From Anaerolineaceae bacterium (GTDB lineage: Bacteria > Chloroflexota > Anaerolineae > Anaerolineales > Anaerolineaceae), in the NCBI GenBank assembly GCA_002702705.1, contig PABH01000011.1, positions 1-53,473 of the forward strand: a DNA stretch of 53,473 nt, written 5' to 3'. Below, one piece after another: positions 1 to 53,473 of the stretch. Within the stretch, counting starts at the first letter, position 1, and the number at the start of each line of letters is the position of its first letter. Under the pieces are notes generated by a model. It was not told the DNA's origin. It saw nothing but the letters and a program-made list of their open reading frames with translations, and made no database searches. Position numbers and translations under genes: made by a program.

Positions 1-101
1 GTAAAAATGTCGGTTATGGGTATACTTGTCTCACGCCTGTGCACCCTTGGTGTAGGGAATGCTCCTTTTTGATTTGGTTCGTACCTTAATCTTGAGGACA
101 T
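1..101 (-). CDS. Partial ORF running off the left edge, unidentified
   Basis: An open minus-strand frame begins with ATG at 101 and stays open for 33 codons to the window edge. It reads MSSRLRYEPN and continues to RETSIPITDIF. I do not recognise the family. The basic, proline-containing N-terminus could belong to a transposase or DNA-binding protein, but this is a guess. The run GAGGG lies directly against the ATG, which is too close for a normal ribosome binding site, so the start is uncertain. The same stretch carries AGGGAATG near 53 and CATTCCCT near 99 in inverted orientation. Confidence 0.3.
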   Translation of the reverse strand, partial: MSSRLRYEPNQKGAFPTPRVHRRETSIPITDIF

Positions 102-231
102 TCCCTCTTTCTGTCAACCCGTTTTGATTTCACATCAGCCGTATTATAGAAGAATTGAGATTTCTTTTGAAGAATTATACAAATTTCATGAATGAGATAA
201 TAAATAAATTAGTGATGTATCAAAACAAAAT

Positions 232-681
232 TTATCTTTCAATTGAAAGACCTAACTGTTCCCATGCAGCCATCCCACCATCTAAATTTAATATATTGGT
301 ATATCCAAGCTTTACTAATTCCTTAGAAGCTGTTGTACTCATATTTCCACTCCGGCAGTAAAGAACAATATCAGCACTTTTATCACCCGGAAGCAAATCG
401 GTTTTTTCTGAGATTATGTCATAGGGAATAGAAAGATCAGTATCTGGAAGATTGCCGTCAAAAGGGACATGAACGTTTACCAAAACGACATCTTTCGTGT
501 CAAGAAGCGCCTGTAATTCAGGAACAGAAATATCTTTATAACTGCCATTATCTACTTTGACTTCCTTGCCAATTTCCGAAACATTCACAATATCCGTGGC
601 ATTCGCTTGCGATTGACAGCCAGCTAGCAATAATGGCGTTGCGAACATTAGAAATAGCAACCAAACCTTATTTTTGATCAT
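232..681 (-). CDS. Rhodanese-domain lipoprotein
   Basis: This protein of about 149 residues has a lipoprotein signal ending in the lipobox LLAGC and a single C-terminal rhodanese fold. The active-site loop is CRSGNMS, with the catalytic cysteine present, so persulfide or thiol transfer at the outer face of the membrane is likely. Upstream in-frame starts exist, but the ATG at 681 is preceded by AAAGGAAAGGTG at good spacing, and only this start puts the signal peptide at the N-terminus. It lies downstream of a DoxX-like gene in the same orientation, and DoxX and rhodanese proteins often occur together in thiosulfate or quinone-linked sulfur functions. The exact substrate cannot be read from sequence. 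Confidence 0.85.
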   Translation of the reverse strand: MIKNKVWLLFLMFATPLLLAGCQSQANATDIVNVSEIGKEVKVDNGSYKDISVPELQALLDTKDVVLVNVHVPFDGNLPDTDLSIPYDIISEKTDLLPGDKSADIVLYCRSGNMSTTASKELVKLGYTNILNLDGGMAAWEQLGLSIER

Positions 682-772
682 TGGAAACACCTTTCCTTTT
701 AACACGGGAGCTTTCTTCATTTGTAATTTAATTAATAAGAATTGCAACCCGTGTATTGTCTTAATAGAGGCC

Positions 773-797
773 GTGAGGGCTCGCAAAGAACCCTCAC
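773..797. other. Hairpin between the DoxX and rhodanese genes
   Basis: GTGAGGG at 773-779 pairs with CCCTCAC at 791-797 around a short loop. No T-run follows on either strand, so this is more likely an mRNA processing or stabilising hairpin than an intrinsic terminator. Confidence 0.4.
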
Positions 798-820
798 CTT
801 GATAACATCCCTATCAATGA

Positions 821-1381
821 TTATTTTCTAAACAATTTACCTGGCTGCCAGGGTGTACCCAATGCAGGCAGGACCCAACGGTCCAATCCCCACCATCCTG
901 CCACTTTCCAAGCCAATATCAGGAAGATTGCGATTATAAAGAGGAGTGGATTGGTGCTGGCGGAACCAGCCATCATAAAATTCCAGTTCATAAATCCACC
1001 AAAGAATGCGGCAATCCCGGTAAACAAACCCAAAACCAGGGCAATGCCAATCAGCAATTCACCGGCCACCACTAGCTTTGCAAACCAGGTATAACTTCCA
1101 CTATCTAACAAGGATTGAAGAAATCCCCGATACCAGTCAAAAGCAATCGCTGGCCGTGCCGGAGGATCGGGGATCAGAACAGCCCGTTCCCAAAAACCTT
1201 TCAGGGCTTCGCCTGTTTTGACCCAGGCTGGGTTATTTACTTTTCTGATGCCGGAATTTAACCAAGTGTATCCTAAGTACCCTCGTAAAATTAACCATAA
1301 CCAACTCCAGCGCGTATTACTGAATAATGCTCTGGCAATTGGAGGATCGTTAAATGTCGTGTTTGTTACTTCGGTATTCAT
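821..1381 (-). CDS. DoxX/DoxD-like membrane protein
   Basis: This 186-residue protein has about four hydrophobic segments and the DoxX-like layout: RGYLGYTWLNSGIRK near the N-terminus, a glycine-rich core (GELLIGIALVLGLFTG) and a C-terminal LDRWVLPALGTPW segment. Members of this superfamily are integral membrane proteins, and some form the small subunit of thiosulfate:quinone oxidoreductase. An AAAGGAG motif lies just upstream of the ATG. The next gene downstream is a rhodanese lipoprotein, which fits a sulfur or thiol redox role, though quinone binding is not demonstrated here. The assignment to the DoxX family is good; the biochemical function is open. Confidence 0.75.
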   Translation of the reverse strand: MNTEVTNTTFNDPPIARALFSNTRWSWLWLILRGYLGYTWLNSGIRKVNNPAWVKTGEALKGFWERAVLIPDPPARPAIAFDWYRGFLQSLLDSGSYTWFAKLVVAGELLIGIALVLGLFTGIAAFFGGFMNWNFMMAGSASTNPLLFIIAIFLILAWKVAGWWGLDRWVLPALGTPWQPGKLFRK

Positions 1382-1531
1382 GTTTTCTCCTTTAAGTTAA
1401 CCCTTTCGTAAAAAAAGGTTATTTATGATTTAAATAACTCTATCACTACGGTAAACGCCTTTGACAGATTAATCAATCCGAACTTTCCCTAAAATATATA
1501 CGGATATTCCCCTATCAACTGGCGTAATAAA

Positions 1532-2644
1532 CTAGTCCTCTACTACCTCTACCAGGGTACCACCAGGCATGCCGACGGTTATATCACCTGGATCATAGGA
1601 AACTAATGGATTTGTCCATCGAAAAATCCATTTCGCATCCTCTGGCGTCGCATTTACACACCCGTGAGACATCTCTTCACCAAAATTATTGTGCCAAAAT
1701 GTGGAATGAATCGCCACTCCGTTTCCTTCAAACAAAGAAGTCCAACTCACAGCCGGTAAATCATAACCGCCACCTGTTGTTCCTCCTGACATGTGGACCG
1801 AAATCAGTTTTCTCCAAATTGGACGCAGGCCCAAGGGGGTTTCCCATTGTTCAGTCCGATTTCCATACATATCGGAACGGATCCCCGTGGATATGGGTGC
1901 AAAAAAGACTTCACTGTTTCCCTCAAAACAAGATAAGGTCTGGTATCCGATATGAACGACAATTTTTTTATTTTCTACATCGGGGGTGATTGGGGAAATT
2001 TCTTCCGCTGTTAAAGGGCGAAACGCTTCAGCCTTCGCCCAAAATACATCGCCATATCCATACCGTTCATTTACCTGATACCAAACCTGTCCTTGTTCAT
2101 CGATTTTAATATGATCAATCCAAACGACTTGGGTATAGTAAAGGCGGGGGGTGAGGTCTTCTTGTAACCAAGGTGAGCGGGCTGGCGGGTTGTTTAATAA
2201 TAGGTCAACATAAGGCACGGTCACCTCTGCCCACATTCCTTCCCCCAAACTCGTTTGCGGCAAATAATCTAAAGCAGAATTGGATTTATTGCGAACGGGT
2301 TGGAGATAGGGTGCCCAGATGTACCCTTCCGGGGTTTCCACCCATCGCTGATTATGCCGATAGGGACGATTGCCAACAACTTCTTTTAACCAGGGCATAA
2401 CAGCATCCTCATAGACTTTATTAACGGTTCTACTCTCTTCATCCGGTTTTATTTTGACTTCTGCCATACCCACTGTTACCCTTCCCAAACGTTCGTTTTC
2501 AGAAAACTGAATTTCGGGCAACAAAAGGCCGAGAGGGATTGTTGCTAAACTTGACAAACCAATCACGGAGTTCTTAACAAACTTTCTGCGGGAAAGTTTG
2601 TATTCATCAGTATAGATTGATTTAATTGCATTTAAAAGATTCAT
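1532..2644 (-). CDS. L,D-transpeptidase (YkuD domain), Tat-type signal
   Basis: The C-terminal half carries the YkuD catalytic signature: HSTFWHNNF followed by MSHGCVN, with catalytic Cys in SHGCVN. L,D-transpeptidases cross-link peptidoglycan or attach proteins to it outside the cytoplasm. The N-terminus has SRRKFVK followed by a hydrophobic segment, a twin-arginine-type export signal. The ATG at 2644 lies two bases after the stop of the upstream DUF1573-like gene and is preceded by GAAGGTAAGG. A further ATG at 2671 would overlap that gene and is less likely. The middle of the protein, about residues 60-230, has no motif I recognise, but alternates aromatic and charged residues as in SH3-like or wall-binding folds. 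Confidence 0.85.
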   Translation of the reverse strand: MNLLNAIKSIYTDEYKLSRRKFVKNSVIGLSSLATIPLGLLLPEIQFSENERLGRVTVGMAEVKIKPDEESRTVNKVYEDAVMPWLKEVVGNRPYRHNQRWVETPEGYIWAPYLQPVRNKSNSALDYLPQTSLGEGMWAEVTVPYVDLLLNNPPARSPWLQEDLTPRLYYTQVVWIDHIKIDEQGQVWYQVNERYGYGDVFWAKAEAFRPLTAEEISPITPDVENKKIVVHIGYQTLSCFEGNSEVFFAPISTGIRSDMYGNRTEQWETPLGLRPIWRKLISVHMSGGTTGGGYDLPAVSWTSLFEGNGVAIHSTFWHNNFGEEMSHGCVNATPEDAKWIFRWTNPLVSYDPGDITVGMPGGTLVEVVED

Positions 2645-2646
2645 AA

Positions 2647-3255
2647 TTACCTTACCTTCACCTGAATCCATATCTCCTGAGTAGGTTGTTGCGGATCATT
2701 TGTTTCAAGTATGACACCCCTTCGAATCGTTGTATTTCGCATATTATGAAACTCTGGATTAAACTGGAGAGTCATTAAAACAACTTTACCAGGGGGGATT
2801 TTAGCTGCCGTAAAAACTGCACTCGTGCAGCTGCATGTCGTATATGCACGAAAAATAACCAGCGTTGATTTTCCAATATTCGCGATGACAAACGTCCTGT
2901 TTACAACCTGATTCGCATCAATCTCACCAAAATCATAGTATTTTTCTGATAAAGAAAGCTTAGCATTTTGAGTAAAATCTATTGAATCTTCAATAGATTT
3001 TGGGGAAATAACGCTTTCCCCAATCTCATGGACAGCATAAATTATTTCGCCATAGACAATATCTTCCGGTCTGTAACGAAATTCAACGTTGGTGTTCTTT
3101 TTGTAAATTATTAAGATAGAGATAATGCTTATTAAAACAACTGCTATAGATGCTATGGACAACATATTAAATTTCCCGAAAGTAACCCTGTTATTTCCGT
3201 GAAAAAGATTTTTTTTATGATTGTCCTTCATCAATTTCTTTTCTTTCATTAGCAT
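2647..3255 (-). CDS. DUF1573-like membrane-anchored protein
   Basis: One N-terminal transmembrane helix (about residues 28-50) is followed by a linker and an immunoglobulin-like DUF1573 domain: YDFGEIDANQVVNRTFVIANIG, then TTCSCTSAVF, then IPPGKVVLMTLQF. DUF1573 domains are beta-sandwich modules found in exported proteins, often beside redox genes; no catalytic role is established. This copy has the TCSC pair but not the EGCxPP pair of the second DUF1573 protein at 27477. It is followed two bases later by the L,D-transpeptidase gene, so the two are probably co-transcribed. The start is uncertain because no strong ribosome binding site is visible. Confidence 0.75.
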   Translation of the reverse strand: MLMKEKKLMKDNHKKNLFHGNNRVTFGKFNMLSIASIAVVLISIISILIIYKKNTNVEFRYRPEDIVYGEIIYAVHEIGESVISPKSIEDSIDFTQNAKLSLSEKYYDFGEIDANQVVNRTFVIANIGKSTLVIFRAYTTCSCTSAVFTAAKIPPGKVVLMTLQFNPEFHNMRNTTIRRGVILETNDPQQPTQEIWIQVKVR

Positions 3256-3282
3256 CTTCTTAAGTTTCTGATTTGTAATTAG

Positions 3283-3831
3283 TTAATCATTAATCTGCCA
3301 GGTAAAAATTCGCAAAGGCGCATCTACCTCGCTAATTTTGAGAATTATGCTGTTTGCACCATCAACAATATTTTTCCCATCTTTTGTTTTCACAAAAATC
3401 AATTTTCCCTCCACATGATGACCACCCTGCGGCCCATCCCACTTAATAGCCTGTAATGAACTCCCCAAATCAGTTTCAAGTACAGAAAATTGAGCCAAAT
3501 CCATACTGAGATCAATTGAGTGGGTATTCATAGAGATATCGAAGACCAATGTGTCATCAGATTGATCCAGATTTAACGGTGTAACTGTTACTGTGACCGC
3601 TCCCTGGTCATCTGTGCGCGTTAATTCAAGCTCTGTTGTGTTGGTTGAAGGAGGAAGGCTAGAATTATTTAGTGAAGTATCTCCTGTGAGAGACAGCTTT
3701 TCGATTTCTTGTTCTTCTGGGATGTTGACCGCAAAAGAATTGCCCGAATCGTTTAACGGCAACTTTATGACAGAACAACCCGTTACTATAAACATAGTTA
3801 TAATAGACGCAATACCTAATATTTTTTTCAT
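3283..3831 (-). CDS. Putative lipoprotein, unknown function
   Basis: This 182-residue protein starts with a lipoprotein signal ending in IVTGC. The mature part is polar with a serine/threonine/asparagine-rich stretch and then a beta-rich segment (TVTVTPLNLDQSDDTLVFDI). I do not recognise a domain. Its ATG overlaps the stop of the upstream membrane-protein gene as ATGA, so the two are translationally coupled. A regular beta-sandwich resembling the domains in the neighbouring DUF1573 and YtkA-like proteins is possible but not shown. Confidence 0.7.
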   Translation of the reverse strand: MKKILGIASIITMFIVTGCSVIKLPLNDSGNSFAVNIPEEQEIEKLSLTGDTSLNNSSLPPSTNTTELELTRTDDQGAVTVTVTPLNLDQSDDTLVFDISMNTHSIDLSMDLAQFSVLETDLGSSLQAIKWDGPQGGHHVEGKLIFVKTKDGKNIVDGANSIILKISEVDAPLRIFTWQIND

Positions 3832-4373
3832 TCATTCTCCATAGAAAGGATCGGAATTCTACTTAAAATAATTGCTTTCTGTTTTTCCCGATGAAGAACA
3901 TACAGCATATATCCAATACCAATAAACGTCATTCCTAACCCAACAAACATAAACACTATTCGATATTCTGCCAAAAAAGTGGACGCAACAGTCAACCCCA
4001 GGATAGGTAAAACATCTGATACGTGGTGAGCACAACAGGCTACCATCGCAACTGTAGAAGTTGTTCCGCTCGCTCCAACGCTCGCCGTTGAAGCTTGGCT
4101 TACACCATGATTATTTCCTTTCACAGTATCGGTTACTGGTAAAAACAACTTCAATTTTAAAGTTATATATAGAGCAACTTGAACGCCAAATCCAATAATC
4201 ATTGGACCAACAATCCAGCGATCTTCCAGGAAAAACGCTATAGCATGTTGAGGACTCTCTGCCCAAGATACGATCGCAAAGTAGACAGCCATTAAAAATA
4301 TAGCTGCAACTAAGCCACCCATTACTGGCAAAATAAATTTGTTTTTGTTTTTTATTGATGAGGATCTTTTCAT
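3828..4373 (-). CDS. Multi-pass membrane protein with CCAHH motif
   Basis: From the ATG at 4373 this is about 181 residues with some four hydrophobic segments. The third is preceded by ACCAHHVSDVLP, a cysteine-cysteine-histidine-histidine cluster at the membrane face, which suggests a metal or thiol role. Proteins with this motif recur near copper and mercury genes to my recollection, but I cannot name the family with confidence. A GGA motif lies seven bases before the ATG at 4373; in-frame ATGs further upstream lack ribosome binding sites. It overlaps the downstream lipoprotein gene. Confidence 0.65.
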   Translation of the reverse strand: MKRSSSIKNKNKFILPVMGGLVAAIFLMAVYFAIVSWAESPQHAIAFFLEDRWIVGPMIIGFGVQVALYITLKLKLFLPVTDTVKGNNHGVSQASTASVGASGTTSTVAMVACCAHHVSDVLPILGLTVASTFLAEYRIVFMFVGLGMTFIGIGYMLYVLHREKQKAIILSRIPILSMENE

Positions 4374-4560
4374 ATTTTTTCCAACAATGAAATGTTTGAT
4401 TGTCTCAATCATACGAAAGAACTGTAAATAGAACATGCGCTAAAGTACGTAAGAACCCATAAGCAATAACGCCCATATTGCGAAAGCCAAACAGCGCATT
4501 CCCTAATTTTCGATTAGCATTATACTGAAATAGAATAATTCTTCTCCTCATTTGAAACGA

Positions 4561-4597
4561 GCACCGTCTATTAAAAATAAAAATTAATAGACGGTGC
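4561..4597. repeat. Perfect 14-bp inverted repeat in the divergent intergenic region
   Basis: GCACCGTCTATTAA at 4561-4574 is perfectly repeated in inverse at 4584-4597 with a nine-base AT loop. It sits in the 450-base gap between the minus-strand membrane-protein gene and the plus-strand PepSY gene. No T-run follows on either strand. It could be a terminator remnant, an operator or an RNA structure; the rest of 4437-4729 holds nothing I recognise. Confidence 0.6.
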
Positions 4598-4729
4598 CCC
4601 AAGGAGATATAAAGTTACATAGAACTTTTATCCCTTCATTCCATGATATTTATTGATGGCCATCAGGGAATTTTTAAAAAGTGACCTTCAAAATCTTGAA
4701 ATTAAGTAAGGATGCCCTAAAACAACTTT

Positions 4730-4784
4730 CTTTACAAAAACTTTAGAAAACTTTTATAAACGCTTCATGCTGGTACAGTAAACT
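4730..4784 (+). promoter_or_regulatory. Four-box 11-bp-phased promoter (site A)
   Basis: Seven-base boxes start at 4730 (CTTTACA), 4741 (CTTTAGA), 4752 (TTTTATA) and 4763 (CTTCATG), exactly 11 bp apart. A -10-like TAAACT starts at 4779, 16 bp after the start of the last box. This architecture, shared by four other promoters in the window, is that of an OmpR/PhoB-type activator binding direct repeats on one face of the DNA in place of a -35 element. It drives the PepSY gene at 4827. Confidence 0.75.
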
Positions 4785-4826
4785 ATATTTAAAATAAAAA
4801 ATACTTTGATAGGAGTAAAAAATTAA

Positions 4827-5651
4827 ATGAAAAAAATATTAACGGTTTTAGTTATTATCATCAGCGGGCTGGTTATTAGTGCGCTCCTTTTTGGTGCTGG
4901 CGTGATGTTTGGGCGGACTAGCGGCTATGGTATGATGGGCAACGACGGTTACGGCATGATGGGTAACAGCGGCTACGGCATGATGGGTAACGGCAGCTAC
5001 GGCATGATGGGCAACGGCGGTTACGGCATGATGGGTAACGGCAGCTATGGTATGATGGGTAACGGCAGCTACGGCATGATGGGTAACGGCAGCTATGGTA
5101 TGATGGGCGGAAATTGGTCAGAAAACAACTTGGATGTTGAACCTATTACAATGGAACAGGCAGAGCAAGCTGTAGAAAAATACCTATCAACTTACTTTGA
5201 CTCAGATTTAGAGGTCGCGGAAATCATGATCTTTAATAACAATGGATATGCAATTGTTGTTGAGAAAAGCACGGGGATCGGTGCAATGGAGTTATTGATC
5301 GACCCTACTAATCTGGATGTCTTTCCGGAGTTTGGGCCAAATATGATGTGGAATTTAAAATATGGCGCAATGGGAACGCGCGGCATGATGGGAAATTCGT
5401 TTAATAGAACGTATGATAATGAAATAAATATGTCCATATCCAAAGAAGAGGCTAGTGATATTGCCCAAAGTTATTTGAATGAGCAATTTCCTGGATACCA
5501 GGTCTCGGAAGAGATTACACCTTTTTATGGTTACTATACGATTGATATCCTGAAAGATGGATCACCAACAGGAATGCTCAGCATTAATGGTTTTAATGGT
5601 CAAGTTTTCTTACACACCTGGCATGGCACATTTGTAGAAATGTCCGAGTAA
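4827..5651 (+). CDS. Met/Gly-repeat PepSY-domain membrane protein
   Basis: The 274-residue product has an N-terminal transmembrane helix (about residues 5-27), then eight tandem copies of an eight-residue Y-G-M-M-G-N-G-S type unit (residues 33 to about 95). Two PepSY-like segments follow, near residues 105-165 (ITMEQAEQAVEKYL) and 205-268 (ISKEEASDIAQSYL). PepSY domains are extracytoplasmic modules. The repeats place paired methionines every eight residues, which is the kind of soft thioether array that binds Cu(I) or Ag(I); this is inference. It precedes an OmpR-type two-component system and has its own box-type promoter, so it may be a sensor or periplasmic copper buffer. A strong hairpin terminator follows it. 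Confidence 0.85.
   Translation: MKKILTVLVIIISGLVISALLFGAGVMFGRTSGYGMMGNDGYGMMGNSGYGMMGNGSYGMMGNGGYGMMGNGSYGMMGNGSYGMMGNGSYGMMGGNWSENNLDVEPITMEQAEQAVEKYLSTYFDSDLEVAEIMIFNNNGYAIVVEKSTGIGAMELLIDPTNLDVFPEFGPNMMWNLKYGAMGTRGMMGNSFNRTYDNEINMSISKEEASDIAQSYLNEQFPGYQVSEEITPFYGYYTIDILKDGSPTGMLSINGFNGQVFLHTWHGTFVEMSE
4923..5114 (+). repeat. Eight 24-bp in-frame tandem repeats
   Basis: Eight near-identical 24-bp units encode the YGMMG repeat block. Units differ mainly at third positions (GGC/GGT, TAC/TAT), which suggests both purifying selection on the protein and recent unit duplication. Unit number probably varies between strains. Confidence 0.9.
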
Positions 5652-5675
5652 TCGCCTATGCTCTCCAGGTTGTAT

Positions 5676-5701
5676 AGGGATCGGTTTTTTAGCCGATCCC
5701 T
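5676..5701 (+). terminator. Intrinsic terminator after the PepSY gene
   Basis: AGGGATCGG at 5676-5684 pairs with CCGATCCCT at 5693-5701 around a T-rich loop, and TATTTTATAA follows. It separates the PepSY gene from the two-component system, so the latter needs its own promoter or read-through. Confidence 0.8.
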
Positions 5702-5756
5702 TATTTTATAAACTATATGTAAAGATATTAATCATTTGGAACAGGAGGACAGAAAT

Positions 5757-6440
5757 TTGACAAAGGCAAAGATACTTTTAATTGACGATGAACCTTCAGT
5801 TCATAATGTAGTCACCGCCTATTTAAAAGCAGAGGGTTATGCGTTTAAATCAGCGATGGATGGCAATGAGGGGCTTAAACTTGCAAAATCATTCAAACCG
5901 GATTTAATTTTGCTTGATGTGATGCTGCCTGGTATGGATGGTATTCAATTATTATCCACCCTGCGCCGTGATTCCTCTGTTTATGTCATCATGCTAACAG
6001 CCCGATCAGAAGAAACCGATAAAATTGTTGGTCTTTCGATAGGAGCAGACGACTATCTTACAAAACCATTCAGCCCGCGTGAACTGATGGCAAGGATAAA
6101 GGCAGGGCTAAGACGAATCCAAAACATCACTTCAAACTCGGATGTAGATTCTCCGCTGCTATTTCCTCATATTCGTATTGAGCCGGCAGAACGCAGAGTT
6201 TGGGTAGAAGATGAACTGATTGATCTTACAACCACAGAATTTGAGATCTTGCTTATTTTGGCACAACATCAAAGAAATGTTTTATCCAGAGAGCAATTGC
6301 TTGAAAAGGCCTGGGGATTTGATTATTACGGAGATACACGGGTTGTGGATGTCCACGTCGGACATATCAGACAAAAATTAGGTGATGATCGGTTCATTGA
6401 AACCATCCGAGGTGTTGGCTATCGATTTGAAGATAAATAG
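5757..6440 (+). CDS. OmpR-family response regulator
   Basis: The N-terminal receiver domain has the acidic pair (LLIDDE), the phospho-acceptor Asp in LLLDVMLPG, the Thr in MLTARS and the Lys in LTKPF. The C-terminal winged helix is typical of OmpR/PhoB (TTTEFEILLILA, VDVHVGHIRQKLG, ETIRGVGYRF). The start is probably the TTG at 5757, because GGAGG at 5744-5748 lies eight bases before it; the earlier in-frame TTG at 5736 has no such site. The histidine kinase begins nine bases after the stop. It is the best local candidate to bind the 11-bp direct-repeat promoters found at five places in the window. Confidence 0.9.
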   Translation: MTKAKILLIDDEPSVHNVVTAYLKAEGYAFKSAMDGNEGLKLAKSFKPDLILLDVMLPGMDGIQLLSTLRRDSSVYVIMLTARSEETDKIVGLSIGADDYLTKPFSPRELMARIKAGLRRIQNITSNSDVDSPLLFPHIRIEPAERRVWVEDELIDLTTTEFEILLILAQHQRNVLSREQLLEKAWGFDYYGDTRVVDVHVGHIRQKLGDDRFIETIRGVGYRFEDK

Positions 6441-6448
6441 GTGGTGAA

Positions 6449-7600
6449 ATGTTAAAATTTATTCGCAGTCGGCTTTCATGGAAAGTTTTCCTTTCTTATC
6501 TTGTTGTCATTTTCGTAGGCGCGATTGTGCTTGCAACTGCCACAAATTTATCTATTCCTTCCACATTTGATCGCCACATGGCTTGGATGAGTGCTGTAAT
6601 GTCATCAAATTCTATGGAAGGAAATGTACGTGCTATGGAACAAGAATTATTTTCAAGTTATCGGGCTGCGGTTTTTGAAGCACTTTCGTTAGCGACCATT
6701 GCCGCGTCGATTGCAGGTTTGATTGCCAGTTACTTTATCAGCCGGCAAGTGGTAAGCCCTATTCAAAGGATGATGGCGATTAGTCTCCAGGTTACGGAAG
6801 GTCAATATGAACAAAGGTTAAATGTTTCGGGAAGGCTGGAAGATGACCAATTAGATGAGTTAGGTCGATTGGCTTTAGCCTTTAATCAAATGACCGACAA
6901 ATTGGAAAAAACAGAAATCATGCGTGGTCAATTAATTGGAGATGTAACGCATGAGTTGCGCACCCCTCTAACGGCTATAAAAGGATACATGGAGGGAATG
7001 CGCGATGGGGTTATTCCAACCACGCCAGATACATTCCAACAAATTTATCTGGAAGCTGAGCGTTTACAAGGATTGGTGAATGACCTCCAGGAACTAAGTC
7101 GCGTAGAAGCGGGGGCATACCAGTTAAACTTTGAATTAATTTCTCCCCTCACGTTAGTAAATTCAGTTATTCCCCAATTCCAACAGCAGTTTACCAATAA
7201 GGGAGTACACCTGGAAATAAATGTGGAGGATAACCTGCCCGACATCTCCGTTGATAAAGACCGCATCCAGCAAGTCTTTACCAATCTCTTAGGAAACGCA
7301 TTACAGTATACGCCCGTCGGGGGTATCGTCACCATAACGACCTTGTTAGACAAAGACCAAATCGTTTTCAGCATCGCAGATACAGGAATTGGAATTTCAG
7401 CGAAACACCTTCCTTACGTATTTAATCGTTTTTATCGAACCGATAAATCTCGTGCTCGTGCAAGCGGTGGCACAGGGATCGGATTAACGATAGCGCAAGC
7501 TTTAGTAAAAGCACATCAGGGGCGTATCTGGGTCAAAAGCCCTGGTGATGAAAAAGGAAGCACGTTCTTTTTTTCACTACCCACCGAAGTCAAACAATAA
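6449..7600 (+). CDS. Sensor histidine kinase (HAMP-HisKA-HATPase)
   Basis: The 383-residue protein has transmembrane helices near residues 12-32 and 74-96 with a short extracytoplasmic loop of about 40 residues, rich in methionine (HMAWMSAVMSSNSMEG). A HAMP linker follows, then the phospho-acceptor His168 in DVTHELRTPLTAIKG, and an ATPase domain with N-box (NLLGNALQYTP), G1 (DTGIGI) and G2 (GGTGIGL) motifs. It is the cognate kinase of the regulator nine bases upstream. The Met-rich sensor loop together with the Met-rich PepSY neighbour is consistent with Cu(I) or Ag(I) sensing, but that is inference. Confidence 0.9.
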   Translation: MLKFIRSRLSWKVFLSYLVVIFVGAIVLATATNLSIPSTFDRHMAWMSAVMSSNSMEGNVRAMEQELFSSYRAAVFEALSLATIAASIAGLIASYFISRQVVSPIQRMMAISLQVTEGQYEQRLNVSGRLEDDQLDELGRLALAFNQMTDKLEKTEIMRGQLIGDVTHELRTPLTAIKGYMEGMRDGVIPTTPDTFQQIYLEAERLQGLVNDLQELSRVEAGAYQLNFELISPLTLVNSVIPQFQQQFTNKGVHLEINVEDNLPDISVDKDRIQQVFTNLLGNALQYTPVGGIVTITTLLDKDQIVFSIADTGIGISAKHLPYVFNRFYRTDKSRARASGGTGIGLTIAQALVKAHQGRIWVKSPGDEKGSTFFFSLPTEVKQ

Positions 7601-7616
7601 AATTGTTCGTTGCTTT

Positions 7617-7671
7617 CTTTATCATATCTTTACAAACCTTTTAATTTGACTTCATACTCATTTGTTATGAT
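7617..7671 (+). promoter_or_regulatory. Four-box 11-bp-phased promoter (site B)
   Basis: Boxes start at 7617 (CTTTATC), 7628 (CTTTACA), 7639 (TTTTAAT) and 7650 (CTTCATA); the -10 TATGAT starts at 7666, again 16 bp after the last box start. It drives the SHOCT gene pair. The last two boxes are almost identical to those of site A. Confidence 0.8.
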
Positions 7672-7717
7672 TTAAACAACAAGAAAATAAACTTTATACG
7701 AAAGGATGTATTTTATT

Positions 7718-7963
7718 ATGATGTACGGATATGGCAATGGCTGGATTGGAATGATCGTAGGGTTGATCATAACACTACTGATTATCGGTGGCTTAATCAT
7801 TTTTGCAGTATGGGCAGTTCGTCGAATGAATGGAAGCTCGGAAACGGCAACTCAATCACGAAGACCAGGTGAATCGGCTCGTGAAATAGCGCAAGCACGG
7901 TACGCCAAGGGTGAGATCACGCGGGAAGAATATCAAATGATTTTATCAGACCTGGATAAATGA
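7718..7963 (+). CDS. Short membrane protein with C-terminal SHOCT domain
   Basis: About 81 residues: a glycine/tyrosine-rich N-terminus (MMYGYGNGW), one transmembrane helix, a polar linker and a C-terminal SHOCT motif (AREIAQARYAKGEITREEYQMILSDL). SHOCT is a short helical module usually found at protein ends; its role is oligomerisation or association by proposal, not proof. The AAAGGA motif at 7701-7706 supports the ATG at 7718 rather than the one at 7706, which would lie inside that motif. A second SHOCT gene follows at once, and a third sits at 47273, which also has a box-type promoter. Confidence 0.8.
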   Translation: MMYGYGNGWIGMIVGLIITLLIIGGLIIFAVWAVRRMNGSSETATQSRRPGESAREIAQARYAKGEITREEYQMILSDLDK

Positions 7964-7975
7964 GGCAGGTAAATT

Positions 7976-8203
7976 ATGACTGGGATTGGTATGATGAGCG
8001 GAATGATCATTTTTTGGATCATTACAATTGTTCTGGCAGTACTTCTTGTGCATCGTTTGTTTCAACAACGTAATCAGTCGGCAGACAAACGTTCACCCGG
8101 CAGCAAGCCAACTGCACAACAAATCCTTGAGGAACGTTATGCCAGAGGTGAAATAAACCAGGAACAATTTCGCTTAATGCAGGAAGATATTAAACAAAGT
8201 TGA
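7976..8203 (+). CDS. Short membrane protein with C-terminal SHOCT domain
   Basis: This 75-residue protein has the same plan as its upstream neighbour: a Met/Gly-containing N-terminus (MTGIGMMSGM), one transmembrane helix and a SHOCT motif (AQQILEERYARGEINQEQFRLM). GAGGCAGG precedes the ATG and the gap to the previous gene is 12 bases, so both are in one transcript. The pair is probably a tandem duplication that has diverged. A hairpin terminator follows. Confidence 0.8.
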   Translation: MTGIGMMSGMIIFWIITIVLAVLLVHRLFQQRNQSADKRSPGSKPTAQQILEERYARGEINQEQFRLMQEDIKQS

Positions 8204-8210
8204 CGGAAGG

Positions 8211-8249
8211 AGGTGTCTCGGCAAAGCCGGTGACACCTTCATTTTTCAT
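8211..8249 (+). terminator. Intrinsic terminator after the SHOCT pair
   Basis: AGGTGTC at 8211-8217 pairs with GACACCT at 8232-8238, with an inner GGC/GCC stem, and is followed by TCATTTTTCATTT. It ends the transcript started at site B. Confidence 0.8.
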
Positions 8250-8401
8250 TTAAATATCCCAATACTTCCAAATTCCACAATTTACTAATCTTTTACAACC
8301 CATCTGAAAGTAACTTACCCTATCAATTAACAAGCAATTATGCTTATATCTTTTAATTACCATAGGGGCTTAGAATAAGTAAAAGTATAGGAACCTGAAC
8401 G

Positions 8402-9067
8402 ATGAAGATAAACTCGAGTAACCACCAGCGTTTTCACCTTTTGCCTATTGTTATATTTGCAGGGTTAATCATAGGCATCGTATTTAGTTGGAGTAGATTA
8501 ACTAAACAAGATTCCTCACAACCGTCACCTATTCCAACGGAAATCACATTATATGAGACGTTTCCCATAAGTACACAGACAGCAACGATCGACCAAAGCA
8601 TAACTAGCAGTCTTGATGAGCAAAGCTATTCCGTTCCCAGCATCGGAAAAGCAGTTCCAAATTTTTCCTTGATAACATTGGACGGAAACCAAGTCTCTCT
8701 ATCTGACTTTAAGGGAAAAGTGGTGTTTATCAACCTGTGGGCAAGTTGGTGCCCGCCTTGTCGATTGGAAATGCCTGATATTCAAGCGGCGTATGAAAAA
8801 TATCAAACACAGGATCTGGTTGTATTAGGTATAAATATTACCAATCAGGATAATTTGGCTGATGCCAGAGCATTTGTTGAAGAATTTAAACTTACTTTCC
8901 CCATACTTTTGGATGAAAGCGGAGAAGTTAGCGCGGGATTATTCCTACTGCTTGCCTTGCCTACCAGCTTTTTCATTGATAGTGAAGGCATTCTCCAACG
9001 GATTCAAATTGGAGCAATTCCAACAAAAAACCTGGACACGTATATTTCCGAAATCCTTCCGGAATAA
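8402..9067 (+). CDS. TlpA/ResA-like membrane-anchored thioredoxin
   Basis: One N-terminal transmembrane helix is followed by a low-complexity linker and a thioredoxin fold from about residue 75. The redox motif is WCPPC within LWASWCPPCRLEMPD. Such proteins reduce disulfides outside the cytoplasm, for example in apocytochrome c or copper-site assembly, taking electrons from CcdA-type proteins. A second TlpA and a CcdA lie at 21.6-23 kb. The gene stops two bases before the stop of the convergent NRPS gene, with no terminator visible between them. Confidence 0.85.
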   Translation: MKINSSNHQRFHLLPIVIFAGLIIGIVFSWSRLTKQDSSQPSPIPTEITLYETFPISTQTATIDQSITSSLDEQSYSVPSIGKAVPNFSLITLDGNQVSLSDFKGKVVFINLWASWCPPCRLEMPDIQAAYEKYQTQDLVVLGINITNQDNLADARAFVEEFKLTFPILLDESGEVSAGLFLLLALPTSFFIDSEGILQRIQIGAIPTKNLDTYISEILPE

Positions 9068-9069
9068 GG

Positions 9070-12000
9070 TCAGGTTTCAGTGAGATAGTTTATTTTTTGA
9101 CTCTGAACGGTATTTTGGTCAAGACATTTGCTTAATTCTTGCGCCAGGGTCACTACAGTTGGTTTTACGAGAAAGGCCACGTGATTGGCTTGAATCGGAT
9201 GAACAGTAATTTGACCCTCGGCAAGCTTCTGCCAGCCCAAAGCTGAAACTTGTTTGTCATTTCCATCCGAATCAAAATCTACAGCGCGAAACAACGTGAT
9301 ATTACCGCGATATGGCTGGGCAGCGTATTGTTGGACCATTTGCTGGTGGGTGCGGATCAGTTTTAGAATTCGCCGGACAGCGGGCATTTTTATGAGCAGT
9401 AAGCTCTCTTCCTGTGATACGGTTTGCGCTATTTCTGCTTCCTGAAGCAGCCGCGTTCGCCATGTATCCAATACAGCCCAACCCAGCAAATCTTTTAATT
9501 TGGGTTTCCGCTGTCCTGATCCATTCTTACGATTGCCATAACTTGATAACAAAAATAGGCCGCTGCGCACGTAGTTTAAAATGGGATCAATTGCAAACCA
9601 TTTTTTTTGAATCTGGTTGGGTATAGATAAGCCCCATTCTTTAACCTGTTTGAGATTTTCGACAATGGACGTCTCTGAATGATGACCATTGGAAAGGTGG
9701 GGTGCATTTGTGTCCAGCATGATCAAATTGTTAACCAACTGACCCTGTTTGGTTAATTGTTGTGCTATCTCGTAAGCCACTACGCCACCAACCGACCACC
9801 CCAAGAGGTTATAAGGGCCTTCCGGCTGAATGGTTTTGAGTACTTCCACATACTGTGCGGCCATTGTTTCAATGCTCTTTGATCCTTGCTCTGGATCGTA
9901 AAGCTGCGGATCCTGAATTCCATAAACAGGCTGTTCCTTTCCCAGATAAGCTGCAAGTGTATAGTATGGAAAAACAACCCCTCCCGCCGGATGAATACAA
10001 AACAGAGGTGTTTTATTTCCTTTGGGTTGAATCGGTACGAGTGAGGTGGGAAGCTTAGGCCGCTCCGCCTTTTCCGAATAGTTTATTTCGATACCAAGGA
10101 ATGCGGAGACCCCTTTGGGATGGTGCTGGATCAGATAGTTGGATAAAGCAAAAACCGTAGGTGCTTCAAATATTGCGGTAAGAGAGACCGGCTCATTCAG
10201 TGCATCTTGAAGCTGGGAAACACAGATCGCCCCACTTAAAGAATCGCCACCAAGCTCAAAAAAGTTATCGTATCGTTTCACATCTTTTATGTTTAACAAT
10301 TCACCCCACAGTTGGGAAAGATAGCGTTCAAGTGATTTATTAGTTTTATCAAAGCGTGTATTTTGGTGAGTTATTTCTTTTTCTGCCACGCCGCCCGTTT
10401 GATTTTTTAATTGAACCTCATTTGGTGGTGCTCCATCCCTTAACTGCGGGTGAAAATCCGGTTCATTAAACGAGAGGATATTTAAAAGTGGTTGGTTTGA
10501 TCCGGTTGCTATGATTTCCAGTATCTGAATCAATTCATCGATTAATTGCTGGGCAAAGTTCGCTTTAAACCTTCCCAGATCGTAGAGGATTCGCAGATTG
10601 ATCTTTTCACCTGGCGTAATGGCAACGGTTAAAGGAAAAGTCGTTTTTTCAAGGGATCGAATATCTCGAATCGCTAACCTATCAAAAGATTCCAGCATTT
10701 CATGAAAAGCAGGATAATTTTCAAAAACCAGAATACTATCGAAGAGGAATGTGTTGTGAGGCATGCCTATCCAACCAGGAATTTTCGAGAGGGGCGTATA
10801 ACCGTACTGTTGTATATTAAGTGCTGTTTTTTGAATCTGTGGCAGCCATTCAAATAATAAAATATTAGGGGGTACCGTTATTTTTAAGGGAAGGGTGTTA
10901 ATGAACAATCCCACCATGGATTCAACACCTTTGAGTTCGTATGGGCGTCCGGCGATGGTAATACCGAATAAAATTTCATCCCGTTGAAAGGTACGACTCA
11001 AGAGAATTGCCCAAGCACATTGCATGATTGTCCCCAGCGTAAGCTGTTGTTTCCTTGCAAATGTCTTTAATTTTGAAGTGGTGTGAACAGAGAGGTTTTT
11101 CTTCAATTCAGCAGTTCTTAATTTGTCCACCCCAGGGGAAGAAGTTTCGCGAACGGGTAACCACGTCGTCTTTGAAATTCCGGATAAAGCATTTTGCCAA
11201 AAAGCTTCTGCTTTGGAAAGGTCTTGCGATTGAAGCCAAGAAATATACTCCCGATAGGGCTTAACAGGGGGTAAGGAGATTTCTTTGTGTTGGGTAAAGC
11301 CTTCATAGGCGGTAAACAATTCTTTAAAAAGAATCGGCAAAGACCATCCATCCAGCAGGGCGTGGTGATGCGTAAACAAGATGCGGTAGACCCCTTCAGA
11401 TAATCTAAGAACGAATAATCGAAACAAAGGGGGAGAAGACAGGTCAAAACCGCGTTTTCGTTCGACTTGTATTCGTTTATCAAACCGTTCAGTTTGTTTT
11501 AATGGCGGGATGTTTTCCCAATCTTGCAATTCTATTTCAAGGGGAAGGTGTTTATGCACCACTTGAACGAGATCCTTTGCTCCTTTCCAAATAAAGGAAG
11601 TTCGTAGGATGGCATGGCGATTGAGCATAAATTGCCATGCTTTTTGGAAAGCAGGCATATCCAGCGTACCGAGAAATGTAAAAATAATCTGTTGAACATA
11701 GACATCCGATTCGGGTGTAAACAAGGTTGGCAAGACCATACTTCGCTGCATGGATGAAAGCGGATAGATTGCTTCCAGATTTCTTTTGTGAGGAGAAGTT
11801 TGGACGAAGCTCGCGGCATCTACCAGGATATCTAAATCAGACTGCGTTCGTTTAATATCCGGGAAATCCGAAGGCGTATACCCCCATATTTTTGGATTCT
11901 GAGCATAAGTGATCAAAGAGCGTAATTCGTTAAGAAAGAAGGTTGCAAAGCGGTCAATGGTAATTTTTTTATGCAGCCGGTCACTATAAGTCCAATTTAC

Positions 12001-15000
12001 TTGAAGTTTTCCCTGATGAATCAAGGCATCTATTTCGATCAGATGGGACCGATGGTTAGCAGCACTGCGCTGGAATTCGGCTGCTTCTGATGCGAATCCC
12101 AGAAGATTACTTTCCGAATCGTTTTCAGGGAGTTGTCCTAAATAGTTAAAACGAATACCCGGCGTAGCCAGCTGTTCCAAGCGGTCATCTTTTTTTGCAA
12201 TTGGGCTGAGATATCGAAAAATGCCATAGCCCACACCATGAAGAGGAATAAGACGTAGTTGCTCTTTAATCAGCTTGATTGCCTCTCCCTGATCCGGGTT
12301 CCCCGGAAGTGATAAATAAATTGGATAAAGCGCAGTAAACCAACCCACGCTGTGGGTTAGCTGAATGCCTTTAACCATATTTTCCCGCCCGTGAGCTTCC
12401 AAATCAATAGCCAGCGTGTCCTCTCCCGTACAATTTTTAAAAGCACGTGCCATTGCTGTAAGTAAAAAATCTAAAATATCCGCTCCAAAGGCGGCAGGGG
12501 CTTCCCTAAGCAGTACCCGGGTCTCTTCTTCTGTGAAAGACCGGGTCACCTGCCGAGCTGTTGATTCTTTATTAAGATCGGATAAGGACTGGTCTGTAAG
12601 ATCAAAATCAATTGGCAATGAAGGTGTATCCATGGCCAGTGTTTTTTTCCAAAAGTTCGTTTCCTTTAAAAATTGTGGAGAATTTGCATATGTTTTTAAT
12701 TGCTGGCCCCAAGCCTTATAAGATGTAGTGGTGGGGGAGCCAGTAACCGGGTTGCCTTTTTCAGATTGCAGGTATGCCTTTTGAAGATCGGGCAGCAAAA
12801 TATGCCAGGAAACTGTGTCTATGGCAAGATGGTGAACGATAATCAGAAGGCGGCCTGGCCGGTCTTTTCCTACATTAAAATACACCAAACGAATGAGAGG
12901 GCCTGTAGTTATATTAAGACTTTGCTGCTGAATTTCGATTTGTTTTTTAAGCGCATCCTCTTGTTGTAAAGGGGGTAAATTTGAAAAATCAAATACATCA
13001 CAGGGTACTTCTACTTTATCGAGAATTTCTGATCGCCAACCGGATTTTCCCGGATAGTAACGCATCCGAAACACATCGTGTTGATTGATAACGACTGCGG
13101 CCGCCGCACGCAAATGGTACATCTGGAGCGATTTCTCCGTCACGAACAGAATCGATTGGTTCCAATGATGTGGATTCGTAAAATCTTGTTCAAAGAACCA
13201 GTGTTGAATCGGCGTGAAATAAAGCTGCCCTGAATCTTCTTTTAGCTGCGGTGGATTGTGTGATGGCTCCACTCGTTCAGCTAAGGCTGCCAATTGTTTG
13301 ATCGTTGACGCTTGAAAAATATGCTGCGGATTGATTTTTAATCCGGCTTCTTCAGCATGGATGACAACCAATATACTCATGATCGAATCGCCCCCCAGTT
13401 CAAAAAAATTATCTTCGACTTGTACCTTGTCGATCCCCAAAACTTTTTGCCAAATTGAAACGAAAATTTGCTCCTTTTCACTAAGGGGAGCATCGAGTGA
13501 CACATTTTGTGTGGGCAATACGTAATCCATGTTAAGAAGTGCCTGGCGATCGACCTTCGCAGAAGGAGTAAGTGGAAATGATTCCAACGGTACAAATGCG
13601 GTCGGCACCATGCTGCGTGGTAATTGCTGGCTCATAAATTGAGCAAGTGTTGTGGGTAGAATCGATTTTTCTATTTTTGGAACGATAAAAGCCACCAGTT
13701 GTTTTGCATGGGATTGAGGATGATTTAACAACAAAACCGCGGCTTGTTTGACCTCAGGGTGTTGGGATAAAACCATCTCAATCTCACCCAATTCAATCCG
13801 CATGCCATGAAATTTCACCTGAGAATCGGCTCTACCCATAAACAGTAAGTTGCCATCAGGGAGGTATCGGGCGACATCGCCGGTTCGGTATAAAGTCTCT
13901 CCTTTTATAAAGGGAGATGGAATAAAACGTTCACCAGTTAGTTCAGGTTGGTGGATATACCCGCTCGATACACCAGCCCCCCCAATAAATAGTTCACCCG
14001 GCATTCCCTGCGGTACCACTTGCAAGTTTTCGTTTAATAAATATATTTTTGTATTGGCAACGGGTTTCCCAATGGGTGTGTTTCCACTGTGAGGGGCAGC
14101 GGGATCAACCTGATAAAGCGTGCTGCAAATGGTCGTTTCGGTCGGCCCATACCCATTCAGCAAACACAAACCAGGAATCTGGTTGCAAATAGTCCTTAGC
14201 AGACGGTCAGAGATTGGCTCTACGCCCACCAGCAGCCGACGGAGATACGGTGTTTTAGGATTGCTTTTTATCCATTTCGCAAAATCTTCCAATAAAAAAG
14301 GAGGTAAATAGGCACTATGAATTTGATTCTCGACCATCCAGGTAAAAAGCTTGGAAGCCATTAAACGAATTTTTTCAGGGATAATATGCAGGATCCCGCC
14401 CACCAACAAAGGGGAAAATATTTCGTAAACAGAAACATCAAAACTGGGACTGGTCCACCAACTACATTGCTCGCCCGGTTGGATCGGTTGTCGCCGCTGA
14501 AAATCCGCCAATAGATTAACGACACCTCGGTGAGACAGCAGCACCCCTTTTGGACGACCACTGGAGCCCGAAGTGTAAATTACATACGCTAATTGATCGG
14601 GGTCATTGATAAGTATAAGGTTGGAGTGCTTTTTACTATTTTGTTTGTTAAGCTCTGAATCCAAACAAATCACAGTGTCTTGGAAGTCTGGCATTGTTGT
14701 GTGTAGTTTCTGCGATGTAATCATTAAAATAGGTTTGGTTTCCTCGATGACGAAGTCCAGCCGTTGGTTCGGAAAGCCCGGGTCCAGGGGCAAATAAGCG
14801 CCTCCAGCTTTTAAGACACCTAAGATGGCTACAACCATTAAAACGGAAGATTCTAAGTAGATCCCCGCGATGCCATTCTTGCCAACGCCCTTTTCCCGAA
14901 GCAAATAGGCCAACTGATTGGCCTTCTCATTCAGTTCTTTGTACGTTAATATCTCTTTACCAAGCACCACAGCGAGCGCATGGGGTGATCTTTGCACTTG

Positions 15001-16515
15001 TTTTTCAAAGAGTTCATGCAGACAAAGTGAGTCAGGATAGTCGGATTCCGTATCATTCCACTGATTAATTAGTAATTCCTGCTCGGATTCCGGTAGGGTT
15101 TGGAGAAGAGAGACTGGTTTTTGCGGGTCGTGTGTTATATCCTCTAGCAGCGTGCAATAACTTTGTGCCAATCGAGTGATTGTATCTCTGTCATAAAGGT
15201 CTGTCGCATACTCCAGGGAGATGATTATTTCATCATCTGTCTCAGCAGCCATCATCATTAATTCAAATGGCGCAACGCGGTGGGCAATGTGCACAGAACG
15301 GATCGAGAGACCTTCCAGATCAATTTGCTGGCTGCCTTGCCCTAACATAAATGGACCAGCATTTTTTTTGGGAATGATAGGGGGTGCTTGTTGCCATGAA
15401 AAAACCGTCTGAATCAACGGAGAACGACTGAGTTCCCGGTTTGGCTGAAGGTTTTGTACCAACTCGGCAAAAGGATACCAATCATAATGACTGCCTTCTT
15501 CAATGGATTGGTGTACTTTGTTTAATAATTCCAGAAAGTTCATCTCATCCGAAAAAGCAGTTCGGACGATCATTTGATTCACAAAATACCCGACAACCCG
15601 AATGGTAGAAAGGTTCCTGCCAGCTTTTGGAAAACCCACCAAGATATCCTTCTGACCCGTGTAACGATATAAAAGGGCTTGGTAGGCGGCGAATAGAACA
15701 GTATAGAAGGGTACTTTTTGTTGTTCTGCCAAGTTGCGGAGTTTGTGTGTTCGTTCCCTATTAAGATGGAAAAAATGAACAGCACCTTGTCCGGTTAATT
15801 CAGTTGGGCGAGGCAGGCTGGTGGAGAGGTTAAGGGTGGGGAGTTCACCCGATAAATTTTTTCGCCAATAATTCCAGGCAGCTTCCCCTTGTTTGCCCTC
15901 TAATTTCTCTTTTTCTTGGATTACATGATCTTGATAGGTTTTGTGGAGAGTTCGCAAGGAGGCTGGAATCCCGTCTGTCTCCTCCCGATAAATAGCGGCC
16001 ACTTCCGACATAATGATCGCACTAGACCATAGGTCAGCTACTATATGATGAAATATAAAAAGAATTAAAGGCTGCCTTATAATTTCTTTCTTCTCATCAT
16101 CAACAAAAAGAGGGGCGTTCAAAATCACCGTCACGCGCCAGGTTGGCCCCTTCTCTAAATCGAAGGGATGGTATGTTTTTTCCTTTATAAACTCGTCCAT
16201 TTGATCTGGCTGCCACATAGATGCATCTTGAAGGTGGTATGAGATCTCTATGGCAGGTTGTACACGTTGAACCGGTTCTCCCTGTTCGATTGTAAACAAG
16301 GTTCGCAGCATAGGATGCCGATCTGCGAGTTTTTGTAGGGATTGTTTTAAAGCTTCCAGATTTGTATCATCTGGCACCGCAACCGCCGCGGCAAGATGAT
16401 AGGCAACATTGGTAGGGGCCAATTTATAATGAAACCATAGTGCGGATTGTCCGCGTGAAAGCGGATAACTTTGAAGTTGAGTTGTTTTATTGTTTTGCAT
16501 GACTTGTTTTAACAA
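9070..16515 (-). CDS. Non-ribosomal peptide synthetase, C-A-T-E-C-T-TE
   Basis: A single 2481-residue NRPS. Domains in order: condensation (about 15-460; HHIVADLWS), adenylation (about 490-1000; YTSGSSGRPKG, GYGPTETT, YRTGD, PSAKVDR), carrier (FFELGGDS near 1038), epimerisation (about 1095-1555; HHLAIDTVSW, GVGYG and FNYLGQ), condensation (about 1580-2020; HHHALLDGWS), carrier (GGDS near 2089) and thioesterase (about 2165-2481; GWSVGG near 2239, late His in NHVAF). Adenylation pocket residues by hand alignment to GrsA read D-V-Y-Y-L-G-G-I-C; I do not assign a substrate. The second module has no adenylation domain, so its carrier must be loaded in trans or not at all. The start is TTG at 16515, ten bases after GGAGG. 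No MbtH, phosphopantetheinyl transferase or exporter is adjacent. Confidence 0.9.
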   Translation of the reverse strand: MLKQVMQNNKTTQLQSYPLSRGQSALWFHYKLAPTNVAYHLAAAVAVPDDTNLEALKQSLQKLADRHPMLRTLFTIEQGEPVQRVQPAIEISYHLQDASMWQPDQMDEFIKEKTYHPFDLEKGPTWRVTVILNAPLFVDDEKKEIIRQPLILFIFHHIVADLWSSAIIMSEVAAIYREETDGIPASLRTLHKTYQDHVIQEKEKLEGKQGEAAWNYWRKNLSGELPTLNLSTSLPRPTELTGQGAVHFFHLNRERTHKLRNLAEQQKVPFYTVLFAAYQALLYRYTGQKDILVGFPKAGRNLSTIRVVGYFVNQMIVRTAFSDEMNFLELLNKVHQSIEEGSHYDWYPFAELVQNLQPNRELSRSPLIQTVFSWQQAPPIIPKKNAGPFMLGQGSQQIDLEGLSIRSVHIAHRVAPFELMMMAAETDDEIIISLEYATDLYDRDTITRLAQSYCTLLEDITHDPQKPVSLLQTLPESEQELLINQWNDTESDYPDSLCLHELFEKQVQRSPHALAVVLGKEILTYKELNEKANQLAYLLREKGVGKNGIAGIYLESSVLMVVAILGVLKAGGAYLPLDPGFPNQRLDFVIEETKPILMITSQKLHTTMPDFQDTVICLDSELNKQNSKKHSNLILINDPDQLAYVIYTSGSSGRPKGVLLSHRGVVNLLADFQRRQPIQPGEQCSWWTSPSFDVSVYEIFSPLLVGGILHIIPEKIRLMASKLFTWMVENQIHSAYLPPFLLEDFAKWIKSNPKTPYLRRLLVGVEPISDRLLRTICNQIPGLCLLNGYGPTETTICSTLYQVDPAAPHSGNTPIGKPVANTKIYLLNENLQVVPQGMPGELFIGGAGVSSGYIHQPELTGERFIPSPFIKGETLYRTGDVARYLPDGNLLFMGRADSQVKFHGMRIELGEIEMVLSQHPEVKQAAVLLLNHPQSHAKQLVAFIVPKIEKSILPTTLAQFMSQQLPRSMVPTAFVPLESFPLTPSAKVDRQALLNMDYVLPTQNVSLDAPLSEKEQIFVSIWQKVLGIDKVQVEDNFFELGGDSIMSILVVIHAEEAGLKINPQHIFQASTIKQLAALAERVEPSHNPPQLKEDSGQLYFTPIQHWFFEQDFTNPHHWNQSILFVTEKSLQMYHLRAAAAVVINQHDVFRMRYYPGKSGWRSEILDKVEVPCDVFDFSNLPPLQQEDALKKQIEIQQQSLNITTGPLIRLVYFNVGKDRPGRLLIIVHHLAIDTVSWHILLPDLQKAYLQSEKGNPVTGSPTTTSYKAWGQQLKTYANSPQFLKETNFWKKTLAMDTPSLPIDFDLTDQSLSDLNKESTARQVTRSFTEEETRVLLREAPAAFGADILDFLLTAMARAFKNCTGEDTLAIDLEAHGRENMVKGIQLTHSVGWFTALYPIYLSLPGNPDQGEAIKLIKEQLRLIPLHGVGYGIFRYLSPIAKKDDRLEQLATPGIRFNYLGQLPENDSESNLLGFASEAAEFQRSAANHRSHLIEIDALIHQGKLQVNWTYSDRLHKKITIDRFATFFLNELRSLITYAQNPKIWGYTPSDFPDIKRTQSDLDILVDAASFVQTSPHKRNLEAIYPLSSMQRSMVLPTLFTPESDVYVQQIIFTFLGTLDMPAFQKAWQFMLNRHAILRTSFIWKGAKDLVQVVHKHLPLEIELQDWENIPPLKQTERFDKRIQVERKRGFDLSSPPLFRLFVLRLSEGVYRILFTHHHALLDGWSLPILFKELFTAYEGFTQHKEISLPPVKPYREYISWLQSQDLSKAEAFWQNALSGISKTTWLPVRETSSPGVDKLRTAELKKNLSVHTTSKLKTFARKQQLTLGTIMQCAWAILLSRTFQRDEILFGITIAGRPYELKGVESMVGLFINTLPLKITVPPNILLFEWLPQIQKTALNIQQYGYTPLSKIPGWIGMPHNTFLFDSILVFENYPAFHEMLESFDRLAIRDIRSLEKTTFPLTVAITPGEKINLRILYDLGRFKANFAQQLIDELIQILEIIATGSNQPLLNILSFNEPDFHPQLRDGAPPNEVQLKNQTGGVAEKEITHQNTRFDKTNKSLERYLSQLWGELLNIKDVKRYDNFFELGGDSLSGAICVSQLQDALNEPVSLTAIFEAPTVFALSNYLIQHHPKGVSAFLGIEINYSEKAERPKLPTSLVPIQPKGNKTPLFCIHPAGGVVFPYYTLAAYLGKEQPVYGIQDPQLYDPEQGSKSIETMAAQYVEVLKTIQPEGPYNLLGWSVGGVVAYEIAQQLTKQGQLVNNLIMLDTNAPHLSNGHHSETSIVENLKQVKEWGLSIPNQIQKKWFAIDPILNYVRSGLFLLSSYGNRKNGSGQRKPKLKDLLGWAVLDTWRTRLLQEAEIAQTVSQEESLLLIKMPAVRRILKLIRTHQQMVQQYAAQPYRGNITLFRAVDFDSDGNDKQVSALGWQKLAEGQITVHPIQANHVAFLVKPTVVTLAQELSKCLDQNTVQSQKINYLTET

Positions 16516-16625
16516 TTACGATATTCCTCCACGCTCTTTCATATCACCGGTTCGTTTTGATCTATTCTATTTGGATGTGGAGAAAAAACAGACTCATTTG
16601 ACCTATACTTGTTTATTAATCCAAA

Positions 16626-17624
16626 TTAATACGATTGATACCAATTTGGGTTAACTTCAGCCAAATTTACCAGGGAGTCTGACCATTTTTTCCACCACGG
16701 TTTTCCATATTCTGCTGCAATATCATGCAAAATTCGCAATCGTTCGCGACCAACGCTAGATAACCATTCACGTCGTTCTCTTAAATCCGGTTTGTACATT
16801 GCCTCTTCCCATATAGCTCTACCGCCAAGAAAACCGGATGCACCTGCCTGGCAGGCGATTTTAACCTGCTTGGCAAAGGTTTCAAAATCGACACCCGCGC
16901 TGAGTAATATCCAAGGAGATAACGAAGCTGCATCAAGTCGTGCACATGCTTCTCGGATCACTCCTTCGTCCTGCTCGAACGCCATATCCACAGGAAATTC
17001 TGCCTTTAACACATCAATACCCAACGGCGTGAGATCTCGTGCGGATTGAACAACCAAGTCTGGTTTTTTCATTGCAAAACGAGCAGCATCATTTCTTTCT
17101 ACTGAAAGGGGGTAGGCGATGGGTTCGATTAAGAAGGGGATATCGGCACGAACACAATCTTCGCCTACTTGTTGTGTAACCGCTCTTTGTTTAGCAGCAT
17201 TTTCCTCCAGATCTGGGCGATAATAAAGCAAAATTTTTACCGCGGAAGCACCCATTCGTTTTATTTTTTCGACGCTCCAATCCTGCAGCAAGGTGGTAGT
17301 CCTCCCTTGCGCATCTACTTCATACCCGGATTCCTCCAGACTTACCAGCAAACCAACATTTCCGGGTAAAACCCCAGCCATGATCGATTGAGCGGCACCG
17401 TATACAGGATCGAGAAGAACCGCTGTTGATTCCGGAGCAAGTTCTTCTGTAAGATCCGTCTTATATTCCACCAATGTGCGGGCAGGCACTTGTTCAGGTT
17501 CGGTTATGTCAATCATGCGCTGCATCGAACCGCGATGATCCATCGCGCACATCGCAAAGATGCCGGCTTGGTCGGCGATTTGTTGTAACCCGCGTATCTT
17601 TCCCATCGTAAATTGTTTCGCCAT
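16626..17624 (-). CDS. Class I aldolase, tagatose-1,6-bisphosphate (LacD) type
   Basis: The roughly 332-residue product matches the LacD-type TIM-barrel aldolases: MCAMDHRGSMQRM near the N-terminus, the Schiff-base lysine region AVKILLYYRPD, and GASGFLGGRAIW near the phosphate site. Such enzymes cleave tagatose-1,6- or related ketose bisphosphates to DHAP and glyceraldehyde 3-phosphate. The ATG at 17624 overlaps the end of the upstream GAPDH gene, and an in-frame TTG at 17636 is an alternative. The coupling to a type II GAPDH suggests a two-step triose module. Fructose-1,6-bisphosphate as the true substrate is possible. Confidence 0.8.
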   Translation of the reverse strand: MAKQFTMGKIRGLQQIADQAGIFAMCAMDHRGSMQRMIDITEPEQVPARTLVEYKTDLTEELAPESTAVLLDPVYGAAQSIMAGVLPGNVGLLVSLEESGYEVDAQGRTTTLLQDWSVEKIKRMGASAVKILLYYRPDLEENAAKQRAVTQQVGEDCVRADIPFLIEPIAYPLSVERNDAARFAMKKPDLVVQSARDLTPLGIDVLKAEFPVDMAFEQDEGVIREACARLDAASLSPWILLSAGVDFETFAKQVKIACQAGASGFLGGRAIWEEAMYKPDLRERREWLSSVGRERLRILHDIAAEYGKPWWKKWSDSLVNLAEVNPNWYQSY

Positions 17625-17628
17625 TAAA

Positions 17629-18696
17629 TTACCCAAGATCTTTCTTTATATTTTGTTCTCCCACAAAATCACTCATAATTCCAAATGCCTTGTTTGTCTT
17701 GGCAATCGATTTTTTTCCGTCTTGCTCAATACCAGTTAAGGCACGGATGGCGTCAATCGTTTCAGGCACAACAATGGCTTGGTTATAAACCTGGTAATTG
17801 TAGAACAACTCGTTTCCTTTCACCGTAAGACTATCTTCCCACAGACCTACTTCCCACATATCCCCCCGGGAGCGTCCGAGGTCAGTCATCAATTCTATGG
17901 TGCTGTTAAGTGCCACCAGACCGTCGGAGGCATTTAAGAAAGCGATACGGGAATCGTTTCGGAAAGCCTTTAAAATCTCTTCTTTTGTGGCTTCACGGGT
18001 AAGTTCCACACTCCAGGCGTGGAGATGGCTGTTGGTATGGGCTGCTTTCACTGCAATCGTCACGACATCCAAATCGGGGTCTACTTTTTGCGCATCCGGT
18101 CCTTGATGAGAGGGAATCTCTTTTTCGGGGACAACTGTATTCATAATGCCGGAATGATCTGATTCCCACGGGTCAGTCGCCCGGCGAACGAGTACCCCGC
18201 GTGCTTTCTTGAGCAAGCCTGCTCTTTTTAGGGCACCTAACGTACGGACAATACTGGTGGTATTACATGAAACCACACGGGTTGTATCTCTGCCTAACGC
18301 GGAAGCATAGTTCGATGCTGCCACAAAGGAGTGCCCGGTGAGTTCGTGTTTTTCTCCTCCCTGAAAAATGGATTTTACGCCGTGTTTTTGATACAACGCC
18401 AGATTCTTGGCTCCAATGCCTTTTGGGGTAGCATCTGCAACAATATCAATTTGATCCAATAATTCTTCCATTATCCCCTGCAAAGGAATACCACCTTGGC
18501 GCATTTCATCAACTGCTTCCTTGGTGGATGCGTAAATTGGGTATCCTTTCTCCACCGCTACTTTAATGCGCCAATCGTTAACGACATCGGCCACACCGAC
18601 CAATTCCATATCTTCTTGAAGGGACACAGCATCGGCGATCCGTTTTCCGATGACGCCATAACCATTTACCAATACTTTTACTTTTTTAGCTGACAT
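17629..18696 (-). CDS. Type II (archaeal-type) glyceraldehyde-3-phosphate dehydrogenase
   Basis: The sequence has the NAD(P)-binding start KVLVNGYGVIGKRIADAV, the catalytic cysteine in VSCNTTSIVRT, and RRATDPWESDHSG and HAHT-type segments (AAHTNSHLHAW) of the archaeal type II GAPDH family, which differs strongly from the bacterial GapA family. It oxidises glyceraldehyde 3-phosphate to 1,3-bisphosphoglycerate in glycolysis or runs in reverse. The start is the ATG at 18696, since AAAGGAG lies just before it; an ATG further upstream lies inside that motif. The downstream aldolase gene overlaps its end. This family is rare but known in bacteria, including some Chloroflexota to my recollection. 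Confidence 0.88.
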   Translation of the reverse strand: MSAKKVKVLVNGYGVIGKRIADAVSLQEDMELVGVADVVNDWRIKVAVEKGYPIYASTKEAVDEMRQGGIPLQGIMEELLDQIDIVADATPKGIGAKNLALYQKHGVKSIFQGGEKHELTGHSFVAASNYASALGRDTTRVVSCNTTSIVRTLGALKRAGLLKKARGVLVRRATDPWESDHSGIMNTVVPEKEIPSHQGPDAQKVDPDLDVVTIAVKAAHTNSHLHAWSVELTREATKEEILKAFRNDSRIAFLNASDGLVALNSTIELMTDLGRSRGDMWEVGLWEDSLTVKGNELFYNYQVYNQAIVVPETIDAIRALTGIEQDGKKSIAKTNKAFGIMSDFVGEQNIKKDLG

Positions 18697-18861
18697 TTTT
18701 TCTCCTTTCATCTATATTAGTAAAGTAACCTTATCTGGCACTACCATCGAAAAATAACGCAGTGCCGGGGTAAGCACCTTGTTTCGTTTGACCAGCCAGA
18801 CCGTTAAGTCAGTCTCGAAAGGGAAAACAAAACCAAGGGGGGTAACCGCAGAGTTACAGGG

Positions 18862-19356
18862 TTATTCACCCTCATTTTCCGCTGAAGAAGGCACTCTCAC
18901 TGGCAAACCCAAGGTCAGCCAATCATGCATACCTCCCCGGTAGTACATTAACTTTTCTGCCGGGTAACCCGCTTCCAATAACGCCCGAATCGCCCAGGGA
19001 GACTGCGGGCACTGCGGGCCGTTACAAAATAAGATCGTCATTTGATCCCTATTTAGCTCACTTATTCTTTCCCCTGCTTCCGTAAAGGGGATATTTTTTG
19101 CGCCAGGCAAAGTCGCTTCCTGGAAAAAGTTTTCGGTTCGCCCATCAATAACGGGCAGCCCGTTTTCGATATGCTCGATTACTTCTAACTCACCCACCGT
19201 TTGCACCCCTTCGGCTGCCTGAATCGGTTGAATTTCGCCCCAGGTGCTGTCTACCAAAACCATGCCGTCTTGTTGAGGCGCTGGCTGTGGAATACTGGGA
19301 GAGCGTTTGCCAAAATCTTTACGTTTAATTTCTTTTTGCATATTTTGTTTTTTCAT
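18862..19356 (-). CDS. Rhodanese-domain protein
   Basis: About 164 residues with a basic, polar N-terminus (no clear signal peptide) and a rhodanese domain. The active loop is CNGPQCPQS, with a cysteine at the usual position and a second one five residues later. The start is the ATG at 19356, preceded by GGAGG ten bases earlier. It is monocistronic or leads into the GAPDH gene 165 bases downstream. Its promoter (19464-19518) has the same four 11-bp-phased boxes as four plus-strand promoters, and a perfect 24-bp palindrome covers its predicted transcription start, so it appears to be under two controls. Confidence 0.85.
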   Translation of the reverse strand: MKKQNMQKEIKRKDFGKRSPSIPQPAPQQDGMVLVDSTWGEIQPIQAAEGVQTVGELEVIEHIENGLPVIDGRTENFFQEATLPGAKNIPFTEAGERISELNRDQMTILFCNGPQCPQSPWAIRALLEAGYPAEKLMYYRGGMHDWLTLGLPVRVPSSAENEGE

Positions 19357-19439
19357 TATATTTTTTCCTCCAAAGATCATCCATCTCATTCTGAGAGAAG
19401 GAAATGGACGTATCATTAATCTATCAACCAGTCTTACGA

Positions 19440-19463
19440 TAAATTATCAAATTTGATAATTTA
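19440..19463. promoter_or_regulatory. Perfect 24-bp palindrome at the rhodanese transcription start
   Basis: TAAATTATCAAA is followed directly by its inverse complement. The palindrome lies just downstream of the -10 of site G, where a bound dimeric repressor would block transcription. ArsR-type thiol-responsive repressors bind AT-rich palindromes of this kind near sulfur-transfer genes, but the regulator here is unknown. Confidence 0.65.
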
Positions 19464-19518
19464 ATAGTACCCGGTTAAATTAAAGTTTATTTGAATTATT
19501 CTTAAAGATTGTGTAAAG
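19464..19518 (-). promoter_or_regulatory. Four-box 11-bp-phased promoter (site G)
   Basis: Read on the minus strand, boxes start at 19518 (CTTTACA), 19507 (CTTTAAG), 19496 (ATTCAAA) and 19485 (CTTTAAT), exactly 11 bp apart. The -10-like TACTAT starts at 19469, 16 bp after the last box start. It is oriented toward the rhodanese gene at 19356. Confidence 0.72.
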
Positions 19519-19553
19519 ATTTATCTATGCGACCAAAAACGTTTTCATGGTTA

Positions 19554-20063
19554 CTACGGTATTGTCTTTAAGAAAGCTAAAAGGTCTTCCAGGTCTTGAT
19601 CGCTAATCTGCCACCGCGGCATATCCGTGTTGAGTGTGTCACCATCCGGGTGTTTACCCTCAACAACTGCGCTGCGAAAGCTATCAATGCTATAGCCACC
19701 AGGCTGGGGTGTTTCCCCAGATTCTTCGTTCATCATCTCGATGAGTGCATCACCGTTAATCGGTGGTGCATACATAACCTGCATAGGCATCGTATGCTGA
19801 CCTCCGCTGCCTGTAGGACCATGACAAGTTGCGCAAGTCAGATAAGAGCCCATCATCATGCCACTAAAATCCGGGCCATCGGAATAGGAAATTTGTTCTC
19901 CCCTTCCATCCAATCCGGTAAAATAAATTCGTTCGCCGTTCGCCGCACCAGAAAGTTCAGTTCCGGTCTGATCAGCTGTTTGGCGTGATAAACCAGTACA
20001 ACCGGTAATGACAATACTGATCAAAACCAGCATTGCTCCCAGGGTAATCATTTTTACTTTCAT
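19554..20063 (-). CDS. Cytochrome c lipoprotein
   Basis: A 169-residue lipoprotein (lipobox VITGC) with one haem c site, CATCH, near residue 77. A likely axial methionine is in DMPRW near the C-terminus, within the usual class I cytochrome c fold (DLEDLLAFLK helix at the end). It would be anchored outside the cytoplasmic membrane and carry single electrons. A Met-rich stretch (GMMMGSY) precedes the haem site. It follows another cytochrome c lipoprotein in the same direction, but with a 227-base gap containing palindromic elements, so it probably has its own promoter. Confidence 0.85.
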   Translation of the reverse strand: MKVKMITLGAMLVLISIVITGCTGLSRQTADQTGTELSGAANGERIYFTGLDGRGEQISYSDGPDFSGMMMGSYLTCATCHGPTGSGGQHTMPMQVMYAPPINGDALIEMMNEESGETPQPGGYSIDSFRSAVVEGKHPDGDTLNTDMPRWQISDQDLEDLLAFLKTIP

Positions 20064-20165
20064 TCGTTTTCTCCTAATTTATTAACAAAAATTCGTGAAT
20101 TCCCCCTATCATTATTTATAATTTCCTCCTTCTTAACTATCTACCGAATTACGATCAAACAATAG

Positions 20166-20202
20166 TAGGGAATTTCCCTATATAAAATAAGGGCTTTCCC
20201 TT
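20166..20202. promoter_or_regulatory. Paired palindromic operator-like sites
   Basis: TAGGGAATTTCCCTA at 20166-20180 and AAGGGCTTTCCCTT at 20189-20202 are two similar palindromes with centres about 22 bp apart, two helical turns. They lie upstream of the cytochrome c gene at 20063. A closely similar palindrome occurs at 27341-27354. The binding protein is unknown. Confidence 0.55.
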
Positions 20203-20290
20203 AACACGTTCTTTATCCTTTTTATAAATCAGATATTTTCTTGCATAAGAATGAGTACACATTAAAATATAAAGAGCATTACGGTTGAGC

Positions 20291-20794
20291 TTACTTATTT
20301 TCAGTTACGGTTATCCACCATTGATATTCACGTTCGTCCTTTCCCCATTGACTCTTAAAATAATCAAGGATCATTGCCGCTTGTTCCTGAGTCAATTGAC
20401 CATCAAATGCCGGCATCGTTCCACCATACATTTTAGCACCACCTTCTAAAATAATTCTTTGGAGAATTGCATCTGAATGATGCCACGTATGACCGCTGTT
20501 ATCTTGCGGCGGCGGGGGAAGTGTACCGTCTTCTAAGGGGGTCTTCCAATTTGCTGCACCTTCCAGGCTACTACCGTGGCAGCTAGCGCAGTACTCCATG
20601 TAAAGCTGCTCTCCTGAGCCTATATTTTCTGGCAAGAGATCTGCCACAGGAGGAACTTCGGTACCATTAATAATCACGCCTTTGTTATTTACAGTTTTAT
20701 TGCCGAGAGAATCCGGTACACAGGCATTAAGCAACAACACCAGAACGCCAATGGAAATAGTGTTTAATTTTAACTTTCCAAAAAATCGTTTCAT
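20291..20794 (-). CDS. Cytochrome c lipoprotein
   Basis: About 167 residues with a lipoprotein signal (LLLNAC) and one haem site, CASCH. The probable axial methionine is in GTMPAF, and the C-terminal helix reads EQAAMILDYFKSQWG, as in cbb3- and NorC-like mono-haem cytochromes. The start at 20794 is supported by GGAAG eight bases upstream. It lies about 90 bases after the ccdA-tlpA-lgt-like cluster on the same strand, so those genes may mature it. It probably passes electrons between membrane complexes and the second cytochrome. Confidence 0.85.
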   Translation of the reverse strand: MKRFFGKLKLNTISIGVLVLLLNACVPDSLGNKTVNNKGVIINGTEVPPVADLLPENIGSGEQLYMEYCASCHGSSLEGAANWKTPLEDGTLPPPPQDNSGHTWHHSDAILQRIILEGGAKMYGGTMPAFDGQLTQEQAAMILDYFKSQWGKDEREYQWWITVTENK

Positions 20795-20887
20795 AATATC
20801 TACTTCCAATTCTACAAAATTGCTTTTAAGAAAAAAGAGGGATTAAGAACTCCAATTGATACGAGAAGACAATAAACAGTCTTCACT

Positions 20888-21634
20888 TTATAAAGAAACT
20901 CCTTTTTTTTCTTCATCAGTAGAATCAATCCAGGTATACAACATCCAGAGTGAAGCAGCTAAAACAATTAGCGCAAAAATCTGAGATACCCGAAACCCGT
21001 TCCAAATTGTGCTGTCACCTCTAAAGGCTTCTATGAATAAACGCGCAGCGGATGAGAGGGCAATTACCAGCCAGAAACTACGTCCGCTGCCCAGTTTCAA
21101 AGGATATTTCAAAATAATGAACAAAATAATTATCGCAAGCAGGGTTTCATAGATTTGAGTAGGATGACGATATTCGTTCCAGAGATAAATTGACCACAGT
21201 GTATCGGATGGTGTCCCAAAAGCATCTCCGCTTAGTAAATGAGCGAGTCCCTGAAACACCAAAAAGACTGCCAGAGCTGGTGCAAGGGCATCCAAAGCGA
21301 GGCGAATACCTAGTTTTTTGCGTTGCCCATAGAGGAATGCAGCAAACAATCCAATCATCAATCCTTCAGGGATAGAGAGTGTATCCGGGGTAAGTGCAAA
21401 AAGACTTAATGGATTAGAGATGTAAGCGTTTATATACCTGGCAGCATAAGCTACCCTTGCCCCGATCAGACCAGCGATTAAACCGATAAAGATCAGATTG
21501 GAAATTAGATCGGATTTGATGCCTATTCTCAACGCCCGTTTTTCCGCAATCCAAGAACCCAACCACACTCCTATTAATAAGGATAGACTGGCCAGTGGTA
21601 ATAAGAACGGTCCTAAACGTAGATAAGGTAACAT
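20888..21634 (-). CDS. Lgt-family membrane protein, divergent
   Basis: This 248-residue protein has about seven hydrophobic segments and clear prolipoprotein diacylglyceryl transferase hallmarks (GARVAYAARY, RHPTQIYE, a late RLFIEAFRGD). The central HGG motif of genuine Lgt, whose His matters for catalysis, is replaced by SIPEG, and the GRxGNFxN segment is not evident. It may therefore be a paralogue with another role. It starts one base after the tlpA stop, within the ccdA-tlpA-lgt-like operon. A second Lgt-family gene is at 35400. Confidence 0.75.
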   Translation of the reverse strand: MLPYLRLGPFLLPLASLSLLIGVWLGSWIAEKRALRIGIKSDLISNLIFIGLIAGLIGARVAYAARYINAYISNPLSLFALTPDTLSIPEGLMIGLFAAFLYGQRKKLGIRLALDALAPALAVFLVFQGLAHLLSGDAFGTPSDTLWSIYLWNEYRHPTQIYETLLAIIILFIILKYPLKLGSGRSFWLVIALSSAARLFIEAFRGDSTIWNGFRVSQIFALIVLAASLWMLYTWIDSTDEEKKGVSL

Positions 21635-21635
21635 A

Positions 21636-22211
21636 TCACTCAGACTCTTTTAATAAGTTTTCGATTTTAGATTGGATCAGTGCTTCAGCCATTGGACCTC
21701 CCACCACTACAGAACGGATCGTGCCGTTCCGGTCAATAAAATATGAATTGGGTAAACCACGCAATTGATAACGCGCGCCGACATCTCCCTTACGATCTAA
21801 AGGAATAGGAAAGGTTAAGCCAAATTCTTTGGCAAATGCGATTGCGGCTGCTTCGCTATCCTGATTGGTCACATTAACTGCTAGGACAACCAACCCCAAT
21901 GGTTCAAAAGCGTTGTAAATTTTTTCGATGGCTGGCATCTCTTCTCGGCACGGTGGACACCAACTGGCCCAAAAATTCACTAATACCACCTTGCCGCGTA
22001 ACTCAGATAAAGTAACATCCCCCCCTCCAGCCAGATCTAACGTGAAATCAGGAGCAATAAATCCTTCCCGAGGAGCCGAAGGCGGAACTGCTTCTACAGA
22101 ATTTCCAACAGGAACACGTGAAACGAAAATCCACATAATTCCAACCACCAATATGATCACTGAATAGACGATCCAGCGGCGGCTATCTCGCGATAAATTA
22201 ATTGTGGCCAT
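21636..22211 (-). CDS. TlpA/ResA-like thioredoxin
   Basis: One N-terminal transmembrane helix precedes a thioredoxin fold with WCPPC in FWASWCPPCREEMPA. The protein acts outside the cytoplasm as a thiol-disulfide reductant, most likely reduced by the CcdA encoded immediately upstream. The ATG at 22211 overlaps the end of ccdA by 14 bases and is preceded by GGAG. It is a close relative of the TlpA at 8402 (both share WVxINxTNQD-like and ASWCPPCR segments). Confidence 0.88.
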   Translation of the reverse strand: MATINLSRDSRRWIVYSVIILVVGIMWIFVSRVPVGNSVEAVPPSAPREGFIAPDFTLDLAGGGDVTLSELRGKVVLVNFWASWCPPCREEMPAIEKIYNAFEPLGLVVLAVNVTNQDSEAAAIAFAKEFGLTFPIPLDRKGDVGARYQLRGLPNSYFIDRNGTIRSVVVGGPMAEALIQSKIENLLKESE

Positions 22212-22974
22212 TATGATATTCTCCAAAAGCATGACCGCTAAGATAACCAACATAAGCTGGCACAAGCGGCAGAACACACGGTGAAAGGAAAGAGATTAAA
22301 CCAGCCACAACAGCAATAAGGTATGTAGGAGCAGCTGCTCCAAACGGCAGGTCAAGAAACAATCCATTCTTCTGCGCCCAAATCGCAAGAAAGCTAATTT
22401 GATTTGTGAGTAACATAGCCCCAATTAAAAGTAAGAATATCCCACTAGCGATTTGTATACTGCGCATATGCCGTTGAAATCTACGCACGAAACCGGTCGC
22501 GCGTTCCATGCCCCAGCCAATTGCCAAAAAAGGTAAACCCAGTCCCAGTGAGTAACCAGACGACAAAATCATCCCTTGTCCAACAGTTTCCTGAGAAAAA
22601 CCAAGCGTGAGTATTGTACCCAAGGTAGTGCCTACGCAAGGAGTCCAACCTGCTGCGAAAAACACGCCAATCAATCCGGATGCAAACAGCCCGCCTCTCG
22701 CTTGGTTTTTCCATTGCGGGCGGGTATCGTAATAAAGCCAGGGAATTTTAACAACACCTAAAGTGGAAAGCCCAAACAAAATCACAACAGCACCACCTAC
22801 CCTGCCAAGAAAAGATTTATACTCACCGAAAACCTGTCCCAATAAAGTTGCAGCCCCGCCCCACCCAACGATAAAAACCAAAGAAAATCCCAATACAAAT
22901 GCCAGGGCATGTGTAAAAACGATGAGCCTTCGGCTTAAAACGTTTGGAATTGGATTATCTGACCGCTTCTCCAT
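22198..22974 (-). CDS. CcdA-type thiol transporter, circularly permuted
   Basis: The 258-residue protein is a CcdA/DsbD-type membrane protein that moves electrons from cytoplasmic thioredoxin to outer-face thioredoxins such as TlpA. It carries both catalytic cysteines, in AAGWTPCVG and SFLSPCVLPLVPAY. In ordinary CcdA the SPCxLPL helix is the first transmembrane segment; here the protein opens with the normally second segment (HALAFVLGFSLVF) and the SPCVLPL helix is at the very C-terminus, after the normally last helix. The frame is uninterrupted and the start at 22974 is supported by AAAGGA. It overlaps the tlpA gene. Confidence 0.88.
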   Translation of the reverse strand: MEKRSDNPIPNVLSRRLIVFTHALAFVLGFSLVFIVGWGGAATLLGQVFGEYKSFLGRVGGAVVILFGLSTLGVVKIPWLYYDTRPQWKNQARGGLFASGLIGVFFAAGWTPCVGTTLGTILTLGFSQETVGQGMILSSGYSLGLGLPFLAIGWGMERATGFVRRFQRHMRSIQIASGIFLLLIGAMLLTNQISFLAIWAQKNGLFLDLPFGAAAPTYLIAVVAGLISFLSPCVLPLVPAYVGYLSGHAFGEYHNGHN

Positions 22975-23165
22975 ATCGTTAATTCCTTTTATTTGGTGGT
23001 AATTTAAAATCAATTATTTTCGATAAAATTTACCTTAATATATAATAATACCTCCTTAACACACCAGAAATGGGCAAAAATGCCTGTATTATTGGATCTA
23101 TAAAATCTTTTATTCAAAATCTTCAGGTTACATCCGGAATAAAATGGGTAAAGTCCAGTTCATTT

Positions 23166-23345
23166 TCATCTCGATTTCTTTTTTATTGGAACACCCATCT
23201 CAGGTCTCGCAAAGTGTTTAGGGTCTTGTTCAAATTGTGCCTGGCAGATGGGACAGCATAAAAAATATTGGATACGTTCATATTCAACAACTGCGAATGC
23301 TTTACCACGATTTATTTTTTTTCCACACACGGGATCTTTTATCAT
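23166..23345 (-). CDS. Small YHS-domain protein
   Basis: A 59-residue protein beginning MIKDPVCGKKINRGKA and containing LCCPICQAQF and DPKHFAR, which is the YHS/TRASH-type metal-binding module with conserved cysteines at about 7, 30, 31 and 34. Such modules bind copper or other soft metals and are often fused to CopA ATPases, as at 40830 here. The ribosome binding site AGGAGG lies five bases upstream. It precedes ccdA by about 190 bases in the same direction. A second free-standing YHS protein is encoded at 35160. Confidence 0.85.
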   Translation of the reverse strand: MIKDPVCGKKINRGKAFAVVEYERIQYFLCCPICQAQFEQDPKHFARPEMGVPIKKKSR

Positions 23346-23576
23346 AAAAACCTCCTGAATTAAAAATTTTCCGACATCCTAGATCGAAGATATGTCACAA
23401 TAGGTTAATATGATAAATTAAAATTCTAATCATCTAAAGCGCCATTACACCCAAAGGAAGATAAGCATAATGGCTACTTACCCTCCAAAAATATATTAGT
23501 CTATAAAGATTAAATGAGGTTTAACGTGTTCTATCTATAAAAGAATGTCGAATCAACCACGTAACAACAGACAATT

Positions 23577-23804
23577 ATGCCTATTGTGAAATATTTTCTT
23601 CCTGTTTTCACTTTGAGCAATTTGAAATTTCATTCACTGGAGGAATAACTTATGCCTTAAAATAACTGTCAAAACGAAACCTTAAGCGAACAAATAAAGT
23701 TAATAAAACCATCTTTTGATGATCGATGGTGCGACAATCGTTCTTACACCTTTTTATTTGCTTTTCAAAATAAGTCAGCTTCTTATGCTGCTCTGTGGAT
23801 TTAA
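23577..23804 (+). pseudogene. Possible decayed or non-coding plus-strand unit
   Basis: GGAGG at 23639-23643 lies eight bases before ATG-CCT-TAA at 23652; after that TAA the same frame stays open for 47 more codons to a stop at 23802-23804. A 23-codon frame (MPIVKYFL...) begins at 23577 and ends inside the ribosome binding site. No homology is recognised. A plus-strand terminator-like hairpin follows. This could be a decayed small gene, a leader peptide or an RNA. The rest of 23346-23886 holds nothing I recognise. Confidence 0.25.
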
Positions 23805-23812
23805 TAATTTTT

Positions 23813-23876
23813 CCTCCTGTTGGACTGACTTTTACTGGTGATTTCGGTGAACTTCACCAACGGGAGGTGTTTTTCT
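23813..23876 (+). terminator. Plus-strand hairpin with T-run
   Basis: CCTCCTGTTGG at 23813-23823 pairs with CCAACGGGAGG at 23857-23867; the one odd pair is a U-G wobble in the plus-strand RNA. A smaller GGTGAA/TTCACC hairpin sits inside, and TGTTTTTCT follows. Both the wobble and the T-run indicate termination of plus-strand transcription, although the annotated neighbours are on the minus strand. Confidence 0.55.
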
Positions 23877-23886
23877 AATGATTAAA

Positions 23887-24213
23887 TTACTCAATCAGAA
23901 CATCGGGCGGTGTGGCCGCCATCCCGATCAATCCGCCGGTGATCAGCCCCAACGCTAAACCCACCACACCCCAAAAGACGTGGAAGGTAAATGGAGTCAT
24001 CGAGAATAACCCCTCCCAACCGGGAATTATGATGATCCCTTGGAACATCAACACCCCAAAAATAAGACCGATCCCAGTGCCGATCAATATCCCTAACCAG
24101 GTTGCAGACCAAATTCCATCCGGAAAGGATTGAAAGTGAATTGCCTCGGGTCTGGGTTTATCATAATAGAGGACTTCTTGTTGGCTGATCTTTTGCATTT
24201 CAGAAATTTGCAT
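23887..24213 (-). CDS. Small glycine-rich two-helix membrane protein, possible frameshifted start
   Basis: About 108 residues with two glycine-rich transmembrane helices (LGILIGTGIGLIFGVLMF and FWGVVGLALGLITGGLIGM) and a polar N-terminus. No family is recognised. The ATG at 24213 has no ribosome binding site. A perfect one (AGGAG, seven bases) precedes an ATG at 24235, which reads MMDITKK and then runs out of frame after a seven-A run at 24215-24221. With one A fewer, that start would join this frame exactly. The product is probably encoded from 24235 with either a sequencing error or transcriptional slippage at the A-run. It follows the wall-binding-like gene by 11 bases. Confidence 0.6.
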   Translation of the reverse strand: MQISEMQKISQQEVLYYDKPRPEAIHFQSFPDGIWSATWLGILIGTGIGLIFGVLMFQGIIIIPGWEGLFSMTPFTFHVFWGVVGLALGLITGGLIGMAATPPDVLIE

Positions 24214-24246
24214 GTTTTTTTGTGATGTCCATCATTTTCTTTCTCC

Positions 24247-25464
24247 TTATTCTTCGAATGGATAGGCTTCTAAGAGATTATCCAATTCGACCTGAGTTTG
24301 CCAACTGATCGTTTCTTCACCACCGATGATCCAGCCGTGATTTAATAACTGTTGCTGAGCATCGGTCGGGTAGGGTTTCAGCACCATTAGATAATTCTTT
24401 ACGCTGTCAGGCACACCATCTCCATTTAATATCAATACCGGGGCGTGTTTCCCCATGTGGCTTAAGGTGGTGGCGGTGACTGCGTTTTGCCAGCCCGCCG
24501 GGCCATCGAGGTTTACAAAGACTGCATTATGACCTGCTTCCGAAATCCCCCAACCAAAATCACGCGCTTTTTGCCAGAACCAGGCACCCCAGTCGGCGCC
24601 AATATCTTTAAACCCGGAAAAATAAGCACTAATAGCGGATGGATCATTGCGCGGCATACGGGTCACCTGCCCATATTGGGCTAATTCCCGTACCACATGC
24701 TCTGGCATGATGCTTTCGTCACCAAAAACATAAATCCAGGCTCCATTGGCACGTCGTTTTAAGATTTCTTTGGTGGCTTCCGGCACACCCTCGGAAGTGA
24801 CGTAGGCAAAACCTTGCCCCATGTGGGCATTCCAATAGGCTGCTGGGATTGCCATTTCGGGATGTTCGATATTGGCTATCGCGACTTCGTTGGGGTGATC
24901 CCCATGTTGGGTAGATGTCCAATTATCCACCACTTCTGCCAGTTGAATGGGATCCGGGGCGTTGAGTACGCGCGTTTTAAAGCCCAGTTCATTCACCGCA
25001 TCGTTCACGGAAGCATCAATGGTGCCTACAATATAAACCTGCACATTCCCATCGGCGGGTACACCCTCCGGATTTAGCCGCAGCAATTCGTTGCGGGTGA
25101 TTTGCGGCAGGTCGGACTGTTCCACATACAACAACGGTGCGTTGACCGGAAAATGTTGGATGCGGTTTGCAGCCACCAGTAACTCCGGCAGGCTGTTGAT
25201 GTTTACCAAAATGACAGCACCGGGTGTATTTTCCTCTTCTGTGGCCGGATAAATGATCTGTGCCACGGCGACCGCTGTTTCAAAGGCATCATCAGAGCCA
25301 ATGCGGGTGGTATTAACCGTCAGTAGTTCACTGTTGGATGGCAAGGAAGCGATATCCGCCGGTTTTTGATTGGCAAGATAGGCGTTGGCAATTAAGTTCG
25401 TGCCCGTGAAAATTAAAATCGTTGTAACAAGAACGATGAGTATACTTATAAATCCTTTTTTCAT
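24247..25464 (-). CDS. Exported protein with cell-wall-binding-2-like repeats
   Basis: The 405-residue product has an N-terminal hydrophobic anchor and then repeating alpha/beta segments resembling the CWB2 (PF04122) pattern: RIGSDDAFETAVAVAQIIYP, APLLYVEQSDLP, VQVYIVGTIDASV and HAPVLILNGDGVPDSV. CWB2 modules attach S-layer or wall proteins to anionic wall polymers in Firmicutes; in this organism the role could differ. GGAGG precedes the ATG. The gene lies 12 bases downstream of a membrane protein whose N-terminal half has the same type of repeats, so the two may form a complex. Confidence 0.6.
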   Translation of the reverse strand: MKKGFISILIVLVTTILIFTGTNLIANAYLANQKPADIASLPSNSELLTVNTTRIGSDDAFETAVAVAQIIYPATEEENTPGAVILVNINSLPELLVAANRIQHFPVNAPLLYVEQSDLPQITRNELLRLNPEGVPADGNVQVYIVGTIDASVNDAVNELGFKTRVLNAPDPIQLAEVVDNWTSTQHGDHPNEVAIANIEHPEMAIPAAYWNAHMGQGFAYVTSEGVPEATKEILKRRANGAWIYVFGDESIMPEHVVRELAQYGQVTRMPRNDPSAISAYFSGFKDIGADWGAWFWQKARDFGWGISEAGHNAVFVNLDGPAGWQNAVTATTLSHMGKHAPVLILNGDGVPDSVKNYLMVLKPYPTDAQQQLLNHGWIIGGEETISWQTQVELDNLLEAYPFEE

Positions 25465-25476
25465 TAAAATAGCCTC

Positions 25477-27228
25477 CTACATCAATCCGCTTTTATTTTG
25501 TTTGCGGATCAAAACATAATTAAGCGGCCAGGCCGCCAACAAAGCGGTAAAGGCGGTGAAAAACATCACCCCAAACCAAAGGATAGATTCTTCGGTAGGC
25601 ATCATGGGGATCTTCGACATCATCAAGTACCACATGAGGGGGTTCATGCCGACAGCAGCAAAGGTCATCGAAATCAACACTATCGGCAGTGATTTTCCCA
25701 GCGTTTGCTTATATGGTTTGTTGGTAAACATCACCATCATTGGGGTTTGAAAAACTAGCCAGGAGACCAATACCGCGACCACAAAGTTAATGATCATCAG
25801 TAAGATCATCGGCGTGCCTAATAAAAAAGCACCGGTTAACCGGTTGGGAATCAGCGGCATGCCAAAAAATGTTGTCAGATAACCGCTGGTGATCATGATC
25901 GAGGCCCCAAACCCAACCGCAGAAACGGTTGCGGCCAACCCTTGCAGCCACAATGGGCGATCCCAGACGATCATTCCGTTTGGTAAACGGATAATGGGAC
26001 GCCGATATGCGAGATAATAAAACAATAAACCAAAGGGGCCGATCAACAGGGCTAATAAAGGCCAGGCCAGGCTCATTACCCAGTTTTGTTTTGGCAGGAA
26101 TTTGAACTGGTGGAGCAAGATCCATATTGCGGAAGCCATGCCCATCAATACCCAAAAAACGGCAATCAGGTCGATGCCGCTCAAACCAACGCCTTTCCCA
26201 AAGTAAGGTCCAATCTCAACGGCGTAATCAGCCTGTCCCTGGGCTTTAAAAGAAATTTGGTTTTCGTCTCCAATGATCCAAAAATGATGGAATGGGCCTT
26301 CTGCGGGCGTAACCCAAAAAGCTGCTCGTTGTGACCAGAAATAATTATTCACCCCCGCTGGCAACTTTTCGGTTTCAGACCACATCAGGGGGCCTGGTTT
26401 GCCGTGGATCGCAAGGTTGGCAGCGGCTAATGCCATCGCCGGGTTGTTCGGATTTGCGACAATATAGGCGCGGTACCCCGTGAGGGTATTGGCATTAAAA
26501 GCCCAACCAAACAATGTGTTTTGGGGGTCCTCATATTTGGCAAAGGTGACTGCCAGCGCCTCCGGGGTTTTAGCGGTGATGCTGGTAAAACCATCGACCT
26601 GAACCCCCAGACTGTAGCGGTTCAACCCTGTGGGGGCATCGGCTGCATCAAAAATGATCAGGTCTCCGCTGTACGCTGCCCAGGGAGCAGCCAACAAGGC
26701 CGTTTCAGGAGTGTCTTTATCTACCAGAATGACATTCTGGGGAGCGAGGCCATATTGTTGGCGCAAGCCTAGAATATCATCCAGCATCAGGTTTTCACCC
26801 GTTAGCCCATCAGCCTGTACCCCGTCTAACAGGACCACTCCATTATTGGTAAAGTCATTCCGGGTGGGATTTAACCGCGCTACCTCTTCCCGCACGTTTT
26901 CGGTCATAGGCAGCAGTACACCTTTCATGGGACGTAACAAAGTGGTGGCTGCCAATCCAGCCTGCCAGTTTTGCGGGTCAAATAAAAAAACGGTTTCCGG
27001 TTGAATGTCCGGGTAAACAGCCGTGCTGATTCTCGTACTGACATCTTCCAAGGATGCTCCCCCAAAGCGGGTTGAGTTTTTGGTGTTTAAGTGGAGCCGC
27101 GCTTCACTCTTGGTAGGTGGCTGCATGGATCGATACGGGACACCAATTATTCCGCTGATCAAAATCGCCGCAAGTAGGATGGCAACTACCACCGCCAGCG
27201 GTTGTAAGGTTTTGGAATTTGATTGCAT
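25477..27228 (-). CDS. Membrane protein: exported CWB2-like half plus DUF4396-like C-terminus
   Basis: From the ATG at 27228 (AGGAGG immediately upstream) this is about 583 residues. One N-terminal helix is followed by an extracytoplasmic region of about 300 residues with repeats like those of the downstream gene (RFGGASLEDVSTRISTAVYP, KGVLLPMTENV, GVVLLDGVQAD). The C-terminal 250 residues contain six or so transmembrane helices resembling DUF4396 membrane proteins (VGMNPLMWYLMM, ending WPLNYVLIRK). It is transcribed divergently from the CuA/cytochrome cluster, with an AGGGAATTCCCT palindrome in between. The function is not known; a role in the same redox or metal process is inferred from position. 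Confidence 0.6.
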   Translation of the reverse strand: MQSNSKTLQPLAVVVAILLAAILISGIIGVPYRSMQPPTKSEARLHLNTKNSTRFGGASLEDVSTRISTAVYPDIQPETVFLFDPQNWQAGLAATTLLRPMKGVLLPMTENVREEVARLNPTRNDFTNNGVVLLDGVQADGLTGENLMLDDILGLRQQYGLAPQNVILVDKDTPETALLAAPWAAYSGDLIIFDAADAPTGLNRYSLGVQVDGFTSITAKTPEALAVTFAKYEDPQNTLFGWAFNANTLTGYRAYIVANPNNPAMALAAANLAIHGKPGPLMWSETEKLPAGVNNYFWSQRAAFWVTPAEGPFHHFWIIGDENQISFKAQGQADYAVEIGPYFGKGVGLSGIDLIAVFWVLMGMASAIWILLHQFKFLPKQNWVMSLAWPLLALLIGPFGLLFYYLAYRRPIIRLPNGMIVWDRPLWLQGLAATVSAVGFGASIMITSGYLTTFFGMPLIPNRLTGAFLLGTPMILLMIINFVVAVLVSWLVFQTPMMVMFTNKPYKQTLGKSLPIVLISMTFAAVGMNPLMWYLMMSKIPMMPTEESILWFGVMFFTAFTALLAAWPLNYVLIRKQNKSGLM

Positions 27229-27340
27229 TTTTCCTCCTGGAGTTAATTTTGAGAGGGTATCTTCGTTAAGAAAAAGTACCCCTTCATTAATGTACCGCAA
27301 GAAAGAGAGAGATACAATGCGGATTTTACCCGATGGCTAT

Positions 27341-27354
27341 AAGGGAATTCCCTA
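27341..27354. promoter_or_regulatory. Palindromic operator-like site in a divergent promoter region
   Basis: AAGGGAATTCCCTA contains the perfect 12-bp palindrome AGGGAATTCCCT. It lies between the divergent membrane-protein gene and the selenoprotein-like gene, and resembles the pair at 20166-20202 upstream of a cytochrome gene. Confidence 0.5.
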
Positions 27355-27476
27355 GCGTAAAAAATACAGGCTTTTTTAAAGCTGTGTGAAGAAATTAACA
27401 GGAATATATGCCTATTGTGGAAAAAAATCCTGCCCTTTACAATTACTATAATTTATCCTATTTGAAGGAGGCTATA

Positions 27477-27974
27477 ATGGCTGCCCCAAAAAAATATTCG
27501 TCAAAATCAAAAAAGATGCAAAAAAAAGAAGTAATAAAAACCCCGCTATTTCTTATCGGGGGTGGGGTTATTATTTTACTAATTGCTTCGTTCTTTGTTT
27601 TCGGAAAAAAACCGGAACCATTTACGCCCGAGGTTGTTGGCTCCCCTAAATTACAGGTCGATGAAGCGCTTGTAGATTTAGGGGATGTTCAGTTGGGGAA
27701 AACTGTCCAGACTTCGTTTGAGGTGCACAATGTGGGTGATCAGGTTCTGCGCTTCACCCAGAAGCCTTATGTGGAAGTTAAGGAGGGCTGTTGACCCCCC
27801 ACCCCCGTCATCGGTTCGATGACCCTCAAACCCGGTGAATCCACCACCATTTCTATGCAATTTATGATGCATGGGGATATGGGCGGACCCCATGACTTCC
27901 GGCTTCATTTGCCAAACAATGATCCTACTAAACAAGATCTATTCCTAACCGTGCTTTCCAACTGGGTGCCCTAA
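27477..27974 (+). CDS. DUF1573-like protein with in-frame UGA, probable selenoprotein
   Basis: One transmembrane helix (about residues 24-43) precedes a DUF1573-like beta-sandwich (VDLGDVQLGKTVQTSFEVHNVG). At codon 106 the frame meets TGA (27792-27794), directly after a cysteine codon, in the context E-G-C-U-P-P-T. The frame then continues for 59 conserved-looking codons (ISMQFMMHGDMGGPHDFRLH) to TAA. From memory, relatives have EGCCPP here, so UGA replaces a cysteine. A 7-bp hairpin with a G-U-U loop starts 12 bases after the UGA, as required of a bacterial SECIS. Selenocysteine insertion is therefore the best reading; a single nonsense mutation is the alternative. AAGGAGG supports the ATG at 27477. 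No sel genes are in the window. Confidence 0.75.
27807..27823 (+). promoter_or_regulatory. SECIS-like hairpin downstream of the UGA codon
   Basis: GTCATCG pairs with CGATGAC around the loop GTT. The first loop G lies 19 bases after the UGA, inside the 16-37-base range known for bacterial SECIS elements, and the loop begins with G-U (or GGUU if the last pair opens), which is the feature SelB recognises. A bulged U, common but not universal, is absent. Confidence 0.6.
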
Positions 27975-28037
27975 CAATCGGGAAAATAAACCCAATTGGA
28001 TGGATGAAAAAAACCTTCCTTTTTATCACAGGTAAAT

Positions 28038-28514
28038 ATGAAAAATAACCAAGTAATAAAATTCTCTTTCCGGGCTCGTTTTTCTCTCTTGTTTTTATTT
28101 ATACTGCTGATCAGTCTACTTTCCGCTTGCAGCACGAATAACCCGACCAGAGAAAGTATATTGGATTTAGCCCCGCTTTCCGTCTTACCCATGGATATGC
28201 AACAATCCCCTGTTACGGTGCGGGAATCGTATCAATTTGCAGTTGCCAACCCGGATGCGTTAAAAAACGTGCCATGTTACTGTGGCTGCAATACAATGGG
28301 GCATGCCTCTAATTATGATTGTTATATTCAGGAAATCGAACCCTCCGGGGATATTGTCTTTGATGAGCATGCCTTGGGTTGTTCGATTTGTGTTGATATT
28401 TCTCAGGATGTGATGAAGCTGACGCGGGAGGGAAAATCTGCGCCGGAGATCCGGGCATTCATTGATCTGACCTATGCCCAATATGGTCCATCCAATATGC
28501 CGCCGGTGGAATAG
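28038..28514 (+). CDS. PCYCGC-motif lipoprotein
   Basis: A 158-residue lipoprotein (signal ending LLSACS) carrying the namesake motif PCYCGCNTMGH of the PCYCGC family (PF13798), followed by DCYIQ and LGCSICVDISQD. The seven or so conserved cysteines and the histidine suggest metal binding outside the cytoplasm. Members occur near cytochrome oxidase and copper genes, but their biochemical role is not established to my knowledge. CAGGT precedes the ATG. It lies in the plus-strand cluster with the CuA proteins, which supports a CuA assembly or metal-delivery role. Confidence 0.8.
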   Translation: MKNNQVIKFSFRARFSLLFLFILLISLLSACSTNNPTRESILDLAPLSVLPMDMQQSPVTVRESYQFAVANPDALKNVPCYCGCNTMGHASNYDCYIQEIEPSGDIVFDEHALGCSICVDISQDVMKLTREGKSAPEIRAFIDLTYAQYGPSNMPPVE

Positions 28515-28518
28515 GTTT

Positions 28519-29025
28519 ATGAAATTTCAGGTTGCAGACAGTGATTTGATAAACCGTATTAAAAACGATTGGTGGTTCTTTGTGCTCCTTATTCTGGGAC
28601 TGCTGATCATTTTTGTTCCGTTACCACAAGCACAAGCCGCCCCGATAGACCGGCATCTTCGTATCGAAGCCAGCATGTACCAGTTTACGCCAGGGGTAAT
28701 CAAGGTCAATAAGGGAGACAAAATCACGCTTGATCTGGTTGCTATGGATGTGGTGCATGGACTTTCATTGGATGGATATGATTTTGAATTGACAGCCGAT
28801 CCGGGTCAAACGAAAACGGCTGCTTTTATTGCTGAAAAAACGGGTGTGTTCCGTTTTCGGTGTTCGGTGGCATGTGGCAATTTACATCCCTTTATGATCG
28901 GTAAATTGCAAGTCGGTCCGAATTTGATGTTTATCCGTGCTATGCTGCTCGGAATACTAGCTATGGGGGCAGCGTTTTGGTCTCTGCGTAAACCATTCTC
29001 CAATCTGAAAGAGGTCAACAATTGA
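28519..29025 (+). CDS. Membrane-anchored CuA-type cupredoxin
   Basis: An N-terminal helix (about residues 19-37) anchors a cupredoxin domain with a complete CuA signature: His in VVHGLS and C-x3-C-x3-H-x2-M in CSVACGNLHPFM. This is the binuclear copper centre of cytochrome oxidase subunit II and of N2O reductase. A second hydrophobic segment near the C-terminus (FIRAMLLGILAMGAAFW) is unusual. No catalytic subunit accompanies it. The following gene overlaps its stop by four bases, so electron transfer to the polyferredoxin is plausible. The ATG at 28519 lies five bases after the previous stop. Confidence 0.85.
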   Translation: MKFQVADSDLINRIKNDWWFFVLLILGLLIIFVPLPQAQAAPIDRHLRIEASMYQFTPGVIKVNKGDKITLDLVAMDVVHGLSLDGYDFELTADPGQTKTAAFIAEKTGVFRFRCSVACGNLHPFMIGKLQVGPNLMFIRAMLLGILAMGAAFWSLRKPFSNLKEVNN

Positions 29026-30347
29026 ATCGGATTGATCTGACCCGTTTTCCAACGATAAATTTATTATTACGCAGCCGTTGGCCTCAATTTCTTATCCGCG
29101 CCATCACCCTGGCAGGATTTGTTTTCACAATTTTGGCTGGCTTGTTTGGCCCCGTGGTGGGCAGCCATAATTTTGCAATTATTTTTGTGTGGATCGCCTG
29201 GTGGAGTGCGCTTAAATTGTTTTTCATTCCCTTTGGCGGGCGTTCCTGGTGTAGTATTTGCCCAATTCCCATGCCCGGCGAATGGATGCAACAGCGAGGG
29301 GTCTTTTCTCCAACGGGAAAAGGTTTTGGTCTTGGCAAACGGTGGCCTAAAAAATTACGCGGTAATTGGCTGCAGGCTGGTGGTTTTCTTCTGATCGGGT
29401 TATTTGGGGCTGTCACGCTCACTTCCGCAAAAGTCACAGCAATCATCTTATTTTCTATTATTGCATTGGCTTTTATCTTAAGTCTTATTTTTGAACGGCG
29501 CTCCTTCTGTAACTACTTGTGCCCAATTGGCGGCTTTACCGGATTATATGCCCAAGCCAGCCCGGTGGAGGTGCGGGTGAAGGAGAAGCAAATATGTGCA
29601 GAACACAGCGAAAAAACCTGTTATACAGCTTGCCCCTGGGGGCAGTATCCGTTGGCGTTAAAATCTAGTGCAGATTGTGGATTATGTATGGAATGCTTGC
29701 GGGTTTGCCCGTCCGATAATATCATGGTTAATTTGCGTCCTTGGGGAAGTGACCTAGGGCAAAAAGCAAAACACAACCTGGGAGATGTTTTCCTGGGCTT
29801 GGTGATGCTTGCGAGCGTGCTGGTTGATTCGGCGGTCTTTTTAGGCACATGGGGGCAGCTCAAGAGCGCGGCTTATGAAGTTGGCAGCCTGCCTTGGTTA
29901 ATTTTTGCTGGTGTGTTTTTAATAATTTCTTTGGGTGTTCTGCCGGGACTCTATTCAGCCGCTATATGGGGCGCAGTTAGGGTAGGTTCTGCAAAGACTA
30001 CCTTCCGGAAAACTTTATCAAAGTACGGGCAAGTTTTGGTGCCGTTGGGGCTGATGTCATGGATTGCCTTTACGGTTTCGTTCGCATTTGTAAAATTTTC
30101 GTATGTCTTGCCCGTTATTTCCGATCCCTTTGGGTGGGGGTGGAATCTGATCGGTATGTCTGGTACGGCAAGTATTGGGCAATCCACTTCATGGAGTGGA
30201 TGGATTCAAATTCTTCTTTTGGTCATTGGGTTGTTTTGGTCCAGCAAGGTAACACAGCAGATCAGCGAGAGCAAAAAACAAGCGCTGCCCATTGTTGCTT
30301 TTTCCGGTCTTTTTACTGTGAGCATGTTATGGTTATTGATTGGCTAA
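29022..30347 (+). CDS. NosR/NapH-like membrane polyferredoxin
   Basis: The 441-residue protein has several transmembrane helices and cysteine motifs CSICPIPMPG and CNYLCPIGG, which are the CxxxCP-type motifs of NosR/NapH/RdxA membrane proteins, plus a 4Fe-4S binding segment CGLCMECLRVCP and CYTACPWGQYP. It would move electrons between quinol and extracytoplasmic carriers. The start is TTG at 29022, overlapping the previous stop, with GAGGT upstream. In nos clusters such a protein accompanies NosZ; here it lies between two CuA proteins with no NosZ in the window. Confidence 0.82.
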   Translation: MNRIDLTRFPTINLLLRSRWPQFLIRAITLAGFVFTILAGLFGPVVGSHNFAIIFVWIAWWSALKLFFIPFGGRSWCSICPIPMPGEWMQQRGVFSPTGKGFGLGKRWPKKLRGNWLQAGGFLLIGLFGAVTLTSAKVTAIILFSIIALAFILSLIFERRSFCNYLCPIGGFTGLYAQASPVEVRVKEKQICAEHSEKTCYTACPWGQYPLALKSSADCGLCMECLRVCPSDNIMVNLRPWGSDLGQKAKHNLGDVFLGLVMLASVLVDSAVFLGTWGQLKSAAYEVGSLPWLIFAGVFLIISLGVLPGLYSAAIWGAVRVGSAKTTFRKTLSKYGQVLVPLGLMSWIAFTVSFAFVKFSYVLPVISDPFGWGWNLIGMSGTASIGQSTSWSGWIQILLLVIGLFWSSKVTQQISESKKQALPIVAFSGLFTVSMLWLLIG

Positions 30348-30354
30348 TTAGTTT

Positions 30355-31359
30355 ATGAAAAAAGAAGTTTTCGCCCGTATTTTGATTGTTTTATTTATTG
30401 GCATGGTGATCCTGATATTTGTACTTGGGTGGCAAAAAAATCGAAATCAACAAACAAATACCATTCAAATCCATGCTCGCATGCCCGAAAATGGGGGATG
30501 GAGTATCACTTCAATCGCTGCGGAAACGAATCAACCTATCAATCTGAGATTAACAAGTGATGATGTCGTCCATGGTTTTGCTGTGGGGAAATCGGACCAG
30601 CCAACGGTAGAACTTATACCGGGAGAATTTGTGGAAACCACCCTCTTATTTGATGAACCGGGCACGTACACCTATTACTGTACGCGCTGGTGTGGACCAA
30701 ATCATTGGCGAATGCGCGGCACGATTGAGGTTCAGGGGGAGATGGCAGCCGCTACCAATCCGCCCCCCTTATATCTCCAATTGGGCATTGATATTGATGC
30801 CCCACACGAAGCTAAAGTTACACCACGAGAACCGGTGTCACCCCAAAAGGGTGCTTCCTTTGCAGAAGACTTGCCCGCCTATGTATTCGAGCAAGAGACA
30901 TACTTAGCAAACAGCCCGGCAAGTGTATGGTCACGTTTGCGGGCGGAACCTGACTTGTCCGCGTTAAATGATGGGGATATATGGAATGTGGTCGGCTGGA
31001 TCTGGCGGGAAAATACTTCACCAACCGCCATTAAAAGCGGTGAGAGCCTGTATGCCGAAAATTGTGCGGCCTGTCATGGTGAAACAGGCGAAGGAGATGG
31101 TGTGATGGTGCGTGATCTTCCCATTCCGGAGGCAGAAGCGCATGATATGTATGATTCACATTCAGAATCATCAACAGCCGGTTTAACCCGTCCACACGAT
31201 CTGACTGATCCGGATCATCTGCTGGGTGCCAGCCCGGCTTTACTGGCCGGAAAGATAATCCGCGGGGGGATGGGCACGGGGATGCCATATTGGGGACCCA
31301 TTTTTACCAGCCAGCAAATTGATGCTCTGGTGAGTTATTTACACACCTTTGTTTGGTAG
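30355..31359 (+). CDS. CuA cupredoxin-cytochrome c fusion
   Basis: A single N-terminal helix, then a cupredoxin with a full CuA site (VVHGF and CTRWCGPNHWRM, matching C-x3-C-x3-H-x2-M), then after a linker a mono-haem cytochrome c with CAACH near residue 238 and a probable axial Met in GTGMPYWG. The fusion resembles caa3-type oxidase subunit II, but with one transmembrane helix rather than two and with no subunit I in the window. It starts seven bases after the polyferredoxin gene. It is likely the electron exit or entry point of this cluster. Confidence 0.87.
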   Translation: MKKEVFARILIVLFIGMVILIFVLGWQKNRNQQTNTIQIHARMPENGGWSITSIAAETNQPINLRLTSDDVVHGFAVGKSDQPTVELIPGEFVETTLLFDEPGTYTYYCTRWCGPNHWRMRGTIEVQGEMAAATNPPPLYLQLGIDIDAPHEAKVTPREPVSPQKGASFAEDLPAYVFEQETYLANSPASVWSRLRAEPDLSALNDGDIWNVVGWIWRENTSPTAIKSGESLYAENCAACHGETGEGDGVMVRDLPIPEAEAHDMYDSHSESSTAGLTRPHDLTDPDHLLGASPALLAGKIIRGGMGTGMPYWGPIFTSQQIDALVSYLHTFVW

Positions 31360-31404
31360 TCTTTCTTGGAAGTAGAAAAAGATAACCCAGGCTATAACCT
31401 TTTG

Positions 31405-31433
31405 TTGGTATCCAGTATTAAGGCAGGTATAAT
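31405..31433 (+). promoter_or_regulatory. Sigma70-type promoter, likely leaderless transcript
   Basis: TTGGTA at 31405-31410 and TATAAT at 31428-31433 are separated by 17 bases. Transcription would start at about 31440-31441, at or next to the A of the ATG at 31441. AAGGG just before the ATG is too close for a standard ribosome binding site. Confidence 0.55.
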
Positions 31434-31440
31434 AAAGGGC

Positions 31441-32112
31441 ATGAGATCTGAAGATAAAATACGCATTCTCCTGGCCGATGACCATGCTGTTGTCCGAGCC
31501 GGCATCCGTCAATTTCTGGAACAGAGTGCTGATATCAAAGTAATCGCTGAAGCATCTAATGGGCAAGAAGCACGCGAATTTCTAGAAAAAAATATTGTTG
31601 ATGTCGCTGTACTTGATATTCAAATGCCTTTAATGAGTGGAATCGAACTTACCCGTTGGGTTCGTTCAAGTAACCTCTCAATTGGCATATTGATCTTGAC
31701 TGCTTATGAAGAAGAACCTTACGTTCGTGCAGTTCTCCAAGCAGGAGCAAACGGCTATGTTCTAAAAAGTGCAGATCCCGATGAAATTATTGAGGCTGTC
31801 CAGGATGTATTTCAAGGTAAATCTGTATTGGATCCTAATCTGACCCAAAAACTTTTTATACAGCTTGCTACTCCTGATGACCCTCCTATTAGTGAAGCGC
31901 TGACCAATCGCGAATTACAGGTTTTAGCCCACACTGCTAAGGGTTATACCAATAAAGCAATAGGGATGCAGTTAGGGATTAGTGATAGAACTGTGCAAAA
32001 CCATTTGGCAAACATCTTCCAAAAAATGAATGCAGAAAGCAGAACGGAAGCTGTCATGAAGGCTGTTTCTCAAGGATTAATTTCTACAAGCCTTGATGAA
32101 CCAGCTTTATGA
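31441..32112 (+). CDS. NarL-family response regulator
   Basis: The receiver domain has LLADDHAVVRAG, phospho-acceptor Asp in VAVLDIQMP, Thr in ILTAYEE and Lys in VLKSAD. The C-terminal LuxR-type helix-turn-helix reads LTNRELQVLAHTAKGYTNKAIG. The start at 31441 gives the canonical receiver N-terminus; the upstream in-frame ATG at 31366 lies before the predicted promoter. Its kinase gene overlaps the end. A closely related regulator without kinase lies at 39905. Confidence 0.88.
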   Translation: MRSEDKIRILLADDHAVVRAGIRQFLEQSADIKVIAEASNGQEAREFLEKNIVDVAVLDIQMPLMSGIELTRWVRSSNLSIGILILTAYEEEPYVRAVLQAGANGYVLKSADPDEIIEAVQDVFQGKSVLDPNLTQKLFIQLATPDDPPISEALTNRELQVLAHTAKGYTNKAIGMQLGISDRTVQNHLANIFQKMNAESRTEAVMKAVSQGLISTSLDEPAL

Positions 32113-33886
32113 TTTTTCGGAAACTAAATCGGCCCAAACAGAGACTGGTCTCATGTTATCAAAACTAAAAAATAAATCCACAAATAAATTCAATTGGAGA
32201 GGTTTCACTCTCCAATTGTTTGTAATTACAATAATTCCTTTAGCCGCTCTTCTCTTAATCGTTGCTTTTGGCAGCCAATCTTTACATCGGGAAGCTATGC
32301 GCAATCTTGTCGGTGATCGCGATTTGAGAACAGCACGGGCAGCAGCCAGCTCCATAGAACAAGAAATTGATCAATCGATCAACACTATGGATTTACTATC
32401 ACGTAGCCTGGATATACAATCCGATTTTTCTTCGTTTATTTTCAAACCAGAGGAAATCAATTCGATTTTTGATGGTGGGTTGGCATTGTTTTCACGGGAT
32501 GGTCAATTTATTAAATCTTCTTCTACCCGAATAGACTGGCAAAAAATCCCTCCGCAAATTCTGAAATCATTTAATTCGCTAAAAAAAGAAATTACACCTT
32601 CTGTCGTTTTAGGACAACCTGTTATTTCCAAAAATTCTGAAGCTTACCTTTTAATTGTAACCATTACAGATAATCATGAAATATTAGTTGGCGCATTTTC
32701 TGCCAACCGACTGATAAAAAACGCGATCGGTGATTTGGTTCAAATGAGTCAAACAACAACAGTTGTGATTAGTCCTGGTGAAATGGATGAAAAGTATGAA
32801 ATACTTTTTCAAACAGGTACTCTCTCTTTAGGGAAAGAAGGCGTTTTTCATCCGGGAATTAGAGATTCACTAAATGGAGAAAGTGGAATTAATTATTATC
32901 AAGGGGAAGAAGGTGAACATGTTATTGCTTTTGCACCAATTCCATCGGCAGGGTGGGGCTTAGTAAGTGAAGAAGCGTGGGAAAATATTGCCAACCCCTA
33001 TTTAAATACGACCCAGTATGCCCCATTAACAATTATTCCTGTTTTTTTATTTACATTAATGGCTGTATGGTTTGGGGCCAGGCGAATTGTGCAACCCCTT
33101 CAAAAACTGGAAAAACAAGCCGCTAACTTAGCAAATGGTGACTTTGCAGCCATTCAAATACCTGTTGGCGGGATTGCAGAGATCCGGAATCTTCAACTTG
33201 AGTTGATCGAAATGGCTGCAAAGTTAAAAGATGCCCAACAAAATTTACATAGTTATATTGGGGCAATTACAGAGGGTATTGAAAACGAACGCCGTAGTCT
33301 GGCACGCGATATCCATGACGACACGATACAATCACTTATTGCATTGAATCAGCGTATACAATTGATCATGATGAAAGCTGCTGACCACCAAAAAAAAGAT
33401 TTGCAGGAATTACTCGCTTTGATGAGGCAGACAATGGAAAATCTACGACGTATGATCCGTGGATTAAGACCTATATACCTTGAAGATTTAGGCTTATCCG
33501 CTTCATTAGAAATGTTAGTAAATGAAATGGAGCAAACAGCCAATATACCCATTAAATTTCAGTTACATGGATTGGAATGCCGTCTTGATTCAAATACTGA
33601 AATGCTTCTTTATCGAATGGTACAGGAATCGCTAAACAATGTAATTCACCATGCCGAAGCCAGACATTCCTGGGTAGAACTGGGGTTTTCTGAAACGGAA
33701 ATATTTATTAAAATTTGGGACGATGGAAAGGGATTTGTTGTGCCTGCCAATCCTACAGATTTTACAAAATATGGTCATTTTGGTCTGATAGGGATGCAGG
33801 AAAGGGCTGAGATTATTAATGCCGATTTTAAGATTTCGGCGTCCCCAAATAACGGGACGGAGATTACAATTAAGATAATAAAATGA
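32096..33886 (+). CDS. NarL-type sensor histidine kinase (HisKA_3)
   Basis: The roughly 596-residue protein has a transmembrane helix near residues 40-62, an extracytoplasmic region of about 240 residues with a Cache-like character, a second helix (APLTIIPVFLFTLMAVWFG), a HAMP segment, a coiled coil, the HisKA_3 phospho-acceptor region RRSLARDIHDDTIQSLI and a HATPase domain (DDGKGF). The start is uncertain: ATG at 32096 overlaps the regulator gene, and ATG at 32153 is an alternative; neither has a clear ribosome binding site. Coupling to the regulator upstream makes them a pair. The signal is unknown; control of the adjacent CuA/cytochrome cluster is a reasonable guess. Confidence 0.85.
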   Translation: MNQLYDFSETKSAQTETGLMLSKLKNKSTNKFNWRGFTLQLFVITIIPLAALLLIVAFGSQSLHREAMRNLVGDRDLRTARAAASSIEQEIDQSINTMDLLSRSLDIQSDFSSFIFKPEEINSIFDGGLALFSRDGQFIKSSSTRIDWQKIPPQILKSFNSLKKEITPSVVLGQPVISKNSEAYLLIVTITDNHEILVGAFSANRLIKNAIGDLVQMSQTTTVVISPGEMDEKYEILFQTGTLSLGKEGVFHPGIRDSLNGESGINYYQGEEGEHVIAFAPIPSAGWGLVSEEAWENIANPYLNTTQYAPLTIIPVFLFTLMAVWFGARRIVQPLQKLEKQAANLANGDFAAIQIPVGGIAEIRNLQLELIEMAAKLKDAQQNLHSYIGAITEGIENERRSLARDIHDDTIQSLIALNQRIQLIMMKAADHQKKDLQELLALMRQTMENLRRMIRGLRPIYLEDLGLSASLEMLVNEMEQTANIPIKFQLHGLECRLDSNTEMLLYRMVQESLNNVIHHAEARHSWVELGFSETEIFIKIWDDGKGFVVPANPTDFTKYGHFGLIGMQERAEIINADFKISASPNNGTEITIKIIK

Positions 33887-33958
33887 CATTCTAGTCATAT
33901 TAGTTGAGAAGAAGTTTAGATAATCTTAAATGTTATAATCATTGGAACAAAATTCGAT

Positions 33959-35023
33959 ATGCAGGTAAAAAATTTATATCCGTATCTTCAAGCAATTTTG
34001 GCTGCAATTTTTTTTGGCATAAGTACACCATTATCAAAGTTACTACTTGGCGAGATAGATTCTATTGTTTTAGCTTCGTTGTTATACTTAGGCAGTGGCT
34101 TGGGTATAACTATACTATTGTTATTTCAAAAAAAATTCTCGAACACCTTCTCAAATGAAGCAAAAATTGGTCGACCAGATATACCCTGGCTATTTGGAGC
34201 CGTTCTTGCAGGGGGTGTAGCTGCTCCAATTCTGTTATTATATAGTTTGAGAAATACGAGTGCGGCGAGCGCATCACTTCTTCTAAACTTCGAAGGTGTT
34301 GCGACCACGATAATTGCTGCGCTTATTTTCAAAGAAGAAATTGGTAAACGAGTTTTTTTTGCGATGATTTCGATTACGGTAGGTAGTATCCTGCTTTCAT
34401 GGATGCCTACTTCAAATTTGCAATTTTCTTTGGCTGCTTCTGGTATTGTAGGAGCTTGTATTTTATGGGGATTCGATAACAATTTTATACAAAAAATATC
34501 GGCAAAAAACCCTTTAATTATTGTTGCCATCAAAGGTATTAGCTCAGGCATATTTTCATTAGTATTGGCTTTTTTACTTAAAAAGTCATTACCAGCAAAT
34601 AATCAAATTATATTTGCTTTATTGCTTGGATTTGTATGCTACGGTGTGAGTATAGCATTATTTATCATGGCTATGCGGAATTTGGGTGCAGTTCGGACAA
34701 GTACCATGTTTAGTACAGCACCTTTTGTGGGTATGATTTCCTCAATTGCTATATTTAAGAATATACCTCAAGGTTTATTTTATTATTCGTTACCCTTCAT
34801 GTTTATTGGAGCATGGCTGATGCTTGGAGAACACCATGAACACACCCATATTCATGGAATAATTGAACATGAACACTCACATTCACATCCAGAAATCCAT
34901 CATGAGCATACGCATATTGAAGATTTGCACTCAAGTGGCAAACACTCTCATAAACATATTCATGATTTTATCGAGCATAACCACCCGCATACACCCGATA
35001 TACACCATCGTCATCAACACTAG
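33959..35023 (+). CDS. EamA/DMT-family transporter with His-rich C-terminal tail
   Basis: About ten transmembrane helices in two EamA repeats (LQAILAAIFFGISTPLSKLLL; GIVGACILWGFDNNF) fill residues 1-295. The last 60 or so residues are hydrophilic with more than 25 histidines (HEHTHIHG, HEHSHSHPEIHHEHTH). EamA proteins export or import metabolites; a His-rich tail is unusual for them and typical of metal transporters such as CDF or RcnA. Metal transport or metal-regulated activity is inferred. TATAAT at 33934 is a possible -10. It lies at the start of the copper cluster. Confidence 0.85.
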   Translation: MQVKNLYPYLQAILAAIFFGISTPLSKLLLGEIDSIVLASLLYLGSGLGITILLLFQKKFSNTFSNEAKIGRPDIPWLFGAVLAGGVAAPILLLYSLRNTSAASASLLLNFEGVATTIIAALIFKEEIGKRVFFAMISITVGSILLSWMPTSNLQFSLAASGIVGACILWGFDNNFIQKISAKNPLIIVAIKGISSGIFSLVLAFLLKKSLPANNQIIFALLLGFVCYGVSIALFIMAMRNLGAVRTSTMFSTAPFVGMISSIAIFKNIPQGLFYYSLPFMFIGAWLMLGEHHEHTHIHGIIEHEHSHSHPEIHHEHTHIEDLHSSGKHSHKHIHDFIEHNHPHTPDIHHRHQH

Positions 35024-35159
35024 TTTTTGAATCTTCCTTCACTTTATAGGCAAAAACACTTAGCTTGACGCCGATCATTTGGCGCTATTATTTCCACAAC
35101 AACTTCAATATACTTGCTTTGTACACAAAAAATATTGATGGAAAAAAAGGAGATAAATC

Positions 35160-35336
35160 ATGCATAAAGATTTAGTATGTGGAATGGACGTAGATCCAGA
35201 AACAGCAGCGGGGAAATCTGAATTTCAGGGAGAAACGTATTATTTTTGTTCGCAGGGGTGCAAAAAAGCATTCGACAAAGAACCTGAAAAATATGTTAAA
35301 CAATCGAAAGACAGTCATTCAGGACATCATCATTAA
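35160..35336 (+). CDS. Small YHS-domain protein with His tail
   Basis: A 58-residue protein: MHKDLVCGMDVDPETA, then YYFCSQGCKKAFDKEPEKYV, the YHS/TRASH module with Cys at about 7, 30 and 34, then a C-terminal SGHHHH-like histidine cluster. It probably binds Cu or another soft metal in the cytoplasm. AAAGGAG precedes the ATG by seven bases. A strong hairpin follows, so it is likely monocistronic. The N-terminal domain of the CopA ATPase at 40830 is very similar. Confidence 0.85.
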   Translation: MHKDLVCGMDVDPETAAGKSEFQGETYYFCSQGCKKAFDKEPEKYVKQSKDSHSGHHH

Positions 35337-35348
35337 AATTAATAAATA

Positions 35349-35387
35349 TGCTTTGCCCGTTTACTATAAAGGAAAACGGGCAAAGCA
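35349..35387 (+). terminator. Hairpin after the YHS gene
   Basis: TGCTTTGCCCGTTT at 35349-35362 pairs perfectly with its inverse at 35374-35387. The right arm is followed by ATAGTAGG without a T-run, so termination efficiency is uncertain. It ends 12 bases before the lgt start codon and could also affect its translation. Confidence 0.6.
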
Positions 35388-35399
35388 ATAGTAGGTATT

Positions 35400-36203
35400 A
35401 TGATCACAATTTCAATCGATCCAATATTATTTTCAATTGGTCAGTTCCACATTCGCTGGTACAGTCTAATCGTCACAACTGCGATTATTATTGGCGGATG
35501 GTTAGCAATTCAAGAAGCCGGCAGAAAAGGATTTAATAAAGAAAGTGTGACCAATGGCGCTGTATGGATTATTATTGCCGGATTAGTTGGTGCCAGACTT
35601 TTTCACGTGATAGACCATTGGTCGGATGTCTTTGCGATGAATCCAATCCGTGCTTTTTATATTTGGGAAGGAGGTCTAGCCATCTGGGGTGGTATCGTCG
35701 GTGGGTTAATTGCGGCTGTCATCCTCGCCCGTGTCCAACATTGGAAATTACCACGCTTTTTAGATGCCTTGGTCCCAGGTGTTGTTTTGGGACAGGCTGT
35801 TGGAAGGTTAGCCTGTGTAATCACTGGTGATTCAATTGGAAAGTTTACAAGCGGGCCTTTTGGGTTTGCATATACAAGCCCAAATGCCATGGTTCCGCAA
35901 CTCGGTGTATATTATACCCCTACCCCCGTTTATGAAATATTCATGAACTTGGCAATCTTTTCGCTCTTGTGGAACTTGCGCAAGAAAAACTTACCGGATG
36001 GAATTTTAACGCTGATTTATTTGCTTGCGTATGCAGTAATTCGGTTTTTTATTGCTTTTACCAGCGCATACAAAATTATCGCTTTTGGTCTTAATCAAGC
36101 CCAACTTATTAGCATTCTTGTTTTTACCATAAGTGCACCATTATTGATTTTCCTAACAACGCAGAAAAGAAAACTTTCTATTAGAAGTAAGTCAATGTCA
36201 TAA
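35400..36203 (+). CDS. lgt: Prolipoprotein diacylglyceryl transferase family protein
   Basis: The 267-residue, seven-helix protein has Lgt features: IRWYSLI near the N-terminus, GARLFHVIDHW, GGLAIWGGIVGG, GQAVGRLACVITGD and TPVYEI. It is closer to true Lgt than the paralogue at 20888, although the catalytic-region HGG appears as WGG and GRxGN as GRLAC. Lgt transfers diacylglyceryl from phosphatidylglycerol to the lipobox cysteine. Many lipoproteins are encoded in this window, which gives it substrates. Which of the two family members is the housekeeping enzyme, if either, cannot be told here. Confidence 0.75.
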   Translation: MITISIDPILFSIGQFHIRWYSLIVTTAIIIGGWLAIQEAGRKGFNKESVTNGAVWIIIAGLVGARLFHVIDHWSDVFAMNPIRAFYIWEGGLAIWGGIVGGLIAAVILARVQHWKLPRFLDALVPGVVLGQAVGRLACVITGDSIGKFTSGPFGFAYTSPNAMVPQLGVYYTPTPVYEIFMNLAIFSLLWNLRKKNLPDGILTLIYLLAYAVIRFFIAFTSAYKIIAFGLNQAQLISILVFTISAPLLIFLTTQKRKLSIRSKSMS

Positions 36204-36324
36204 GACACTGATTCAAATCACAGTAAAGAAAATATTACTCACTTTTCTTTTTATTGTTTTTAATTCGTTAGATCCACCGTTTTCCCGCCAAAGCTCAATG
36301 AAATCAAAGGAGCGACAAAACGAT

Positions 36325-37377
36325 ATGATAAATAAACCAAATAGTCAATCCTCCCCTGATCTTGAATTACTCCTGATCGAAGAAACTATAAATCGTCTTG
36401 AAGTAGGTGATTCCGGTTACATACGAAACATGGTTATCAATTTCCTTATTGCCTTAAAATCCAAACCTTTCATCATTTTGACAGGACCTCCTGAGTCAGC
36501 AAAAGAGAAATTGGTAGAAGATTTTAATAATATTTTGATCGGTAAAGATACCCATCAGTATCAAACAATGATAGGACACCCTTGGTGGGCAGCAAAAAGT
36601 ATTAATGTGATAGAGAACATACGATTTCAATCCAGATTCAATACTTTCAAACTGGAATTGTTACTGGAAGAGGCAGTACTATTTCATAATAAAAGTCGGA
36701 TATTTATTGCAACGATGACTAAAATCAGCCGAGGTGAATTGCTTGAATACTTTACGGAAACAGCGTTTCAATTAAGACATGGGCAAATAATGCGATTGCC
36801 TGGTTCACATTTTTTTGAGCCGATTCCTTTTCCGACAAACCTCTCCATCATAGGCACTATGGATTCATCTGATTTTTTTTGGGTTGATTCTGATTTACTG
36901 CCACAAACTACAATTTTACCCTGCTTGCTCATTTCTAATTCATCATCTCGTAATTTAAAAGCCACTATGAATCAGATCTCATTTCAAAAAGTCTTACTAC
37001 AATCCTCTATTCGTTCTCCCCAACAGGCATTTAAAAAAGTTTTAAAGGTAACCAATACACTTTCTCAAGCTCTATTTCCGTTTTTACAGATAACTCAAAT
37101 ATTACGGAAAGAACTTTCCCGATATGCTGGTAATTTTTTGACAGAAGGAATGATTTATTTGGCTAACTCCTGGTCATATACAGGGAATGGTTTATTTTCT
37201 AAAAATCCTAGGGAAAACTTACACTTCGCTTTAGATTTAGCGATTACACAATCGCTCTTTTTACCCTGCATGGAAGAAATATCTAAATCGAAAAAACTAC
37301 AAGACAGTTTGAACAATATTCTTGGAAATAAATTTTCAAATGCAACTGCTTATCTTCGTCAATTGCACCCCATATAA
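36325..37377 (+). CDS. Degenerate AAA-type (McrB/MoxR-like) protein
   Basis: The roughly 350-residue product has PFIILTGPPESAKEKL where McrB/MoxR-like AAA proteins have a Walker A GPPGTGKT; the lysine-serine/threonine pair is lost. Later, PFPTNLSIIGTMDSSDFFWVDSDLL matches the sensor-like PPNLYIIGTMN segment of McrB. ATP hydrolysis therefore looks impaired, and the protein may be a structural pseudo-ATPase. The ATG at 36325 has AAAGGAG 12 bases upstream; an ATG at 36298 has no such site. It stands alone between lgt and the multicopper oxidase. No McrC-like partner is nearby. Confidence 0.55.
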   Translation: MINKPNSQSSPDLELLLIEETINRLEVGDSGYIRNMVINFLIALKSKPFIILTGPPESAKEKLVEDFNNILIGKDTHQYQTMIGHPWWAAKSINVIENIRFQSRFNTFKLELLLEEAVLFHNKSRIFIATMTKISRGELLEYFTETAFQLRHGQIMRLPGSHFFEPIPFPTNLSIIGTMDSSDFFWVDSDLLPQTTILPCLLISNSSSRNLKATMNQISFQKVLLQSSIRSPQQAFKKVLKVTNTLSQALFPFLQITQILRKELSRYAGNFLTEGMIYLANSWSYTGNGLFSKNPRENLHFALDLAITQSLFLPCMEEISKSKKLQDSLNNILGNKFSNATAYLRQLHPI

Positions 37378-37503
37378 GTTTTTTTGCTTGTAAATAGGCA
37401 TTATCACTTACCTTATGTTCCGCAATTTAGCGCTTCTCTTAACTCTGTCAATAATCTACTCTTGTAACAATATAGAATTTAGCATACTACAGGAGAGATA
37501 CTG

Positions 37504-38577
37504 TTGAGAAAAATTTACGTCATTTTTCCGATTATCATTACAAGTTTATTTCTTTTAACTGCCTGTTCCACCCAAAGTAAATCTGAGATTTTTAACGTTA
37601 TGGAATCTGAAGATAAATTAAGTGCAACCGTTACACCCGGTACTATGGCACCTTCTTCCGATAGTAACCACATGATGCAACCGATCAGTGGGGAGAATAT
37701 TCAAAACACCTCAGACGGAATCGGCGGTCAACCTCTTGATTTTCGTTTAGAAGGTAATGTAAAAGTGTTTGAATTAGTTACGAAACCGGTTAAATGGCAG
37801 ATTATTCAAGATGTTTTCGTAACTGCCTGGACGTATAACGGTACTGTTCCCGGGCCAATGATTCGGGTGACCGAAGGTGATATTGTTCGAATTCTGATTA
37901 AGAATGAATTGCCAGAACCAACCACAATCCATTGGCATGGCATAGCTGTACCAAATGCAATGGATGGTATTCCCGATATTACCCAGAAACCAATTCTCCC
38001 AGGAGAGACCTTTACTTATGAGTTTATCGCTCAGCTTACGGGAACATACATGTATCATTCACATTACGATGGAGATGTTCAAGTTTCTGCTGGATTATAT
38101 GCCCCCTTCATCATTGATCCGAAAGAACTTACCTCTCCAGCACCAGATATTGACGTTAATTTGATGATTTCCGAATGGTTACTTAGGGATGGAGAAACCT
38201 TTGCTGCCATGCCGATGGCGGGCATGGAACCCAATTATTTCACCATTAATGGCAAAGCCTTTCCGGATACGGAAACAATCAATGTCAAGAAAGGGCAACT
38301 CGTTCGCTTACGTCTGGCAGGAATTGGTCAATTTGTTCATCCAATTCATTTGCACGGTGTTCCTTTTACAATTGTGGCAACTGATGGGCATCCTGTTCCA
38401 AAAGCAGCCCAACTAACCAAAGACACCGTCTTAGTTTCGCCGGGTGAACGCTATGATATTGAATTTGTAGCTACAGAATCAGGTCAGTGGATATTGCACT
38501 GTCATATTCTTCATCACACAACCAACAACAACGTTGAACCAGGTGGTTTGATGTTGATAATTAATGTTACAGATTAA
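37504..38577 (+). CDS. Multicopper oxidase lipoprotein
   Basis: A 357-residue protein with lipoprotein signal (LLTACST) and two recognisable cupredoxin domains. All four copper motifs are present: IHWHG, YHSHYD, HPIHLHG and HCHILHH. The HCH motif supplies the type 1 copper and the trinuclear site. At the usual axial-ligand position no Met is evident (HCHILHHTTNN), which would fit a high-potential type 1 site. Likely a Cu(I) or organic oxidase outside the cytoplasm. The start is TTG at 37504 with AGGAG eight bases upstream. It is co-transcribed with the YtkA-like gene 13 bases downstream. Confidence 0.9.
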   Translation: MRKIYVIFPIIITSLFLLTACSTQSKSEIFNVMESEDKLSATVTPGTMAPSSDSNHMMQPISGENIQNTSDGIGGQPLDFRLEGNVKVFELVTKPVKWQIIQDVFVTAWTYNGTVPGPMIRVTEGDIVRILIKNELPEPTTIHWHGIAVPNAMDGIPDITQKPILPGETFTYEFIAQLTGTYMYHSHYDGDVQVSAGLYAPFIIDPKELTSPAPDIDVNLMISEWLLRDGETFAAMPMAGMEPNYFTINGKAFPDTETINVKKGQLVRLRLAGIGQFVHPIHLHGVPFTIVATDGHPVPKAAQLTKDTVLVSPGERYDIEFVATESGQWILHCHILHHTTNNNVEPGGLMLIINVTD

Positions 38578-38590
38578 ACCAGGAGAAAAA

Positions 38591-38986
38591 ATGAACTACA
38601 AATGGAAATTGACAGGAATCTTACTAATTATTGCAGTTCTGCTGGCTGGCTGCAGTAATACCACGGTGCAACCGCAGGAATCAACCTTAAAAACCGTAGA
38701 GATTACGATGAGTACCAACCCTCCTATGCCAACAGTTGGAGTAAATGAACTGGTCATTAATCTTAGAAATGAAAAAAATCAACCAATAACAGGCGCCAAC
38801 GTAGATATTAGCGCGGACCACAGTGAAATGAGCGGCATGACTATGAACGGAGTGGCAACTGAGCAAGAAAATGGCAATTACGCTATTACAGCAGATTTTA
38901 GCATGCTCGGATTATGGAAAATAACGATTGTTGTTCAGAAGGAAGAGGTCGAATACAAAAAAGTTTTAGACCTAAAAATTCAATAG
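38591..38986 (+). CDS. YtkA-like lipoprotein
   Basis: From the ATG at 38591 (AGGAG directly upstream) this is a 131-residue lipoprotein (LLAGCSN) with a YtkA/FixH-like immunoglobulin fold: VEITMSTNPPMPTVGVNELVI, a Met/His stretch SADHSEMSGMTMNG and GLWKITIVV. The Met/His cluster suggests copper binding. Such proteins accompany multicopper oxidases and CopA in copper-resistance operons. It follows the oxidase gene by 13 bases. Confidence 0.8.
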   Translation: MNYKWKLTGILLIIAVLLAGCSNTTVQPQESTLKTVEITMSTNPPMPTVGVNELVINLRNEKNQPITGANVDISADHSEMSGMTMNGVATEQENGNYAITADFSMLGLWKITIVVQKEEVEYKKVLDLKIQ

Positions 38987-39002
38987 CTTCATAATTAATG
39001 AA

Positions 39003-39039
39003 TGCTATAGAGCACCCAATATTTGGGTGCTCTATAGCA
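39003..39039 (+). terminator. Perfect 17-bp hairpin after the YtkA-like gene
   Basis: TGCTATAGAGCACCCAA at 39003-39019 pairs perfectly with 39023-39039 over a three-base loop. No T-run follows, which is unusual for an intrinsic terminator of this strength. It ends 20 bases before the DUF2085 start codon. Confidence 0.65.
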
Positions 39040-39058
39040 GAAATTCGAGTAACTCAGT

Positions 39059-39841
39059 ATGGCTTCCCTTATAAATGGTTCTTCATTATCTTTAAAAAAA
39101 TCCGATCAATTTGTACATTGGTTAGGCCGTCATTGGGTTTTGGTATTTAGTTTGTTATTTGGACTTTACGTTTTGACACCTTTCCTTGCACCAGTGTTTA
39201 TGGCTGCTGGTTTTCCTATTCCCGCAAAAGCAATCTATTGGTTTTATTCTTTCTTTTGCCATCAATTACCGCAAAGGTCCTATTTTTTATTTGGGAATAA
39301 TATTTCTTACAGCCTTTCGGAAATACGGACTGTTTGGCAAGATAGCGGTAATATCCTCTTATTGCGACAATTTACAGGCAATTCACAAATGGGTTGGAAA
39401 GTGGCTTGGTCGGATCGAATGGTATCAATGTATACCAGTATTTGGATTTTTATCATCGTATGGGGTTTATTAAAGAAAAAAATAAAACCTATACCTTGGT
39501 GGGGTCTGGCCTTATTCATATTACCAATGGCGATTGATGGCACATCACACATGATCAGTGATTTTGCGGGTATAGGTCAGGGATTCAGAGATACAAATTC
39601 CTGGTTAGCAGCAATAACAAACCATAAATTTGCACTCTCCTTTTATGTAGGTGATGCCTGGGGATCCTTTAATGCCTGGATGAGATTAATCAGTGGTGTT
39701 CTGTTCGGTCTGGGAATCGTCTGGTTTAGTTTCCCTTACATTGAAGATTCTTTTATAAATTCAACCAAAATAGTGGAGTATAAAACTCAATATCAGTCTT
39801 TACTAAACAAAGAAAAAGAACGCCTGACAGATGGAGCATAA
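39059..39841 (+). CDS. DUF2085 membrane protein
   Basis: The 260-residue protein has about five hydrophobic segments and the DUF2085 hallmarks: WFYSFFCHQLPQRSYFLFG near residue 65 and a CWGC-free SDRMVSMYTSIWIF region. The Cys-His-Gln motif at the membrane face is invariant in the family and may bind metal. Function is unknown. It lies between the multicopper oxidase pair and a NarL-type regulator. Confidence 0.75.
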   Translation: MASLINGSSLSLKKSDQFVHWLGRHWVLVFSLLFGLYVLTPFLAPVFMAAGFPIPAKAIYWFYSFFCHQLPQRSYFLFGNNISYSLSEIRTVWQDSGNILLLRQFTGNSQMGWKVAWSDRMVSMYTSIWIFIIVWGLLKKKIKPIPWWGLALFILPMAIDGTSHMISDFAGIGQGFRDTNSWLAAITNHKFALSFYVGDAWGSFNAWMRLISGVLFGLGIVWFSFPYIEDSFINSTKIVEYKTQYQSLLNKEKERLTDGA

Positions 39842-39904
39842 ACAATAGCGTTTTCACTGAGACGTAATAAGTTCTACATGGCATTCAGAATTAGAAGGAA
39901 AATA

Positions 39905-40588
39905 ATGGATATAGAAAATCGATCATTAAACTCAGTGATTAAAGTTGTTTTAGCAGACGATCATGCTGTTGTGAGGTCAGGAACTCATCAATTTTTAGAA
40001 CAAGCCAGAGATATCCAGGTTATCGGAGAAGCATCCGATGGCGAAATGGCGTTGACGATGGTTGAACGGATGAAGCCCGATGTCGCTGTTTTGGATATTC
40101 AGATGCCCAAAATGAGTGGGATTCAAGTTTCAAGGGAGATTCAAGCCAGGAAGCTGCCGGTTGGTGTGCTAATTCTTACGTCATATGACGATGCCCCATA
40201 TATATCTGCGGTAATGAAAACCGGTGCGAATGGTTATATTCTTAAAACAGCTTCGCCTGAGGAGATCATCAACGCTGTTCGGAAAGTTTATCGGGGAAAG
40301 TCCGTTTTAGATGGTATGATCTTATCCCAAATAGTCGCCAACATCGCAGAAACAAATGAACCTCCACTTTATGAGAAATTGACTGAACGGGAAATAGAAA
40401 TTTTAGCGTTGGTCGCAAAAGGATTGACCAACCGTTTAATTGGTTTTGAATTAGAGGTCAGTGACCGTACAGTTCAAGGGCATATTTCGCGTATCTTCGC
40501 GAAACTGCAAGTTAACAGTCGAACAGAAGCTGTTATGCGTGGTTTATCCCTTGGGTGGATTGAGCTTCCTGAAACATTCAATGAATAA
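39905..40588 (+). CDS. NarL-family response regulator, orphan
   Basis: Receiver domain with VLADDHAVVRSG, Asp in VAVLDIQMP, Thr in ILTSYDD and Lys in ILKTAS; C-terminal LuxR helix-turn-helix with LTEREIEILALVAKGLTNRLIG. It is clearly a paralogue of the regulator at 31441. No kinase gene is adjacent, so the kinase at 32096 may serve both. The ATG at 39905 has GAAGG at proper distance, while that at 39878 does not. The CopA ATPase gene follows after 241 bases. Confidence 0.87.
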   Translation: MDIENRSLNSVIKVVLADDHAVVRSGTHQFLEQARDIQVIGEASDGEMALTMVERMKPDVAVLDIQMPKMSGIQVSREIQARKLPVGVLILTSYDDAPYISAVMKTGANGYILKTASPEEIINAVRKVYRGKSVLDGMILSQIVANIAETNEPPLYEKLTEREIEILALVAKGLTNRLIGFELEVSDRTVQGHISRIFAKLQVNSRTEAVMRGLSLGWIELPETFNE

Positions 40589-40747
40589 GCCTACAAAATC
40601 GGAATTCTTCCCCTTCTTTCATTGCCGAGTTACTTCTATTTCATAATAAGCATAACAGCCTATTTTCAGCAAGCTGATTGACTTAGCGATAACCTCGCAT
40701 TTTTGCGCTGTTCAATCATCTTTTCATACGCTACGATTAAATAAATA

Positions 40748-40802
40748 TTTTGTACCCTTCCCTTAATTTAGGGACTCCTCGAATTATTAAAATGGTACAA
40801 AA
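40748..40802. promoter_or_regulatory. Nested inverted repeats upstream of copA
   Basis: TTTTGTACC at 40748-40756 and GGTACAAAA at 40794-40802 form an outer inverted repeat. Inside it lies a near-palindrome TCCCTTAATTTAGGGA at 40759-40774. The elements end 28 bases before the copA start codon and are candidate operator sites for copper-responsive control. Confidence 0.5.
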
Positions 40803-40829
40803 AATCTTTTTCATGCAAGAGGTGATTTT

Positions 40830-43490
40830 ATGGTACAAGATCCGGTTTGTGGTATGGAAATTAAACCCGAAGAGGCTATTACAACTCGCAAATTAGACGG
40901 TAAGGAGTTTTACTTCTGCTCAGAAAATTGTATAAAGAAATTTGATGCAAATCCGCACCAATACATACAAAATTCAAGCCAACCTGTCGGTTCCGCAAAT
41001 ACTGGCTTTAATCCATACTCTGCTTCACTGCAAATCGAATTGCCCATAATTGGGTTCGCGAAAGAAGGGCAACCGGGCAGGGCTTTGATCCATTCAGCGT
41101 TCAACAAAATAGCAGGTATTGAGCGAGTAGTCGCAAACCCCATTGAGGAAGTTGTTATGGTGGAATATGATCCCAAATCTATTCAAATTATGGATATTGT
41201 CAATACGATCAAGAAAACCGGATATCAGGTCGGCGGTGCGCAAAAAAGAATTGGCATTGAAAGTATTCGTTGTTCTTCCTGCGTAGGATTTATCGAAAAT
41301 GAACTTAAGATAACCCCAGGTGTGTTAAATGCCTCAATCAATCTCGCTACTCAGGAAGCGACTGTTGACTACTTGCCCGAACAAACTTCATTGGAAAAGT
41401 TAAATTCTGCTATTGAAAGTTGGGGTTATAAAACTCAATCTGCGGTAAGTGATATGCCGGTTGACCAACAAGAAGCCGCTCATGACAAAGAATATCGACG
41501 TTTGATGAAGAAATTTTGGTTCGCAGCAATCATTTCCATTCCCGTACTGATCACAGCCTATCCTCAATTCATCCCAATCGTACGAGATTGGTCAATGGCA
41601 ACACTACGATTAACTTGGTTTGGAACAGCATTGTTGACTTTACCCGTTTTATTCTGGTCAGGCAGCGATTTTTTCAGCGGGGCCTGGGTTGCATTAAAAC
41701 ACAGGGCAGCCAATATGAACACATTGATCGCGTTAGGTACAGGGGCAGCCTGGTTGTACTCAACTTTTGCAATCCTTTTCCCCCAAATTTTTCCTGAAGG
41801 TACTTCTGAACCTTTTTTCGATGTGGTTTCAGTTGTTATCGCACTGGTGGTTCTCGGGCAGGCATTGGAGCTGCGTGCAAAAGGTAAAACGAGCGAGGCG
41901 ATCAAAAAACTGCTGGGTTTACAAGCCAAGACCGCTCGCGTAATACGTAATGACGTAGAAATGGATATTCCGGTAGAAGAAGTGTTAGTTGGGGATATCG
42001 TGCAGGTGCGTCCGGGTGAAAAGGTGCCGGTTGACGGAATTATCATAGAAGGTAGTTCAGCAGTAGATGAATCAATGTTAACTGGCGAAAGCTTGCCAGC
42101 CTCAAAGAAGAAAGGTGATGAAGTTATCGGGGCTACATTAAATAAAACCGGTGCGTTCAAGTTCCGAACAACCAAGGTTGGAAAAGACACCGCCCTGGCA
42201 CAAATCGTCAAAATGGTTCAGGACGCCCAAAACAGCAAGGCACCCATAGCGCGTCTGGCAGATACCATATCAGGCTTCTTTGTGCCTATTGTAATGATTT
42301 TGGCAATTATTACTTTCGTAATCTGGTTTGATTTTGGACCTCAACCACAACTCGTTTATGCTCTTGTCACCGCTGTATCCGTGCTTATAATCGCCTGTCC
42401 TTGCGCACTTGGACTGGCTACTCCAATGAGTCTGATGGTGGGAATAGGAAAGGGTGCTGAAAATGGTATTCTAATTCGTTCCGGGGAGGCATTGCAAACT
42501 GCCCAGGCTATCAAGACTGTAGTATTGGATAAAACCGGTACAATCACCAAAGGCAAACCGGAACTGACTGATATTGTAATCGTTCCCCAACAAACCACTA
42601 TTCAGAAAAATGAACTTCTGAAATTAGCCGCTTCAGTAGAAACTGTGAGTGAGCACCCATTAGCTGAAGCTATTGTGGAAGGAGCAAAAAACGAAGGTAT
42701 TTCACTTAGCAAGCCGGAAAATTTTGAGGCGATTCCGGGATATGGTGTGATTGCTTCTGTTGATCGACGACAGGTAGCCCTTGGGAACTTAAAAATGATG
42801 AACCGCCAGAACGTTGTTTTAGGAGATCTAGAATCTTTATCTGAAATACTTGCCAATAATGGTAAAACTCCTATGTTTGTTGCAATAGACGGGTTGGCTG
42901 CCGGCATCATTGCAGTAGCAGATACCGTCAAAGAAGATTCAAAAGAAGCCATAGCTGCTCTGCATCAAATGGGAATTGAAGTTGTGATGATTACTGGTGA
43001 TAATCGTCGTACTGCAGAAGCCATTGCACGGCAGGTCGGCGTTGATCGGGTACTGGCTGAGGTATTACCAGAGGATAAAGCACAGAATGTCCACCTGTTG
43101 CAAGCTGAAGGTAAAAAAGTGGCTATGGTGGGTGATGGAATTAATGATGCTCCTGCTTTGGCAAAGGCGGATGTTGGTCTGGCAATTGGTACAGGAACCG
43201 ATGTTGCCATTGAGGCATCGGATATTACCCTAATTAAGGGAAGCCTAAAAGGTGTCGCTACTGCCATTGAGGTCAGCCGAGCAACCATGCGAAATATCAA
43301 ACAAAATCTGGTGGGTGCATTTATTTATAATGCTTTAGGCGTCCCGATTGCAATGGGAGTATTGTTCCCCTTCTTTGGCGTACTGCTTAGCCCTTTACTG
43401 GCAGGTGCAGCGATGGCATTTTCATCCGTTACAGTCGTTAGTAACGCCAATAGGCTGCGCAGTTTCCGCCCAAAATTACATACGAAATGA
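40830..43490 (+). CDS. copA: CopA-type Cu(I)-exporting P1B ATPase with YHS domain
   Basis: The 886-residue protein begins with a YHS module ([26 protein letters not shown]), then two HMA-like ferredoxin folds: the first has lost its CxxC, the second keeps it as [11 protein letters not shown]. The ATPase core has the ion-path motif [13 protein letters not shown], the phosphorylated Asp in [21 protein letters not shown] and [10 protein letters not shown]. It exports Cu(I) from the cytoplasm. GAGGTGAT precedes the ATG. It heads a run with a thioredoxin-fold protein and a cupredoxin. The cysteine-free first HMA may be structural. Confidence 0.95.
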
Positions 43491-43497
43491 GGTAAAA

Positions 43498-43824
43498 ATG
43501 GAAATTCAATTACTTTACTTTGATGACTGTCCTTCATGGCAAAACGCACTATCGAACCTGCGTACAGTGCTGAAAGAAATGGATTTGAATATTGAAATCA
43601 ATCTACGTGAAGTGAAATCAGATAAAGAAGCGCAGGAGACAAAATTCCTCGGATCGCCCTCTTTCCAATTAAATGGTCAGGATTTCTGGCATGAAGAAAG
43701 ACCATCTTATTGGATGAACTGCCGGGTTTATATAACTCCTGAGGGCTTGAAAGGTTGGCCTACCATAGAAATGTTTCGTCAAAAATTGGTGGAACTAATC
43801 ACAGATAAGGAAAATATAAAATGA
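43498..43824 (+). CDS. Small thioredoxin-fold protein
   Basis: A 108-residue protein with the thioredoxin-like layout MEIQLLYFDDCPSWQNAL and FLGSPSFQLNGQDF, but with a single cysteine where CxxC would be, and another in NCRVY. Similar short proteins sit in mercury- and copper-resistance clusters; a thiol-metal transfer role is plausible, not shown. The start at 43498 lies eight bases after the copA stop with GAGG upstream. Its stop overlaps the next start as ATGA, so all three genes are in one operon. Confidence 0.75.
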   Translation: MEIQLLYFDDCPSWQNALSNLRTVLKEMDLNIEINLREVKSDKEAQETKFLGSPSFQLNGQDFWHEERPSYWMNCRVYITPEGLKGWPTIEMFRQKLVELITDKENIK

Positions 43825-44198
43825 ACACAATTCAAATTGCAGTTAGCCTTGGAGGACTTGTCCTAAGTTTATTTATCGTTTGGTTTTTTTGGTTAGCACC
43901 AAAAGGGCAAATGCGGGTTTCAGCCAGTTCCAGCGGTGTTCAGGAAGTAGCAATCACAGTAAAAGGCGGTTATACCCCTGATATTATCGTGGTTAAAGCC
44001 GGTCAGCCGCTTCGAATGCGTTTTACGCGTCAAGAGAGTTCTTCCTGTTCTGAAATGGTGCTTTTACCGGACTTTAACCAAAGTGCAAAATTGCCGGAAG
44101 GTGAGGAAGTATCAATTGAATTTACCCCAGAAAAACCCGGCGAGTATGGGTTTCAATGCCAAATGGGAATGCTGCCCGGAAAGTTGATCGTAGAGTAA
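43821..44198 (+). CDS. Membrane-anchored cupredoxin
   Basis: One N-terminal helix and a cupredoxin_1-type domain of about 90 residues: VAITVKGGYTPDIIVVKAGQPLRM, SSCSEMVLLPDF and EYGFQCQMGMLPGKLIV. Potential copper ligands are Cys in SSCSEM, Cys in QCQMGM and nearby methionines; the usual type 1 histidines are not at their normal places. It resembles the small cupredoxins that follow CopA in Gram-positive and Chloroflexota copper operons. Translationally coupled to the thioredoxin-fold gene. Confidence 0.82.
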   Translation: MNTIQIAVSLGGLVLSLFIVWFFWLAPKGQMRVSASSSGVQEVAITVKGGYTPDIIVVKAGQPLRMRFTRQESSSCSEMVLLPDFNQSAKLPEGEEVSIEFTPEKPGEYGFQCQMGMLPGKLIVE

Positions 44199-44227
44199 AC
44201 ATATTTAATAAATAATTTGGCATTCAT

Positions 44228-44282
44228 CTTTACAGTAACTTCACATATTCTTTATAAGGTGTTTGAACTTAATGGGTATGAT
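44228..44282 (+). promoter_or_regulatory. Four-box 11-bp-phased promoter (site D)
   Basis: Boxes start at 44228 (CTTTACA), 44239 (CTTCACA), 44250 (CTTTATA) and 44261 (GTTTGAA, degenerate); the -10 TATGAT starts at 44277, 16 bp after the last box start. The transcript would carry an untranslated leader of about 120 bases before the DUF302 gene. Confidence 0.75.
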
Positions 44283-44411
44283 GAAGATGTAACAGGCATC
44301 TTTTTAATAAGTGTAGAATTGGGTGTTTTCGGATGGTCACACACCTTAACACACCATCTTTATTGAGAAGATGCGCAAACATTAAAATAATCAAAAAAGG
44401 AGAAATTAATA

Positions 44412-44819
44412 ATGAAAAAAACATCAGAAAATTTTGCTTACTACACAGAACTTAATATGGATTACGAACAAGCCGTAGAAAAAGTCACGGCGGCACTTAA
44501 AAAAGAAGGCTTTGGTGTATTAACTAATATTGATATGCAAGCAACCCTTAAACAGAAGTTGGATGTCGATTTCAGAAAGTATGCTATTCTAGGCGCCTGT
44601 AATCCACCACTGGCTTACCAATCACTCAAAACCCAATTAAACATAGGGCTTCTGCTGCCGTGCAATGTGATCGTATACGAGGAAGATAACGGCAGTGTCG
44701 TCGTCGAAATATTAGACCCGATAAGAATGATGGATGTAGTTGAAAACCCGGATTTAGAGCCTGTTGCTCAGGATGCACAGAGCCGGTTACAGCGTGTGAT
44801 TAATCAATTAGGTACTTAG
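44412..44819 (+). CDS. DUF302 protein
   Basis: The 135-residue cytoplasmic protein matches DUF302: YEQAVEKVTAALKKEGFGVLTNIDMQ near the start, and ILGACNPPLAYQ and NIGLLLPCNVIVYE, with the two conserved cysteines. DUF302 proteins are frequent in metal and redox clusters of bacteria and archaea; no function is proven. AAAGGAG precedes the ATG. It shares its transcript, started at site D, with the CopB-like ATPase 111 bases downstream. Confidence 0.85.
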   Translation: MKKTSENFAYYTELNMDYEQAVEKVTAALKKEGFGVLTNIDMQATLKQKLDVDFRKYAILGACNPPLAYQSLKTQLNIGLLLPCNVIVYEEDNGSVVVEILDPIRMMDVVENPDLEPVAQDAQSRLQRVINQLGT

Positions 44820-44930
44820 AAATAATTATACGTAGAATTTTTTTTAAGAAATTCAAATTGTAAAATGAAATCACTACCACGATATTGCGTATTAAGTCAA
44901 TTTTGTAATTAAACAGGGACAGGAGTAAAA

Positions 44931-47087
44931 ATGGAAGAGTCACATGAACACAAACACCCATCCGAACACAATCAAACAGAAACGGGGACAAATCACTCAG
45001 AGAAAATGGGCACTCATCAGATGGAGCACAATGCTCATTCCGAAGGTCATAAAAACCATGATATGAAGAATGAAGACCACAACGGAGAAGATCATAGCGG
45101 CCACGTGGATCATAGTGGGCATGAACAAATGTTCCGCAAAAAGTTCTGGGTCTCCCTGATCCTTTCCATCCCCGTATTATTTTTTAGCTCTTCAATCCAG
45201 ACCTGGTTGGGTTATAACGCACCGGAATTTCCAGGCAGTACCTGGATCACCCCGGTTTTTGCAGTGGTTGTCTTTTTATATGGCGGGATGCCCTTTTTAA
45301 AAATGGCAGTCCCCGAAATAAAAAATCGCCAACCGGGCATGATGACCCTGATTTCACTGGCAATAAGCGTGGCTTTCGTTTACAGCTTGGCGGCGCTGTT
45401 TCTACCCACCAGTGTCACCTTCTTTTGGGAACTGGTCACCCTGATTGATATCATGCTTTTAGGACACTGGATCGAAATGCGCAGTATACGTCAGGCTTCA
45501 GGAGCTTTGAATGAACTAGCACGCTTAATGCCGGACACCGCCGAACGAATCCTGCCAGATGGCAATACGGAAACCGTTAACATACGTCAATTACAGAATG
45601 ATGATTTGGTTTTAGTACGCCCAGGGACGAATGTGCCGGCGGATGGTGAGGTGCATGGTGGTGAATCGGATGTAAATGAAGCCATGTTGACCGGGGAATC
45701 ACTGCCGGTAAAAAAGCGGGTGGGGGATAAGGTAATTGCGGGAACAATCAATGGCGATGGAAGCCTGCGGGTAAAAATAACTGCTACTGGCGACCAAACC
45801 GCTCTGGCAGGTATTATGCGCCTGGTAGAGCAAGCTCAGCAAAGCAAATCCAAAACCCAGATTCTGGCGGACAAAGCAGCTGGCTGGTTATTTTACGTAG
45901 CGTTGGGTGTGGCTGCCATTACGGCAGTGGCATGGACAATCGCAGTTGGGTTTAATGTGGAGGTTATTGCCCGCATTGCCACTGTTCTCGTTATCGCCTG
46001 CCCGCATGCCTTGGGGCTTGCTGTGCCTCTGGTAGTAGCTATTACCACGGCGATGGGTGCCAAGAACGGTATTTTGGTGCGCGATCGTTTGGCGCTTGAA
46101 AAAGCCCGCCAGATTAATATGATTGTTTTTGATAAAACCGGTACGCTCACCGAAGGCAAGTTTGGTGTTGTAGCTATTCAAACTGTTGAAAATGTAACCG
46201 AAGAAGAAGCCTTAGCATTGACTGCCGCTATTGAAGGTGATTCAGAACATACCATTGCGCGTGGGATTCGTAATTCTGCTGAAGAAAGAAAACTTTCTTT
46301 ACCAGTCATCACGGGTTTTGAAGCGATCAAGGGGCGGGGCGTAAAAGCCATTTATAACGATCATGCTGTCTACGTCGGTGGTCCACGCTTATTGGAAATG
46401 CTTAAAATAGATTTGCCCAAAAATATTGCTGAATTTGAACAGCAAACCAGTCAAAAAGGTCAAAGCGTTGTAAACCTGGTGGAAGAAGGTGCACGCGGCA
46501 CGCGTGTAATTGCTGCTTTCGCATTAGCAGACGTTATCCGAGCAGAAAGTAAGGCTGCCATTCAAAAACTACATGAGATGAAGATTGAAGTAGCCATGCT
46601 GACGGGTGACAGCCAGGCAGTAGCGAAAACCGTTGCGGATGAACTGGGGATTGATACCTATTTCGCTGAAGTTTTACCTGAACATAAAGATCAAAAGATC
46701 ATGGAACTCCAAAAACAGGGAAAAAGTGTTGCGATGGTTGGCGATGGGGTTAACGATGCCCCGGCGCTCACTCGCGCAGACGTGGGTATCGCCATCGGCA
46801 GTGGCACTGACGTTGCTATTGAATCAGCTGGAATTATTCTGGTGAAAAGCAATCCGATGGATGTAGTTAAAATTTTCGACCTGAGCCGAGCTAGTTACAG
46901 AAAAATGATTCAGAATCTTATCTGGGCTGCGGGGTACAACATTGTTGCTTTACCGTTAGCAGCCGGCGTATTAGCACCAATTGGCATTTTGCTTTCTCCA
47001 GCTATGGGTGCTGTACTTATGTCGCTCAGCACGGTGATCGTTGCAATCAATGCCCAATTGCTGCGCGGGCACAAATTGGCAGCATAA
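44931..47087 (+). CDS. copB: CopB-type (CPH) P1B-3 ATPase
   Basis: The 718-residue protein has a His- and Met-rich N-terminus of about 65 residues ([27 protein letters not shown]) and no HMA domain. The core has the ion-path motif [12 protein letters not shown], with CPH instead of CPC, the phosphorylated Asp in [14 protein letters not shown] and [13 protein letters not shown] marks the P1B-3 (CopB) subgroup, linked to Cu(II)/Ag transport, in contrast with the CPC-type CopA 1.4 kb upstream. AGGAG precedes the ATG. Confidence 0.93.
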
Positions 47088-47181
47088 GAAATCTATTATG
47101 AGGAATTTGATTTGAGAAATTTTGGATGGAATCAAAATGGAGATAAATCAAGTTTTCATTGTGGTTACCTATTACCAATTT

Positions 47182-47236
47182 CTTTACAAATTCTTTAACC
47201 AGACTTTAAATCAACTTTATGTTGGTTTTATATAAT
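47182..47236 (+). promoter_or_regulatory. Four-box 11-bp-phased promoter (site C)
   Basis: The clearest example: CTTTACA, CTTTAAC, CTTTAAA and CTTTATG start at 47182, 47193, 47204 and 47215, exactly 11 bp apart, and a consensus TATAAT starts at 47231, 16 bp after the last. It drives the SHOCT gene at 47273 and rules out the in-frame start codon at 47219, which lies upstream of the -10. Confidence 0.85.
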
Positions 47237-47272
47237 GAATTTACAAATAAAGACTTAAAAAGGAGAAATACC

Positions 47273-47470
47273 ATGATGGGATTTGGTTTAATTTTTACTC
47301 TACTAATTTTTGGATTGATTGCCTATGCAATTGGTTGGAGACCGGAGATTCTATTTCGAGAGAAGTCTAGCGAATATTCTTTAACGCCCCTAGAAATAAT
47401 AAAAGCTCGTTACGCACGGGGTGAAATTAGTAAAGAAGAATTTCAACTCTTGTTAAGGGATCTGAATTAA
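47273..47470 (+). CDS. Short membrane protein with C-terminal SHOCT domain
   Basis: 65 residues: one transmembrane helix (GFGLIFTLLIFGLIAYAIGW), a short linker and a SHOCT motif (PLEIIKARYARGEISKEEFQLLLRDL). AGGAG lies eight bases before the ATG at 47273. It is a paralogue of the SHOCT pair at 7.7-8.2 kb and shares with it the four-box type of promoter, so all three may be produced together. A long inverted repeat with a T-run follows. Confidence 0.8.
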   Translation: MMGFGLIFTLLIFGLIAYAIGWRPEILFREKSSEYSLTPLEIIKARYARGEISKEEFQLLLRDLN

Positions 47471-47513
47471 CAATGTGCTTCATATATCCGATTTAAATAT
47501 AGTCGGAATGGAT

Positions 47514-47577
47514 GGAAACGCTAATCCAAAAAATGAAATTTCAGATAATAGCACTCATCAGATCGATTAGCGTTTCC
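47514..47577 (+). terminator. Long-loop inverted repeat with T-run
   Basis: GGAAACGCTAATC at 47514-47526 is perfectly repeated in inverse at 47565-47577, and TCCACAATTTTTTATT follows. The 38-base loop is longer than usual for an intrinsic terminator. It is a plausible terminator for the SHOCT gene. From here to 47752 nothing else is recognised. Confidence 0.55.
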
Positions 47578-47761
47578 TCCACAATTTTTTATTCCATTTG
47601 ATATGGCAAAGGGAATTTATACAAATGAAATTCTAGTTCTCCATATAAAAACCTTAAATTATGCCTTTTTTGCCATAAGAACTTAATCCAATGTTTTGAG
47701 TCATATAAATAGTCTGCCAGTTTTTTTTGACTTCTAGTCCGGGTTAAAAGCTTTGAAGTGT

Positions 47762-48475
47762 ATGAAAATTCTGGTGTACGAAAAACTAATATTTGAGAGG
47801 ATTTATTCTCCAGTGAATAAAAAACACATTAAAACATTCGAACCAAATCCTGAAAATATCAACAGAAAAGTTAACCCAACGGAACGTCGTTATAACCGGA
47901 TTGCACCATTTTACGATCTAATGGAATGGGTTACCGAGCGATCAGTATTTCAGACATGGCGCAATGACCTTTGGTCACGCGTACCCCCCGGAAAAGTCTT
48001 GGAAGTAGGTGTTGGGACAGGAAAGAATATCCCATATTATCCAAAAGGCGCTGACGTTACGGCAATCGACCTTAGTGAAGGAATGCTCACAAAGGCTAAA
48101 GAAAGGGAAAAATCATTGGAAGTAAAGGTGGATCTGAAACATATGGATGTTCAAAGCCTTTCATTTCCTGATAATACTTTTGATACTGCCGTTGCAACAT
48201 TTGTGTTCTGTTCCGTACCGCTTCCTGTAAGAGGACTGCAGGAACTAAACAGAGTAGTAAAATCGAGCGGCGATATATGGCTTTTAGAACATGTGCGGAT
48301 TAATAAACCCTTGATTGGTTCCTTAATGGATGCTGCAAATCCGCTGATTGTACGCATGATGGGTGCGAACATTAACCGTCGGACCGTAGAAAACATAAAA
48401 AATTCCGGTTTGCAAATTGTGAATGTGGAAAGTCTGAAAGGTGACCTGGTTAAATTGATCCATATCCGCGCGTAG
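47762..48475 (+). CDS. SAM-dependent methyltransferase (UbiE/Methyltransf_11-like)
   Basis: Class I methyltransferase with motif I VLEVGVGTGKNIPYY, the acidic post-I residue in VTAIDLSEGML, and DTAVATFVFCSVP and LLEHVRI later. The region before residue 30 is not conserved-looking, so the true start may be a GTG near 47812 rather than the ATG at 47762. The PxxxYNRIAPFYDLMEW segment is typical of UbiE-like and phospholipid N-methyltransferases. Substrate unknown. It has no operon partner in the same direction close by. Confidence 0.8.
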   Translation: MKILVYEKLIFERIYSPVNKKHIKTFEPNPENINRKVNPTERRYNRIAPFYDLMEWVTERSVFQTWRNDLWSRVPPGKVLEVGVGTGKNIPYYPKGADVTAIDLSEGMLTKAKEREKSLEVKVDLKHMDVQSLSFPDNTFDTAVATFVFCSVPLPVRGLQELNRVVKSSGDIWLLEHVRINKPLIGSLMDAANPLIVRMMGANINRRTVENIKNSGLQIVNVESLKGDLVKLIHIRA

Positions 48476-48624
48476 TTTGAAATTTATTTACTATTCAATT
48501 GTTTTGTTACTACCTTTGCTGCATAACGATCAGAATCATTTGTTTTTTTAGCCTAAATTCATACAGCCCATTCATTAAATGTTCCTGAGGGGTATGTTGA
48601 GTAATTCCATTTCTGGAAAAGGAG

Positions 48625-48658
48625 GCAAAACTGCCCATGCCTTTACCCGCAGTTTTGC
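48625..48658 (+). terminator. Hairpin in the gap between methyltransferase genes
   Basis: GCAAAACTGC at 48625-48634 pairs with GCAGTTTTGC at 48649-48658, followed by TCTTTC. It lies in a 320-base gap (48476-48795) in which a 68-codon frame is open but looks non-coding. Confidence 0.45.
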
Positions 48659-48795
48659 TCTTTCAGACTTAGCTGAAATAAATCATAATTTATTTAATAC
48701 AAGTTGTAGTCAGGATTCCAGTATGGAAAATACACCAGACAAGGATTTCTTATCAGTGAAACTCAAGACAAAATACATTTTGTGAGGTGATAATA

Positions 48796-49647
48796 ATGTA
48801 TAAAAAAATAACGCGATGGCTAGGATTGGTTTTTCTTTTGGATGGCGTGTTTACCCTTTTTTTTGGACGTAAATATATACGACTCTTCAATTCAGATGAT
48901 AAGGGTGGCCTATTTCATAGAATAATCTCCAGGTTGCTTGACCTGCCTGCCTGGCAATTGCGCGGCGGAGGTGCCATCGAAGCTGGCATGGGCGTGGCTT
49001 TACTAGGAAAATCGTCACTGGATGTTCCAACTTTTTATCGTCTTGTCGCCCGCGGATATGCTACCATTGATCCTGGCTGGCGAAATTGGTTTTATAAGGA
49101 AGCTCACCAGGAATTTGACCAGATGATATCTCAAGGTTTCCCGCGTGATGGAAAAATTTTGGATCTTGGATGCGGCGTCGGAGCGAATGTCGCAAGAATA
49201 ATCGATCTGCAGGTTCCTTTCAGTTCTTATACTGGCGTGGACCTTACCCCAGAAATGCTTGCTCAAGCAAAGATCAGATATGGTAAACTCCAAAATGTGC
49301 ATTTCCAACAATTGAATCTCATCAGTGATCCGCTTCCTGAAGGTCCTTATGATATGGTCATTTCTACATGGGTTTTCGAACACCTGCCAGACCCTGTTAA
49401 GGTTGCAAATAAGGCCTGGGAACAACTTAAACCAGGTGGACGCATGGTGCTTTTATTTGAAGCCAAGGCTGATTCGATGTTGAGCCGGATAATAAACCGC
49501 ATTTATCCCTTCTTTAGCGCTCATCTGGTTGAAAAGAAAGTGTATCGTTGTTTCCCGGGAGAGGTTATTTTAGAAAATCATTTTTCAGGCCCGCTCGGCG
49601 ACTTAGCACTCCTGGTTATCAAAAAAGCTGAAACCCCTAGCCGGTAA
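48796..49647 (+). CDS. SAM-dependent methyltransferase with hydrophobic N-terminus
   Basis: About 283 residues. The N-terminal 80 residues include a hydrophobic stretch (WLGLVFLLDGVFTLFFG) without a clear function. Then comes a class I methyltransferase fold: GKILDLGCGVGANVARI, YTGVDLTPEMLAQAK, PYDMVISTWVFEHLPDP and LKPGGRMVLLFE. GAGGTG seven bases upstream supports the ATG at 48796. It may act on a lipid or quinone at the membrane; no substrate can be read out. Confidence 0.8.
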   Translation: MYKKITRWLGLVFLLDGVFTLFFGRKYIRLFNSDDKGGLFHRIISRLLDLPAWQLRGGGAIEAGMGVALLGKSSLDVPTFYRLVARGYATIDPGWRNWFYKEAHQEFDQMISQGFPRDGKILDLGCGVGANVARIIDLQVPFSSYTGVDLTPEMLAQAKIRYGKLQNVHFQQLNLISDPLPEGPYDMVISTWVFEHLPDPVKVANKAWEQLKPGGRMVLLFEAKADSMLSRIINRIYPFFSAHLVEKKVYRCFPGEVILENHFSGPLGDLALLVIKKAETPSR

Positions 49648-49902
49648 ACAGGTGAGCAGAAAATTAATGGTGCAAAACCGGTATCGATCAACTATAAGCG
49701 CGTATAACTTAGTTTTGATTGGATCAACATGAGCCGACCTATTTTTCCGGCGGATATTCTGATTAAAGGAGCGACTACTCGAATTCTTGTTGAGAGTATT
49801 TTGGCAGTCGGTTTTGATTCCCCATATGTTACAGTGCTTTTTATTGGTATTTTTATTCATCGCTTATAATGCTGACTTCTGAAAAAAATTAAGTAGATTG
49901 GA

Positions 49903-50799
49903 ATGCGAAAAATACTGCCTGTACTGGGAATAAGTCTGATCTATGCCCTTTGTTATACTGCTATCAAGTTAGGTTTGAAATATTCACCCCCATTGATTTT
50001 TGGTGGATTACGGGCATTAATCGGAGGTCTCGCCTTACTTGGCATTTTACTGACCCTTAGACAACCGATTTTGCTGGACAGGCGGGATTTGGGAATAGTT
50101 TTCTTGATAGGGTTGATCTCGACAACTATTAATTTTGGAGCTATGTTTCTCAGCCCAGGTTTTACCAATGCGGGAATTGCATCTGTATTAGGGAATCTAC
50201 AGCCGCTAGCAGCGTTGCTTTTGGCTGCCATTTTTCTCGGTGAGCGTCTGATAATCTCGAAAATTGCAGCACTGCTTTTCGGTACTGCAGGAGTTATCCT
50301 GATCGCTTTTCCTGCTTTTTCCGGTCGTTCCGTGTATGGAATTAATGGAAGTCTGCTGGCATTATCTGCCTCAATTAGTTCCGCCATTGGAAGTATCCTG
50401 GTCAAAAAATATATTCTGAAAACCAACCTACTGCGCTTTGCAGCTTGGCAGCTTATCTTCGGGAGCATGCCTCTTCTTGCAGTTTCTGTTATATTTGAGC
50501 CGGTGAGGATAATTGAATGGACACCGGTTTTTCTCGGATTACTGCTCTTTTTAGCAATCGTGGGAACAACTGTGGTGACGGCAGTTTGGTATTGGCTGCT
50601 TAGAAAACAAGAGGTGGGATATTTAACCCAATTCCTTTTCTTAACACCTTTGTTCGGATTAGGGATCGCAGCATTGGTTTTCAATGAACGATTGAGTTTG
50701 TTGGCAAGTACGGGGGTTATCTTTATCCTGGTTGGAATTACGATTGTCGCAAGAAATCCTAAAAAGCATTCTCAGGCTGATCAGATGAAGCATTTTTGA
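49903..50799 (+). CDS. EamA/DMT-family transporter
   Basis: A 298-residue protein with ten transmembrane helices in two EamA repeats (GISLIYALCYTAIKLGLKYSPP; LALSASISSAIGSILVKKYIL). Unlike the family member at 33959 it has no His-rich tail. EamA transporters move amino acids or other metabolites; the substrate cannot be predicted. No strong ribosome binding site is visible before the ATG. Confidence 0.85.
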   Translation: MRKILPVLGISLIYALCYTAIKLGLKYSPPLIFGGLRALIGGLALLGILLTLRQPILLDRRDLGIVFLIGLISTTINFGAMFLSPGFTNAGIASVLGNLQPLAALLLAAIFLGERLIISKIAALLFGTAGVILIAFPAFSGRSVYGINGSLLALSASISSAIGSILVKKYILKTNLLRFAAWQLIFGSMPLLAVSVIFEPVRIIEWTPVFLGLLLFLAIVGTTVVTAVWYWLLRKQEVGYLTQFLFLTPLFGLGIAALVFNERLSLLASTGVIFILVGITIVARNPKKHSQADQMKHF

Positions 50800-51195
50800 C
50801 AATTGAGGATCATTTACGTTTCTCAGCTCAGCGCGTGTTGGAAGGACCTTCGAACAAAAACCAACAACAATATTTCGGAAGGACAATCAATCGGGTTGTT
50901 TTTTTCATAAACTACAAAACATCACCTTTCAATCGGTACCATAACCATCCAATCAAACAACTAATTCCACTTTTTGTTAAGGTCCTATTTTTGGCGTTCC
51001 AACTCTAAAATCAAGTTAATTACCCTAAGTATTGAGTAAATTGCCCCCAAAGTCTATTTAAAAGTCAATCTACTGAGGCGGATTGTTGTGGTTTGGTCTA
51101 CAGAATGTTTGTATGCAGTTACTCTATTGTAATAATCGGCCATTGTGGTTCTCAAAAACCTACAAGATATTTATAATTATTTTTAGAGGAAGCTC
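50800..51195. other. Intergenic region without recognised content
   Basis: About 400 AT-rich bases between the EamA gene and the HEPN/MNT pair. A 70-codon plus-strand frame (50796-51008) looks non-coding. AGAGGAAGCTC just before 51196 is the ribosome binding site of the next gene. I see no repeats or RNA genes. Confidence 0.5.
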
Positions 51196-51495
51196 ATGAA
51201 TTTCGATCAAATTCGACAATTTGCCCCACAATTATTCAAGATCGCTCAAAAACACGGCATTTCAAAGATCTATGTGTTTGGGTCGATTGCTCGTGGGAAT
51301 AGCACGACTGAAAGTGACGTAGATTTTCTGGTCGAAATGCAAGAGGGGGGATCCCTGTTTGGCATTGCCGGGTTTGGTTATGAAGCTGAAAAATTATTGG
51401 GAATTCGAGTAGACGTCGTGCCGCTGTCAACCCTTTCCCTTGTTAGCGACCGGGAGTTTGTTACCAATATTCAAAAAGAAGCCATTGCCTTATGA
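51196..51495 (+). CDS. mntA: MNT-type nucleotidyltransferase antitoxin
   Basis: 99 residues with the minimal nucleotidyltransferase signature: VFGSIARGNSTTESDVDFLVE, matching G-S-X10-D-X-D, and a third acidic residue in IRVDVVPL. In type VII toxin-antitoxin systems this protein adds AMP to a tyrosine of the partner HEPN ribonuclease and so inactivates it. Its stop overlaps the start of the HEPN gene as ATGA. AGAGGAAG precedes the ATG. Confidence 0.9.
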   Translation: MNFDQIRQFAPQLFKIAQKHGISKIYVFGSIARGNSTTESDVDFLVEMQEGGSLFGIAGFGYEAEKLLGIRVDVVPLSTLSLVSDREFVTNIQKEAIAL

Positions 51496-51827
51496 AAAGC
51501 ACAACAAAGCTTCTTCATGATATGCTACAGGGAATCGAAGCGATAGAGACCTATGCGGTTCCATCGTATGATGCATTCCTGACAGATGAAAAAACGCAGG
51601 ATGCGTTCATGTATAACCTCATTATTCTGGGGGAAGCGGCAAATCAAATTCCTGATGATTTTCAAACAAAATACCCTGAAATTCCATGGTCATCTGCCAT
51701 TGGAACAAGAAATGTCATTGTACATGGCTATGATCAGGTAAAGCTGCAGATTGTTTGGGACATTATCGAGAAAAATCTAAAACTGTTGAAGGTCGATCTG
51801 CTTAAGATCATCCATAGCAATGAATAG
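51492..51827 (+). CDS. hepT: HEPN ribonuclease toxin (DUF86 family)
   Basis: 111 helical residues with the HEPN motif R-X4-H-X-Y as RNVIVHGY, where Arg and His form the RNase site and Tyr is the residue AMPylated by MntA. Segments NLIILGEAANQIP and VWDIIEKNLKLL are typical of the DUF86 family. It is translationally coupled to the antitoxin. The pair is a type VII system of the HepT/MntA kind and may indicate a mobile or accessory region. Confidence 0.9.
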   Translation: MKSTTKLLHDMLQGIEAIETYAVPSYDAFLTDEKTQDAFMYNLIILGEAANQIPDDFQTKYPEIPWSSAIGTRNVIVHGYDQVKLQIVWDIIEKNLKLLKVDLLKIIHSNE

Positions 51828-52057
51828 ACTTTGCTTCGATCGTTCTTCCCACCATTAAATCGAGAATTTACAGCTAAAAAGATTCTTCCAGAGACCCGTT
51901 GAATTTCGACATGATAATTGATCGACGTTGAGGTTCTAAGAATTCCAATTTCGCCAGATCAGGCGCAATAAAATATCATTCGGGTGTTGTTGATTGTTTA
52001 CAACCATGCTTATATCACGCGGTAAATCAGCATGGTTGTAATAGAATCCTCGCCAAG

Positions 52058-53341
52058 TTATTTCAACTCACCTAATTTCTCCCAATGGGGTTCTCCTGCT
52101 AACGATTCTTCCAAATAGCGATAAATAGGTTCGAAGAACACATTTCCGTTTTTCAGATCCTTGGCCACGTTCGAGATGGCTACTACCCGCCGGACTTCAT
52201 GTCGGATTCCGATCTGCACCAACACATCCACCGCATCAGAGATCATCTTATTGGCTTCGTGTGGTTTTACTCCGGCATCAGCTCCCATCACGGTTGCCAA
52301 CCTGCTTACAGCTTCGCGAGGGCTATCGGCGTGGAACGTACAAGCTCCACTGTGACCAGTCATCAATGCCCGGAAAAGGCTCATAGCAGCAATCCCATCG
52401 CGCACTTCACCGATCACCAGGTAATCGGGGGACATACGCATGGCGTCATCCACGCCATCTGCCAGGGTATAGGGTTTCACAACGGTGCCAACCGCCTGTG
52501 GGCGAGCTTCTACCGTCTGAACTGTCGGTCGGTCTACCCAGATTTCTTCCGGATCTTCAATTTTCACGATACGCCAGCCTTGCGGCAGGAAGTTGCACAA
52601 AGCGCTGAGCAGGGTAGTCTTTCCGGTGCGAGTTCCTCCGGAAATTAGAATGCGGTATCCCTTCTCCATCGCCTGCTGAAGGATATCCATCATTTCAGGG
52701 TTCATTACCTCCCGCTCCAATAACCACTCCGGCCTGACCGGTCTCTGTTCGTACAGACGGATATTGATCGATGGATTGCGCCCCGGCGGAGCAATGACCG
52801 GATGTAGCGCCTTGATCCGTCCTCCACCCGGATTATGTGGCGTGGCCGGCAGCTTGGCGTTAATACTTGGATTGGTTTCGTTCAAAGTTTTGTTTTGCGG
52901 ACCGACCAAGCGATCCAATACTCGCCAGATTTCCCCTGGTTCAGGCCTCAGCTCGATGGTCTCCCAACGAACGGACCCTTTACGCATGATTTGAAGAAGT
53001 CCGCTGGAGTAAATGGTGATTTCAGAGATATCTGTGCGAGCCGGCGGCAAGAGCAAATCTAAAAAACCCAATCCCAATATCCGCCGAGTGAGTTCCTCAG
53101 CAATAGCAGCTTCCTGAAGGGCACCAGGGCGGCAGTTGCGTTTTCTTAGCGCCGCAGCAATCTGTGCCTCAACCCGCTCCCGAATGCGTTGTCGGTCGGT
53201 TTCATTTGGACTCTGAAGAACAGAAGTTGGAAAATCATGGTTGATCTGATCGATCACCTCGTTGAAAACTTCAGACCGGATAGATTCGTCCAGGTTATTC
53301 CCGTTCGTGGCAGTGTCGTACAAACCTAATATTCCCGGCAT
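52058..53341 (-). CDS. CpaF/TadA-type secretion ATPase
   Basis: 427 residues of the type II/IV secretion ATPase family. Walker A is ISGGTRTGKTTLLSAL; the Asp box and Walker B lie in VKIEDPEEI and YLVIGEVRDG; the His box is TGHSGACTFHAD. It resembles CpaF/TadA, which power Flp/Tad pilus assembly or conjugation-like secretion. GGAGG seven bases upstream supports the ATG at 53341. Downstream partners (tadB/C-like) are absent on this side; 51828-52057 contains nothing recognised. Confidence 0.88.
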   Translation of the reverse strand: MPGILGLYDTATNGNNLDESIRSEVFNEVIDQINHDFPTSVLQSPNETDRQRIRERVEAQIAAALRKRNCRPGALQEAAIAEELTRRILGLGFLDLLLPPARTDISEITIYSSGLLQIMRKGSVRWETIELRPEPGEIWRVLDRLVGPQNKTLNETNPSINAKLPATPHNPGGGRIKALHPVIAPPGRNPSINIRLYEQRPVRPEWLLEREVMNPEMMDILQQAMEKGYRILISGGTRTGKTTLLSALCNFLPQGWRIVKIEDPEEIWVDRPTVQTVEARPQAVGTVVKPYTLADGVDDAMRMSPDYLVIGEVRDGIAAMSLFRALMTGHSGACTFHADSPREAVSRLATVMGADAGVKPHEANKMISDAVDVLVQIGIRHEVRRVVAISNVAKDLKNGNVFFEPIYRYLEESLAGEPHWEKLGELK

Positions 53342-53394
53342 AGGTAACCTCCAACATTAGAAACTTTTCCTACTTGTCAATGACCGGGTTAGAC

Positions 53395-53473
53395 TTTACC
53401 AGTGATAGTCGGGCGAAGTTTACCAGAGATCGCCGCCCGGTGTTTACCAGGTATAGTCGGAGGATGTTTACCA
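53395..53473. repeat. 24-bp tandem repeats reaching the window edge
   Basis: TTTACCA recurs at 53395, 53419, 53443 and 53467, exactly 24 bp apart, with partly conserved spacers (GATAGTCGG, GATCGCCG, TATAGTCGG). Read on the minus strand this gives repeated TGGTAAA. Multiple short direct repeats of this kind are typical of IS21-family ends, so an insertion sequence may begin here; the window ends too early to confirm. Confidence 0.6.

Follow-up and report, generated by a model that had tools for sequence, protein, structure and literature searches.

This locus raises the question of whether an in-frame TGA (27792-27794) inside a DUF1573-type domain ends translation or is read as selenocysteine (Sec) and, if it is read, what the resulting selenoprotein might do. 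The frame begins at ATG 27477-27479 and remains open to TAA 27972-27974, with the TGA as its sole interruption; it lies in the window, by which we mean the whole 53,473-nt stretch of DNA that was analysed, and the features discussed below are collected in Table 1. A sequence-only reading had placed the TGA in a domain of this type, directly after a Cys codon in the motif EGC-UGA-PP and 59 sense codons ahead of the TAA. The coordinates agree with the sequence and with the spans of the Pfam matches, the motif reads EGC-U-PP in the translation, and the same number of sense codons was counted. The predicted protein scores 28.9 bits against Pfam DUF1573 (PF07610, cut-off 26.1) over residues 60-136, which places it in that family, and a second match, to PF22544 (HYDIN/CFA65/VesB-like Ig), scores higher, with 40.3 bits over residues 57-158. 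Both matches run across the TGA, so the domain is cut by it, and since both spans contain Sec106 the expectation that a stop here would truncate the domain holds.

Table 1. Features of the predicted selenoprotein gene and the genes that follow it (positions in the window)
Feature	Position	Strand	Evidence or remark
Shine-Dalgarno-like AAGGAGG	27465-27471	+	read in sequence; 5 nt 5' of start codon
Predicted selenoprotein gene, 165 aa, Sec106, stop TAA	27477-27974	+	ORF, families, relatives
Predicted helix, residues 25-43, after Lys-rich N-terminus	27549-27605	+	AlphaFold2 and hydrophobic stretch
Cys105 codon TGT	27789-27791	+	sequence; C precedes Sec column in 70/70 members
UGA codon, predicted Sec106	27792-27794	+	TGA in 69/70, TGC in 1/70 distinct members
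Candidate bacterial SECIS hairpin, stem 27807-27813/27817-27823, loop GUU 27814-27816	27807-27823	+	fold, alignment, published constraints
MHGDMGGPH segment: Met131, His132, Met135, His139	27867-27893	+	conservation; proposed copper ligands
PCYCGC (PF13798) protein, first cassette neighbour	28038-28514	+	101.7 bits; within 6 kb in 33/38 loci
Cupredoxin, CuA-type motif CSVACGNLHPFM, upstream VVHG	28519-29025	+	family scan, motif; 24/38 loci
NapH-like ferredoxin-type protein	29022-30347	+	family scan, under NCBIfam cut-offs; 28/38 loci
CuA-type domain (CTRWCGPNHWRM) fused to cytochrome c	30355-31359	+	family scan, motif; 28/38 loci
Two ORFs after cassette, LuxR-type response regulator-like and histidine kinase-like	31366-33886	+	names from reading translations

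We compared the codon at the Sec column among 70 distinct family members, taken as the distinct fetched loci scoring >85 bits in pooled searches; some are near-identical, so they are not independent. Most relatives had been expected to carry Cys and a few to carry UGA. We found the opposite, with TGA in 69 members and TGC in one, and this exchange between UGA and UGC at exactly the Sec106 codon supports Sec. Searching 400 genomes of the phylum at E 1e-10 gave 30 matches in 21 genomes, 29 of them with one TGA and the last a 3' piece of a frame-shifted copy. In a profile search of 400 phylum genomes, each of the 29 matches at 111 bits or above had one TGA, and next in rank came the frame-shifted 3' piece, at 66 bits, followed by a CGC-type domain at 60.9 bits. 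Two of the weaker matches, L080 and L151, held a TGA. The order (188 genomes) yielded 49 profile matches at 93 bits or above; a single TGA is present in 48 of them and absent from the other. Six peptides lying off the Cys-Sec site, scanned against 84,980 species, recovered 14 loci, some near-identical, and all read GCU at the site; this is the one scan that covers Cys relatives outside Chloroflexota, and it reaches relatives of 51% identity or more, so more distant Cys relatives may exist in other phyla. The window genome itself carries two paralogues of the gene, at 79% and 67% identity, both with a single TGA in the same motif.

Several individual loci and searches deserve mention alongside these counts. 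L080 (G270:C39:24463-24951) is divergent, keeps the TGA in GCUPP and has an insertion between GCUPP and the PGE motif; at 54.6 bits it falls under the 85-bit line and was left out of the 70. L151 (G129, C226; 42.6 bits) has a TGA in a different context, GGCTU, and was excluded from the members. The very divergent member L059 (G015:C277) reads SCUPQ, with Sec kept and Met131, Met135 and His139 gone. L057/L060 (G112:C1:4125077-4125534) is a copy of the gene broken by a frameshift, in which TGA and hairpin are retained. The gene at L026 (LAKY01000076.1, titled Clostridiales bacterium PH28_bin88) is nearly identical to that at the Levilinea (Chloroflexota) locus L024, and L026 is likely a wrongly binned contig or a recent transfer. 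A plasmid search gave a single match, an annotated serine peptidase at 28% identity, a phage search gave none, and none of 19 pattern matches in viral contigs was confirmed.

For the stretch downstream of the TGA, dS could be computed in 10 of 11 pairs, and each of these has a dN/dS of about 0.12 or lower. The dS is saturated in some pairs, and one pair consists of nearly identical sequences. On these ratios the stretch after the TGA is evolving as coding sequence under purifying selection. A true stop, a sequencing error or the mark of a pseudogene has a vanishingly small probability: decay does occur in the family, as the broken copy in G112 (L057) illustrates, but nothing points to it in the window gene, whereas the TGA is shared by nearly all distinct members, including every locus from the off-site peptide scan, and the codons behind it are under selection.

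A 7-bp hairpin with a G-U loop had also been described 12 bases after the TGA, at the distance known for bacterial SECIS elements, and measurement in the sequence bears this out. The strands GTCATCG (27807-27813) and CGATGAC (27817-27823) enclose a 3-nt loop, GTT, and the gaps from the TGA are 12 nt to the stem and 19 nt to the loop. The 2026 review PMC13188914 gives constraints for bacterial SECIS elements: a stem of 4-16 bp, a loop of 3-9 nt with G in the first two positions, a spacing of 16-37 nt and an MFE <= -7.5. We applied these four constraints by hand to the window gene, and its hairpin (7 bp, 3-nt loop GUU, 19 nt, -8.3 kcal/mol for a 24-nt stretch) falls within all of them. Folding energy by itself is unremarkable (z of -0.98 over 49 nt and of -1.94 over 59 nt) and was rejected as not decisive.

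Comparison across the family was more informative. The covariation set consists of 40 distinct 48-nt stretches in a gap-free alignment, one of them from the frame-shifted copy. Pairing is retained in 97.5% of the 280 stem cells, six of the seven stem pairs show two-sided changes, and in 0 of 500 shuffles did either the paired percentage or the score for covariation come as high. The number of further pair types, one of five measures taken, showed no excess, as 260 of 500 shuffles scored as high. Sliding the stem partner by 1 to 3 columns left 18-67% paired, and alignment columns 23 and 24 are G in 40/40 and T in 39/40 genes, respectively. Pairing and covariation across the 40 genes thus indicate that the hairpin is not a chance structure, and together with the published constraints they bear out the SECIS assignment that the sequence-only reading had proposed to check. 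The stem doubles as protein code, so some of the covariation could reflect shared ancestry and amino-acid replacements; exchanges on both sides of six pairs would nonetheless be hard to obtain from those sources alone.

The only Cys form among the 70 members, L135 in genome G538, reads EGCCPP and adjoins the same four cassette genes as the window gene. It lacks the SECIS stem: its 24-nt stretch folds at -3.1 kcal/mol versus -8.3 in the window, and its 48-nt stretch forms another structure, at -13.6 versus -10.5 kcal/mol. G538 still has a tRNA-Sec (61.1 bits). In a tree of the 70 members and 5 CGC-type domains, L135 sits inside a 58-row clade that is otherwise Sec (support 100/98), in what appears to be the pattern of a Sec-to-Cys change; the tool warned that the columns were few, that the bootstrap had not settled and that some branches were long, that of L135 included, so its exact placement is provisional. 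With Cys in place, the hairpin lost and tRNA-Sec retained in its genome, L135 offers a natural Sec/Cys comparison and, if the reading is true, would add a new bacterial example of a change from Sec to Cys.

The sequence-only reading had also proposed a search of the genome for selA, selB, selD and tRNA-Sec, and all four are present: tRNA-Sec with anticodon UCA scores 72.4 bits, SelB 377, SelA 537 and SelD 362 bits. The SelD gene (L013, G000:C22:186400-187335) has an in-frame TGA of its own, in the context SSCAGUASKL, so SelD itself is likely a selenoprotein. A tRNA-Sec exceeds the cut-off in 44 of 49 other member genomes (18/21 and 26/28). The five that lack one (G121, G129, G259, G446, G521) are 63% to 89% complete; two of these, G129 (82% complete) and G259 (89%), have SelB matches with E-values of 2.0e-31 and 4.7e-49, judged to be under the SelB cut-off, and G121 has no tRNA-Sec over the cut-off yet has SelB at 385 bits. 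The tRNA-Sec of G400 reaches 48.8 bits only, a level also attained by secondary matches elsewhere, and G029 has a tRNA-Sec and a weak SelB match (9.9e-58). SelB is over its cut-off in 307 of 400 phylum genomes, so its co-occurrence with the selenoprotein gene across the phylum is weakly informative.

TGA serves as the terminator at the aligned C-terminus in 11 of 43 family genes, the frame-shifted copy L057 not counted, which indicates that the code has not simply been reassigned. Insertion of some other amino acid, or leaky readthrough, is very improbable: the open frame is compatible with it and nothing further is, while the covarying SECIS hairpin, the UGA/UGC exchange at the codon, the complete Sec machinery and the TGA terminators all speak against it. 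A true stop, a sequencing error and code reassignment were ruled out by the conserved TGA, the covariation, the TGA terminators and the coding signal downstream. The sequence evidence therefore leaves selenocysteine as the almost certain reading of TGA 27792-27794. SelB and tRNA-Sec(UCA) would decode this UGA, guided by the hairpin at 27807-27823.

The product would carry a membrane anchor followed by an Ig-like domain (DUF1573/ASH). In the AlphaFold2 model, where residues 1-23 fall below pLDDT 50, the architecture is an N-terminal predicted membrane helix followed by one ASH/PapD-like Ig domain of DUF1573 type; helix 25-43 would be the anchor, and the protein is probably membrane-anchored. 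Structural matches to the model are ASH/PapD-like Ig domains, the best being 2qsv (Z 14.3, rmsd 1.6, 102 residues). Foldseek and VIA-align returned this common ASH/PapD Ig fold without a functional lead, and no copper protein is prominent among the matches. When the protein was searched against PDB sequences, its membrane-helix region drew two matches, weak ones at E 0.59 and 0.84 that were taken as chance, and Rfam, run on 27400-28050, gave a single match, to RF00513 on the opposite strand at 23 bits versus a cut-off of 41, which was likewise taken as chance. Cys105 is the sole Cys of the protein, and the vicinal pair Cys105-Sec106 would hold its only thiol and selenol.

We next consider the genes around the selenoprotein gene, which we compared over 38 loci; these derive from 41 loci with flanks, after two near-duplicates were dropped and with L143 unrecognised by the pattern, and some share a genome. 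All four cassette genes, those for the PCYCGC protein, the CuA-type cupredoxin, the NapH-like protein and the CuA-cytochrome c fusion, lie within 6 kb in 24 of the 38 loci and none in 3; some loci are short, so these and the other neighbourhood counts are lower bounds. Homologues of the LuxR-like and histidine kinase-like ORFs were found within 6 kb in 12/38 and 13/38 loci. Depending on the locus, the selenoprotein gene lies at one end or the other of the four-gene row. Both cupredoxin-type proteins of the window contain CxxxCxxxHxxM with an upstream VVHG, which is the CuA ligand set. Further along, the window encodes a multicopper oxidase, a YtkA-like protein and two P-type ATPases, of which the first has HMA and YHS domains as well; according to PMC13068155, YtkA appears to deliver copper to CuA in Bacillus.

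Other genes in the window were also recorded. The copper region has a homologue of prolipoprotein diacylglyceryl transferase on each side, at 20888-21634 (-) and 35400-36203 (+). A second DUF1573-like protein, at 2647-3255 (-), has the motif TCSC and no TGA. At 9070-16515 (-) lies a 2481 aa protein with condensation, AMP-binding, carrier and thioesterase domains, by its domains a predicted non-ribosomal peptide synthetase.

Downstream of the Cys-Sec pair, 68 of 69 members have Met131, 68 have Met135 and 68 have His139, while His132 occurs in 62 of 69. Lower-scoring DUF1573-like rows have Met at 135 in 3/14 and His at 132 in 8/13, and Met131 and His139 are absent from the four commonest letters at those columns among the lower-scoring relatives. 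The near-invariance of Met131, Met135 and His139 suggests a copper site, and we propose the Met/His segment together with Cys105-Sec106 as candidate copper ligands. The neighbouring genes and the conserved Met/His residues both support a copper setting for the selenoprotein, with binding putative.

From the CuA cassette, the copper genes of the window, the Met/His conservation and the sole Cys, we infer a copper-handling or selenol-reducing factor in CuA assembly. More specifically, our tentative assignment, at somewhat less than an even chance, is an extracytoplasmic factor that helps to assemble the cassette's two CuA proteins. Cys105, Sec106, Met131, Met135 and His139 would hold Cu(I), and Cys105-Sec106 could also reduce the Cys pair of the CuA site prior to loading. 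Sco-type reductants and PCuAC-type chaperones assemble CuA in other bacteria, and one protein would here combine both kinds of role. Certain observations count against a role in copper handling: L059 keeps Cys-Sec without the two Met residues and His139, His132 is lost in 7/69 members and is found in 8/13 lower-scoring relatives that lack the CU motif, 3/38 loci have no cassette gene, and the fold comparison has no standout copper protein.

These observations leave room for a different function, in which Cys-Sec forms a selenylsulfide redox centre that donates electrons to disulfides or peroxides, copper takes no part and the Met/His residues are structural. We regard this as possible but on the doubtful side. 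It would fit the retention of Cys-Sec(Cys) in 70/70 members when L059 has dropped its Met/His residues, as well as the presence of CcdA-like, TlpA-like and thioredoxin-like genes within 6 kb in 5, 3 and 6 of 38 loci and of CcdA-like, TlpA-like or thioredoxin-like genes in the window. Such thiol-redox neighbours are, however, far rarer than the CuA genes (28/38, 24/38), and a purely redox centre leaves the near-invariance of Met131, Met135 and His139 unexplained. Returning to copper, the fullest version of the proposal is that this nearly Sec-exclusive family uses Cys-Sec, two Met and one His as a CuA-building copper site, and would thus be a Sec-containing copper metallochaperone; as a whole we consider it rather unlikely.

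If the copper role is true, selenium would be tied to the assembly of a CuA electron-transfer site in Chloroflexota, and no paper making such a link was among the matches listed in our literature searches. The codon pattern may also bear on how selenoproteins are found. PMC12013277 describes deep-Sep as retaining candidates only with a known Sec homologue or Cys homologues, and a family with Sec in 69/70 members could slip through filters of that sort. The rarity of Cys relatives (1/70, nested in Sec forms) would explain how a search for Cys/TGA pairs might pass the family over, and we infer that genes of this family tend to be annotated as ending at Cys105.

How the family relates to described selenoproteins is best judged against its nearest relative in the literature. 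The sequence-only reading did not recall DUF1573 among selenoprotein families; here it fell short, as two reviews (one of them PMC13188914) list a DUF1573 selenoprotein with the motif UGC. A 2008 ocean survey gives OS_HP2 under pfam07610 with the motif UxC and counts of 2 and 354, which we read as Sec and Cys sequences. Membership of the gene in OS_HP2, as a diverged copy and nothing new, is improbable. The two share the broad domain DUF1573, aligning CGC-type relatives by profile puts Sec in the same turn of it, and there is weak similarity to the OS_HP2 model NF041425. That similarity amounts to 24.3 bits against a curated cut-off of 100, below the scores of the CGC-type domains of the window genome (70.4, 55.4 and 46.8 bits). 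OS_HP2 sequences are reportedly described in a 2007 Olavius paper. The UGC or UxC motif of OS_HP2 is absent from the window protein, which reads GCUPP; its family has the order Cys-Sec, with Sec in nearly all members, and adds an MHxxMxxxH signature. Lower-scoring relatives, mostly CGC-type, have C at Cys105 in 13/14 and G at the Sec column in 9/12. The 70 members split from the 5 CGC-type domains with support 100/99, at a node that carries a long-branch warning, and 0 of 400 phylum genomes held an OS_HP2 match over the cut-off. We rejected OS_HP2 membership on score and motif, the comparison tree being one of the 70 members and the 5 CGC-type domains. Given the low NF041425 score and the different place of Sec, we take this as a separate family with a distinct Sec position.

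NCBIfam (June 2026) gave nothing over a cut-off for the window protein, and a Cys-Sec DUF1573 family was undescribed among the matches listed in our literature searches, for which most subscription journals were out of reach. To judge from the literature searched, neither the family nor its Sec position nor its almost exclusive use of Sec appears to have been described. Vicinal Cys-Sec is shared with CU-motif selenoproteins given in PMC13188914, the MerB-like SaoL and form 2 of a CopZ-like 2Fe-2S protein; those belong to other families, whereas the window protein has an Ig-like domain behind a predicted helix. The PCYCGC neighbour belongs to the same Pfam family (PF13798, 101.7 bits) as the CYCXC/OS_HP4 selenoprotein but reaches 69.7 bits on NF041379, cut-off 90, and no in-frame TGA was seen in the PCYCGC motif in 37 distinct motif contexts from the fetched loci. 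Sco proteins have a CxxxC motif, and Sco and PCuAC chaperones have a thioredoxin or PCuAC fold. The likeness to them lies in the proposed role only, that of an extracytoplasmic Cu(I) or thiol factor for CuA sites; with Cys105 as its sole Cys, the window protein is without CxxxC and would instead present a Cys-Sec pair in an Ig-like domain.
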